Part shown: piece by piece, positions 1 to 45,330 of the stretch
Position numbering within the stretch: the first letter of the stretch is position 1
Layout: each line of letters begins with the position of its first letter
From: Phycisphaerae bacterium
GTDB taxonomy: Bacteria > Planctomycetota > Phycisphaerae > Sedimentisphaerales > Anaerobacaceae
NCBI GenBank assembly: GCA_017993835.1
Contig: JAGOLX010000051.1
Span: 1-45,330, forward strand
Direction: 5' to 3'
Length of the DNA: 45,330 nucleotides
Translations under genes and position numbers: made by a program
The notes under the pieces: model-generated
Database searches by the model: none
What the model saw: only the letters and a program-made list of their open reading frames with translations
Told to the model about the DNA's origin: nothing

Positions 1-109
1 CTGTATAAAAGCCTCCATGGCGTTGCTCCTCTGGAACGGTACTGTTTGCCAAAAGCGATACCGTACCCCAAAGCGCAACGCCTTTCACCCCTTGGGTTGC
101 GGCCGAGCG

Positions 110-265
110 CAGCGAGGCCGCGCTGGGGCCCTTCGTACTCTTCGTGGTTGGGTCGTTCACCGCAGAGGTTCCGAGAACACCGAGCCGAGTGCTCGTTGTT
201 CCCCCTTTCGGCCTCTCGCAGCCAAGTCCGGAATCTGCGTCAATCGGCGTAATCTGCGGATGAAG
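110..265. repeat. degenerate intergenic repeat island
   Basis: The first ~300 bases hold no credible gene. They contain degraded copies of short phrases (CTTCGTGGTT, ACCGCAGAGG, AATCTGCG twice around 230-260) that recur in another gap of this window at 10800-10866. Open frames here overlap the tRNA or have no coding character. I infer decayed dispersed repeats and see nothing else. Confidence 0.4.
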
Positions 266-313
266 GAACCGACGGTGGACAGAGTCGGCCCTCTGAGGCG
301 GGAAAAAGAGAAG

Positions 314-389
314 GGTGGAAGAGGGGATTCGAACCCCCGACCCTCAGAACCACAATCTGATGCTCTAACCAAACTGAGCTACTTCCACC
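314..389 (-). tRNA. tRNA-His (GTG anticodon)
   Basis: A complete cloverleaf reads on the minus strand: acceptor GTGGAAG pairing with CTTCCAC, D-stem GCTC/GAGC, anticodon stem TCAGA/TCTGA around loop TTGTGGT (anticodon GTG, histidine), a five-base variable region, and T-arm GGGGG-TTCGAAT-CCCCT. The base before the acceptor (389) is G and the discriminator (314) is C, giving the extra G-1:C73 pair specific to tRNA-His. CCA is not encoded. A consensus promoter lies just upstream (456-483). Confidence 0.96.
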
Positions 390-455
390 ACCAATCAGCC
401 GGGAGAGCCGGCTGAAAGAACAAGGTGCACCGTTGAATGCCCGGCGCACCTCGTT

Positions 456-483
456 ATTGTACTGTATGGGCCGACGTTGTCAA
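456..483 (-). promoter_or_regulatory. sigma70-type promoter of tRNA-His
   Basis: On the minus strand TTGACA (483-478) and TACAAT (461-456) are separated by 16 bp. Transcription would start near 449, about 60 nt before the mature tRNA. The -35 is perfect and the -10 has one mismatch. Confidence 0.72.
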
Positions 484-529
484 CAACTCCCGGCAGAACT
501 TCACGCCGAAAGACCACTCCGGGCCGAAA

Positions 530-686
530 ACCCGAAATTCCAAACTCGAAATTCGAAACAAACTCAAAACACGAAATCCAAATGACCGAAACACTGCCGC
601 ACTCCCGCGGCCGGTCGTCTCGAGTTTTGCACTTCTGTCATTCGTGCTTGTTTCGGATTTCGATATTTGGATTTTGAGTTTTCTTC
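530..686. repeat. large imperfect palindrome (AT-rich dispersed repeat)
   Basis: The left arm (530-595) is built of CGAAATTCC / TCGAAATTCGAAACAA / CGAAATCCAAATGACCGAA words. The right arm (620-686) reverse-complements to TCCAAATATCGAAATCCG and AACAAGCACGAATGAC. The two arms would fold into a long bulged hairpin. It abuts the stop codon of the pyruvate phosphate dikinase gene and may act as a transcription end for it. Repeats of this style occur between genes in many environmental bacterial genomes. It is non-coding and clearly more AT-rich than its surroundings. Confidence 0.6.
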
Positions 687-687
687 C

Positions 688-3405
688 TTACTTCGCTACT
701 GCCGCCTGGGCCGCCGCAAGCCGGGCAATCGGCACGCGGAACGGGGAGCAACTGACGTAATCCAGGCCCACCTTGTGGCAGAAGGCCACGGAGGCCGGCT
801 CGCCGCCCTGCTCGCCGCAGATGCCGATTTCAAGGTTCTTGTTGGCCTTGCGACCGCGTTCGCAACTGATTTTGATCAGCTCGCCGACGCCGGACTGGTC
901 GATGGTCTGGAACGGGTCGGTGGGGAGAATGCCCTGGCTGACGTAGTCGGGGAGGAATTCGCCGATGTCGTCCCGGCTGAAGCCGAAGGTCATCTGGGTC
1001 AGGTCGTTGGTGCCGAAGCTGAAGAACTCGGCGACCTCGGCGATCTGGCCGGACAGCAGGGCCGCCCGCGGGATTTCGATCATCGTGCCGACCATGTGCT
1101 TGATCTTCTTGATACCGAACTTGGCGCAGGTCGCCTTGTACTCCCGCTCGACGATCTCCTTCTGCTTCTTGATCTCGTTGGCGTCGCAGACGACGGGGAT
1201 CATCAGCTCGGGATAGGGCTTCTTGCCTTCCTTGAGCAGCTCGGCGGCGGCCTCGAAGAGCGCCCGGGCCTGCATGGCGGTGACTTCGGGATACGTGATG
1301 CCGAGTCGGACGCCGCGATGACCCATCATCGGGTTGCTCTCGTGCAAGCTATCGGCTCGCTTGTTGAACTCGGCCGCGTCAATGCCGAGCGACTGGGCCA
1401 GCGTCTGACGCTTCTCAGGGCTTTCCGGGACGAACTCGTGCAGCGGCGGATCGAGCAGACGCACCACGACCGGCAGGCCGTCCATCACTTCCATCGTGCC
1501 CTTGATGTCTCTCTTGACATAGGGGAACAGCTCATCGACCGCCTTCTTGCGTTCTTCCACGCTCGTGGACATGATCATCTTGCGGAGGATGAACAGCGGC
1601 TCGTCGCTGCCTTTGCCGTAGAACATGTGTTCGGTGCGGAACAGGCCGATGCCCTGGGCACCGAATGCGCGGGCCTTGGCGGCGTCGGCCGGGGACTCCG
1701 CGTTCGTGCGGACGCCCAGACGCTTGACGGCGTCGCAGATCTTGAGGAAATCCATGAGGACGACGTTCTCTTCGCCGGCGGCCATCATCGGCAGTTGCCC
1801 GCCGTAGACGTTGCCCTTCGTGCCGTTCAGCGTGATCCATTCGCCCTCGCGGAAGGTCTGGCCGCCGACGCTGAATTCCTTCCTCGCCAGGTTCACGTGC
1901 AGGGCGCCGCAGCCGACGATGCAGCACTTGCCCCAGCCGCGGGCCACGAGCGCCGCGTGGCTGGTCATGCCGCCGCGGGCGGTCAGAATCGCCTGGGCGG
2001 CTCGCATGCCCTCGACGTCCTCCGGGTTCGTCTCCTCGCGGACGAGGATCACCTTCTTGCCCGCCTTGTTCCAGTTGACCGCATCGACCGCGGTGAAGAC
2101 CACTTGGCCGGTCGCGCCGCCCGGACCGGCGGGCAGGCCCTTGGCCAGGACCTTCTGGTCCTTCTCGACCGCCGGATCGATGATGGGGTGCAGTAGCTCG
2201 TCCAGTTGGGCGGGCGTCACACGCATGACCGCCTCTTCCTTCTTGATGAGCTTTTCTTTGACCATGTCCACCGCCATGCGGACCGCGGCGGGACCGTTGC
2301 GCTTGCCCACGCGGCACTGCAACATCCACAGCCGGCCCTTCTCGATCGTGAACTCGATGTCCTGCATGTCGTGATAGTGTTTTTCGAGCTTCTTCTGGAT
2401 GCCGTCCAGTTCCTTGTAGACCTTGGGCATGGCCGTTTCCAGCGAAGACATGTTCCTGTTCTGTTCGCTCTTGGTGGCCTCGTTGAGCGGGTTCGGCGTG
2501 CGGATGCCCGCGACGACGTCCTCGCCCTGTGCATTGACGAGCCATTCGCCGTAAAAGTGATTATCGCCGGTGGCGGGGTTGCGGCTGAACGCCACGCCGG
2601 TGGCGGAGTCCTCGCCCATATTGCCGAACACCATCGACTGCACGTTCACTGCGGTGCCCCACTCATCGGGGATGTTCTCGATCCGACGATAGCTAATGGC
2701 TCGCTTGCCGTTCCACGACGCAAACACCGCGTCGATGCCGCCCCAGAGCTGCTTGTCCGCGTCGTCCGGGAACTCCTTGCCCAGGACTTCCTGGATCTTG
2801 GCCTTGAACTGCGTGCATAGTTCCTTCAGGTCGGAGGCGGTCAGTTCGGTGTCCAGCGTAACGCCGCGGGCTTTCTTCATGCCGTCCATGAGGTGCTCGA
2901 GCTGCCTGCGGATGCCCTGGTCGTCCTTGGGCTCGACACCCGCCGCCTTCTCCATCACCACGTCGGAGTACATCATGATGAGCCGACGATAGGCGTCGTA
3001 GACGAACCGCTCGTTGCCGCCGGTCTGGGCGATCATGCCGGGGATCGTTTTGCTCGTCAGGCCGACGTTCAACACCGTCTCCATCATGCCCGGCATGGAC
3101 TTGCGAGCGCCCGACCGCACGGAGACCAACAGGGGGTTCGTCGCATCGCCGAACTTCTTGCCCATGACCTTCTCGACCTTCACCAGCGCCTTGGCCACTT
3201 CTTCTTTCAGGCCTTGCGGATACTTCTTCTTGTTCTGGTAGTAGTGGACGCACACGTCGGTCGTGATCGTGAAGCCGGGAGGAACGGGCACGCCGAGCTT
3301 TGCCATTTCCGCCAGATTGGCGCCCTTGCCGCCCAGGAGATTCTTCATCCCCGCGTCGCCCTCGCCCTTGCCGCCCCCGAAGAAGTACACCATTTTCTTA
3401 GCCAT
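688..3405 (-). CDS. ppdK: pyruvate, phosphate dikinase
   Basis: Cytoplasmic enzyme interconverting pyruvate + ATP + Pi and phosphoenolpyruvate + AMP + PPi. The 905-aa length is normal for the family. The N-terminal ATP-grasp region (about 1-340) starts with FFGGGKGEGDAGMKNLLGGK and GANLAEM. The swivelling phosphohistidine domain carries GGMTSHAALVARGWGK with the catalytic histidine at H483. The C-terminal PEP/pyruvate TIM barrel contains GIGLFRTEHMF and ICGEQGGEP with the active-site cysteine at about C863. The ATG at 3405 has AAAGGAGA nine bases upstream. With pta and ackA elsewhere in the window it suggests PPi-linked or reversible glycolysis with acetate formation. The gene is intact, monocistronic here, and preceded by a strong promoter and long leader. 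Confidence 0.97.
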   Translation of the reverse strand: MAKKMVYFFGGGKGEGDAGMKNLLGGKGANLAEMAKLGVPVPPGFTITTDVCVHYYQNKKKYPQGLKEEVAKALVKVEKVMGKKFGDATNPLLVSVRSGARKSMPGMMETVLNVGLTSKTIPGMIAQTGGNERFVYDAYRRLIMMYSDVVMEKAAGVEPKDDQGIRRQLEHLMDGMKKARGVTLDTELTASDLKELCTQFKAKIQEVLGKEFPDDADKQLWGGIDAVFASWNGKRAISYRRIENIPDEWGTAVNVQSMVFGNMGEDSATGVAFSRNPATGDNHFYGEWLVNAQGEDVVAGIRTPNPLNEATKSEQNRNMSSLETAMPKVYKELDGIQKKLEKHYHDMQDIEFTIEKGRLWMLQCRVGKRNGPAAVRMAVDMVKEKLIKKEEAVMRVTPAQLDELLHPIIDPAVEKDQKVLAKGLPAGPGGATGQVVFTAVDAVNWNKAGKKVILVREETNPEDVEGMRAAQAILTARGGMTSHAALVARGWGKCCIVGCGALHVNLARKEFSVGGQTFREGEWITLNGTKGNVYGGQLPMMAAGEENVVLMDFLKICDAVKRLGVRTNAESPADAAKARAFGAQGIGLFRTEHMFYGKGSDEPLFILRKMIMSTSVEERKKAVDELFPYVKRDIKGTMEVMDGLPVVVRLLDPPLHEFVPESPEKRQTLAQSLGIDAAEFNKRADSLHESNPMMGHRGVRLGITYPEVTAMQARALFEAAAELLKEGKKPYPELMIPVVCDANEIKKQKEIVEREYKATCAKFGIKKIKHMVGTMIEIPRAALLSGQIAEVAEFFSFGTNDLTQMTFGFSRDDIGEFLPDYVSQGILPTDPFQTIDQSGVGELIKISCERGRKANKNLEIGICGEQGGEPASVAFCHKVGLDYVSCSPFRVPIARLAAAQAAVAK

Positions 3406-3456
3406 TCCTGCCGTCTCCTTTACTCTTGTGTTTCCTGTGGCCCGGTTTCCCTACAG

Positions 3457-3477
3457 GTCGTGCGTCGCCCGCACGAC
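3457..3477 (-). promoter_or_regulatory. hairpin in the ppdK leader
   Basis: GTCGTGCG and CGCACGAC form a perfect 8-bp stem around a five-base loop. It lies in the predicted ~200-nt untranslated leader of ppdK, about 50 nt before the start codon. There is no U-tract, so it does not look like a terminator. It may affect mRNA stability or translation, but no riboswitch class is recognised. Confidence 0.4.
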
Positions 3478-3610
3478 TACTTCTGGCGAACGTGACGCTC
3501 GCCCTGCCGGGTGGGCCGGTTCTGCCAATCAGCCGTAAGCTCGTGAAAATCCGCCGGAACGCCGAGCCCGGAGCCCGATGCCGACGATGCTGGGGCAAAT
3601 AAAGTGCGCG

Positions 3611-3639
3611 AGTATAGCCCTCCCCGCCGGGCCTGTCAA
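3611..3639 (-). promoter_or_regulatory. sigma70-type promoter of ppdK
   Basis: On the minus strand a perfect TTGACA (3639-3634) and TATACT (3616-3611) are 17 bp apart. Transcription would start near 3604, giving a leader of about 200 nt before the ATG at 3405. The rest of the 3406-3945 gap holds no supported gene; 3780-3930 looks like degraded repeat sequence. Confidence 0.75.
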
Positions 3640-3945
3640 TGCCCAAAGAATGCGATTTTCGCTCAGTTCCGCCCTTGCGTTACACCGCCCGCCCCTCCCG
3701 CTCCGCCTTGCTCGCTCGTCGGCCACCCCACCGCCGCCCAGCCCCGCAGAACCGAGGCACGACCCAGCACAAGTCGTGTATTAGCAAGAACTTACACACA
3801 ACGAACCAACAAGGACACGCTACAGACGACGCACCGCAGACCGAGAACTACATGCTCACCACAAAGGCAGCGGGGTCAAAGAGATCACAGCGAGAGGTTC
3901 TGCTCTGTGCTCTCTGATCCCCTGCGGCCGATCTGCCTCGACCGC

Positions 3946-6900
3946 TCACGGGACACGGCGACTGTCTCTCGTGGATGTAGATGAGCGCCCCATTCCAGGT
4001 GGAGCGTCATTCACCGCCCATGGTTCCGGTGTCGTATAGAGGGTGAACGACATATCCACAGGCTCGTCTGCCGTATTGTGGAGGGGTTCGCGCACCAGTT
4101 CCTGCCCACTCAGGGACAGACTACACGCCACACTGCCGAAACGGTACTCGTGATTGGTCCAGCCCCACGGGTACTCGATTTCGTCGGCTGTGGCCCGGTA
4201 GACCGCCACGACACTGAACCAGTAGATCAAATCGCCCTCCTGCCAGAACCACATGTCGCGAGGCAACCGCACCGAATAGCGGAAGACCGGTTCATTGGGC
4301 TCGCCACCGGGGTGCCGGTCATAGCCGACGAGGACCTCGTCATAGTCAAACGCTTCGTATCGCCAAACAAGTCCGCCGGGGTGGTCATGCGAGATCTCGC
4401 TGTCGGCCGGCGCATTGGTCCGGATCGACAGTTGGAAGTAGTCGGGCCGCCGCGGCTCAACCGACGGATCACACTGGCGCGGCTCATAGCCGTAGCCCAG
4501 GTAGGAGCCTTCCCACGCCATGGCAATGACCGGAGCCTCCACATACTCGCCCACCCAGTCGTCGACCACGCGTCGGCTGACACGCAGGACACCGTTGGGG
4601 TCTTCGAGGCCGAACGACGCGTAGTCATCGTAGTGGGGCCAGTTGCGGAGGCTCGTGAAGGGCTGGTCCCACTTGATCCACGGCGGCTCGGTCAGCAGCT
4701 CGAAGCACAGGTCGAATGGCTGGTTCTGCCCACAGAGGGCAGACCGTTCGACGGGGTAGAGCCGGCCGGGAAACAGCCGCTCCTCGTCGGAGGGCCATTC
4801 GCCCATGATGGCGGGCATCACGGCGCCGTCGCGCCACACACACGGCCGCGTCTTCCACCCCCACTGGTTGATGGGTTCCGCATTTGGCGGATAGACTGCC
4901 GTGACACTGATCCAGTAGATGTCGTCGTTGCTCACGAACTCGGCTTGGTGGAACCATTCCTCCGGCTCCAGTTGGAGTTCGTACACGAAAGACATCTCCG
5001 AAATGGAGCCGGGGAATTCATCCAGCCCGACAGGCTCGCAAAGGACCCGCTCGTTCGGAACCTCGACCGACCAGACGAGCCATTCGAGATAGAGTTCGTT
5101 GGGCTCAAGCCCTTCGACCTGATTGGCCCAGAAGCCGATGTGCCACCTCTCGGGCTGCGATTCGGGGGGCTCGGCCTGCTGCCACGCCTTGTACCCGCCC
5201 CACCAGCGAATCCGCGTGACGGGAATCGAGCCGAGACAGCGGAAATCATCGGCGTCCATACGCCACTGTCGCCTGTTGTTTCCCTGTTGGGTTGACCGCG
5301 CCGCCTCATCCCAGCCACAGAAGACGGGCGGCGTCTCGACGTTCGGATCGATCTCAATGGGAGGTTGCGACCACTTGACGTGTGGCATCTCGCCCTCGCC
5401 GGGCACGACGGGGCCGTCCCCGCCGACCAAGACGTGATAGTCCTCCACCTCGCCGTCGGATGCGGGGCCATCCGGCGACAAGCCACCTTGAGAGCTGAAT
5501 CGGAACCGCGCGTGCGTGGGGATATCCAGCCGGGCGGAGGCCGGAATCGCCACACTGAGCATATTGGACCCGGACGTCACCGGTTCCGATGTCAGGATCT
5601 GATCGGTGAGTTGGTTCCAGGTTCCATCGCCATCAAAGTCGATCCAGGCGTCCACGTAGCCCGACGTCGAAGCAAGAATCTCCATCACGGCCACCTCTCC
5701 AGGAAGAAGGGGCGTCAGGAAGAAGACGCCATCTTCGTCGTCGCCATCGAGTTGGTCGTCGCCCAGATCGTTGGGCGTGGGCTGGCCGTCCGACTCCGCG
5801 TCGACGCTCGCTCCCAGATGGACACCCGAAACGATCGCGTGGTACGCGCCGTTGCTTGCGCGCAGCGTGAGGTAGTTCGAGTCGGGAGCGTCACCCCAAT
5901 CGAACAGTGTCGATGTCCCGCTGGCATTCATATTGCCAAACAATATCCCCAACGGCAGCGCCGCGCCTGATTGGATGGTGACGGTATGCGTCTGCGGCGA
6001 GGTCGGCCAGGTCTGGAGCCAGCCGGCTTGTTGGTCTTCCCCGACCAGATATGTTCCTGTCGCAAGACCGCTGAACTGGAACATGCCTGAACTGTCCGTC
6101 TGCGCGGTCATATCGCCGGCGTCGCGCCCACCGCTGTAATTGGAATCGAGCCAGATCATCCAATTCGATAGGACCGGCTCGGTAGCAACCTCCCACGTCC
6201 CGTTGCCGTTGAGATCCTGGAACTTCGTGCCCCAGATCGTACCGCTGGTCGGAACCGGCGATCCGGGCGAGCCGGACGCCGTGACCTGCACGAGATGGTC
6301 TTCGACCTCGCCCGCGCCGGCCGGACCGGTGTGGGAGAGGGAACCGAGAAGTCCTTCTTCAATGCGCAGGCGGGCGAAGGTCTGCCCCACCTGTGCCTGG
6401 GTCGGAACGGCAAAGGGCAGTATGACATTGATCGGATTGGGCCAGCCGCCCGTGGGAATGGGACCTAAGGCCATGGCCCAAGGACCGGACGACTCGCCCG
6501 CGTCGTCCCAATCGCCGTCGCCGTTGAAGTCCACCCAGGCGCCGAGGGTGACATCGCCCGAGCCGCCCGGCACGAATCGGGTATACAGACCGCCGCTCTG
6601 CCCCCGTACCAGCTTGGCTCCGAACAAGCCATCTTCGTCGTCGCCGAATGAATCCGCGTCGTCTCCCGTGGCCGTGTTGTTTCGCTGCATTCCCGATTCT
6701 ACGTCCGGCAGGTCACTCAAATCGCCCCACCATGGACCGCCGACCTGATGGTTGGCTGAGGGGTAGAACGTTGTGATCCCGTCATAGGGCGCATCACCGT
6801 AGTCAAGTCCCCCTCCAACCTCCAACTGGTTTCCGAACAGGATCGATGGGGTGGGCTGACCGGCCTGGACCGTAATGGTCTGAGTCCCTGCGCCGCCCGG

Positions 6901-9900
6901 ACAGGTCTGGTGCCAACCCGGCTGCATCTCCTCGTACACAGTGTAGATCCCCGGGCTCAAGGCCATGAAGTAGAAGGTGCCGTCCGGATTGGTGAGCGTG
7001 GCCTCGCCGGCGTCCTTGACGCCGTTGGCATTCAGGTCGATCCAGACCGTCCAGTTGGCCAGGCCCTGGTCGCTGGCGTCAGACACCTTGTTGCCGTTGG
7101 CATCATTGAATTTGACGCCACCCACGATCTCGCCGGGCGGCAGGATCGTGCCGTCCAGCTTGATCTCGACCTCGTAGTCTTCCACTTCACCGGGACCGCC
7201 GTGGCCGGATGGCGCCACGAGGGCGCCCCCACCCATGCCGCTGAAGACGCGGAAGCGAGCGTAGGTCTTACCAGGCGTAACCCCGGCAGGGACCGGCTTC
7301 TGGATCGTCATCATCATCCAATTGCACCCTGAACACGCGGTCCCGCCAAGATACTCTCCGGGATCGTCCCAGTCCCCGTCGCGGTTGAGGTCGATCCACC
7401 CAACCATCACAGCCGGGCCCGTCATGTACGACTTCCAGGACACGCCGAACGGCTGTCCAGGAACCAGATCCGAGAGGAACTGGGCCCCGTCTTCATCGTC
7501 CGTGCCGGTGTTGTCGTCGCCCCAACCGGGCGGGTTCGATAGTGTTCCCATCTCGGCGTCCGGCGGTTGGTTCCCCAGCCACGGCCCACCCAGGTTGTGA
7601 CTGGCAGATGCATACGGAGCGTCTCCGTAGTCCAACTTGTCATCCGGCCCCGGAGCATCAGAGATGATGTGGACCTGATAGTCTTCGACTTCCCCCGTGC
7701 CGCCGTCGCCCGTGGGTAAGGCGGCAAAGGCCACAGTGGAGGGAACAACATCAGCGTAGAGACGGAAGCGCGCGATGGTATTGCCGGCCTGGGCGTTCTG
7801 CGGGACGAAGAAGGTGAAGTGGTCGCTGGCCGCACCATGTGCGGGGACAAAGAGACTCACAATCCCGATATGATCCGTGAGGAGATCGAACTGGCCGTTA
7901 CCGTCAAAATCGATCCAGCCGGCTACATACCTGGAAACATCGTTGCTGCTCTTGTTGAAGACCTCGACGGATAGGGTCGCCTGAGCGCCCCGCGTCAGAG
8001 GACTGATAATCGTCACCCCGGTCTCATCGTCTATGCCGTCGTTGTCGTCCCCGTCCGCACCGGAAGAACACCAAGAGTTGTTCTCGGCGTCGATTGTCCC
8101 CCCGATGGTCAGATCCTCATCGACCGTGTGCCAGGCGTCGCCATAAGAAGCAGGTGCGTCGCCGTGGTCCTGAAGGCCCCCGCCTGTCCTTTCGTTCTTG
8201 AAGGTAATGACGATATCCTCGCCGGCGTCGAAGTCCACATCCACCGCCGCATTCGCCAAATCCACGACGGAGCCGTTGTCCGTATCACCCGTGATCGTGA
8301 TATCCTTGAGGGTCCACCCACCGGCGACGCTTTCCGTGACGCTTTTCAGCCGGTCCATATCAAAGAGCAGCCACTGGTTGTGTGAAGGGTCTCTCAGGTC
8401 TTGACACAGTGTCGTAAAGAACCCGCCGGGCGCGTAGTCCGCGCAGAACTGGAACGCCGTGTCGTCCTGGGGGGTGGCCTCCTTGATGACGATTACGGAG
8501 CCGGCGCCTGCATCCGTAATCTCGACGAGATAGTCCTCAACCTCACCGACGTCGCCGGCCCCGGTGGGCGAGTCAAGCGTCGTGTAGATGAAGTTCACAC
8601 GAAAACGAGCGAAGGCCTGGCCAGTCGCCGCGCTGGCGGGAACGTTGAACGTGAACACCTTGTCGAAGCTGTAGGCACTTCCCGGCGTGGTGTAATCGAC
8701 GATCTTCTCTCCCGAATCCAGCCAGGAGTTGTTCTGGTTGAAATCGATCCAGCCCAGCACTCTGAAATACTGATCGGTGACGGTGGCAGTGATCCGGACC
8801 TGTGCGGCCCCGCCGGGGGTCAACGGCGTCAGCCAGGTCACGCCGTCGTCATCGTTCACCCCAGCCACGTCATCGCCTGTGGCGTTCGCACTGGGCTGAC
8901 CGTCCGATTCGCCATCAACCTGCGAGCCAAGACAGGACTTCTTCGAGACGATGTGCTTGGGTCCATTGCTGGCCTCCAGCGTTCCGTAGGCATCCGGGGC
9001 ATCACCGAAATCATACTCGTAGGAGGAGCTTGACGCCTTGCGGTTGTGGAAATCCTGGGTTGTTATCATACCGGCCACAATCGCGACGCCGTCGACGCAG
9101 ACCGAGGCGCCGCTCGCCGGTTCCCACCCGTCCTGCATCACCTCGCAAACGCGATAGGTTCCGTCCTCAAGCATCGGAATCTCGTAGTATCCGTTGCTGT
9201 CCGTCAGATCAAACGGTTCGCCCGGATCGCACGCGCCGTTGGAGTTCTCATCGACGTAGATCTTCCAGTTTGCCAGGCCCGCGCCGGTATCCGCATCGCG
9301 TTTGTAGCCGTTCAACATCCCCGTCCCTGACGCGACGAGCTCGACGGTGATCGTGACCGTCGCCGTATCCGTGCCACCGTTCCCATCACTGATGGTGTAC
9401 TCGAACGTGTCCGTCCCGGTATATCCCGCGTCGGGACAATACAGGTAGCCGAAAGCATCCATCGCGACCATGCCGTGTGACGGCTGCGTGTATCCCTGTC
9501 TGATCAGGAGATCGCCATCCGGATCGCTGTCGTTGGCGAGCGCATCGATGATGAGGCACAGGCCCTCAGACGTGGAGACCGAGTCATGCACGGCCACCGG
9601 TGGATTGTTTCCGGACGTCGTCGGCTTGTCCCAGAACTTGTTGCCGGTCATCGTGACAGGGGTGATGAAGATGTCCTCGTAGCGGTACTGAATCCAGTTG
9701 GAGGATTTCACGGTGCCGCCGACGCTCGTGGCCGCCGGGGACGGTGTCGAATCGACATGCGTTGCGAGATTCGTCTGGACGATGTTGTAGTAGTCGTGGG
9801 CCCCGCGGACCGTCAGGCTGTACCAGCCCTCGGAGTTCGTGGTGGTCGTCTGGATGGGCAGGCCCCCCGTTCCGTCGTCGCCCGCGTCGTCGGAGCCGTA

Positions 9901-10074
9901 GAGACTGACGGTTACGCCCGGCAGTGCCTTGGCACCGCCCAGGGGCGGCGGCTCCGTGCCGGTCTGGCCCTCATAGACCCGACCTTCGAGCGCCGCGGCC
10001 GACCCCGCAACCGCAGGGTTCAGAAGCACAAAGACCGTGAGAAGCTGGACCAGGGAGTGAACTCGCACACACAT
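3946..10074 (-). CDS. giant secreted GEVED / SdrD-B mosaic protein
   Basis: A 2042-aa exported protein. I chose the ATG at 10074 because AAGGAGG lies seven bases upstream and the product then opens with a signal peptide (MCVRVHSLVQLLTVFVLL...AVAGSAAA); the longer open frame to 10347 has no such support. Domains in order: N-terminal carboxypeptidase-regulatory-like fold; tandem cadherin-like/Big domain (~155-248, NDSDPDGD, GGTDTATVTI); SdrD-B (~251-338); GEVED 1 (~348-518); prealbumin/SpaA-like (~519-638); GEVED 2 (~640-802); GEVED 3 (~811-970); SdrD-B (~983-1081); GEVED 4 (~1091-1263); SdrD-B (~1276-1381); GEVED 5 (~1390-1548); then two copies of a Trp-rich domain resembling a planctomycete DUF (~1563-1758 and ~1801-2018). 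Each GEVED ends in GEVED(Y/H). No sortase, PEP-CTERM or dockerin anchor is visible. Probably a cell-surface or matrix protein. Confidence 0.9.
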   Translation of the reverse strand: MCVRVHSLVQLLTVFVLLNPAVAGSAAALEGRVYEGQTGTEPPPLGGAKALPGVTVSLYGSDDAGDDGTGGLPIQTTTTNSEGWYSLTVRGAHDYYNIVQTNLATHVDSTPSPAATSVGGTVKSSNWIQYRYEDIFITPVTMTGNKFWDKPTTSGNNPPVAVHDSVSTSEGLCLIIDALANDSDPDGDLLIRQGYTQPSHGMVAMDAFGYLYCPDAGYTGTDTFEYTISDGNGGTDTATVTITVELVASGTGMLNGYKRDADTGAGLANWKIYVDENSNGACDPGEPFDLTDSNGYYEIPMLEDGTYRVCEVMQDGWEPASGASVCVDGVAIVAGMITTQDFHNRKASSSSYEYDFGDAPDAYGTLEASNGPKHIVSKKSCLGSQVDGESDGQPSANATGDDVAGVNDDDGVTWLTPLTPGGAAQVRITATVTDQYFRVLGWIDFNQNNSWLDSGEKIVDYTTPGSAYSFDKVFTFNVPASAATGQAFARFRVNFIYTTLDSPTGAGDVGEVEDYLVEITDAGAGSVIVIKEATPQDDTAFQFCADYAPGGFFTTLCQDLRDPSHNQWLLFDMDRLKSVTESVAGGWTLKDITITGDTDNGSVVDLANAAVDVDFDAGEDIVITFKNERTGGGLQDHGDAPASYGDAWHTVDEDLTIGGTIDAENNSWCSSGADGDDNDGIDDETGVTIISPLTRGAQATLSVEVFNKSSNDVSRYVAGWIDFDGNGQFDLLTDHIGIVSLFVPAHGAASDHFTFFVPQNAQAGNTIARFRLYADVVPSTVAFAALPTGDGGTGEVEDYQVHIISDAPGPDDKLDYGDAPYASASHNLGGPWLGNQPPDAEMGTLSNPPGWGDDNTGTDDEDGAQFLSDLVPGQPFGVSWKSYMTGPAVMVGWIDLNRDGDWDDPGEYLGGTACSGCNWMMMTIQKPVPAGVTPGKTYARFRVFSGMGGGALVAPSGHGGPGEVEDYEVEIKLDGTILPPGEIVGGVKFNDANGNKVSDASDQGLANWTVWIDLNANGVKDAGEATLTNPDGTFYFMALSPGIYTVYEEMQPGWHQTCPGGAGTQTITVQAGQPTPSILFGNQLEVGGGLDYGDAPYDGITTFYPSANHQVGGPWWGDLSDLPDVESGMQRNNTATGDDADSFGDDEDGLFGAKLVRGQSGGLYTRFVPGGSGDVTLGAWVDFNGDGDWDDAGESSGPWAMALGPIPTGGWPNPINVILPFAVPTQAQVGQTFARLRIEEGLLGSLSHTGPAGAGEVEDHLVQVTASGSPGSPVPTSGTIWGTKFQDLNGNGTWEVATEPVLSNWMIWLDSNYSGGRDAGDMTAQTDSSGMFQFSGLATGTYLVGEDQQAGWLQTWPTSPQTHTVTIQSGAALPLGILFGNMNASGTSTLFDWGDAPDSNYLTLRASNGAYHAIVSGVHLGASVDAESDGQPTPNDLGDDQLDGDDEDGVFFLTPLLPGEVAVMEILASTSGYVDAWIDFDGDGTWNQLTDQILTSEPVTSGSNMLSVAIPASARLDIPTHARFRFSSQGGLSPDGPASDGEVEDYHVLVGGDGPVVPGEGEMPHVKWSQPPIEIDPNVETPPVFCGWDEAARSTQQGNNRRQWRMDADDFRCLGSIPVTRIRWWGGYKAWQQAEPPESQPERWHIGFWANQVEGLEPNELYLEWLVWSVEVPNERVLCEPVGLDEFPGSISEMSFVYELQLEPEEWFHQAEFVSNDDIYWISVTAVYPPNAEPINQWGWKTRPCVWRDGAVMPAIMGEWPSDEERLFPGRLYPVERSALCGQNQPFDLCFELLTEPPWIKWDQPFTSLRNWPHYDDYASFGLEDPNGVLRVSRRVVDDWVGEYVEAPVIAMAWEGSYLGYGYEPRQCDPSVEPRRPDYFQLSIRTNAPADSEISHDHPGGLVWRYEAFDYDEVLVGYDRHPGGEPNEPVFRYSVRLPRDMWFWQEGDLIYWFSVVAVYRATADEIEYPWGWTNHEYRFGSVACSLSLSGQELVREPLHNTADEPVDMSFTLYTTPEPWAVNDAPPGMGRSSTSTRDSRRVP

Positions 10075-10540
10075 GAGGAGCCTCCTTCCAGATGGGATCC
10101 GAGGCCGATGCATGCAGACCTCGGCCCCGTGCCAAATGTGAACCTCGGAATATGGACTGCATGAGCCTGCACGGTCGCTACCTCCAGTGCCGCGCCAAGA
10201 TCTCCGGACCCACTTAATCGTACTGGCCCGCCCTGATGAAATCAAACCAATTCGCGGTCGGTCCGTGGTTATGTGCAGAAGACGAAAGGGAAGACTAAAG
10301 GGGTCAGGTCCGAATGGCACTGCCGTCGGTAGAGACCTCGCTGGCATGGGATTAGGTTCTTTGGAGTTCTGCTCGTAGTTGGTGACGTGGGTGATGCATC
10401 AGCGGATAACGATACCGTCGCCGTCTGAGGCCGCCCGGCTCGATGCAGCCAGGCTGATTCGCGTCGATCCATCGGGTATCACCACATGTACTGCCCCGCC
10501 GGGGCTGGCTGCGAGGACCGGACTGGACGAGGTCGGGCAT
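10075..10540. other. gene-free stretch upstream of the giant exoprotein
   Basis: No credible gene. At 10299-10312 the phrase GGGGTCAGGTCCGA resembles a short sequence that often accompanies REP-associated transposase repeats, but no transposase is next to it. No convincing promoter for the exoprotein was found. The frames here lack coding character. Confidence 0.35.
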
Positions 10541-10554
10541 GTTGTCACAAGGCC

Positions 10555-10648
10555 AGCCGAAAAGAACGAAGAAAGACGCAAACAAGGGCGAAGAGCCACG
10601 TTGGCTCTGCGGATCTCTCCTTTCGGCCCTTTTTCGTTTCTTTCGGCT
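10555..10648. repeat. palindromic dispersed repeat, copy 1
   Basis: The left arm AGCCGAAAAGAACGAAGAAAG and the reverse complement of the right arm, AGCCGAAAGAAACGAAAAAGG, are nearly identical, so the element can fold into a long hairpin. A second copy with the same arm sequence is at 17697-17783 in another intergenic gap. The loops differ. Confidence 0.6.
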
Positions 10649-10743
10649 ATCGCCATGTGGCATCCCGGCCGGAGGATCCTCGACGATTGAGCCGGTTCCT
10701 GACTCTCTCGCCGAGCTCGGGGTGTCTGTGGTCGAGCATAGGC

Positions 10744-10866
10744 GGTGGGCGGAGCCCACCCTACCGCTGTCGCCGATTGCTGTGCTCCCCTCATTCCCCT
10801 GCATCTCAGCGTCTCTGCGTGAGGTGCCCCATTTCCCTTCGCGATCTTCGTGTCCTTCGTGGTTTC
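10744..10866. repeat. composite repeat island with GGTGGGC hairpin
   Basis: Position 10744-10760 is a perfect hairpin, GGTGGGC-GGA-GCCCACC. It is followed by the short repeat words TCTCTGCGTGAGG and CTTCGTGTCCTTCGTGGTTT (10847-10866). The island ends where homology to the HNH/AP2 endonuclease begins. Confidence 0.5.
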
Positions 10867-10871
10867 GTACA

Positions 10872-11276
10872 TGTGACAAGTGGTCCGCCAGCAACAGGTG
10901 GGGGATGGCGTATGCGATGCGCCGCACGAGAAGTGGGCGGACGGTGTAAATGCACCGCGAGATCATGAAGGCCCGCAAGGAACTCGTTGTGGACCACAAG
11001 AACTGCCGGACCTGGGACAACCGCCGGTGCAATCTGCGGGTCTGCACACAGAAGCAGAACCAGGTGAATCGCGGGCCTTGTCGCGCGTCTTCGCAATATG
11101 TCGGCGTGTACCCCCGTGGGAAGAAGTACGAGGCGAGGATTGTCTATCGCGGCAGACCTCTCTACCTCGGGCGTTACGACACGCCGATCGCAGCGGCCAA
11201 GGCCCGCGACCGCAAGGCGTACGAGCTGCACGGCCCGTTCGCGTACCTCAACTTCCCGAAGGAGCGTGGGCGCTGA
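10872..11276 (+). pseudogene. HNH/AP2-domain homing-type endonuclease, broken
   Basis: The intact part (ATG 10950, 108 aa) has an HNH module (HREIM...VVDHKNCRTWDNRRCNLRVC) and an AP2 DNA-binding domain (YVGVYPRGKKYEARIVYRGR, then LYLGRY, FAYLNFP), the usual layout of phage-type HNH-AP2 homing endonucleases. In the same frame just upstream, from 10872, the reading is KWSASNRWGMAYAMRRTRSG-RTV, a stop (TAA, 10947-10949), then MHREIM. Family members normally continue through this point, commonly with Tyr, so the TAA looks like a nonsense change of a Tyr codon. Further upstream the frame enters repeat sequence, so the true N-terminus has been lost. A short protein from 10950 could still be made, but it lacks a convincing ribosome-binding site. 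Confidence 0.7.
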
Positions 11277-11350
11277 GGTCGCGGAGGAATCCAAGGCGTC
11301 AAGGACTCCGTGGCATTCACACCTGATGCCTCTGGTTCTTCTCCGGGAGA

Positions 11351-12676
11351 TCAGCCGATCGGGATCAACTCGACCGTCGCCCGGTTCGGTGGATTGGGCC
11401 GGATGCGGACGGCGCGTAACGAGACGTCATAGAGTCCCTCGTCCTCCAGCATCTCATAGGTGATCCCGGAGGCCTTGACCTTCATCTTCACATCCGTCCG
11501 CTTCAGGTTCAGGAACGGCTGCCATGTGCCCGTGTTGAACCAGCAGCCGTACAACTTGGCGCCTTTACCCAAGGCGTTTCCATCCACAGGGGCATGCGTG
11601 TGCCCAAAAACCACGTGGGTGATCCCACGGTCGGGATCACGAAGAATCTCCGCTGCCTTCCGCTCCTCCGGCGGCGGGCGAACGATCCCAAGGGTCTTGA
11701 CCTCCTCCATCTCAGGGCCAAGGGGCGGCAGGCGCACCTTCTCGCCGGTCACAGCCAGGATCGCGAGTTCCTCCTCGGAGAGGTCTTCGCACGCGGAACG
11801 GACCGCGTCCTCGAACCCCGCCACAGTCCCCACCAGTTCCTCCAGTGCATTCGCGTCCTCCGGATCGACTGCGGCGAGAAGACACTCGAAGAGGTCGACC
11901 TCCTTGGGCTTGGCAAGCACCTTCGAAGTCACCGCGGTCCAGGGGATCCCCGCCCGGCGGAGAAACAGCACCATACGAACGAGTTCCCGCGCCTTGTCCT
12001 TCAGGGAAATCGGTCCATCGAAGATGAGCTTCGTGATCGGCTTGACACAGTCGGCATAACGGTACTTCGTTTTGGTCTCATTCCACCAGTGCAACATGAA
12101 GTCCGTGCCCCAGACGCGCTCCAGGTAGCGCGTGCCGGCCGGCTCATCCGGCCAGCGGTGGACGAAGTCCCACTCATCGACGGGGCAGTTCTCCGGGGTG
12201 AACGAGTGCCCATGCTCGATATGGACTCTCTCGTAGACCTGCGCGCGATCGACGGCGAACTGGAGCCTTTCGGGAGGCGGGTCTGCCATCGCGTGACGAA
12301 AAGCACCCTGAACCTCGGGCCACACCCAGTCCAGGTCGTGGTTGCCGACGCCGATCGAGAGCGTGCCGCCGCCATCCTTCACGAACTTGCGCAGCGCATC
12401 GAAGCACTGCGGATGGGCGGCCAATGCGTGTGCCAGTTTCGTGGCGGAGACAGCCTCCGTCCAGAGGAGATAGGACGGTTCGTCGGGGTGGTCGTAGGGC
12501 GGGATCTGGACGAAGTCGATGAAATCTCCGTTGATCAGGAGCGTCGTGTCGGGCGAGGTGATTTCTTCGACGAACTGGACGAATGTCTCATCCTGGGTGA
12601 AGCTGTCCAGACCGCCCGAGGCTGTCCCGCCGCCGATGTGCAAATCGCTGATCACGTAACCCTGCTTCTTGCTCAT
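11351..12676 (-). CDS. calcineurin-like metallophosphoesterase (partner of TIR-CHAT)
   Basis: A 441-aa cytoplasmic two-metal phosphoesterase of the calcineurin superfamily. Metal-ligand motifs are in order: SDLHIGG (D11, H13), NGDFIDF (D51), VGNHDLDW (N112-H113-D114), a central EHGHSF and FGHTHAP (358-363). No signal peptide or membrane segment is visible. Substrates in this superfamily range from nucleotides and cyclic nucleotides to nucleic acid and phosphoproteins; the sequence does not choose between them. The ATG lies only three bases after the stop of the upstream TIR-CHAT gene, and its ribosome-binding site (GGGAGGA) is inside that gene's last codons. The two proteins are therefore translationally coupled and probably work together. 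I infer a role as a second effector, or as a brake that degrades the TIR-derived signal. Confidence 0.88.
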   Translation of the reverse strand: MSKKQGYVISDLHIGGGTASGGLDSFTQDETFVQFVEEITSPDTTLLINGDFIDFVQIPPYDHPDEPSYLLWTEAVSATKLAHALAAHPQCFDALRKFVKDGGGTLSIGVGNHDLDWVWPEVQGAFRHAMADPPPERLQFAVDRAQVYERVHIEHGHSFTPENCPVDEWDFVHRWPDEPAGTRYLERVWGTDFMLHWWNETKTKYRYADCVKPITKLIFDGPISLKDKARELVRMVLFLRRAGIPWTAVTSKVLAKPKEVDLFECLLAAVDPEDANALEELVGTVAGFEDAVRSACEDLSEEELAILAVTGEKVRLPPLGPEMEEVKTLGIVRPPPEERKAAEILRDPDRGITHVVFGHTHAPVDGNALGKGAKLYGCWFNTGTWQPFLNLKRTDVKMKVKASGITYEMLEDEGLYDVSLRAVRIRPNPPNRATVELIPIG

Positions 12677-12679
12677 GGC

Positions 12680-15103
12680 CTATCCTCCCTGAGAGAAACA
12701 AAGTCCGGGCGAAGCATACAGGCAGTAGATGAGCCCGAACGGATTGTTGTAGACTTCCAATGCCTCCCGGGTGGCCTGGTGGAAGGCAAGACCCAGGGGG
12801 ATCCCCTCCACGACGTACCGCTGCAAGACCCGTCGGGCAAAGGCATCCGCGAAGACCGACGGCACCTCCCAGTCCGTCCCCACGTATCCCCGCACGCGGT
12901 ACTTGTTCGTGAACAGATCGAGAAACGGGCTCTGAAACTCCGGGTCTCCAGAGCCAGACCCGCAGGCATTCAGGAACACCAGCGGTGAGCCGGACAACGG
13001 TTCGTCTCGTTTCATCCACATCTCTTCGACCGTCAATCGCTCCGGGGGCACAGCCAGGAGGACGCAGGCGCTCTTCGATGCCTCCTCCCCGCGCAGGACC
13101 GTTCCTCGCAGGCTGGTCGAAGACGCCCGGCGGGCATGACAGTAGAAGTAGAGCAGATCCGTGGGGCGCATTTCCCCATCCGCCAGGAATGCTTCAAGCT
13201 CGTCGTTGGTTCGTCTCGTGTCGACCGGCAGTCCCCGCGTCCGCGTCAGCTCCTCGAAGAAAGCCTCCTGGTTGGCCGCAGGCGAAGCCACACCGCTGCC
13301 TGCAATGTCCGGATTGATGAACACCTGAATTTGCTTCTGCCCTTCGACCCAATCCGGGCTCTCACCACGAGTGATCCGGTCTATGGCGAAGCGGTACCCC
13401 CAGAATCGTCGATAGTCGATTCCCTCCTGCGTCAGGTGTTTGAATCGAGGTTTGTAGCGAGCGTAGTCCGGGTGTCCGCTGCCAATCTCACATGCGTACG
13501 CACAGGAGTCGTAGAGGAGAGCCCAGGGCACGGGCAGGTACTCGGCATCGATCTGCAGACGGCTTCCTTCGCCGCCAGACGTCCTGGCGACCTTCTTCGC
13601 GATCTCGCGCAGGTCGAGACTCGATGGATTGGCGACGCTGCCGAAGAGCTTCTCCGCCAGCTCCGCGCCGATCTTCGCGAATTCCAGCATCACCGACTCG
13701 GGCGAGCACAGTCGCAGACCGAATTCCTCGCCGGATGCGCTGGGATCGGGGTCGTACTGATTCGACAGTTTGTCAAGCCGTATTCGCAGTTCCGAGCCGA
13801 GCGCATCGATCTGGCTCTTTTCTATCGGCAGGTCCACAAGGTTGCCCGTGCGACCGTTCTTGCCGAGGGCGATGCTGCACTTTTTGCCCGCGTCTTTGCT
13901 GGAGTCGATTGTGATCCGAATCTCAGCCCAGTTCGTTGCCAATAGATTAACGGAGCGAGCGGTGACGAGCGGACTCGATGAACCCGCGGCCGGTCCCAAG
14001 CCCATCGGAACAGGCGAGGCCGCCGGCATCACCACATGGAACTCCAGCCGCCGGCGACAGACGACCGCATTCCTGGCCAGCAACGACAGAGTCAATGCCG
14101 CCTGGCCCGCGAGGGTGCCTCGCACATCAACGAGGAACGGGCTGCACCCCTTGTAAACGGAGCATGGCAGCGGCTCGCTCTCCACAAGGGCCGCGAAATC
14201 GCTCTCCGCTGCCCCCGCGAGACGGACCTCCAAACCCTCTCCCTCAACGCAGAAGACCACGTCAACCGTCTCTTCGCCTGGGCCAAGGAGCTTCTGGATA
14301 TCCACCGACGCGGAGTCGAGGTCCTCCGGCCCCGTGCGAGGCTCGATGACCGTCTCCAACCGGTACGTCTTGCCGGCCACGAGCTCCCTCGTGGCATGAA
14401 CCTCGGGCTGCTGTGGAAAACGGGTGTTCCAGTGAAGAGGCGGCGGGGATGCCTCGGGCTTGGGGATGGGTTCCGCAGCCGCTTCCCTGTACGTTGGCTC
14501 CGAAGCAGCCTCCCCGCGTATTCTGCGAAATGATTTGTTCCGTACTTCCGCCTCCTGGGGGGCACGTTCGCCTCCCCCGTCTCCACGCAGTCCGGAGTCA
14601 TCAGCTTCGGCTGGAGCCTCCGCTTCATAGCGAGGACCCCGCGCGGTCCGTGCCGCTTCTGCAATCTCCCAGCATATCATCTCCCATGTGGTTTCCCGTT
14701 CCGACTCCATCATCGCCAGAGGCGTTGTCGGGTGGAGGATCGGTCGGTAGATGGCAAGTGGCGATCGCTCGTACGCACTCGGCAGAACAGGGATCCAGAG
14801 AATACGAACACCGCCGAGGTATTCCGCCTTTTTGAGCGCTGGCACAAACTCCCCTTCGCGGATGAAACCGGAGGAGAGGAAATCGGGGGTAACCAGCAGC
14901 ACGACAACCTCGGCGGAGCCCAAGGTCTCCTCCATCATATCTAACCACTGTGATCGCGATTTGCCCTCGCGATCAGACCATGTGGCAATGGAGCGTCTGT
15001 CGATACACCGGCTGAGGTGATCCACCAGGGCCGTTGCCCAAGACTCGTCTTTGTGGCTGTAGCCGATGAATACCACAGGATCTGTACCTGAACTGGCCGT
15101 CAT
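12680..15103 (-). CDS. TIR - beta-sandwich - CHAT protease fusion
   Basis: An 807-aa cytoplasmic multidomain protein from the ATG at 15103, which has GGGAGAG six bases upstream; a TTG at 15121 is the alternative. Residues ~9-155 form a TIR domain (VVFIGYSHKDE start, VVVLLVTPDFLSSGFI, acidic FIREGEF). A Pro/Glu-rich linker follows, then a beta-sandwich region (~225-370, beginning LHWNTRF) of a type seen beside caspase-like domains in planctomycetes. The C-terminal third is a CHAT (caspase-like) peptidase with the catalytic His in LLYFYCHARR (~H656) and Cys in VFLNACGSG (~C714), followed by GYVGTDWEVP. Known TIR domains hydrolyse NAD or make cyclic ADP-ribose signals, and CHAT domains are conditional proteases. 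The fusion suggests that TIR and protease act in one polypeptide, as in abortive-infection or regulated-death systems. The function is inferred. Confidence 0.88.
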   Translation of the reverse strand: MTASSGTDPVVFIGYSHKDESWATALVDHLSRCIDRRSIATWSDREGKSRSQWLDMMEETLGSAEVVVLLVTPDFLSSGFIREGEFVPALKKAEYLGGVRILWIPVLPSAYERSPLAIYRPILHPTTPLAMMESERETTWEMICWEIAEAARTARGPRYEAEAPAEADDSGLRGDGGGERAPQEAEVRNKSFRRIRGEAASEPTYREAAAEPIPKPEASPPPLHWNTRFPQQPEVHATRELVAGKTYRLETVIEPRTGPEDLDSASVDIQKLLGPGEETVDVVFCVEGEGLEVRLAGAAESDFAALVESEPLPCSVYKGCSPFLVDVRGTLAGQAALTLSLLARNAVVCRRRLEFHVVMPAASPVPMGLGPAAGSSSPLVTARSVNLLATNWAEIRITIDSSKDAGKKCSIALGKNGRTGNLVDLPIEKSQIDALGSELRIRLDKLSNQYDPDPSASGEEFGLRLCSPESVMLEFAKIGAELAEKLFGSVANPSSLDLREIAKKVARTSGGEGSRLQIDAEYLPVPWALLYDSCAYACEIGSGHPDYARYKPRFKHLTQEGIDYRRFWGYRFAIDRITRGESPDWVEGQKQIQVFINPDIAGSGVASPAANQEAFFEELTRTRGLPVDTRRTNDELEAFLADGEMRPTDLLYFYCHARRASSTSLRGTVLRGEEASKSACVLLAVPPERLTVEEMWMKRDEPLSGSPLVFLNACGSGSGDPEFQSPFLDLFTNKYRVRGYVGTDWEVPSVFADAFARRVLQRYVVEGIPLGLAFHQATREALEVYNNPFGLIYCLYASPGLCFSQGG

Positions 15104-15277
15104 CGCTTCTCTCCCAATCAATGCGTTCTTCGTTTGCCCAAGGACCGGGTCTGACCGGTGGGATTCCGTCTCTCATGGCCCCGGCGCGTCATTTCGCCCT
15201 TGGCACATGTGTCCGGACCATGCCGGGCCGGCACTCTCATTCGTCGCAGCTTCGTCAAAGGTGTGTCTCTATGGAGT

Positions 15278-15307
15278 ATTATGACAGAAGCGCGACGACG
15301 GAGACAA
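15278..15307 (-). promoter_or_regulatory. possible promoter of the TIR-CHAT operon
   Basis: On the minus strand TTGTCT (15307-15302) and CATAAT (15283-15278) are 18 bp apart, giving a leader of roughly 165 nt before the ATG at 15103. The match is moderate. Nothing else is seen in the 15104-15441 gap. Confidence 0.3.
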
Positions 15308-15441
15308 GCGAAAAACGGCGTGCTTCGCGGCAAAAGACGAAAATCTTGGAGGACAGGCTGTGTCGTACCCACAGGTTCGGCCCCGTCAAGGCCGAATGCA
15401 GAATCCGAACCCCAGAACACCCATGACCGGATCGACCAGGG

Positions 15442-17334
15442 CTATCGTGCTTCCACCAGCTCTCGCGCCAGTTCGGGATCGTTCGTCGTGATTCCGTCGA
15501 TGCCCAGGCCAATCAGCGTCGCCATTCGGTCGGCGTCGTCGACAGTCCAGACGTACAGCTCCATGCCGTAAGCGTGGACCAGGCCAATCGTCTCGGGCGT
15601 GACCGTGCTGTGCTCCCAGTCGATGAGGTCAATGCCGCGCGATTGAATGCCCTTGATCTCGGTCAGGGTCAGCGCGTCCGATCCGAGGGCCCCGGTCTGG
15701 ATGGCGGGCGCCAACGTCTCCACCTCGGCCAGGAAGTCCCAGTCAAACGCAATGACGGTCACCCGGCGTTCGATCTTGAGCACGCGAATCAGCTCGACAT
15801 ACGCGGCGGCCGAGCCTGTCTTTCGCTCGATCACCGGCCGCATGTCGGGCATCGTCGCCAGAATGGCCTCGCTCATCAGGGGAACGAACTCGCCTGAGAA
15901 ATCCGGGGAGAACCACGACCCGGCATCCAGGCGTCTCAGCTCCGCCAGCGTCATGCCCGCGACGGTGCCGATGCCATCGGTCGTGCGATCGACCGTGTCA
16001 TCGTGCATGAGAATCAGTTGGTTGTCCGACGTCACACGCACGTCGAATTCGACCCCGTCGGCAAACCCGCGAGCGGCGTTGCAGGCTGCGATCGTATTCT
16101 CCGGCGCCGCCGCCGAGAAGCCGCGATGGGCCACGACGACCGCGTTTCGAGCGTACTGACAGCTCTCGCGCGACGGGTCTGTGCAGGCCATCCACTGTGC
16201 GGCGAACAAGGCTAGATCGCTCCAGTCAACAGCGCAATCGCGATTGAAGTCCATCTCATTGTAGCCCCAGTCGCCGCAGGTCAAGTCATCTTCGAGAATG
16301 GAGACCATCATCTGAACGTCCTGCATCTGGTCCCAGTAGGCATCCGCACTCATGATACTGTGCGTGAGCGTGACATTCCTGTTGCCCAGATAGGCGGAGT
16401 CGTCCACCGCCGTGATCCGGACGGTCTGCGGCGTCAGATAGGTCGCCCGCTCAAAGACCAGTGTCGCCACTTCCCCTGGAGCCAGATCGTTGATCGACAA
16501 GTCGTCATCGGCCGAGATGGACACATAGAGATCTTCCCGAGGTGCGCACCCTTCGAGGCGGTCCAGCATCACCGTGTAGGAGGCGGTCTGACCTTCCGAC
16601 AACTGGATCAGGTTCGGCTCGACGATCAGCCCTCGCATCGCCAGCGAGCCCAGTTCCGTCTTGGAAAGGACGTGGTCGTAGATCCGCACGTCGTCCCACG
16701 TTCCGTCGCCGCAATCGTTCCCCGTGTGGCCGCCGCCCAGGTAGAACCGGTTGCCCGGCGCGACCCACGTGCCGCTGTTCGCGCCCTGCTCGATTCCGTT
16801 GATATACAGTCCGGTCTTCACCGTGCTGGCGCTCGTCCTGTCCCAGAGAAACGCCATGTGGAACCACTCGCCTTGCGGGTTTCCGGCGGATGACAGCGAG
16901 ACGAGATCGGCCGTCACGTACGTGTCGCTTTCCACCCGGGCCCGGAGGCGGCCGTCCGAGTAGATCCAGCATTCCCAATCGTCCGGATTGGCCGAGTTGT
17001 CGTAGATCGTGTTATAGTTGTAGATGCGTCTCGGCTGGTACCACAAGGCCACGGTCCCGGCATCGGTCATGGTGTACGCGATGGAGACACCGTCCCCGTC
17101 CGTCGGGTAATCCTCATTCACGAGATCCAGCGCCTCGTCCAGCTTGCCGGAGATGTATTGGTGACTGCCTCGGGAGCCGTCCAGCAGCGCCCCATTGTGG
17201 TCGCCGCCGGCGGAGTCCGCCAGGTTGCCGTCCAGCTTGAGGTGGACCTTCAGCTCGCCGAACGTCGCATCACAGTGTCTCCAGAGCACCATCGTCAAGG
17301 CAAGGAGTGAGAACCGCAGGAGCCTATTCATCAT
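15442..17334 (-). CDS. secreted LamG / dockerin-like / glycerophosphodiester phosphodiesterase
   Basis: A 630-aa exported protein. The ATG at 17334 has AAAGGGCG just upstream and gives a signal peptide (MMNRLLRFSLLALTMVLW); the open frame extending to 17550 enters a repeat and is not used. Domains: LamG/concanavalin-like (~28-210, HLKLDG, WHRT-type WFHMAFLWDR, YLGGGHTG); Calx-beta-like segment (~225-330); a short dockerin-like calcium loop (MDFNRDCAVDWSDLALFAAQW, ~350-372 region); and a C-terminal GDPD TIM barrel (~395-630) with VVVAHRGFSAAAPENT, VEFDVR and LMHDDTVDRTTDG carrying the expected His, Glu, Asp and second His. It should hydrolyse glycerophosphodiesters outside the cytoplasm, possibly attached to a surface or substrate by the N-terminal modules. 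Confidence 0.9.
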   Translation of the reverse strand: MMNRLLRFSLLALTMVLWRHCDATFGELKVHLKLDGNLADSAGGDHNGALLDGSRGSHQYISGKLDEALDLVNEDYPTDGDGVSIAYTMTDAGTVALWYQPRRIYNYNTIYDNSANPDDWECWIYSDGRLRARVESDTYVTADLVSLSSAGNPQGEWFHMAFLWDRTSASTVKTGLYINGIEQGANSGTWVAPGNRFYLGGGHTGNDCGDGTWDDVRIYDHVLSKTELGSLAMRGLIVEPNLIQLSEGQTASYTVMLDRLEGCAPREDLYVSISADDDLSINDLAPGEVATLVFERATYLTPQTVRITAVDDSAYLGNRNVTLTHSIMSADAYWDQMQDVQMMVSILEDDLTCGDWGYNEMDFNRDCAVDWSDLALFAAQWMACTDPSRESCQYARNAVVVAHRGFSAAAPENTIAACNAARGFADGVEFDVRVTSDNQLILMHDDTVDRTTDGIGTVAGMTLAELRRLDAGSWFSPDFSGEFVPLMSEAILATMPDMRPVIERKTGSAAAYVELIRVLKIERRVTVIAFDWDFLAEVETLAPAIQTGALGSDALTLTEIKGIQSRGIDLIDWEHSTVTPETIGLVHAYGMELYVWTVDDADRMATLIGLGIDGITTNDPELARELVEAR

Positions 17335-17454
17335 CGCCCTTTCCACACGAGCAAACAACTGCCGCCCGTCGCCAAAAAGCAACAGACCTCCCCCTTCCAC
17401 ACAACCGCGTTGTGCGCATCCCAGGGATATAGCATTATCTCCATTGATGTCTGC

Positions 17455-17483
17455 ATGATACTGGCTGGAGCATGATTTGTCAA
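17455..17483 (-). promoter_or_regulatory. sigma70-type promoter of the GDPD gene
   Basis: On the minus strand a perfect TTGACA (17483-17478) and TATCAT (17460-17455) have a 17-bp spacer. Transcription would start near 17448, about 115 nt before the ATG at 17334. Confidence 0.62.
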
Positions 17484-17525
17484 TTTCGCTCGCTGGCAAA
17501 GGCAGGATCCGGTACATAACCGTAT

Positions 17526-17627
17526 CTGGACGCGTACAATAGGGGTTCATGGAAACCCTGGAATGTCATTCCCGCGCAAAGCCTGCCCTCGACCCGATCG
17601 GGGGCGGGAATCCACTTCATGGGACAC
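17526..17627. repeat. dispersed repeat, copy A
   Basis: This 102-bp element shares CAATAGGGGTTCATGGAAAC, GAATGTCATTCCCGC, GGCGGGA, TCCACTTC and TGGGACAC in order with a 79-bp copy at 30792-30870. Copy A has ~23 extra bases between the ATTCCCGC and GCGGGAAT hairpin arms. It is non-coding and lies just upstream of the GDPD promoter. Confidence 0.75.
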
Positions 17628-17696
17628 GTCGCGTGCCGCGGTTCCTGGATTCCTGCGTTCTCGGAGCGGCCTTCGGCCGCAACCCAAAGAGGAACA

Positions 17697-17783
17697 GCCA
17701 AAAGAAACGAAAAAGGGGGCGAAAAAGGGGAAACCCGCCGCCTCCTCGTCTTCATTTTTCGCCTTCTTTCGTTTCTTGCGGCT
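17697..17783. repeat. palindromic dispersed repeat, copy 2
   Basis: Left arm AGCCAAAAGAAACGAAAAAG and right arm (reverse complement AGCCGCAAGAAACGAAAGAA) form a long imperfect hairpin and match the arms of the copy at 10555-10648. The rest of the 17551-18062 gap holds no supported gene. Confidence 0.6.
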
Positions 17784-18062
17784 CTTCTTGCCGGGAAAAC
17801 AAGATGTCGCGCCATTGCAGTGCAGGAATGACAGAGTCGGGCCAGCGTTTCATCACTCTGCGGGAGGTCGCGACTACGGTCATGCGCCCAGCGGGATCAA
17901 AGGAGATCCGAGTGTCCGGCACGTCTGGAACTGAAGGCATTCGGTCCTTTCCGCTTGGAGTCGGCCTCCGGATTCGAGCGGAAACGGCAAGACCTCGACG
18001 GAGTGCCCATCGAGGTCTTGCAGGCCGGAGGACTCCGGCTCTCATGGTCCGAGATCGGGACG

Positions 18063-18848
18063 TCAGCGACGTCTCATGACGTAGAAGACATTGCCGTAGT
18101 ACGCAGAGTACTGGCGGTAGATGTCGATCTCCATCTCCATAGGCTCGATCATGGCCAGTTTCCGTGCATCCGCCGCGTATTGACCTCGCAAGCAGCGGAG
18201 GCGTTCTGCGAGCGGATGGTAGAAGGGTTCCCACCAGGCCGATTCCGGCTGCACGAAGTGCCCGACGATGTCGTAGCCGCAGGCCCGGATAGTGGCGAGG
18301 TTCGTCTCCATGTCGGTCATGGCCGGGTACACGGTGTCGAAGAACTGCCGACAGGCGGCAGGCACATCGGGCCGCAGCCAGGCCAGTTCGCTGACCGCGA
18401 GGCCGCCGCCCGGCGTCAGGAGAGAATGACAGGCGGTCAAGCCTTCGCGGAACCCCATGACGAAGAGCGCCCCTTCCGACCAGACCAGGTCGAAAGGCCC
18501 GTCGCTCTCGCCCAGGGATCGCATGTCCCTGAGGGAAACCTGAACCCTCACGGCCAGACCCGCTGCTGCGACCCGGCGCAGCAACTCGTCCAGGAAGGGC
18601 TGGTGATTGTCCATCGCTAGGATCGGTCCTTCCGTGTTCTGCGCCAGCGGAATGGTTTGGGCGCCGTTTCCACAGCCGAGGTCCAGAATCCTGATCGCGC
18701 GGAGAATGGCCCGATCGCCACGTGGAAACCCCGCGGAACGCAACAGGTTCAGTGCTTTGACGGTCGAGGCCTCGTCTCCGGGTCCAAGCCGGGGCAAAGA
18801 GGCTTCGAACACCTCGTAGAGGAACTCCATCTGTTCTTTTGAGTCCAT
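18063..18848 (-). CDS. class I SAM-dependent methyltransferase
   Basis: A 261-aa cytoplasmic protein from the ATG at 18848. The frame stays open to 18989, but the extra residues have no family character. Motif I, ILDLGCGNGAQTIPLA, is the SAM-binding loop; an acidic residue after strand 2 (ILAMDNH) contacts the ribose; FDLVWSEGALFVMGF is motif II/IV; LLTPGGGLAVSELAWL is motif V. The C-terminal part is Tyr/Trp-rich (WWEPFYHPLAERL, YRQYSAYYGNVFYVMR). The family includes small-molecule and quinone methyltransferases and the substrate is not evident. It stands alone between repeat DNA and a pseudopilin gene, with a weak ribosome-binding site. Confidence 0.88.
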   Translation of the reverse strand: MDSKEQMEFLYEVFEASLPRLGPGDEASTVKALNLLRSAGFPRGDRAILRAIRILDLGCGNGAQTIPLAQNTEGPILAMDNHQPFLDELLRRVAAAGLAVRVQVSLRDMRSLGESDGPFDLVWSEGALFVMGFREGLTACHSLLTPGGGLAVSELAWLRPDVPAACRQFFDTVYPAMTDMETNLATIRACGYDIVGHFVQPESAWWEPFYHPLAERLRCLRGQYAADARKLAMIEPMEMEIDIYRQYSAYYGNVFYVMRRR

Positions 18849-19109
18849 TGTCTGATGTATCTCCAGTGCTCTTGATGCACGCCGGGCATCCAGCGATGCC
18901 TGCGCGCACAGTGTCTTTTCTTTCGGAAATCGCTTGGGGAGTTGAGAAGTCATACAATCCGCGCTGCACGTGGCAACAACGCGAGCCACGTGCCTGCGAT
19001 GGCAGTCAACAACGCATGACTTCTCTTACAGGACAGTAACCATATGACATGAGTATAGAGCCTCGGACTTCTCTTGTCAAGCCGGCTCGCGAAGCAGTTC
19101 AACAGGCTG

Positions 19110-19886
19110 CTAGGGCAGGTCGATGTCCGGATTCGGTACAAAAGCGCGATGCCACTTCTGGAGCCACAGTTCCTTCAAAGGCACGCGGTCCACACGGCTG
19201 TCCACGAAGCCGAGGTTGATCGCTTCGCGGTGGCGGTCGACGCAGAATCGGCCCATGAAGTACCCCTGGCCATGGGGGTAGCCGGGATAGCCGCTCTCGC
19301 CGGTCAGGTCGGATGGGACACTGTCGTCGCGATAGGGCCAGGCGCCGACCCACACGGAGTCGCCCAGCAGCGGGACCGAAGCGCCGGCGTCGGAGTACTT
19401 CTCGAAGAAGTTCGTCGCTTGGCCGGGCAGGGCCGGGCGATAGACTGCATCCTTCGGCAGTATCCACAGGTTCAGGCCGTAGCCTCCCTCACCGCCCATG
19501 AACCGCCACGACTTGTAGGCCGTGCCGTAGTAGGACTCTTCGGTCCTCTCCTGACGCTTCGTCATCGGGCAGAATGCCACCTCCATGACCCCCTTGATGT
19601 GCTCCCGCGGGCTGTTCTTGTACTCGCGGGCACTGAGGTAGGGCGCCAATTGGTGGAACCAGTACTCGCCAGCCTGATGCGAGAACGGCATCGCGCGGTC
19701 GTGATGATCGAGGGCATACAGGTTCATCGCCAAACACATCTGCCGCAGGTTGCTCTGGCAGGCGCTGGAGCGGGCCTGCTTGCGGACGTACCCCAACGCC
19801 GGCATCAGCACGGCCATCAGGATCGCGACGATCGCGATCACGACCAGAAGCTCGATCAACGTGAAGCCAGATTGTCGCCTGCTCAC
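19110..19886 (-). CDS. type II secretion-like pseudopilin with H-X9-D C-terminus
   Basis: A 258-aa protein starting at GTG 19886 with GGGAGGTGAG upstream. The N-terminus is a class III prepilin signal: [18 protein letters not shown], with cleavage expected after Gly and Glu at mature position 5, then a hydrophobic helix ([11 protein letters not shown]). The C-terminus has the planctomycete pattern H-(9 residues)-D followed by [13 protein letters not shown] ([19 protein letters not shown]). Such proteins are numerous in planctomycetes and are thought to assemble into short pseudopili or surface structures; the exact role of each copy is unknown. It stands alone with its own promoter. Confidence 0.92.
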
Positions 19887-20009
19887 GGCCTCACCTCCCT
19901 TTCAGTGCGTCCTATCGACGCACACAACGCCGGGTCGCCCCCTCATCGACTCGCCCGGTGCCTCCGGTGTCGCGATGCGCGGGGCGCCTCCGGCGGCCTT
20001 CCGAGTATC

Positions 20010-20038
20010 ATTACAACGCACCGCATCGAGAAACTCAA
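20010..20038 (-). promoter_or_regulatory. probable promoter of the pseudopilin gene
   Basis: On the minus strand TTGAGT (20038-20033) and TGTAAT (20015-20010) are 17 bp apart, about 125 bp before the GTG start at 19886. Match is fair. Nothing else is supported in 19887-20212. Confidence 0.42.
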
Positions 20039-20212
20039 GCCTGAACCGCTGTCGATTGTCGTTCTGGTGTCCGCCGGGAGAGCCGCCGACGGCCGCACTT
20101 GGACACCCGAGAACTTGCTCAGTCCGGGTGCATGGACTATGCTGAGAGCATTCGCACGGACGCGTCGACCGTGTCCGCTGAGTTTTCCGAGGTTGGAGTT
20201 GGAGAAGACGTC

Positions 20213-20486
20213 ATGAGGAGTCTGTTCGCTGTTGTGATGGTCGTCGGAGGTGTCGCGATCTACGGCCTGCAAGCGACGGAATCGCAGGAGGCCCGCGAGC
20301 CGCTGTACCACGAGTCGCTGCGGCCGCAGTTCCACTTCACCGCTCGACACTGGGACGAGTATCAGCTCCATCACCAACATTGCCTATCAGGACGCCGGCG
20401 TGTCTTCCCTGAGACTCCAGGCGGTGGGCGGAGATGCGAAGATTGCGTCACTGATGGTCCACAAACTGAGATCAATCTGGAAATGA
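20213..20486 (+). pseudogene. GH32-type glycosidase remnant with internal deletion
   Basis: The first part (ATG 20213) reads as a signal peptide followed by EPLYHESLRPQFHFTAR, the conserved N-terminus of GH32 sucrase/fructanase-type enzymes just before their WMNDPNG nucleophile motif, which is missing. After about 20345 the frame shifts by one. The second part ends in DAGVSSLRLQAVGGDAKIAS and LMVHKLRSIWK, the typical C-terminal strand of the GH32 beta-sandwich. Thus only the two ends of a ~500-residue gene remain, joined by a deletion of more than 1 kb plus a frame change. It sits directly upstream of two intact glycosidase genes and may mark their former first gene. Confidence 0.68.
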
Positions 20487-20534
20487 CTTGCGAGGATCAT
20501 CCGTGAAAGGCCCTCTGAGAAAGGCAGGACAAAC

Positions 20535-21884
20535 ATGAAGACGAACCACACCAGATGGATGGAGCGTCGCGGCCTGACGGTCGCGGCACTATTGTCTCTC
20601 TTGTCCGGCTCGGTGCTTCTGGGAGCCGGCGTGAACGGGCCGATCAAAGTGAGTCCGAACGGCCGATACTTCGTAGACCGGAAGGGCCAGCCGTTCTTCT
20701 GGTTGGGAGATACGGCATGGCCGCTGTTTGTCAAGTACAGCAAAGACCAGGCGGAAGCATACTTGAAGAACCGCAGCGCCAAGGGATTCACCGTCATTCA
20801 GGGCGTCCTGGGGTGGAGCCAGGGAAGCGGTGCGGAATCCAGGAGCCCCGGCGCCAATCCCAACGGCGACAAGCCGTGGATCGACGACGACCCAGCCCGA
20901 CCGAACGATGCCTTCTTCCGACATGTGGATTACCTGGTGGAGTTTGCACAGCAGCAGGGTCTCGTCCTGGCGATGCTCCCCACGTGGGGTTACTACGTGA
21001 ATGATACGCAGGTCATCAACATGAAGAACGCGCGCACCTACGGACGGTGGCTGGGGGCTCGATATCGCAGCGCGCCCAACATTGTATGGGTCAACGGCGG
21101 GGACCGCGTCGCCACAGGCTTCGAAGAGGTATGGCGGGAGCTGGCGCGCGGATTGCGTGAGGGCGATGGCGGCGCGCATTTGATCACCTATCATCCTTGC
21201 GGCTGGCGGTCCTCCTCGCAGTACTTTCACACCGATGACTGGCTGGACTTCAACATGATCGAAACCTGGACAGCATGGCCCAAGATTCATCCCGCGGTGC
21301 TGGCCGACGTCGTGCGGACGCCCGTCAAACCGGTGGTGCTGGGCGAGCCCGCGTATGAGAATGGACCGGAGTATCCCCTGGGACCGATCACGCCCTTGAT
21401 CGTACGTCGGCAGGCATGGTGGACCGTGATGGCCGGCGGTTTCTTCACATACGGCCAGGACCAGATGTGGCGCATGCAGGACGGATGGGACAAGACGTTC
21501 GACACGCCGGGTGCCGCCCACGTGTGCAAGATGAAGGAAATCATGGCGTCTCTGCCGTGGTGGGAATTCACACCCGACCAGAGCGTCTTCGACTCAGGCG
21601 TCTCCAGCGAGCAAACGCTCAACACCGCCATGCGCTCGACGCACGGTGACCGGGTCCTGGTCTATCTGTCGTCGCAGTGTACCGTGTTCGTCCACCTCGA
21701 CAAGATCGCCACCGCACGGGCCAAGGCCACTCTGATCCATCCGACCACCGGCGAACGACGTGACGCCGGCACATATCGTACCGGAAATCTCAACAACAGG
21801 ACATTCCCCGACGGCCAGACCCAGTTCTTCTCCACCCCAGGCCATTGGGAAGACGCCCTGTTGCTGTTGGAGGCCGTGAAGTAG
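20535..21884 (+). CDS. secreted DUF4038 (apiosidase-like) glycoside hydrolase
   Basis: A 449-aa exported protein. After a signal sequence (ERRGLTVAALLSLLSGSVLL) the DUF4038 TIM barrel begins with KVSPNGRYFVDRKGQPFFWL and GDTAWPLF, followed by GFTVIQGVLGW, LAMLPTWGYYV, NIVWVNGGD and MIETWTAWPK. The last ~100 residues form the usual C-terminal beta domain (DRVLVYLSSQ...). DUF4038 proteins include GH140 apiosidases acting on pectin side chains; the substrate here is not established. The start has AGGCAGG ten bases upstream, and an internal ATG at 20562 is an alternative. The next gene follows after 45 bp, so the two are probably co-transcribed. Confidence 0.9.
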   Translation: MKTNHTRWMERRGLTVAALLSLLSGSVLLGAGVNGPIKVSPNGRYFVDRKGQPFFWLGDTAWPLFVKYSKDQAEAYLKNRSAKGFTVIQGVLGWSQGSGAESRSPGANPNGDKPWIDDDPARPNDAFFRHVDYLVEFAQQQGLVLAMLPTWGYYVNDTQVINMKNARTYGRWLGARYRSAPNIVWVNGGDRVATGFEEVWRELARGLREGDGGAHLITYHPCGWRSSSQYFHTDDWLDFNMIETWTAWPKIHPAVLADVVRTPVKPVVLGEPAYENGPEYPLGPITPLIVRRQAWWTVMAGGFFTYGQDQMWRMQDGWDKTFDTPGAAHVCKMKEIMASLPWWEFTPDQSVFDSGVSSEQTLNTAMRSTHGDRVLVYLSSQCTVFVHLDKIATARAKATLIHPTTGERRDAGTYRTGNLNNRTFPDGQTQFFSTPGHWEDALLLLEAVK

Positions 21885-21929
21885 GTCGTGCGGCAGGCAC
21901 ATGGGGCATTCTGTGATAAGGGGATAATC

Positions 21930-23657
21930 TTGAAGACGATGAGCGTTCGTTCGATGTGTTTGTTGCTTTCGATGGGCAGTCTGGCAGCCGCGGGGAGTCC
22001 TGCGCCGCCCGCGTTGTATGGCGTCGATGCCCTGGGACGGGCGATGCCCGGACCATCGGAGGTCCGGGATTTCCGCAAGGACCGCTACGTCGGGATCTTC
22101 TACTTCCTCTGGCTGAACGTGAACCAGGTCTACGACAACTCGCAGATCCTGAAGGACAACCCGGACGCACAGAAGACCAATGCCTCCCCGCCGTGGGGTC
22201 CGGTCCACGCGTATCATTTCTGGGGCGAACCCCTCTTCGGCTACTATCGCAGCGACGATCCCTGGGTCCTGCGACGCCACGCCGCTCTGCTCTCCGACGC
22301 AGGAGTGGATTTCCTCGTGTTCGACACGACGAACGCCGTGATCTATGAGGACGTGGTCCTGCGATTGTGCGAGGTGTTCGAGCAGCAGCGTCAAGCTGGC
22401 GACCCCGTCCCGCAGATCGCGTTCATGGTGAATACCGAGGCCGGCCGGACCGCGCAGAGGATCTATGAACTGCTCTATAAGCCGGGCCGCTATCGGGAAT
22501 TGTGGTTCCGCTGGCAGGGAAAGCCCCTGCTGATCTGCGATCCGGCGGAGGCGCCGAAGGAGGTCTTGGATTTCTTCACGCTGCGCAAGGCCCACTGGCC
22601 GTTCGAACTGGTCAACACGCACAACGCCTGGCATTGGGAGGCGACCTATCCACAGGTCTACTCCTACGATGAGGACCCGTCGGTGCCCGAGCAGGTGGAC
22701 GTCTCCGTCGGCCAGAACCTGCACCAGAAGACCGGTCAGGTCGAGATGATGAGCACCGGCTGGGCCCGCGGGCGGAGTTTCCACGACGGTCGCGTCGACG
22801 ACCGCCCGCAATCCTACGTGTACGGCCTGAACTTCGGGGAGCAGTGGAACCGCGCCCTGGACCTGGATCCGAACGTGGTCTTCCTCACCGGCTGGAACGA
22901 GTGGATCGCCATGCAGTTGAACACCGGCCAGGGACCCGCGATTTTCTGCGATCAGTTCAATCCCGAGTTCAGCCGGGATGTGGAGATGATGAAAGGCGGC
23001 TACAGCGACAACTACTACCTGCAGATGGCCGCGAACATCCGACGATTCAAAGGCATGACGCCCCTGCCACAGGCATCGCGGGCCAAGACGATTGACCTGT
23101 CGGGACCGTTCAGCCAGTGGAACGCGGTCCAACCGGAGTACTGCGACCGCGGCCTGGACACACTGCCCCGCGACTGTGCGGGTTGTGGGGACAAGCACTA
23201 CGCCGTCCGTTCCGGCCGCAACGACTTCCGCATCCTGAAGGTCGCCAGAGACGATCAGAACGTCTACTTCTACGCCCAGACCGAGGAGCCCATCACCGCG
23301 CCCACGGATCCGAACTGGATGTGGCTGCTGGTTCACGTCGACGGGACCGCGGGGCCGAACTGGGAAGGATTCAACTTCCGGGTGAACGGCCAGGTCCGCA
23401 GCAACGGGGAGACCTCCGTCGAGTCCTCCTTGGGCGGCTGGCGGTGGCAGCAGGTTGGCGTCGCTGCCTGTCGGGTCGAAGGCAGACAGCTTCACGTCGC
23501 GGTGCCGCGACAGTTGCTCGGCATCGGGCCCGGCGGATTCGCCATCGAATTCAAATGGATCGACAACGCACAGAGACCGGGGGACATCCTGAACGCCTAC
23601 GTGGACGGCGACGCGGCGCCGGACGGACGCTTCCGCTATCGCTACGGCGCGCCGTGA
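21930..23657 (+). CDS. secreted GH99/GH71-like glycosidase with C-terminal binding domain
   Basis: A 575-aa exported protein from a TTG at 21930, chosen because AAGGGG lies six bases upstream; the ATG at 21939 is the alternative. A hydrophobic signal segment (MCLLLSMGSLAAAG) precedes the catalytic part (~25-370): VGIFYFLWLN, GVDFLVFDTTNA, LVNTHNAWHWEA and FLTGWNEWIAM, the conserved WNEW region of GH99-like and related families. A beta-sandwich domain (~400-575; VYFYAQTEEPI, WLLVHVDGTAGPNWEGF, FAIEFKWIDN) resembles CBM9/DOMON-type carbohydrate-binding folds. GH99 enzymes cut alpha-mannosides, but the specificity of this distant member is open. It follows the DUF4038 gene closely, suggesting joint action on one glycan. 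Confidence 0.87.
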   Translation: MKTMSVRSMCLLLSMGSLAAAGSPAPPALYGVDALGRAMPGPSEVRDFRKDRYVGIFYFLWLNVNQVYDNSQILKDNPDAQKTNASPPWGPVHAYHFWGEPLFGYYRSDDPWVLRRHAALLSDAGVDFLVFDTTNAVIYEDVVLRLCEVFEQQRQAGDPVPQIAFMVNTEAGRTAQRIYELLYKPGRYRELWFRWQGKPLLICDPAEAPKEVLDFFTLRKAHWPFELVNTHNAWHWEATYPQVYSYDEDPSVPEQVDVSVGQNLHQKTGQVEMMSTGWARGRSFHDGRVDDRPQSYVYGLNFGEQWNRALDLDPNVVFLTGWNEWIAMQLNTGQGPAIFCDQFNPEFSRDVEMMKGGYSDNYYLQMAANIRRFKGMTPLPQASRAKTIDLSGPFSQWNAVQPEYCDRGLDTLPRDCAGCGDKHYAVRSGRNDFRILKVARDDQNVYFYAQTEEPITAPTDPNWMWLLVHVDGTAGPNWEGFNFRVNGQVRSNGETSVESSLGGWRWQQVGVAACRVEGRQLHVAVPRQLLGIGPGGFAIEFKWIDNAQRPGDILNAYVDGDAAPDGRFRYRYGAP

Positions 23658-23765
23658 TCCGGGCAAGCTGGGGCGTCGGACACACAAGAGGGTCGCAGCA
23701 TTCCCGCAACATCCTGGCACTTTCAGCCTTCCTCGCCAGCAAGGCAAGCTGGGAGGTTGTCTGGA

Positions 23766-24650
23766 TCAGTCCCGCGTGCACTTTGCGTCTTGAACAGGAG
23801 CGGCGCCGAACAGACGCTTGTACTCCCGGCTGAACTGGGGCGCGCTCTCGTACCCGACCGCGAAGGCCGCGGCGCTGGCCGTGTACCCTTCCTGAGTCAT
23901 CAGGAGACGCGCCTTGCCCAGCCGAACGCTCTTGAGATACTGCAGAGGCGACATGCTGGTCACAGCCTTGAACTTCTGATGGAAGGTGGACGGGCTCATC
24001 CTGGCCTGTCGTGCGAGCGATTCGACATCGCTCGCCTCGGCGTAGTTCCGATGCAGATGATTCAGCACACGACTGATCTGGCCGAAGGGGGTGTCGCGTG
24101 CCACCAACGCGCGTAGCGCATCGCCGCCCTTGGCCTGCAACACGCGGTAGACGATCTCACGAACGAATTGCGGACCCAGGACTCTGGAATCGACCGGCGA
24201 CGTCAGGCAGTCGAGAAGACGAACCGCTGCGTCTCTCAACGGTTGGGTGAGAGGACTTGCGCACAGACCACGCGGGACCGACTGTGGGTTGGGAGACTCG
24301 CCGTCCATTTCCAGAAGCAACTCGCCGATCATTAAGGGATCGACTGAGATCGCAAGGAGCAGGATCGGATTCCGCGGGCTGGCGTGCGGAGTCTCACACT
24401 CGACGGGCATCGGCACAGCCGTGACAAGATAGTTGTCAGCATCATAGGTATAGACGTCCCCGCTGAAATAGACACGCTTGGAGCCCTGGGCAATGATGAT
24501 GATCCAGGGCTCATACAGGGCGGCATGTCTCGGCAAAGGCCGCGAGATCCGATAGAGCTTCACGCCTGCCAATGTGGTGGGATTGGGCCCTTCCTGCGGG
24601 GTCTGCCCGTCCAGGAGTGCAACAAGTCGGTTGTCTGCGGGGATCTTCAT
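23766..24650 (-). CDS. AraC-family transcriptional regulator
   Basis: A 294-aa DNA-binding protein. The N-terminal half (~25-165) matches the AraC_N sensing domain (KLYRISRPLPRHAALYEPWI, IIIIAQGSKRVYFSGDVYTYDADNYLVTAVPMPVECET). The C-terminal ~100 residues hold two helix-turn-helix motifs: ASDVESLARQARMSPSTFHQKF and ASAAAFAVGYESAPQFSREY followed by KRLFGAAP. It is divergent from the PQQ-propeller genes. The 150-bp intergenic region contains a 21-bp-spaced direct repeat beside the -35 of the propeller promoter, the arrangement expected for an AraC-type activator. The inducer is unknown. Confidence 0.94.
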   Translation of the reverse strand: MKIPADNRLVALLDGQTPQEGPNPTTLAGVKLYRISRPLPRHAALYEPWIIIIAQGSKRVYFSGDVYTYDADNYLVTAVPMPVECETPHASPRNPILLLAISVDPLMIGELLLEMDGESPNPQSVPRGLCASPLTQPLRDAAVRLLDCLTSPVDSRVLGPQFVREIVYRVLQAKGGDALRALVARDTPFGQISRVLNHLHRNYAEASDVESLARQARMSPSTFHQKFKAVTSMSPLQYLKSVRLGKARLLMTQEGYTASAAAFAVGYESAPQFSREYKRLFGAAPVQDAKCTRD

Positions 24651-24676
24651 AATGCCCGATCATACGGCGCAACGTC

Positions 24677-24707
24677 GGATTAGGCAAGGAATTCGTAGGT
24701 TTAGGCA
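24677..24707 (+). promoter_or_regulatory. putative AraC-type operator (two direct half-sites)
   Basis: GG(A/T)TTAGGCA occurs at 24677-24686 and again at 24698-24707, same orientation, exactly 21 bp (two helical turns) apart. The second copy ends one base before the putative -35 box. AraC-family activators typically bind such direct repeats and touch RNA polymerase from the promoter-proximal site. Confidence 0.5.
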
Positions 24708-24736
24708 TTGATCGAACTGCAGCGATGCTTCATACT
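24708..24736 (+). promoter_or_regulatory. promoter of the PQQ-propeller genes
   Basis: TTGATC (24708-24713), 17-bp spacer, CATACT (24731-24736). Transcription would start near 24743, about 58 nt before the ATG at 24801. The boxes are sub-optimal, as expected for an activator-dependent promoter. Confidence 0.42.
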
Positions 24737-24800
24737 CGGTTGGGGTAAAGGTAGACCGAGTTGCCATCGCAGCGCAAGGACGAGAGTGCGAAGGAGCCAT

Positions 24801-26159
24801 ATGAGAACGCCATCGAATCGATCCTGTCGTGGACCCGCGTTAGTCATTGCCATCGGTTGCTGCCTGTTCACGACCCGCGCCTGGCCGGCAGACTGGCCTC
24901 AGTATCTGGGACCGGCCAGAAACTCAACCTCGCCGGAGAAGGGACTTCTGCGTTCCTGGCCTGAGCAAGGGCCGGAGGTGCTGTGGACCGTTGCGGTTGG
25001 CATAGGCTACGGTGGCCCCGTCGTCAAAGATGGCAAGGTGTACTTGCTCGACCGGGATGACAAGGTGGGGGATACATTGCGGTGCTTAGACCTCTCCAAG
25101 GGCAACGAGCTCTGGAGTTTTGCCTATGACGCTCCCGGGCGGGTCATGTTTCCCGGCTCGCGCAGCGTGCCCCTCGTGGAGGGCGACCGTGTCTACTCGT
25201 GCGGTCCCTATGGGGATCTCTATTGCATAGACACCAATACACACAAGGCCGTCTGGAACAAGAACGTATGGAAGGACTTCGGCGGCGGTCGAATTCCGAT
25301 CTGGGCCATTACTCAGTGTCCTCTTGTCTACGGCGATTTGCTAATTGTCGCTTCGCAAGCTCCCCAAGCGGGCGTGGTTGCCTATGATAAACGCACAGGC
25401 AACGTCGTCTGGAAGACGCCCAATCTTGGCAATGAGACCTATGTCAGTCCGGCAACTGTGAAGATCGATGGAACAGACCATGTCGTAATGGTTACTTCAT
25501 CGACCAATCGTATCGGGCATCCAGAACTGCCAGATGCTTTGGGGAATGTTGTCGGAATAGAATCCCTTACGGGAAAGACTCTCTGGAAATACGATCAGTG
25601 GCGGTGTCACATTTCGGTGCCCAGTGCCGTGGACGCCGGTGATAACAAGGTGCTCGTTGTGGGCGGATATGAACTCGGCGCCGTGATGATCAAGGTCGAG
25701 AAGAAGACAGACGGCAGCTACGGCGCCACAGAGGTCTTCAGAACCGAAGAATTCGGCGATCAAACAAAGCCGCCGATACTGCATAATGGCTACTTCTATG
25801 CTCAGTACGGAACCAACAACCGGCATGACGGCCTGACGTGCATGAGCATGGATGGCAAGATCCTGTGGAAGACGGAGCGTTCCCCTCAGTTCAACAAAGG
25901 CAGTATGATTCTCGTCGACGGTCTGCTTCTGGCTACCGACGGCAGGAGGACTCTGTATCTCATCGAGCCTGATCCTTCCGGGTTCAAGCCCCTTGCATCG
26001 GCAGAGGTGCTCAGAGAAGGAGGCACAGGATCGGAAAACGACCCTATGGCCTCCCGAGTGGGAGGCTCGACTCAGAACTGGTCGCCGCTGGCCCTGTCTG
26101 ATGGCAAGCTCCTCGTCCGGGACCAGAGGCGGTTAAGGTGTGTTAGAGTAGCTGAATGA
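24801..26159 (+). CDS. secreted PQQ-like beta-propeller protein 1
   Basis: A 452-aa exported protein. The ATG at 24801 has AAGGAG close upstream and yields a signal peptide (LVIAIGCCLFTTRAWPADW). The mature part opens with DWPQYLGPARNSTSPEKGLL and contains repeated propeller blades ending in LDLSKGNELW, DTNTHKAVW, YDKRTGNVVWK, IESLTGKTLWKYD and SMDGKILWKTE. The family resembles BamB and PQQ dehydrogenases but lacks dehydrogenase motifs, and PQQ binding is not implied. Such genes are very numerous in planctomycetes, with unknown roles, perhaps protein-protein scaffolding in the periplasm. It is probably under control of the divergent AraC regulator. A paralogue of the same length follows. Confidence 0.9.
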   Translation: MRTPSNRSCRGPALVIAIGCCLFTTRAWPADWPQYLGPARNSTSPEKGLLRSWPEQGPEVLWTVAVGIGYGGPVVKDGKVYLLDRDDKVGDTLRCLDLSKGNELWSFAYDAPGRVMFPGSRSVPLVEGDRVYSCGPYGDLYCIDTNTHKAVWNKNVWKDFGGGRIPIWAITQCPLVYGDLLIVASQAPQAGVVAYDKRTGNVVWKTPNLGNETYVSPATVKIDGTDHVVMVTSSTNRIGHPELPDALGNVVGIESLTGKTLWKYDQWRCHISVPSAVDAGDNKVLVVGGYELGAVMIKVEKKTDGSYGATEVFRTEEFGDQTKPPILHNGYFYAQYGTNNRHDGLTCMSMDGKILWKTERSPQFNKGSMILVDGLLLATDGRRTLYLIEPDPSGFKPLASAEVLREGGTGSENDPMASRVGGSTQNWSPLALSDGKLLVRDQRRLRCVRVAE

Positions 26160-26170
26160 AGTCAATCGGC

Positions 26171-26323
26171 AGGCCGCAATGTCGCGGGCCCAATCGCGAC
26201 GATGTCTCGCAGGAGACCGGTTTGAATCTCGACCGGTCCCAGAAGAAGCCGGCGCTGCTGCGGGCGTTCAAGCAAGCCGGCGTCGGTCAGGTCTGGTTGC
26301 GAAGGCGAGCGATTGGGCCGTAG
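26171..26323 (+). pseudogene. remnant of a third PQQ-propeller gene
   Basis: One frame (26171-26320, then TAG) reads RPQCRGPNRDDVSQETGLNL... AFKQAGVGQVW. It matches the N-terminus of these propeller proteins, normally WPQWRGPNRDD.S.ETGLL....GP.LLW....AGVG. Both Trp codons are changed by single bases (TGG to AGG and TGG to TGT), and everything after ~50 residues is missing. An 11-bp inverted pair, GGCCCAATCGC (26187-26197) and GCGATTGGGCC (26309-26319), lies within it. It has no start codon or ribosome-binding site, so it is not a gene now. Confidence 0.62.
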
Positions 26324-26453
26324 CGCCTCGTTCCGAACGCTTTTCCGCGGTGCTCCATTTCCAGATTATGCAATATCTCACGGAGCCAGAACGTCGCTAT
26401 GTAGGAAATCGTGGCACAATCAACGATCAGCAACCAATACACAGAGGAATCCT

Positions 26454-27812
26454 ATGAGAACCTCGACGAATCGCCGCTCCTGCCTGCTTGTTCTTTGCAC
26501 TCTCAGTTGTTGCTGTCTTGCGCCTCTGGACGCGAATGCGGAGGATTGGCCGCAATGGCAGGGACCCAACCGCGACGGCAAGTCCGCGGACACCGGTCTT
26601 CTCAAGGAATGGCCGAACGGCGGCCCCCCGCTGGCCTGGAGGATCGACAAGCTCGGCGGGGGCGACGGTGGTCCGGCCATTGCCGCTGGACGGATCCTCA
26701 TCATGAGCAATCGCGGCCAGGAGGAAGTCGTTTGGGCCCTGTCCGAAAAGGACGGTAGTGAGATCTGGGTAACGCCCCTTGGACCGGCCTTTTCGCAGCG
26801 GGCCTCGCAGGGGAAAGAGGGGCCGGCGTGTACGCCGACGGTCGATGGCGGACGACTCTACGTCGAGGGGCTCGCCGGCAACGTCGCGTGCCTGCAGGTC
26901 GCCGACGGCGAGATCATCTGGCGGCGCAGCCTGACGGAGGATTTCGGCGGACGAGTGCCCATGTGGAGCTACCGCGAATCGCCCCTCATCGATGGCGACA
27001 AAGTGATCGTCACCCCCGGCGGCGCCGATGCGATCCTGGTGGCCCTGAACAAGCTGACCGGTGAGACTGTCTGGAAGGCCAAACTGCCCGACAGCCCCGC
27101 CGGCGGTTCGCAAGCACCGGCCGGCCCCGGCGGCGGTCGAGGAGGTCCCGGCGGCGGTGCCGGAGCGTCCTACGCCTCGCCCATCGCCATCGACTTCGAC
27201 GGACAGCGCCAGTACGTGCAACTGACTGCAAGAACGCTTATCGGAGTCGCAGCGTCCGATGGCAAGTTCCTCTGGCGGTATGACAAACCCGCCAATCGCA
27301 TGGGGATCAACTGCTCAACGGCGCTCTACCACGAAGGGATGGTCTTCGCCTCCTCCGCCTATGACGCAGGCGCCGGGCTCGTCAAGCTGGGCAAGGATGC
27401 CGATGGTGCCGTCAAGGCCGAGGAGGTCTACGCCACCACGGACATGCAGAACCACCACGGCGGCATGATCCTCCTCGATGGCTGTCTCTACGGCGCCAGC
27501 GGTGGCAATGAGGGCGGCGCCCTCGTCTGTCTCGACCTCAAGACCGGCAAGGTCCTGTGGGACCAGCGCGAAAGCGTTGGTCGTCGTGCGAAGGGTTCGC
27601 TGGCCTTTGCGGACGGCTTGCTCTACTATCGCATGGAGGATGGCACGGTGTGCCTGATCGAGCCGAATCCGAAGCAATACACCGAACGCAGCCGTTTCCA
27701 ACAGCCCGACCGCACCCGCCTGCCGGCCTGGTCTCACCCGGTGATCGCCAACGGAAAACTATACATCCGCGATCAGGATCTGCTGCTGTGCTATGACATC
27801 AAGGCCAGATGA
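26454..27812 (+). CDS. secreted PQQ-like beta-propeller protein 2
   Basis: A 452-aa exported protein. The ATG at 26454 is preceded by AGAGGAATCCT and followed by a Cys-rich signal peptide (LLVLCTLSCCCLAPLDANA). The mature part begins EDWPQWQGPNRDGKSADTGL and shows blade ends such as LSEKDGSEIW, VADGEIIWRR, LNKLTGETVWKAK, AASDGKFLWRYD and LDLKTGKVLWDQ. A Gly-rich low-complexity insert (AGPGGGRGGPGGGAGAS, around residues 220-237) interrupts the propeller. The first gene and this one share length, leader style and domain order and are probably a tandem duplication. Function unknown; likely periplasmic. Confidence 0.9.
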   Translation: MRTSTNRRSCLLVLCTLSCCCLAPLDANAEDWPQWQGPNRDGKSADTGLLKEWPNGGPPLAWRIDKLGGGDGGPAIAAGRILIMSNRGQEEVVWALSEKDGSEIWVTPLGPAFSQRASQGKEGPACTPTVDGGRLYVEGLAGNVACLQVADGEIIWRRSLTEDFGGRVPMWSYRESPLIDGDKVIVTPGGADAILVALNKLTGETVWKAKLPDSPAGGSQAPAGPGGGRGGPGGGAGASYASPIAIDFDGQRQYVQLTARTLIGVAASDGKFLWRYDKPANRMGINCSTALYHEGMVFASSAYDAGAGLVKLGKDADGAVKAEEVYATTDMQNHHGGMILLDGCLYGASGGNEGGALVCLDLKTGKVLWDQRESVGRRAKGSLAFADGLLYYRMEDGTVCLIEPNPKQYTERSRFQQPDRTRLPAWSHPVIANGKLYIRDQDLLLCYDIKAR

Positions 27813-27825
27813 CGGATGTTTTTCC

Positions 27826-27853
27826 TTGACCCGTGCGTGGCATCGGAGATAGT
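27826..27853 (+). promoter_or_regulatory. promoter of the small lipoprotein gene
   Basis: TTGACC (27826-27831), 16-bp spacer, GATAGT (27848-27853), ~45 bp before the predicted ATG at 27905. The -35 is nearly perfect. Confidence 0.5.
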
Positions 27854-27904
27854 CTGACCGTAGCGTATGACGATACGATGAATCCACCAGGAAAGGAGTT
27901 CGCA

Positions 27905-28378
27905 ATGAGATTCACGAAACTCAGCATGGTTGTCTGCCTCGCGGTCGTTTCCCTTTCCGTGTTCGCCGGATGCAGCAAGAAGGCCCCGGAACCGACGTCC
28001 CCGAGCACGTCGGGAGGGGGCGCCGCCACGGCGTCGGCCCCTGCCCCATCCACCCCAGCCGCCGCACCCGCACAAGTCGAGATCGACAAGCCGGTCAGCG
28101 AGATCAAGGCGGCAGCGGAAGCCATGAGCGTCGACAGTCTGAAGGCCACCGCGCTCAAGTACAAAGAGGCGATCCTCGCCAAGCAGGCCGATCTCGAAAA
28201 GCTGACCGCCAAGATCAAGGAAATCCCCCTCACCGAGGCGCTGGGCGAGCAGGCGAAGACACTGAAGACCGACCTGGCGAATCTGGAGACCTCTTTGAAG
28301 GCATTGAAGGACCGCTTCCAGGTGTACTACGACGCCATCAAGACGAAAGGCGGCGACGTAGCCAACCTGGCCTTGTAG
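27905..28378 (+). CDS. small coiled-coil lipoprotein
   Basis: A 157-aa lipoprotein. The ATG at 27905 has AAGGAG eight bases upstream. The signal sequence ends in a lipobox (LSVFAGC, Cys ~23), followed by a Ser/Pro/Ala-rich linker and an alpha-helical C-terminal half rich in Lys, Glu, Ala and Leu with heptad spacing (LKATALKYKEAILAKQADL, LGEQAKTLKTDLANLE), suggesting a coiled coil. No catalytic motif is seen. It converges with ackA, with only 16 bp between the stops. Function unknown; possibly an envelope spacer. Confidence 0.85.
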   Translation: MRFTKLSMVVCLAVVSLSVFAGCSKKAPEPTSPSTSGGGAATASAPAPSTPAAAPAQVEIDKPVSEIKAAAEAMSVDSLKATALKYKEAILAKQADLEKLTAKIKEIPLTEALGEQAKTLKTDLANLETSLKALKDRFQVYYDAIKTKGGDVANLAL

Positions 28379-28394
28379 GAACACGGTCGTCCGG

Positions 28395-29609
28395 TCAGCC
28401 GGAAGCGGCCACCGGTCTGTGAACGGTCAAGTCGTAGGTGTCCTTCGCAATCGCGAACTGCTCGTTCGTCGGGATGACGAACACCTTGACCTTGCTGCCG
28501 ACGGCGCTGATTTCCGCCTCTTGACCGGTCACCCGCCCATTCGCGCAGGCATCGAAGTGAACGCCCAGTTGCGTCATGCCCCGACAGATCTGTTCGCGCA
28601 GGCGGGAGGCGTTCTCGCCGATGCCTCCGGTGAAGACGATGGCATCGAGCGGCTCGAGCACCGCCGCATAGGCGCCGATGTACTTGCGGATGCGATAACA
28701 GAAGACGTCGATAGCCAGGGCCGCACGTTCGTTGCCCTGCTCCGCCAGATCGAGCAGGTTGCGGATGTCGTTCGACAGGCCGGAGATGCCGAGCAGGCCG
28801 CTGTCCTTGTTGCAGAGCATTTTGAGCGATTGCGCACTGTAGCCCTTGTCCGCAAGGTAGAAGAGGATCGCGGGATCGAGGTCGCCCGAACGTGTCCCCA
28901 TGGGCACGCCTTCGAGGGGGGTGAAACCCATCGAGGTGTCGATGGAGTGCCCGTCCTTGATGGCGGTGATGGAGCAGCCGTTGCCCAGATGGCACGTGAT
29001 CGCATTGATTTCGTACTTGCCCCGGCCCAGAATCGCGGCGGCTCGTCGCGCAACATACCGGTGCGAGATCCCGTGAAACCCGTAGCGGCGAATATGGTAT
29101 GTTTCGTAGAGCTGGTACGGCAGCGCGTACATGTACGCCACCTTGGGGATCGTCGCGTGGAACGCGGTGTCGAAGCACGCCACCTGTCCCACGCCGGGCA
29201 GGCGGTGCTCCGCCGCACGGATGCCCGCCAGGTTGGGCGGGTTGTGCAACGGCGCCAGGTCCGCGTACCTCTCGATCGAGGCAATCACGTGCTCATCGAT
29301 GAGCACCGAGCCGGTGAACTCTTCACCGCCGTGGACCACCCGGTGTCCCACCGCTCCAATCTCCGACAGATGGCACAGGACCCCGATATCCGCATCGACC
29401 AGTGTATCGAACATGAGGTTCATCGCGTCGTCCACGTCCAGCGCGAGGACCGGGGTCTCGTGCATCTGATGGTCTCGCCAGTGCGTCAGCTTCGACACGG
29501 CCTCCCCGACCCGCTCCACCGACCCGTTGGCGACCACCGCAGCCTGGGGCATCTCGTAGAGGTAGTACTTCACAGACGAACTGCCGGCGTTGATCACGAG
29601 GACCTTCAT
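28395..29609 (-). CDS. ackA: acetate kinase
   Basis: A 404-aa cytoplasmic enzyme making ATP and acetate from acetyl phosphate and ADP. Signature motifs: VLVINAGSSSVKYYLYEMP at the N-terminus, HRVVHGGEEF, CHLGNGCSITAIKDGHSID with TSMGFTPLEGVPMGTRSGDLDP, and FTGGIGENASRLRE. Length is normal. The start at ATG 29609 fits the family N-terminus. It lies 49 bp after pta in the same direction, forming the classic acetate operon. Confidence 0.97.
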   Translation of the reverse strand: MKVLVINAGSSSVKYYLYEMPQAAVVANGSVERVGEAVSKLTHWRDHQMHETPVLALDVDDAMNLMFDTLVDADIGVLCHLSEIGAVGHRVVHGGEEFTGSVLIDEHVIASIERYADLAPLHNPPNLAGIRAAEHRLPGVGQVACFDTAFHATIPKVAYMYALPYQLYETYHIRRYGFHGISHRYVARRAAAILGRGKYEINAITCHLGNGCSITAIKDGHSIDTSMGFTPLEGVPMGTRSGDLDPAILFYLADKGYSAQSLKMLCNKDSGLLGISGLSNDIRNLLDLAEQGNERAALAIDVFCYRIRKYIGAYAAVLEPLDAIVFTGGIGENASRLREQICRGMTQLGVHFDACANGRVTGQEAEISAVGSKVKVFVIPTNEQFAIAKDTYDLTVHRPVAASG

Positions 29610-29658
29610 TTGCACGAAGCCTTTCCACAAACACCCCTTCGCCCCGGCGACCGAGGCC

Positions 29659-30648
29659 CTACAGGAGCTGGCCCAGGGTCAGGATCACGGTGGCTACGAT
29701 ATCGTCCGCCGTCGCACCGCGCGACAGGTCCGTAATCGGCTTGGCAAAGCCCTGGAGGAACGGCCCGATCGCCCTCGCACCCGCCATGTACTGGGTCAGT
29801 TTATACGCGATATTTCCGGAATTGAGATCGGGAAAGATGATGACGTTGGCTTGTCCCGCCACCCGGCTGGCGCCCTTGACCTTCTTGGCGGCCACCCGCG
29901 GGACCAGGGCCGCGTCCGCCTGGAACTCCCCGTCGATCGCCAGGTCCGGCGCCCGCTGCCTCGCGATGGCGAGGGCCCGCCGGACCTTGTCCACGACCGG
30001 ACCCGACGCGCTGCCTTGGGTGGAGAAGGACAGCAGGGCCACCCGCGGCTCCTCCCCGAGAATCCGACGGGCGCTGACCGCGGAGGCCAGGGCGACGTCG
30101 GCGAGCTGCTCGGCCGTCGGGTCGATGTTCACCGCACAATCCGCGTAGATAAAGGCCTTGTCCTTCTGCCCGAGAAAGCTGGGGACGATCATGAGGAAGT
30201 AACTGGACGGCGTCTGGATACCGGGCAACAGTCCGACCGTCAACACACCGGCTTGGATCAGGATCGTCGTCGCGCTGGCGACCCCGCCGACGGCGGTGTC
30301 CGCGTCCCCGCAGGCGACCATCATGCCTCCGTACAACAGCGGCTTGCGAAGGACGTTCCGCGCCACCGAAGGGGTAATGCCCTGCCGGCGGCGGCAGTAG
30401 TGCTCGGCATAGGCGTCCAGCCTCTCGCTGGCGCGGGGATTGACCATCGCGATGCCATCGAGAGAGAGCCCGGCGCCGGCCGCCGCCGTCTCGATCTGCT
30501 CCGGCGTCCCGAGCACAATGGGTTGGGCGATGCCCTCGTCTTTCAATCGTCGCGCGGCCTGGAGGACCCGCTCATCCCAGCCCTCGGGCAGCACGACCGA
30601 GAAGTGATGCTTCTGCGCCTTCTCCTTGAACAACTCGATCACATCCAT
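29659..30648 (-). CDS. pta: phosphate acetyltransferase (short form)
   Basis: A 329-aa cytoplasmic enzyme exchanging CoA of acetyl-CoA for phosphate. It corresponds to the catalytic PTA_PTB domain alone, without the DRTGG/N-terminal extension of long Pta. Visible features: [29 protein letters not shown]-type [59 protein letters not shown] and [20 protein letters not shown]. First gene of the pta-ackA operon; with PPDK it supports acetate-producing energy metabolism. Confidence 0.96.
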
Positions 30649-30719
30649 ACATGTCGCTTTCCATGGTCCAGAAAGTGCAGAACATGTCAGGATCTCGTCT
30701 GGGCGTCCTTCACCAGACT

Positions 30720-30749
30720 GTTATAGCCGCGACCCCCCGGCCGGGGCAA
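30720..30749 (-). promoter_or_regulatory. promoter of the pta-ackA operon
   Basis: On the minus strand TTGCCC (30749-30744), 18-bp spacer, TATAAC (30725-30720). Transcription would start near 30713, about 65 nt before pta. Confidence 0.5.
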
Positions 30750-30791
30750 GTGAAAAAATGAGATCGGAGACGACACGGGTGAATGATTATA

Positions 30792-30870
30792 TCTGCACGC
30801 GTGCAATAGGGGTTCATGGAAACCTTCGAATGTCATTCCCGCAAGGGCGGGAGTCCACTTCCTGGGACAC
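30792..30870. repeat. dispersed repeat, copy B
   Basis: The 79-bp counterpart of copy A (17526-17627), same orientation, with the same CAATAGGGGTTCATGGAAAC and GAATGTCATTCCCGC blocks. Its hairpin is compact: ATTCCCGC-AAG-GGCGGGAGT. It lies between pta and the GH106-like gene. Confidence 0.75.
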
Positions 30871-30969
30871 CCGGACACTTGCCATTTCCGGGCGGCTGTC
30901 GTACCATCTGTCCAGGTCGTCGCGGATGGCTGCATGCCCGACGTCGGGCGGATCGATGGAGTCATAATC

Positions 30970-32985
30970 ATGGAATTGAGACGAGCGGTCTTGTGTTTGG
31001 TGTTCACAATCTTTGCGTTGTTTGCCTTTGGCTCCGTGCGGGGACAAGGTCCGGCCGCGACGGACGCGCGCCCACAACTGCCTGCGGGCTGGGCCGCCGC
31101 GTGGCGAGAACCGCCGGCCCCCCTGCGTCCGCTCCAGATCGTACACGGAATCCCTGCCGCGCAGGCCACCGTCCCGGCTATGACGGCCCTCAGAGATCTT
31201 GGGCTGGGAGGGATCGTCTGCAACGTGAATTTCAGCGAGTACCTGGTCTCCGACACCCACTGGCAGACGCTGGTTCAGGCCGTCGACGCCTGTCGCGATG
31301 CGGGACTCGTCGTCTGGATCTACGATGAAGATGGATACCCGAGCGCCGCCGCGGGCGGGCTGGTCCTCCAGCGGAATCCCGCGTATGAAGCCCTGGCGCT
31401 GACCTGGGACCCGTCGCGGCCCGAGCCGTTCGCCTTGCGGCCCGCCTATGAGCATACGCACGCCAGCAATAACTACTACGCCGCGAGACGCTACCCCAAC
31501 CTGATCGACGAGCAGGCGATGCGATGCTTCATCGAGGTCACCCACCAGGCCTACTGGACCCGGCTCAAGGACCATTTCGGCACGACCATCCAGGCATTCT
31601 TCACGGACGAGCCCTCGCTGATGGCGGTGAATCTGGGCCCGCTTCCCGACGACGTCCGGACCAAGGTCCGCGTCGCCGATCCGCTCGACCCGAACGTCAA
31701 GGCGTTGCCGTCGGTCCCATGGGTCCAGGATCTCCCTGCGCTATACCAGAAGCGCTACGGCGAGGACCTCATGGCGGCCCGGCGGAGCCTCTTCGAAGGG
31801 ACATCCGAATCCGACCGGCAGGTGCGACGGCAGTTCTGGTCTCTGATCGCGGACCTGACGGCCGACCGATACTTCGGCCAGATTCGACGGTGGTGCCAGG
31901 AGCACGGCGTCGCGTCGTCCGGACATACGCTGTGGGAGGAGACGCCGCTGCACCACGTGCCCCTGGAGGGAAACGCCTTGAAGGCTCTCCGGCAGATGGA
32001 CATCCCCGGCCTGGATCTGCTCACGTCGGACCCGGAGGCGGTGATCCACTCGGGCTGGATGACCGCAATCCTGCCCGCGTCGGCCGCGGTTCTCAACGGC
32101 GCCCGGCGGGTCATGACCGAGGTGAGCGACTTCTCGCAGACCATGGCGGGCCAGGGACCCGCGTCGGTGAACCGGATGCAGGCGACCGCCGCATGGCAGG
32201 CCGCCCTGGGCGTCACCGAGTTCACGCTGTACTACGGCTACCGCCAGCGACAGCCGACCGAGTACCGCCAGTACTGCGACTACGTGGGCCGGCTCAATGC
32301 GGTCCTCCGCGAGGCCCGGCTCGCCCCCTGCGTGCTGCTGTACTACCCGATCTACGACCTGTGGCCCGAGTATCGACCGGTGGGCGAGAAACTGACGCAG
32401 GACAGCCAGTCCCCCAGGCTCAAACAGACCGTCAACTCGTTCCTGGCACTGGGCCAGAAGATGACCAGACGCCAGATCCCGTTTGCCCTGGTCGACCACG
32501 AGTCGTTGGCGGGCGCGGAGGTCCGCGACGGACGCCTCTCGCTCGCGGGACACTCCTTCACCGCGTTGGTCCTGCCCGCCGGCGTGGAGCTGCCCGAGTC
32601 CTGTGCATCCGTCGTGGGCCGGTTCAAAGCCGCGGGCGGAAAGGTATTCTCCGACGAGCCCGCAAAAGCAGCTTTCGACATGGAGTCCCTGCTCGCGACG
32701 GTCCCTGACGGCCGATTGACTGTCCCGAGCGAGCGGATCGTGATCGGTCGGTTCTCGCGCGAGGGCAGAGACATCCGGCTCGTCGTGAACGTAGGCGACA
32801 AGCCCTACACTGGTGCAATCTCACTCGGCACGAATGGGCAGTGGCTCGCGGCGCATCCAGACACCGGTCAGACCGAATGGGCGACGATGACCCCGTCGGG
32901 CGAGGTCGCTCTCGCCCTCCCGGCGCGAGGGGCGGTGTTGTTCATCAGCGCGAACCGCACAGGCACAGAGGTCTCGCAACGATGA
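30970..32985 (+). CDS. secreted GH106-like glycoside hydrolase
   Basis: A 671-aa exported protein. The ATG at 30970 (GGAG eight bases upstream) gives a signal peptide (LCLVFTIFALFAFGSVRG). The TIM-barrel part has LRPLQIVHGIP, LGLGGIVCNVNFSEYL, LVVWIYDEDGYPSAAAGG, IQAFFTDEPSLM and GLDLLTSDPEA, features of a family annotated in planctomycetes and Bacteroidetes as glycosyl hydrolase related to GH106 alpha-L-rhamnosidases. A Rossmann-like/GATase-like region and C-terminal beta domain (DGRLTVPSERIVIGRFSREG) follow. The exact substrate cannot be assigned. No partner gene is in the same operon; the convergent gene ends downstream. Confidence 0.78.
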   Translation: MELRRAVLCLVFTIFALFAFGSVRGQGPAATDARPQLPAGWAAAWREPPAPLRPLQIVHGIPAAQATVPAMTALRDLGLGGIVCNVNFSEYLVSDTHWQTLVQAVDACRDAGLVVWIYDEDGYPSAAAGGLVLQRNPAYEALALTWDPSRPEPFALRPAYEHTHASNNYYAARRYPNLIDEQAMRCFIEVTHQAYWTRLKDHFGTTIQAFFTDEPSLMAVNLGPLPDDVRTKVRVADPLDPNVKALPSVPWVQDLPALYQKRYGEDLMAARRSLFEGTSESDRQVRRQFWSLIADLTADRYFGQIRRWCQEHGVASSGHTLWEETPLHHVPLEGNALKALRQMDIPGLDLLTSDPEAVIHSGWMTAILPASAAVLNGARRVMTEVSDFSQTMAGQGPASVNRMQATAAWQAALGVTEFTLYYGYRQRQPTEYRQYCDYVGRLNAVLREARLAPCVLLYYPIYDLWPEYRPVGEKLTQDSQSPRLKQTVNSFLALGQKMTRRQIPFALVDHESLAGAEVRDGRLSLAGHSFTALVLPAGVELPESCASVVGRFKAAGGKVFSDEPAKAAFDMESLLATVPDGRLTVPSERIVIGRFSREGRDIRLVVNVGDKPYTGAISLGTNGQWLAAHPDTGQTEWATMTPSGEVALALPARGAVLFISANRTGTEVSQR

Positions 32986-33021
32986 ATCCATGCCGCCGCA
33001 CGCCGGCTCGTCCCCGATTCT

Positions 33022-33156
33022 CTACCGTTGCCATCCCTCGATCTTGAAGATTCGTTCGAGCAGCTTCCGCTCTCCCTGCCCTGAGTCGGGCACGAACCAC
33101 AATTCGAATCGCGCCGCGTAGGGTTGTCCCATACCTGTCCCCTCGCTTTCCGGCAT
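33022..33156 (-). CDS. possible small ORF or gene-end remnant
   Basis: Within the 250-bp gap between two convergent genes, one minus-strand frame reads MPESEGTG-MGQPYAARFELWFV-PDSGQGERKLLERIFKIEGW-QR (44 aa). It has a more protein-like composition than shadow frames. An internal ATG at 33132 (36 aa) has GAGGGGA closely upstream. The frame stays open further upstream without a clear start, so it could also be the C-terminal tail of a lost gene. I do not recognise the family. It lies directly downstream of, and in the same direction as, the HzsA-like gene. Confidence 0.25.
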   Translation of the reverse strand: MPESEGTGMGQPYAARFELWFVPDSGQGERKLLERIFKIEGWQR

Positions 33157-33235
33157 CCCAGGCCGTCTTGATATTCGAAGCGCCACACACTTCCAGTATC
33201 GGAGATTCGTGTGCCGAGCACGACTCCTGCCGCCA

Positions 33236-36200
33236 CTATGGCCCGCTCTCGATGGGGCCGGGTCGGACGACTACGGGCGCGTTCTTGATCTGAGGACGAA
33301 TGGACAGCCAGTCAACCCCCTGGAACTGCGGGTCGTCGATCTCGCGGATCTCCTCGTCGCCCACGTACGGTCCCATCGCGTCCACCCAGGCGATCACCCG
33401 CAGACGACTGATCTCGTCCACGCGGACATCGTGGTGCTGTCCGCTGGAGACCCGCTCGACGAGCCGGCTACGGTAGGACAGCTTCGTCATCGGCTCGGGC
33501 GTCACGTACGCGGCAGGATCGCGCGTGTCGTAGGCCTCGACCAGGATCGTGTCGGCAAAGCCGAAGCCCGGCGGCGGGTCCTTGGGCGGATGATACGCTT
33601 CGCCCCAGGTGGGGTTGCCGAGCAGCGTGACATAGGGCTCCTTGAAGAGGCCGTCGCCGCGGAAGGTCAGGTCGAGCGTCTTGCGGGCTTCGCCGTCGCC
33701 CTGGTGGCACCGGGCGCAGTACCGGTCCAGGACAGGTTGCACGAACCGCATGTAACTGATGGACTCGTCGCCCCACGGCGGCGGGGTGATCCGCGACGGG
33801 GCGCGGGAGAGCGCCATCGCCGGACGAACGGCAGCCGGCGCGGTGCTGTGCATCTCGTGACATCCCAGGCAGCCTCTCGCCTCGCCCGGCATGACGCCCG
33901 TGGCGGACCGCATGGTCTGGAGGGCACGCTGGTTGTCGTCGAGCAACTGGAAGTAGAGGGTCTTGCCCGACGGCGCACTGAAACTGACGGAACCGTCGGC
34001 CTCGATGGGCACGGTCCCGAGGATGCGTTTGACCCCTTCGGAGGACACCATGGACACGACCGGGCCGGTCGAGGCGTACGGCCGTTTGTACCAGTAGCTG
34101 TACGTCTTGGCGTCCATCGTCAAGATGCGCAGGTACCTGGCCTTGCCGCGGAGCTGGGCGGGCGCGTTCTGGTACACGTTGTAGCTGTAGATGACGCCAT
34201 CGGCGGGATGCTGCCGCTCGGCCAGGGTGGGCCACTGCACCGAGGACGGGATCACGGGCGGTTTTGGACGAGCCTTCACCGGGATGGCGTGCAGGATGTT
34301 GTGCGTCCCCTCGTAGATCAGCTCGCGGTTCCCGTCGGTGTCCATCAGGTAGAGGACGAACTTGCCTTCCCGCTCGGCACAGACGAGGAAGTCGCTCTCG
34401 CTGAGCGGATACGGACTCTGATAGGCCTGATAGCATCCGCTCGTGTGATACCGGCTCGACTCGATCGGATCGACCGGGCCGTTGCCCGACTCGGGCCACT
34501 GCGTCTCGGCGGTGACTTTCGTCAGGCCATGCGGGAAGTTCAGGCCCCTGCGGGTGTCCACGATGCCGATGCTCCCAGCGAACCAGTCGTGGTGGGCAGA
34601 GCCGGTGAACATGACCCGATGGCTGCCCGGGATCTGGCGGGCGTCCTTGAGCAGGTCCGGCCAGACCGTCTGATTGCCCCAGAACGTGGCTTCCTGGGCG
34701 CCGTCAGGCTGCATCGTCCACAGCGATTGGATTCGCCACAGCGGCTTGTCCGTGTACTCCCAGCGGGTGTAGAGAATTCGGCCATCCTGCATGAGCGAGG
34801 GCAGGTAGTCGGGCTCGTTGTTCCGCGAGATCAGGTACATATTCCGACCGTCCAGGTCGCACCGCGTCAGCGTGAAGGAGTTCGTCGGCGGCATGCAGCG
34901 GACGTAGTTGTGCCCGCGCGTGCTGGCGAAGACGATGTACTCGTCGTCCGGAAGGTAGACCGGGTCCACGTCGTCGTAGATGCCGCCGGTGATTTGACGC
35001 AGGCCGGAACCGTCGATGTTGATCTCGTAGAGGTGGAACGCCTTCTCATTCGCGGGATGGAAACAGAAGAGCACCCGCTGCGCGTCGAACGACAGATCCG
35101 GACGCCAGAACGTCCCGTGCAGAGGCTCGACCGGCATCAGCTTCGTCAGATGTCCCGCAGGCGAGAGGCCGTCCAGGACCAAGAGCCTCCCGCCTGGCAC
35201 CGCCATGTACCCCAGTCGGTGACGGGTCTCGTGCCGCCACTCGGAGCCCTGCGGGAACGGGATGTCCACGAACAGCACCCGGTCGAAATCGACGACGGGA
35301 TTGGCGAACAGGATTTTGCGTTTGACCCGACGGACCGCGAAATACAGCGTCTCATCGGCGACGTTGGCCGCCTTGGCCTCCAGGCTGTCCAGTTCCGCCA
35401 GTTCCCGCGAGAAGTCGACCGCTACGCCGTGCTCCCGCTCGATCCGGGCCGCGACGTGACGGGCCCAGGCGATCTCCTGCCCGATCCGCTTCGCGGTGAC
35501 AGGTCCTTCGGCCTGATGCAGCCAGTCCCGCTTCAACAGTTCCTCGGCCTCGTCGGCCGAGTAGTCGCGTGTTGCAGGCGTGTACGGCTGGACGTAGGGC
35601 GCCACCGGTTCATGCTGTTCCGGCCTGCGGACGATCCGCCGACCGGCGTCGAACAGGGCCTCGATCCAGTCGGCATCGCACGTTCCGCCCTGTCCCATCG
35701 CCTCCAGACGGGCGAAGCGGGCCTCCAGGGCCTCCACGTCGCGCCAAGCGGCGCGTTGAGCCTCGCTGAGTCGGGCCCACTGCCCCTCCGTGAGCGGCTT
35801 GTACTCGGTCACCATGCCCATGAGCCGCCTGGCCTGCGCCAGATTCCACGAATTGTCCCGCGCCCTCAGGTAGGCGGCCGGCTGGCTGCCGGTGATCTCG
35901 AGGAACTCGCTGTAGGCGTCGGGGAATCCGACCGCCAGCTTCGACTGGACGATCCGCAGCAGGACATCCGGCCCGTCTTCTGCCAGCAGGCTCCGGCGAG
36001 TCGCCGCCATCGTCTCCGCATACGTCGCCTTCTCCTGGTACAGCGCCTGGGCTCGCTCGCGGTATCGGCCGAGTTCGCCCGCGGCGGCCGACAGCCCGTC
36101 CTCGTACAACCGTGCCAGCTCACCGGCCGTCAGGGGCGTCCTGAAGATCCGCAGGTCGTCGATCCCGCCCTGGAAGTGCTCGCCTGTCCCACTGGACGAA

Positions 36201-36820
36201 CCGATGAACGCCTCTGCGGGGCCGCCCGAGAGAATCCGTCCCGATCTGCCCCGCACGCCGATGACCAGGCCGTCCAGGTAGACCGTCATTCTCCGACCGT
36301 CGTAGGTTCCGGCCACGTGGTGCCACTGACGATCGGTCAGCGAGGCCGGATCGATCGGCGCATCGAGTTCCAGGTAGCCCGTCCCCTCGGTTTGCAGACC
36401 GAGTGCCAGGATGCGACCCTCATTTTGAAACGAGAACAGGATTCGCCGGTCGCCGTCCTCCTTGCGGAAGATCTCGCGATAGCCGGAAAGCTCGACCGGA
36501 GCAACCCAGGCCGAAATCGCAAACCCAGGGAGATTCGCGAACGCCTCGCTCGCCGGAACGCGAACCGCCGAAGGCCCTTCCAGCGCCAGCGCCGATCCGA
36601 GGACGCCGTCTCTCCGCGAGACGTGGCCCCCCACACTGGCCGTCAGCCCCCCGCCGCCCACATCTGCGAATTTCCCCTCCACCAACTCATCGAACGTCCA
36701 GTGCGCCAACAGATTGGGCGAAGGCGAGAGATTCGCCTTGTCCGACTCGGCGGCCTCCAGGCACGACGGCATAACGACGGCAAGTGCGAGAACAACGAGG
36801 TTCGCATGACGGATCCACAT
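33236..36820 (-). CDS. LamG / beta-propeller / HzsA-like dihaem cytochrome protein
   Basis: A 1194-aa exported protein. The ATG at 36820 has GAGGG five bases upstream and gives a signal peptide (LVVLALAVVMPSCLEA); the open frame to 37048 is discarded. An N-terminal LamG domain (~35-225; LLAHWTFDE, WHHVAGTYDGRRMTVYLDG) is followed by a helical segment, then a TolB/PD40-like propeller (~500-900; RPDLSFDAQRVLFCFHP, DDVDPVYLPDDEYIVFASTR). The C-terminal part matches the HzsA-like region related to the alpha subunit of hydrazine synthase. It has two c-type haem motifs: CLGCH (C984-C987-H988) and CARCH (C1035-C1038-H1039). Such homologues are widespread in planctomycetes that do not perform anammox, so hydrazine synthesis should not be assumed; redox activity in the periplasm is likely. 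Confidence 0.88.
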   Translation of the reverse strand: MWIRHANLVVLALAVVMPSCLEAAESDKANLSPSPNLLAHWTFDELVEGKFADVGGGGLTASVGGHVSRRDGVLGSALALEGPSAVRVPASEAFANLPGFAISAWVAPVELSGYREIFRKEDGDRRILFSFQNEGRILALGLQTEGTGYLELDAPIDPASLTDRQWHHVAGTYDGRRMTVYLDGLVIGVRGRSGRILSGGPAEAFIGSSSGTGEHFQGGIDDLRIFRTPLTAGELARLYEDGLSAAAGELGRYRERAQALYQEKATYAETMAATRRSLLAEDGPDVLLRIVQSKLAVGFPDAYSEFLEITGSQPAAYLRARDNSWNLAQARRLMGMVTEYKPLTEGQWARLSEAQRAAWRDVEALEARFARLEAMGQGGTCDADWIEALFDAGRRIVRRPEQHEPVAPYVQPYTPATRDYSADEAEELLKRDWLHQAEGPVTAKRIGQEIAWARHVAARIEREHGVAVDFSRELAELDSLEAKAANVADETLYFAVRRVKRKILFANPVVDFDRVLFVDIPFPQGSEWRHETRHRLGYMAVPGGRLLVLDGLSPAGHLTKLMPVEPLHGTFWRPDLSFDAQRVLFCFHPANEKAFHLYEINIDGSGLRQITGGIYDDVDPVYLPDDEYIVFASTRGHNYVRCMPPTNSFTLTRCDLDGRNMYLISRNNEPDYLPSLMQDGRILYTRWEYTDKPLWRIQSLWTMQPDGAQEATFWGNQTVWPDLLKDARQIPGSHRVMFTGSAHHDWFAGSIGIVDTRRGLNFPHGLTKVTAETQWPESGNGPVDPIESSRYHTSGCYQAYQSPYPLSESDFLVCAEREGKFVLYLMDTDGNRELIYEGTHNILHAIPVKARPKPPVIPSSVQWPTLAERQHPADGVIYSYNVYQNAPAQLRGKARYLRILTMDAKTYSYWYKRPYASTGPVVSMVSSEGVKRILGTVPIEADGSVSFSAPSGKTLYFQLLDDNQRALQTMRSATGVMPGEARGCLGCHEMHSTAPAAVRPAMALSRAPSRITPPPWGDESISYMRFVQPVLDRYCARCHQGDGEARKTLDLTFRGDGLFKEPYVTLLGNPTWGEAYHPPKDPPPGFGFADTILVEAYDTRDPAAYVTPEPMTKLSYRSRLVERVSSGQHHDVRVDEISRLRVIAWVDAMGPYVGDEEIREIDDPQFQGVDWLSIRPQIKNAPVVVRPGPIESGP

Positions 36821-36869
36821 AGTACCCTCTGAAACCGGTCTATCGTCGACATCTGGACACGACGCTACC

Positions 36870-36898
36870 ACCATATCACATTCCGCTGTCACACTCAA
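36870..36898 (-). promoter_or_regulatory. promoter of the HzsA-like gene
   Basis: On the minus strand TTGAGT (36898-36893), 17-bp spacer, TATGGT (36875-36870), giving a leader of ~45 nt before ATG 36820. Confidence 0.42.
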
Positions 36899-37044
36899 TT
36901 GTGTCGCTGCGGGTCGGGACGGGATAGACAGACAGATCAGACGGACAATGCCCTGGACTGCCTGGAGCAGGCGATGGAAACCGCGAAGTCTGTGGGCATC
37001 ATGGGATGCACCAATACGGTGGCGTGTGGCTGGCTCGGCCGAAG

Positions 37045-37854
37045 TCACGGCTGCCGACGAATCACGTAGGACCTCCGCTCCGCCGTAGGCGCGATCTGGA
37101 TTTCCCTGCGAGTCAACGCGCCCCTTGTGATCTCCGCAAACGAGGTCGTGGGAGACACGGCGCTGCGGTTGCTAATCGTCTGGACGACGAACGGAAGAGG
37201 ACTCCAGACCGCCACAAGTCGGTGATCCATCGTCACATCCTCGCGCTTCCCGAACCACTTGCCGCCGATCTTCGCGCCGTAGCCGCTGATATGGCCCTCG
37301 ATCCCCTGTTCCTTGAACAGACTGGCACTGAGGGCGAAATCCCGGTAGCCGATGACAATGCCATGGTTGCCGCGCTCGCCCGCCGGAATCCTGGACACAA
37401 TGGCCTGCAGCCTGCCATCGTCGATAGAGGAAACGTCAATGGAAGCATCGGATACTTCCGTGACCGTCACTTCTGCACGCGTCGTATCGTTCACCTGCCC
37501 CTTGAGATAGCCCAGCCATTCCGCACTCGCAATCGCGGAGTTCTCCAGGAACCTCTTGAAAACCAATTCCAACACGGCCGTCGTTTGGGGCTTCGCGTCA
37601 CTCGTGAGGCAGTGCTCAACCGAAATGACCTCACCGGTGGTCAGTTTCACGACGGCTCCCAGCACGACGGTTGGGTGCATCTTACTGAAACTGTCGGCAA
37701 TCTCGATTTCATTCGCCTGTTTCGTGAACACCGGCAGTTCCGCTGCGACCTCCACAGAGGGCCACTTCTGGACCTGGGCTCTATCGTTCTCTTCTTTCCG
37801 ACACCCGGTGCCCACGAGCAGGAACACGACGGCCCAGCATACTCTCGACTTCAT
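37045..37854 (-). CDS. lipoprotein of unknown function
   Basis: A 269-aa lipoprotein. From ATG 37854 the signal sequence CWAVVFLLVGTGC ends in a lipobox (Cys ~18). The rest is a mixed alpha/beta domain without a family I recognise; notable segments are VVLGAVVKLTTGEVISVEHC, AIVSRIPAGERGNHGIVIGY, ALSASLFKEQGIEGHISGYG and KIGGKWFGKREDVTMDH. The open frame continues to 37998 but without a signal for an earlier start. It is 224 bp upstream of the HzsA-like gene, which has its own promoter, so co-transcription is uncertain. Confidence 0.75.
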   Translation of the reverse strand: MKSRVCWAVVFLLVGTGCRKEENDRAQVQKWPSVEVAAELPVFTKQANEIEIADSFSKMHPTVVLGAVVKLTTGEVISVEHCLTSDAKPQTTAVLELVFKRFLENSAIASAEWLGYLKGQVNDTTRAEVTVTEVSDASIDVSSIDDGRLQAIVSRIPAGERGNHGIVIGYRDFALSASLFKEQGIEGHISGYGAKIGGKWFGKREDVTMDHRLVAVWSPLPFVVQTISNRSAVSPTTSFAEITRGALTRREIQIAPTAERRSYVIRRQP

Positions 37855-38316
37855 GTTTGACCTCTCGTTAGAATAGCGTCTGTCACCAGCGGGAAACACG
37901 CTGTCCCGTCTTTTCAGCGGGCGCGACGCAGATACAAACCTCTCATCGTTCGGGCTGATCCGGCGCTTCCTCGACGCTGCCGTGATGGCTCGCGGCAACT
38001 GCTGCCTGTCTCATGGCACCAAGCAATCCACAATCTGTTTCGACTCTCGTTCGAGCCTGCTGCCCATTCGCTCGCCTCCCGCGACCCCTTTCGCTCATAT
38101 GTTGTGTTCACGCTAGGGACGCCCCATGAGACTGTCAAGTAGGTAAATCCCTTACTGGGGAACCGCATGGGACGTGGACGGAAGCGGGACGCTCGTCCCA
38201 CAGGGAGAAGTGGCTGAACGACATGGGAAAAAGACGCCCACGGGGGATAGGCAACTACCATGACCATGATAGAATAGGGGTGGTGCCCATCGAGCGTTGG
38301 GCACGGAGGTGCTTCG
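37855..38316. other. intergenic region with hairpin before the 514-aa gene
   Basis: No gene supported. TGCCCA and TGGGCA at 38283-38302 form a 6-bp stem with an 8-base loop immediately before the GGAGGTG ribosome-binding site (38304-38310) of the next gene. This could modulate translation. No convincing promoter was found. Confidence 0.3.
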
Positions 38317-39861
38317 ATGCAATCTCCTGATCCGCAAGAAGTGGCCGGTGTCGTCCGGAGGACGGACGGAAGGGGTCTGCTCTGTTCCAGGCGTCCGGCC
38401 GGGCAGCGATTCCTGCAGGTGTGGGCGGTCGGCGCCCTGCTCGTGCTCGCGCTGACCGCGTCGTCCTGGGCCCGAGCGGACTCGGACGACGAGGCGTTCG
38501 TGGACCTCCCCCCCCAGCGCCGCGAGAATCCGATCGACGAGATGACCGCGGCCCTGCGTCGGTACGGTCGGGTCTTCCTCTATGTGGGCCTGGGCTTGTC
38601 GGGCTTGCTCGTCCTGAAGATCGTCGCGCCGGTGCAGGTCTACTACGGATTCCAGGAACGCCGGCTCAAGCGCGCCGTCTGGGGCGTCGACGAACTGCTC
38701 AAGAGAATCCAGAAGGAGGCAGAGGTCACCAGCGAGGCACCCACCAAAGACGACACACAGACGGAGAACGGCCTACTGGCCGGAATGATGGAGATGGCCG
38801 AGTTCGAGCAGGCCGAACAGGTCCCGCCGTACGTGCTCACGGTCAATGACCTCATGCTGGACAACATGGCCGTGACGATCCGAAAGCTCCGCCGCTTCAC
38901 CGACGGCAGCGCAGAGAAGTACCAGGACAACATGTTCGCCGTCCTGCACGGGATCCAGACGATCACCGAGCAGAGCGAGGAGGCGGGCGTGGCCTCGGGC
39001 CTGGCGGTGGACATCCGCGAGTACTTCAAGGACGAGCATCGATACAAGACCTGGCGGAAGGTGCTCGGCCCCTGGGCGAAGAAGGGAGAACACCAGGACA
39101 CCGCGTCCGCCTTCCTCGGATTCATGCGAAGCGCTCGCGAAGGGCGGGCCGTCGCTCGCGCCAAGCCCCCTACCGTCTCGCTGGGCGACACCGCGGTCAC
39201 GAAGGCGCTGGATGTGCCGGACATCCCGGAGAGTTTGAATGAGGACACCCTGCCGGCGGTCCAGAAGGCGGCTGCCGAGGAGGCCCGCAACCTCTGTGCC
39301 CTTGTACAGACGGACACACCGGCCAAGAAGGCCGACGCCTGGCAGTTCGATCTCGTCCGCAGACAACAGCAGATCCACACGCGAGAGGCGGCCCAGCAGA
39401 TGCTCACCGTCTTTCTCAGTTGCGAGCGAAAGGCCTTGCAGGAGATCACGAAAGTCAAGATGTTGCCCTGCCGAACGTGGGGACACGTGCTGCACCTGCT
39501 GGGCGTCGAGGACACCGGGCAATTGCAGAAACGCGCGGAATCCGCCCTGCTCTCGACACAGGAGATCATCCTCCTGGAGAAGGCGTTCTTGCAGACCTTT
39601 GCCAAGCGGGAACTACTCGAGCGGCTCTACAGCCAAGGCCAGGCCGCGGGCCATAAACACGATCCCTCGGTCGCGGCGGCCTCGGTCGACCTGATGATCG
39701 ACACGCACGTCCCGGAGATTCGGCGGGAGGCGCTGGCGGTGCTGCGATTGTCACACCGGACGGAGCCTGGGCGACTGGACGCTGCGACAGACGCCCTCAA
39801 CGAGGAGGAAACGCCGCAGAACCACCAGGTCCGGAAATTGATCGAGCATTATATGAAATAA
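38317..39861 (+). CDS. membrane protein of unknown function
   Basis: A 514-aa protein from ATG 38317, with GGAGGTG six bases upstream. A hydrophobic segment at ~33-52 (FLQVWAVGALLVLALTASSW) may be a signal or first transmembrane helix, and a second at ~88-110 (FLYVGLGLSGLLVLKIVAPV). The remaining ~400 residues are charged, Ala/Gln/Glu-rich and helical, with long amphipathic stretches (AAQQMLTVFLSCERKALQEI) and a C-terminal helical repeat-like end (DTHVPEIRREALAVLRL). It resembles no family I can name. The topology suggests a membrane anchor with a large helical cytoplasmic domain. The DUF4097 gene follows 84 bp later. Confidence 0.75.
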   Translation: MQSPDPQEVAGVVRRTDGRGLLCSRRPAGQRFLQVWAVGALLVLALTASSWARADSDDEAFVDLPPQRRENPIDEMTAALRRYGRVFLYVGLGLSGLLVLKIVAPVQVYYGFQERRLKRAVWGVDELLKRIQKEAEVTSEAPTKDDTQTENGLLAGMMEMAEFEQAEQVPPYVLTVNDLMLDNMAVTIRKLRRFTDGSAEKYQDNMFAVLHGIQTITEQSEEAGVASGLAVDIREYFKDEHRYKTWRKVLGPWAKKGEHQDTASAFLGFMRSAREGRAVARAKPPTVSLGDTAVTKALDVPDIPESLNEDTLPAVQKAAAEEARNLCALVQTDTPAKKADAWQFDLVRRQQQIHTREAAQQMLTVFLSCERKALQEITKVKMLPCRTWGHVLHLLGVEDTGQLQKRAESALLSTQEIILLEKAFLQTFAKRELLERLYSQGQAAGHKHDPSVAAASVDLMIDTHVPEIRREALAVLRLSHRTEPGRLDAATDALNEEETPQNHQVRKLIEHYMK

Positions 39862-39945
39862 TCCGTCGCCGGATGCGACTGAGTGCATATGGCGCGCCCG
39901 CGACAGGTATGCGGCTGGCGCCCGAATGACAGGAAGGAAGATACC

Positions 39946-40968
39946 ATGCGATCATCAAGGTCCCTCACACAAGCAATGGCTCTGACTGCTGTGACGCTGT
40001 CCGTCGGGGCATGCCACATCGACATCGGAGATTGGTCGGGGGCTCACTTCGAGCGGACCGTCGAACTCCAACACGCGATGGCGGACGGCTCGACGCTGGC
40101 CGTCGCGACAGCCAGCGGGTCCATCCGGATCGAAGGACAAGAGGTCACCGAAGCGAGAGTCGTCGCCACCATTCGAGGCCAGGCGTCCACCGAGGAGGAG
40201 GCCCGCGAGATCGCGGAGGCGACCGAGATCCGGTTCGAGCCGTCCGGCGACAAGCTCCAGATCAAGGCGGACAGGCCGAAGACGGGTAATCGCCGCTCAG
40301 TGAGCATCAGCTATGCCATCGTCGTACCCCATCGGACGAGCGCCGAGTGCAATAGCGCGTCGGGCAGCGTCGAGATCGTCAACCTGCAGGGCAACGTCCG
40401 AGCGGACAGCGCCAGTGGATCGGTGACCGGATCGGCCCTCCGTGCCGGCAACGTACACCTGAGCGCCGCCAGCGGCAGCGTGCGTCTGTCCGACGCCTCG
40501 GAGCTGGGCTCCTGTGAATTGCAGAGTTGCTCCGGCGGGGCTTCGGCCGAACAGGTGCAGGCGGACCGCGTCCGGATCGGCTCGGCCAGTGGATCCGTCA
40601 GGCTTCGCGAGGTCCGCGCCAGAGAAATCGACCTGCACGCGGCCAGCGGGCGGGTGGACGCCGACCAGATCGATTGCTCCCGCCTCACGGCCGAATCGGC
40701 CAGCGGAAGCGCCTCGGTGGAGTTCTCTCCCTCCGCGCCCGCCGACGTCGTCGCGGATGTCCACTCGGCCTCAGGCAGCGTCACCGTCGTCGCGCCGCCC
40801 GGTTTCGCCGGGCGGGTAGAGATGTCCACGACAAGCGGCTCCATCGACTGCGATCTGCCGCTCCAAGTCCAGGGCCGCATGGACCCCAGACACATCAGCG
40901 GGTCCGTCGGTCAGGGGACCGGCAGCCTGACTCTGCACGCCACCAGCGGCTCGGTTCGCGTGCGATAG
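39946..40968 (+). CDS. DUF4097-type beta-strand repeat lipoprotein
   Basis: A 340-aa exported protein from ATG 39946 (AAGGAAG upstream). The signal sequence ends in LSVGAC, a probable lipobox. The body carries about a dozen ladder repeats centred on (S/A)ASGSV at ~20-residue intervals (SASGSVEI, SASGSVTG, AASGSVRL, SASGSVRL, SASGSVTV, TTSGSIDC, TSGSVRV), typical of the DUF4097 putative adhesin/beta-helix fold. In other bacteria such proteins sit in the envelope, often near stress-signalling genes; the role here is unknown. The final repeats end at the stop with no additional domain. Confidence 0.88.
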   Translation: MRSSRSLTQAMALTAVTLSVGACHIDIGDWSGAHFERTVELQHAMADGSTLAVATASGSIRIEGQEVTEARVVATIRGQASTEEEAREIAEATEIRFEPSGDKLQIKADRPKTGNRRSVSISYAIVVPHRTSAECNSASGSVEIVNLQGNVRADSASGSVTGSALRAGNVHLSAASGSVRLSDASELGSCELQSCSGGASAEQVQADRVRIGSASGSVRLREVRAREIDLHAASGRVDADQIDCSRLTAESASGSASVEFSPSAPADVVADVHSASGSVTVVAPPGFAGRVEMSTTSGSIDCDLPLQVQGRMDPRHISGSVGQGTGSLTLHATSGSVRVR

Positions 40969-41104
40969 GGCAAGCCGCCCGGCTCCACACATCCCGTTGC
41001 CCTGTGCCCCCAGGCATTTTCCGTTGCCTTCCCGACCGGCGGATTCATAATGGAACCGATTGAGACAGTGGACGTGCGCAAGAAAGACAGGGGATCGTGA
41101 AGTG

Positions 41105-41539
41105 ATGAGCAAGGGATTGCCGGGATTCTACATAACGCTGACCGCCGGGGGTGTCTGGGCATTGCTGTGGCTGGGCGGGTGCGGACTCCGCCAGGCGTCG
41201 AGCCTGCAGAGCGAAACGCATATCGTCTATTCTTTCGAGGTCGAGGCCGACTACGCGACCGTCTACGAGCGGATCGCCCGCAGGGCCAGACAACGGTATG
41301 TGCCGATGGGCCCGCCGCGACATCAGCCCGGCGTGAGTGCTGAACTGTTCCCCGACAACCAGACCGGCGACGTGACCCTCTGGGACGGCGGCGGGGTCGC
41401 GATCCGCTATCGCCTGAGCGCCCGAATCCAGGGGATCGACTCGTCCCACACACAGGTCACCCTCTACGCCGCAGGCAAGAGCGACCGGCGGGAGGCCCGA
41501 CTGTGGGCCGTCTGGGCCGCGACGCCGCCGCAGGACTGA
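41105..41539 (+). CDS. small lipoprotein of unknown function
   Basis: A 144-aa lipoprotein from ATG 41105 with lipobox LWLGGC (Cys ~26). The mature part has SFEVEADYATVYERIARRAR and GVAIRYRLSARIQGIDSSHT, compatible with a small alpha/beta domain that handles a ligand or assembles in the envelope. I cannot place it in a family. It is convergent with the next lipoprotein gene, 6 bp between stops. The ribosome-binding site is weak. Confidence 0.7.
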   Translation: MSKGLPGFYITLTAGGVWALLWLGGCGLRQASSLQSETHIVYSFEVEADYATVYERIARRARQRYVPMGPPRHQPGVSAELFPDNQTGDVTLWDGGGVAIRYRLSARIQGIDSSHTQVTLYAAGKSDRREARLWAVWAATPPQD

Positions 41540-41545
41540 CGGATT

Positions 41546-42310
41546 TCACCACGCGCCGACCCGCTTGGTCCCGAAGGCGGGCGCAGGCATCTCCCTCGTG
41601 CGGGTCCTCCGCTGCAAGGCGGTCGCATCCTGCTCTCGATGGCTGCCCTCGCGGACGTCGACAGGTGGAACGACGACCTCGGTGCCGGGCGCGGGTTCCA
41701 CACGAACCGTCACGATGCCGCCGTTGGCGTCCCAAGTCTGGGGGTTCACCGCGTGTACGTGAATGCCGATCAGCCGAATCTTGCCGGTGTGCATGGGGGT
41801 CGTCGCAATCCCGGTGGCCCGGTCTGCCGACAGGTCGAGCACGATGGGCTCACAGGCGGAGTGCCGCCCGTCGCCGGCGGGACCGATAACGGCGCCCACC
41901 GCAATCTCCGGCGGGGTATTCACGTCTCTTCGCACGTTGACGGAGATCAGGGAGAACTTCAGGGCAAACGCCTCATATCTTCCGACGTCCAATCCCACCA
42001 GGGCCCGTCGTCCGGCCGCTCCGGACGAGGTGTGATCGATGGAACAGACCCTCGGGCTGTTGCCGGGGAAACGGATGTCCAACTCGACGCCCGTCCCGAC
42101 CAGCCGCTTGTCCAGGATCATCGAGCGTTCCACCAGCCTGCCGTTCCAGTCCAGAGCCATCAACTGCTCCGCCGACAGCGTCATCGTGGTGGATTTCGGG
42201 GCCGGCGTGGTTCGCTCGACGGCCGCCGGTTCGCGACGCTCATTCTGCGTACAGCCCACAACCGCCAGAAACACCGGCAATAAGGTCAAGACCAGCCAAT
42301 TCTTCTGCAT
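41546..42310 (-). CDS. lipoprotein of unknown function
   Basis: A 254-aa lipoprotein from ATG 42310 with AAAGGAG eight bases upstream and lipobox LAVVGC (Cys 20). After a Pro/Thr-rich linker, the mature part is a beta-rich domain (TMTLSAEQLMALDWNGRLVE, IRFPGNSPRVCSIDHTSSGA, LVGLDVGRYEAFALKFSLIS, KIRLIGIHVHAVNPQTWDAN) reminiscent of carbohydrate-binding beta-sandwiches seen in planctomycete lipoproteins. No catalytic motif is seen. Possibly a surface binding protein; family not recognised. Confidence 0.75.
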   Translation of the reverse strand: MQKNWLVLTLLPVFLAVVGCTQNERREPAAVERTTPAPKSTTMTLSAEQLMALDWNGRLVERSMILDKRLVGTGVELDIRFPGNSPRVCSIDHTSSGAAGRRALVGLDVGRYEAFALKFSLISVNVRRDVNTPPEIAVGAVIGPAGDGRHSACEPIVLDLSADRATGIATTPMHTGKIRLIGIHVHAVNPQTWDANGGIVTVRVEPAPGTEVVVPPVDVREGSHREQDATALQRRTRTREMPAPAFGTKRVGAW

Positions 42311-42430
42311 CCTGGTACTCCTTTACCTCGACAACATCACAGCCATGTTATCGCGAGCCCGCGCCGTGTCAACCGCCGATCTCCGTGACCGCAGGGCGAA
42401 CGCAACGTCGTTTCAGAGGACTGCCGGGAA

Positions 42431-42508
42431 TGTCGTTGCGAGCGAAGCGAAGCAAGCTCCCACGCCGGGAATTGAGATTGCTTCGTCGCGATGCTCCTCG
42501 CAATGACA
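42431..42508. repeat. palindromic GCGAAGCAA-type dispersed repeat
   Basis: TGTCGTTGCGAGCGAAGCGA (42431-42450) and, inverted, GATTGCTTCGTCGCGATGCT plus CCTCGCAATGACA (42476-42508) form an imperfect palindrome. Repeats with the phrase TGCGAGGAGCGAAGCGACGA are common in many bacterial genomes as MITE- or REP-like elements. A run of GATTGATGATGGATGATTGG-type words continues to 42680. Confidence 0.55.
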
Positions 42509-42719
42509 TCCGTGAAGAACCCTCCGCGGGCAACTTCGACACAGCCCGCCAGTCGCTTTCTCTTGACAATTCCGACCGGTTCAGGCAATATGGCGATAGG
42601 AATTGACGATTGATGATGGATGATTGGCGATTGAGAATCCGTGTGCGTCCGTGAAATCCGTGTCTGAAGAGAGACCGTGTCCATTCGTGTCGGCCCGGCC
42701 GCGTGTGGCGGGATACGAT

Positions 42720-44012
42720 ATGACAGGTGCGCACACGCTCCGCTGGCTGTACCACAAGGATAGCAGCGGCTCGGCGGGCAGCGACTGTGTGTGGGTGGAC
42801 TGCGTGGTGTGGACGGGGATGATGCCCGACGCGAATGACTGGAACGAGATCGAGTACGTCTACGACCTGTCCGGCCGGAGGGTCGAGAAGAAGGTCGATG
42901 GCACGACGGAATTGAAGTTCCTCTACGATGGCGACCAGATCATCGCGGAGTACGACGCCAACGATACGCTGCTCCGCAAGTACGTCCACGGCCCGTGCAT
43001 CGACGAGCCGATCTGCCTGATCGAGAGCAGCGGGACCTACGCCGGCACGCAGTACTACCACCACGACGCGTTGGGCAGCGTGGTGGCGATGACGGACTCC
43101 TCCGGCGACATCGTCCAGCTCTACGAATACAGCGTCTACGGCCAGGTGGCCGCCAGCGACGCGAACCACCCCAACCGCTTCATGTTCACAGGCCGGGAGT
43201 TTGACAAGGACACCGGCCTCTACTACTACCGCGCCCGCTACTACCATCCCGAGATCGGGAGGTTGCTCCAGACCGACCCCATCGGCTACGGCGATGGGAT
43301 GAATATGTATAGATACTGCGGGAATGATCCAGTCATCTGCACGGATCCTTCAGGGAAATGGACTGAGCAGATACAGCAGCAGATGAATCAATTCAAAGGG
43401 TTGAAGGATATTGTTGATCATCCCGTTCTTGTGATAGGTATGCAGCGTGGAGGTGAGGTGGTTGTTCACGCGTATCAAATTCAATCGCGAATGGATATGT
43501 ATCGCATGCTGTTTATCTATAATGTGTTTGATGACAATTGGAGCCCCAGGTCCGTGTATGACCAGATTGTATACTTGGATATACAGGGACATGGGTACTC
43601 CGATAAGCAGGGCCATCTCGCTATTGGCAAGGGAGATGACGACGAAAAAGAGGTAACTGGTCGCCTTGGTATTGACACTTCCTTCGAGAGGACGACGTTA
43701 TTAGCGCAGGAACACAGGCTGTTATTGGAGCAAGTCGGGCTTACTACGGACATGTTTTCGTTCGAGACGCTCATGCAGTTCACTTTTGCATCCAATGCCG
43801 TCATAAACTGCGACTTCTGTTATAGCGCGAACGGCGGGCACGAATCAGTCGCGTATGCATTCAAGGAGCTACTGCCTTACGCCACTGTGTATGGATGGAC
43901 TGGGCAGATGTGGGGACTTCCTACGAACGAAGAGTGGACGGAGTGGATTGTGGGGCCCGCTCCATGGCCGGCGTGGCCGTGGGGCTCCAAGCGTGTGAAA
44001 ATCACTCTCTAG
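42720..44012 (+). CDS. 5'-truncated Rhs core with caspase-like C-terminal domain
   Basis: A 430-aa product if started at ATG 42720; the frame is open to 42624 within repeat DNA. Residues ~30-215 are the end of an Rhs/YD shell: YVYDLSGRRVEKKVDG, YYHHDALGSVVAMTDSSG, NRFMFTGREFDKDTGLYYYR and ARYYHPEIGRLLQTDPIGY, ending at the DPSGK junction near 43355. Full Rhs proteins exceed 1000 residues, so most of the gene is missing. The ~210-residue C-terminal domain is visibly more AT-rich. It carries YLDIQGHGYSDKQGHLAIG (H291) and NCDFCYSANGGHESVAYAFK (C367), resembling the His-Gly and DxCxSG motifs of caspase-fold (C14/CHAT) peptidases. This suggests an Rhs-CT toxin cassette. Whether it is expressed is uncertain. 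Confidence 0.75.
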   Translation: MTGAHTLRWLYHKDSSGSAGSDCVWVDCVVWTGMMPDANDWNEIEYVYDLSGRRVEKKVDGTTELKFLYDGDQIIAEYDANDTLLRKYVHGPCIDEPICLIESSGTYAGTQYYHHDALGSVVAMTDSSGDIVQLYEYSVYGQVAASDANHPNRFMFTGREFDKDTGLYYYRARYYHPEIGRLLQTDPIGYGDGMNMYRYCGNDPVICTDPSGKWTEQIQQQMNQFKGLKDIVDHPVLVIGMQRGGEVVVHAYQIQSRMDMYRMLFIYNVFDDNWSPRSVYDQIVYLDIQGHGYSDKQGHLAIGKGDDDEKEVTGRLGIDTSFERTTLLAQEHRLLLEQVGLTTDMFSFETLMQFTFASNAVINCDFCYSANGGHESVAYAFKELLPYATVYGWTGQMWGLPTNEEWTEWIVGPAPWPAWPWGSKRVKITL

Positions 44013-44057
44013 CTGAACATGGATAGCTTGTGTGTGAAATGTTGAGATAGGGCAACA

Positions 44058-44534
44058 ATGGCACGATTATTGAAGGGTACCCATTCCCTGTGCTGGGTGC
44101 GGAGCAAGAGATGTCTTCGCCTTGTTGCTTCTGCGCTGTGTCTGATGCTATTCCTCATAGCGTCGCTGCTATGGTTCTCTGGCTGGTATCGCGACCGCTG
44201 TGAGCATCGCATCGGTGCAATCAGGGTTAGTCTAAAGACCATGCGCAGGTATGTCCAGTTTCTACGTGAGGAGCGCGGATGCTATCCCGATTCATTCGCG
44301 CAGTTGCGTCAGTCACTCGGCCGAAGTGGTTCGGCGAATTGGGACCGCATGTATGTGGATCTTACCTCCAACAGACAGGAACGAGTCCCTGAATATCGCG
44401 CACTGAATGGCAAAGGGGGCTACTACTACGATCCGAACAGTGGTGAGATTAGACTGAATCTGACGATGCCAGTAAGGCAATACCTGTATTGGTATCGAGG
44501 CTCATATGCAGATCAAATCCCATCGCAATGGTAG
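44058..44534 (+). CDS. membrane-anchored protein, possible immunity partner
   Basis: A 158-aa protein 45 bp after the Rhs tip, same strand and same AT-richer composition. One transmembrane helix (LVASALCLMLFLIASLLWFS, ~22-41) is followed by a soluble domain with TMRRYVQFLREERGCYPDSF, LRQSLGRSG and NGKGGYYYDPNSGEIRLNLT, loosely like the soluble part of GspG-type pseudopilins but without a prepilin signal. The position directly behind a polymorphic-toxin C-terminus is where immunity genes are found, so that role is inferred. No ribosome-binding site of note (GATAGGG). Confidence 0.6.
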   Translation: MARLLKGTHSLCWVRSKRCLRLVASALCLMLFLIASLLWFSGWYRDRCEHRIGAIRVSLKTMRRYVQFLREERGCYPDSFAQLRQSLGRSGSANWDRMYVDLTSNRQERVPEYRALNGKGGYYYDPNSGEIRLNLTMPVRQYLYWYRGSYADQIPSQW

Positions 44535-44544
44535 AGGGAATAGA

Positions 44545-44623
44545 GGGGTCATCCATATAGGGTTCCTGTCATGTCAAGTACACAAATGAGAAGATCGGGG
44601 GTCATCCATATAGGGTTCCTGTC
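44545..44623. repeat. 26-bp direct repeat pair
   Basis: A 26-bp sequence containing CATCCATATAGGGTTCCTGT occurs perfectly twice, at 44545-44570 and 44598-44623, 53 bp apart. It lies between the putative immunity gene and a REP-associated transposase remnant and may be that element's cognate repeat. No gene is seen in 44535-44773. Confidence 0.65.
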
Positions 44624-44773
44624 CAGTACAAGAATACTCTCTCCGAGCCGAAATCTTCCCCGCCCGTGAATCCAGCGAGGTTTCGGTTTTCTGTCGTCTG
44701 CTGTTTTGCAGCGTGACATCCATCTCTCGAAACGGCCCAATTCCATCGTCCCATTTCGCTCCTGCGAAGTTCC

Positions 44774-45166
44774 TTGGCGCCACGTATCGAGTCCGCCGGC
44801 CGAAAGTCGGCGGTGGTGGAGTCGCTGGGTCGGCGTCTGGAGGGTTGGCAGGACCGCGAGAAGCCGCAGTTGCAGGCCCTTCGCTCGCACGGGTCCATCG
44901 AGGACCATCTGGCCGAATACAGCCGAAGGCTCGGGCTGGGCAAGCGGGAATACGCTGAGCTGCTGCATCCGACGCGGCACGTGGAGCGGCCCGAGCGGGA
45001 CACGCTGATGTACCTGCTGTGGCGCCAGGGGCGGGTCCGGCTGGGGCAGATCGCGGGGCACTTCGGCGTGGGCGAGTCGGCGGTGTCGCACGCCTGCCGG
45101 CGGGTGGAAGCCCGGCTCAAGACCGACCGCAAGCTCCGCAGCACCCTCCAGACGATCACGGAATAG
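44774..45166 (+). pseudogene. C-terminal remnant of a REP-associated (Y1-type) transposase
   Basis: The frame gives up to 130 aa from a TTG, with homology-like sequence from about 44810. The C-terminal ~70 residues (RDTLMYLLWRQGRVRLGQIA, GHFGVGESAVSHACRRVEAR) form a DnaA-C-like helix-turn-helix typical of the tail of RAYT transposases. The N-terminal HUH/Y1 nuclease domain is absent upstream, so this is a truncated, inactive copy. Adjacent direct repeats (44545-44623) fit the same element. The alternative is a small DNA-binding protein, but no start signal supports that. Confidence 0.6.
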
Positions 45167-45204
45167 GCCGCAACGCGCAGTGGGAGGACCCCCGCTGCTC
45201 TCGC

Positions 45205-45330
45205 TGTCAAGGATCGGGTAAAACCGGCCAGTCAGATCGGGTTCAAAACCAGCCACTTTGAGGAGCAGACGGTTTGCTGTAGAGACTTTTCGGAATCGAT
45301 CTTGTCACGGTTTCGGGAGGCTCGGCATGG
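45205..45330 (+). mobile_element. possible left end of an IS21-type insertion sequence
   Basis: TGTCAAGG at 45205 opens a segment with two similar ~22-bp repeats (45212-45232 and 45235-45257: GATCGGGT..AAAACC.GCCA), the multiple-terminal-repeat pattern of IS21-family ends. At 45316-45329 GGGAGG is followed six bases later by an ATG at 45327, which could be the transposase (istA) start. The window ends there, so no protein evidence exists. Confidence 0.38.

Follow-up and report, generated by a model that had tools for sequence, protein, structure and literature searches.

A direct repeat upstream of two planctomycete propeller genes is very probably the predicted operator of a neighbouring YqhC-type regulator

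The stretch of DNA analysed here (the window; 45,330 nucleotides of contig JAGOLX010000051.1 from a Phycisphaerae bacterium) contains a 150-bp spacer that separates a regulator gene on the minus strand from two PQQ-like propeller genes on the plus strand. A direct repeat and promoter-like hexamers crowd into this region, giving the following layout:

23766-24650, minus strand: AraC_N (YqhC-type) regulator, 294 aa (PF06719, 3.8e-47; HTH_18, 9.4e-21; HTH_AraC, 4.7e-14)
24659-24687, minus strand: possible regulator promoter, TTGCCT-17-TATGAT (9/12 in a pattern scan), with its -35 on half-site 1
24675-24688, plus strand: predicted operator half-site 1, TCGGATTAGGCAAG (half-site model score 14.4)
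24696-24709, plus strand: predicted operator half-site 2, TAGGTTTAGGCATT (starting 21 bp after site 1; model score 11.7)
24708-24713, plus strand: -35-like TTGATC (2-nt overlap with half-site 2; offset +33)
24731-24736, plus strand: -10-like CATACT (17 nt after TTGATC; offset +56 from site 1; 4/6)
24801-26159, plus strand: propeller gene 1 (PQQ_2), 452 aa, the presumed target (PF13360, 3.2e-23)
26457-27812, plus strand: propeller gene 2 (PQQ_2), 451 aa, the presumed second gene of the operon (PF13360, 1.3e-30)

The regulator scores 160 bits against PF06719, where the cut-off is 24.2, and its HTH_18 and HTH_AraC matches also lie above cut-off; it is the only full-length relative found in its own genome. 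As in YqhC-type systems, its neighbour is divergent and the operator lies in the spacer between the two genes. Elsewhere in the window, positions 21888-23657 encode a 589-aa protein with no Pfam or NCBIfam match at 0.001, adjoining an apiosidase-like enzyme (20535-21884).

Two 10-mers, GGATTAGGCA at 24677-24686 and GGTTTAGGCA at 24698-24707, lie in the same orientation with a period of exactly 21 bp. The original prediction had proposed such a pair next to TTGATC, and both points hold: the coordinates of the copies are exact, and TTGATC starts at 24708 with no base between. The downstream half-site (24696-24709) overlaps the -35-like hexamer (24708-24713) and the activator would sit upstream, the arrangement of a class II promoter. 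AraC at araI1-I2 and other class II promoters of the AraC family have the same geometry, two direct half-sites with a 21-bp period and the downstream one at the -35; the window differs from araI1-I2 in the sequence of the operator and in the N-terminus of the regulator. The promoter TTGATC/CATACT is a poor match to the sigma-70 consensus (8/12), and it is absent from a generic sigma-70 scan because that scan required at least 9/12 and so could not decide the matter. When the 150-bp spacer was shuffled 5000 times, two 10-mers with at least 9/10 positions in common arose at distance 21 in 0.26% of the shuffles and at any distance of 11-31 bp in 4.5%. Taken alone, the repeat is just mildly unusual; it is comparison with other loci that lifts it above chance.

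A search of the window's 6.4-Mb genome for the full 31-bp pattern gave one exact match and one further match with 3 mismatches; as a control, the backwards pattern gave 4 matches, against the one 3-mismatch match of the real pattern. By pattern search alone, the genome contains a single target site, and no such operator was found at six other AraC-family loci of the same genome. A weaker operator-like pair (scores 8.7 and 5.9) adjoins a repetitive stretch at window 42576-42637 and is probably a chance occurrence.

An initial scan of contigs gave just two relatives, and the sampling was then widened to genomes and plasmids. We compared 55 regions upstream of AraC_N genes: the window, its closest relative (locus L019) and a further 53, which come from planctomycete genomes, a cyanobacterial MAG, E. 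coli MG1655 and 21 plasmid records. With the window and L019 left out, the most enriched 6-mer is AGGCAA, found in 33 of the 53 regions against 5.6 expected, and the most enriched 8-mer is AGGATTAG. A 14-column half-site model with the consensus GAGGATTAGGCAAG reaches 15.9 bits, where 30 shuffled sets gave no more than 8.4, and scores at least 10 in 51/53 regions, compared with at most 5/53 in the shuffles. The two 10-mer copies first noticed in the window are real, but the conserved half-site is 14 bp long.

We then aligned 47 usable loci on their best site, after setting aside L010 and L034 for low scores (L034 has no in-frame start codon upstream) and L027, L029, L040 and L056, whose best site lies at position 260 or further on. 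The conservation of site 1 is partly by construction because the loci were aligned on it; the unsupervised k-mer count, the shuffle control and the peaks at +21 and +56 do not arise in this way. A second half-site (score at least -5) lies at exactly +21 in 31/47 loci, while other offsets average 0.9 with a highest count of 6. These other offsets serve as the control for the peak in place of the shuffle count (mean 8.2, highest 14/53), which comes from weak motifs refound under a lax threshold and cannot be set against 31/47. A -10-like hexamer occurs at exactly +56 in 20 of the 47 comparison loci, against a background of 1.2% per offset; a -35-like hexamer at +33 is rare (7/47), and a reverse -10 at the offset of the regulator promoter (5/47) is not a family feature.

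The window falls into the same register, with site 1 at 24675, site 2 at 24696 (+21), TTGATC at 24708 (+33) and CATACT at 24731 (+56). Half-site 2 is the best other position among the 702 scored in the window region; half-site 1 has C at column 1, where 47/47 comparison loci have A. The architecture recurs at AraC_N loci of Planctomycetota, Cyanobacteriota, Pseudomonadota and Bacillota. Since the register of the window equals that of the family, the repeat is predicted to be an operator of the AraC_N family in its standard position relative to a promoter. One clade with AraC_N beside cupin genes (L027, L029, L040 and L042/L226) seems to have the operator twice in its long spacer, with one copy close to the regulator and the other close to the cupin gene.

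Among relatives that have the same gene pair, the closest is a Phycisphaerae MAG (locus L019 on JAPLMX010000221.1), which we take to be genome G705, as the spacer sequence is the same. Its regulator is 82% identical to that of the window. Both half-sites, TTGATC, the 17-nt spacing, CATACT and the propeller pair are all conserved, whereas 9/17 positions are identical in the stretch from -35 to -10; TATGAT, the minus-strand -10 of the possible regulator promoter, is kept as well. Conservation of the half-sites in relatives had been proposed at the outset as a check on the repeat, and in this genome the repeat passes it.

E. coli YqhC, which is 47% identical to the window regulator over 264 aa, provides a second point of comparison. 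The yqhC/yqhD spacer contains GAGAAATAGGCAAG, a second half-site at +21, TTGAGA at +33 and CACAAT at +56. A paper on a YqhC biosensor gives TTGAGA/CACAAT as the -35 and -10 of yqhD, citing Lee 2010 (PMC6115493); the published E. coli elements have the same two offsets (+33 and +56) as the -35 and -10 of the window. According to the literature, YqhC activates yqhD and dkgA in response to aldehydes (PMC5297802, PMC6115493), retards the yqhD-dkgA promoter in gel-shift assays (PMC8262776) and has a single site by gSELEX, in the yqhC/yqhD spacer (PMC8249747), a likeness to the single site that pattern search finds in the window genome. The YqhC site is described in the same biosensor paper as a SoxS-like sequence and a 24-bp palindrome, other than the direct repeat (PMC6115493), and in the passages searched we did not find the direct repeat named as a YqhC element.

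The E. coli and window loci share an AraC_N regulator, a divergent target, the operator and the -35/-10 offsets. They differ in the target, which in the window is a pair of PQQ_2 propeller genes and not aldehyde or ketone reductases. A reductase target characterises YqhC itself and not the AraC_N family at large, in which cupin, hydrolase and propeller neighbours are common. The early reading of the repeat as a site for an AraC-family activator is supported by the ortholog, the family and E. coli alike, with the correction that the regulator belongs to the AraC_N/YqhC type in particular.

What do the presumed targets encode? In the 297 bp between the propeller genes, the pattern scan listed no promoter- or terminator-like site, which suggests that both genes are probably co-transcribed; in a sibling genome (G218), the gap between the same pair is about 50 bp. 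An AlphaFold2 model of propeller gene 1, built from four sequences (pLDDT 71, pTM 0.76), has a propeller with a low-confidence N-terminal stretch. Its best Foldseek E is 1.4e-19, to BamB, and VIA-align gives Z scores of about 32 to YxaL and BamB; the protein is predicted to have the fold of the BamB/YxaL-like PQQ propellers. Its scores lie far under the cut-offs of the NCBIfam models for BamB (TIGR03300, 44.5 bits against 285.2) and for PQQ-dependent alcohol dehydrogenase (TIGR03075, 39.4 bits against 480.05). A hydrophobic N-terminus, judged by eye, points to export. The target is one of many propellers: the window genome has 26 PQQ_2 places, and five planctomycete genomes have 19 to 50 each. 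The leader (signal-peptide) regions of propellers 1 and 2 are alike across the window and G705, while the mature proteins are about 30% identical, which suggests that the leader was copied. The similar leader regions are:

Window: 24792-24901 and 26441-26478
L068: 1488-1525 and 3045-3154

The pairing of AraC_N with a propeller is found at other loci. We used Pfam to type the divergent gene at 31 of 40 planctomycete AraC_N loci (L008, L012, L018, L028, L038, L046, L102, L103 and L105 were left out), taking the longest ORF that starts at most 400 bp from the site, a caller that can be wrong. There are 10 cupins, 5 propellers, 3 zinc alcohol dehydrogenases, 3 aldo/keto reductases, 3 SDRs, 3 alpha/beta hydrolases or peptidase-like proteins, and 1 each of iron alcohol dehydrogenase, HlyD, DUF362 and none; most AraC_N regulators have targets other than propellers. 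The five propeller-paired loci are the window, G705, L011, L017 and L031. A tree of 60 regulators, whose bootstrap is not fully settled, requires three changes to account for those paired with a propeller, a number that well supported branches impose. In L011, L017 and L031, the partner shares 52-64% identity with propeller 2 and only 27-35% with propeller 1. By comparison, among 60 propeller stretches from five genomes, one was the L031 partner itself (L167), and 57 of the 59 others matched, at best 44% to propeller 2.

Propeller-2-type genes in AraC_N rows stand alone or with alcohol dehydrogenase, aldo/keto reductase, cupin and SDR genes. The order in G490 and G640 is AraC_N, then divergently alcohol dehydrogenase and propeller, followed in G490 by an aldo/keto reductase; in G603 the divergent row is cupin, alcohol dehydrogenase, SDR, SDR, propeller. 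Genome G412 has a propeller-2-type gene with an operator (scores 21.5 and 3.4) and TTAAAAT ending at the +56 hexamer:

L230:4406-4467 (G412:C10), minus strand: strong operator before the propeller ORF 4305-2866; on the other side, a DUF1348 protein

No AraC_N gene was found within the 7 kb read around this locus, the AraC_N genes of G412 lying elsewhere, and this propeller seems to belong to a regulon that is controlled in trans. In G628 (L232:2886-4874), an AraC_N-paired propeller has a malectin domain inserted between its propeller parts.

An operator scan of 55 loci with propeller-2-like genes found five with an operator, all among the 20 loci with at least 52% identity, and none in the 35 loci below 52% (Fisher 0.004); two genes in this set are each split into two loci (L205/L217 and L206/L219), and L168, the window's own propeller 2 locus, stops short of the operator. 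The reversed-sequence control yielded 0 in 772,980 positions. Across a sample of the phylum, AraC_N is present in 6/8 genomes with such a propeller versus 19/392 (P 1.5e-7), or by genus in 4/6 versus 14/267 (P 7e-5); in a sample of the class, the counts are 4/12 versus 11/298 (P 4e-4), with no AraC_N match in 8 of the 12 genomes that have a propeller-2-type gene. These pairing statistics are post hoc, as the 52% limit was chosen once the list had been seen, and the relatedness of genomes, which do not count independently, inflates the apparent association.

The pairing in the window has a narrower distribution. We fetched 30 loci with homologs of propeller 1 from the taxonomic family, 3 of them without upstream DNA; among the 27 testable ones, the AraC_N gene and operator occur only in the window and G705. 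The original prediction offered the repeat as a clue to how usually orphan propeller genes are regulated; this does not generalise, as 25/27 testable homologs have neither the regulator nor the operator. In several siblings (L069 and L072-L075), the propeller 1 gene sits after a long same-strand ORF, and DNA similarity to the window begins near 24880, inside the coding region. That just two genomes are wired in this way, with similarity starting inside the coding region, suggests that regulator, operator and leader were joined to a pre-existing propeller, probably recently. In another sibling, G706, an AraC_N gene with the operator lies at a different place, in front of an aldo/keto reductase.

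The repeat, its spacing, the position of the promoter, the conservation across the regulator family and the match to the published yqhD promoter elements are all seen in the sequences, and from them we infer binding, activation, co-transcription of propeller 2 and the class of ligand. An AraC_N dimer would occupy both half-sites, one subunit on each and with a period of 21 bp, the downstream subunit touching the poor -35, and would recruit RNA polymerase in class II fashion, activating the weak sigma-70 promoter TTGATC-17-CATACT so that both propeller genes are transcribed. The trigger is probably an aldehyde or another reactive carbonyl. Binding may also dampen the regulator's own gene, as suggested by the minus-strand promoter-like site whose -35 lies on half-site 1. 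The neighbouring regulator very probably docks at the repeat, and we hold with high confidence the fuller reading, in which a YqhC-type class II activator operator drives a weak sigma-70 promoter and a two-propeller operon, probably in response to aldehydes or reactive carbonyls. Such an operator is ordinary for the YqhC/AraC_N kind; its wiring to propellers is unusual.

The alternative that deserves most weight, though we judge it unlikely, is that an AraC_N gene and its operator were transferred horizontally and landed before the propeller by accident, so that the regulator binds and the resulting propeller expression is functionless. The siblings that keep the propeller without regulator or operator fit such an event, as do the similarity that starts inside the coding region and the distance of the regulator's closest relatives outside the genus (55-56% identical). 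Against this, arrangement, operator and promoter have been kept in two genomes while the proteins drifted to 82-85% identity, and the second propeller type is found in similar pairings in separate lineages.

It is less probable still that the operator serves autoregulation only, covering the regulator's own promoter with the propeller as a bystander. That the minus-strand TTGCCT-17-TATGAT places its -35 on half-site 1, and that TATGAT is kept in L019, would be expected on such a view; however, the fixed element across the family is the -10 on the propeller side (20/47, versus 5/47 for the reverse -10), and in G412 the operator precedes a propeller with no adjoining AraC_N gene. Chance as the source of the repeat is very improbable: the ease with which shuffled spacers produce a 9/10 repeat at some distance of 11-31 bp would allow it, but not together with the conservation in the ortholog, the k-mer enrichment in the family, the peaks at +21 and +56 and the coincidence with the E. 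coli promoter.

We therefore return to activation of the propeller genes by the AraC_N regulator as the preferred reading. The family-wide operator, a 14-bp half-site repeated at +21 with a -10 at +56, extends from E. coli to Bacillota, Cyanobacteriota and Planctomycetota, and this model enables the prediction of AraC_N targets in genomes, including sites distant from the regulator gene. Planctomycete genomes are rich in PQQ-like propeller genes, and a regulator of the YqhC type, whose E. coli member responds to aldehydes, offers an inexpensive handle on the pair in the window. More tentatively, and with slightly less than even confidence, we propose that a probably exported BamB/YxaL-like propeller subfamily, of the type encoded at 26457-27812, recurs as a member of carbonyl-stress regulons under AraC_N control in Planctomycetota. 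If true, this would be the first physiological context for this propeller subfamily: the response to reactive aldehydes.
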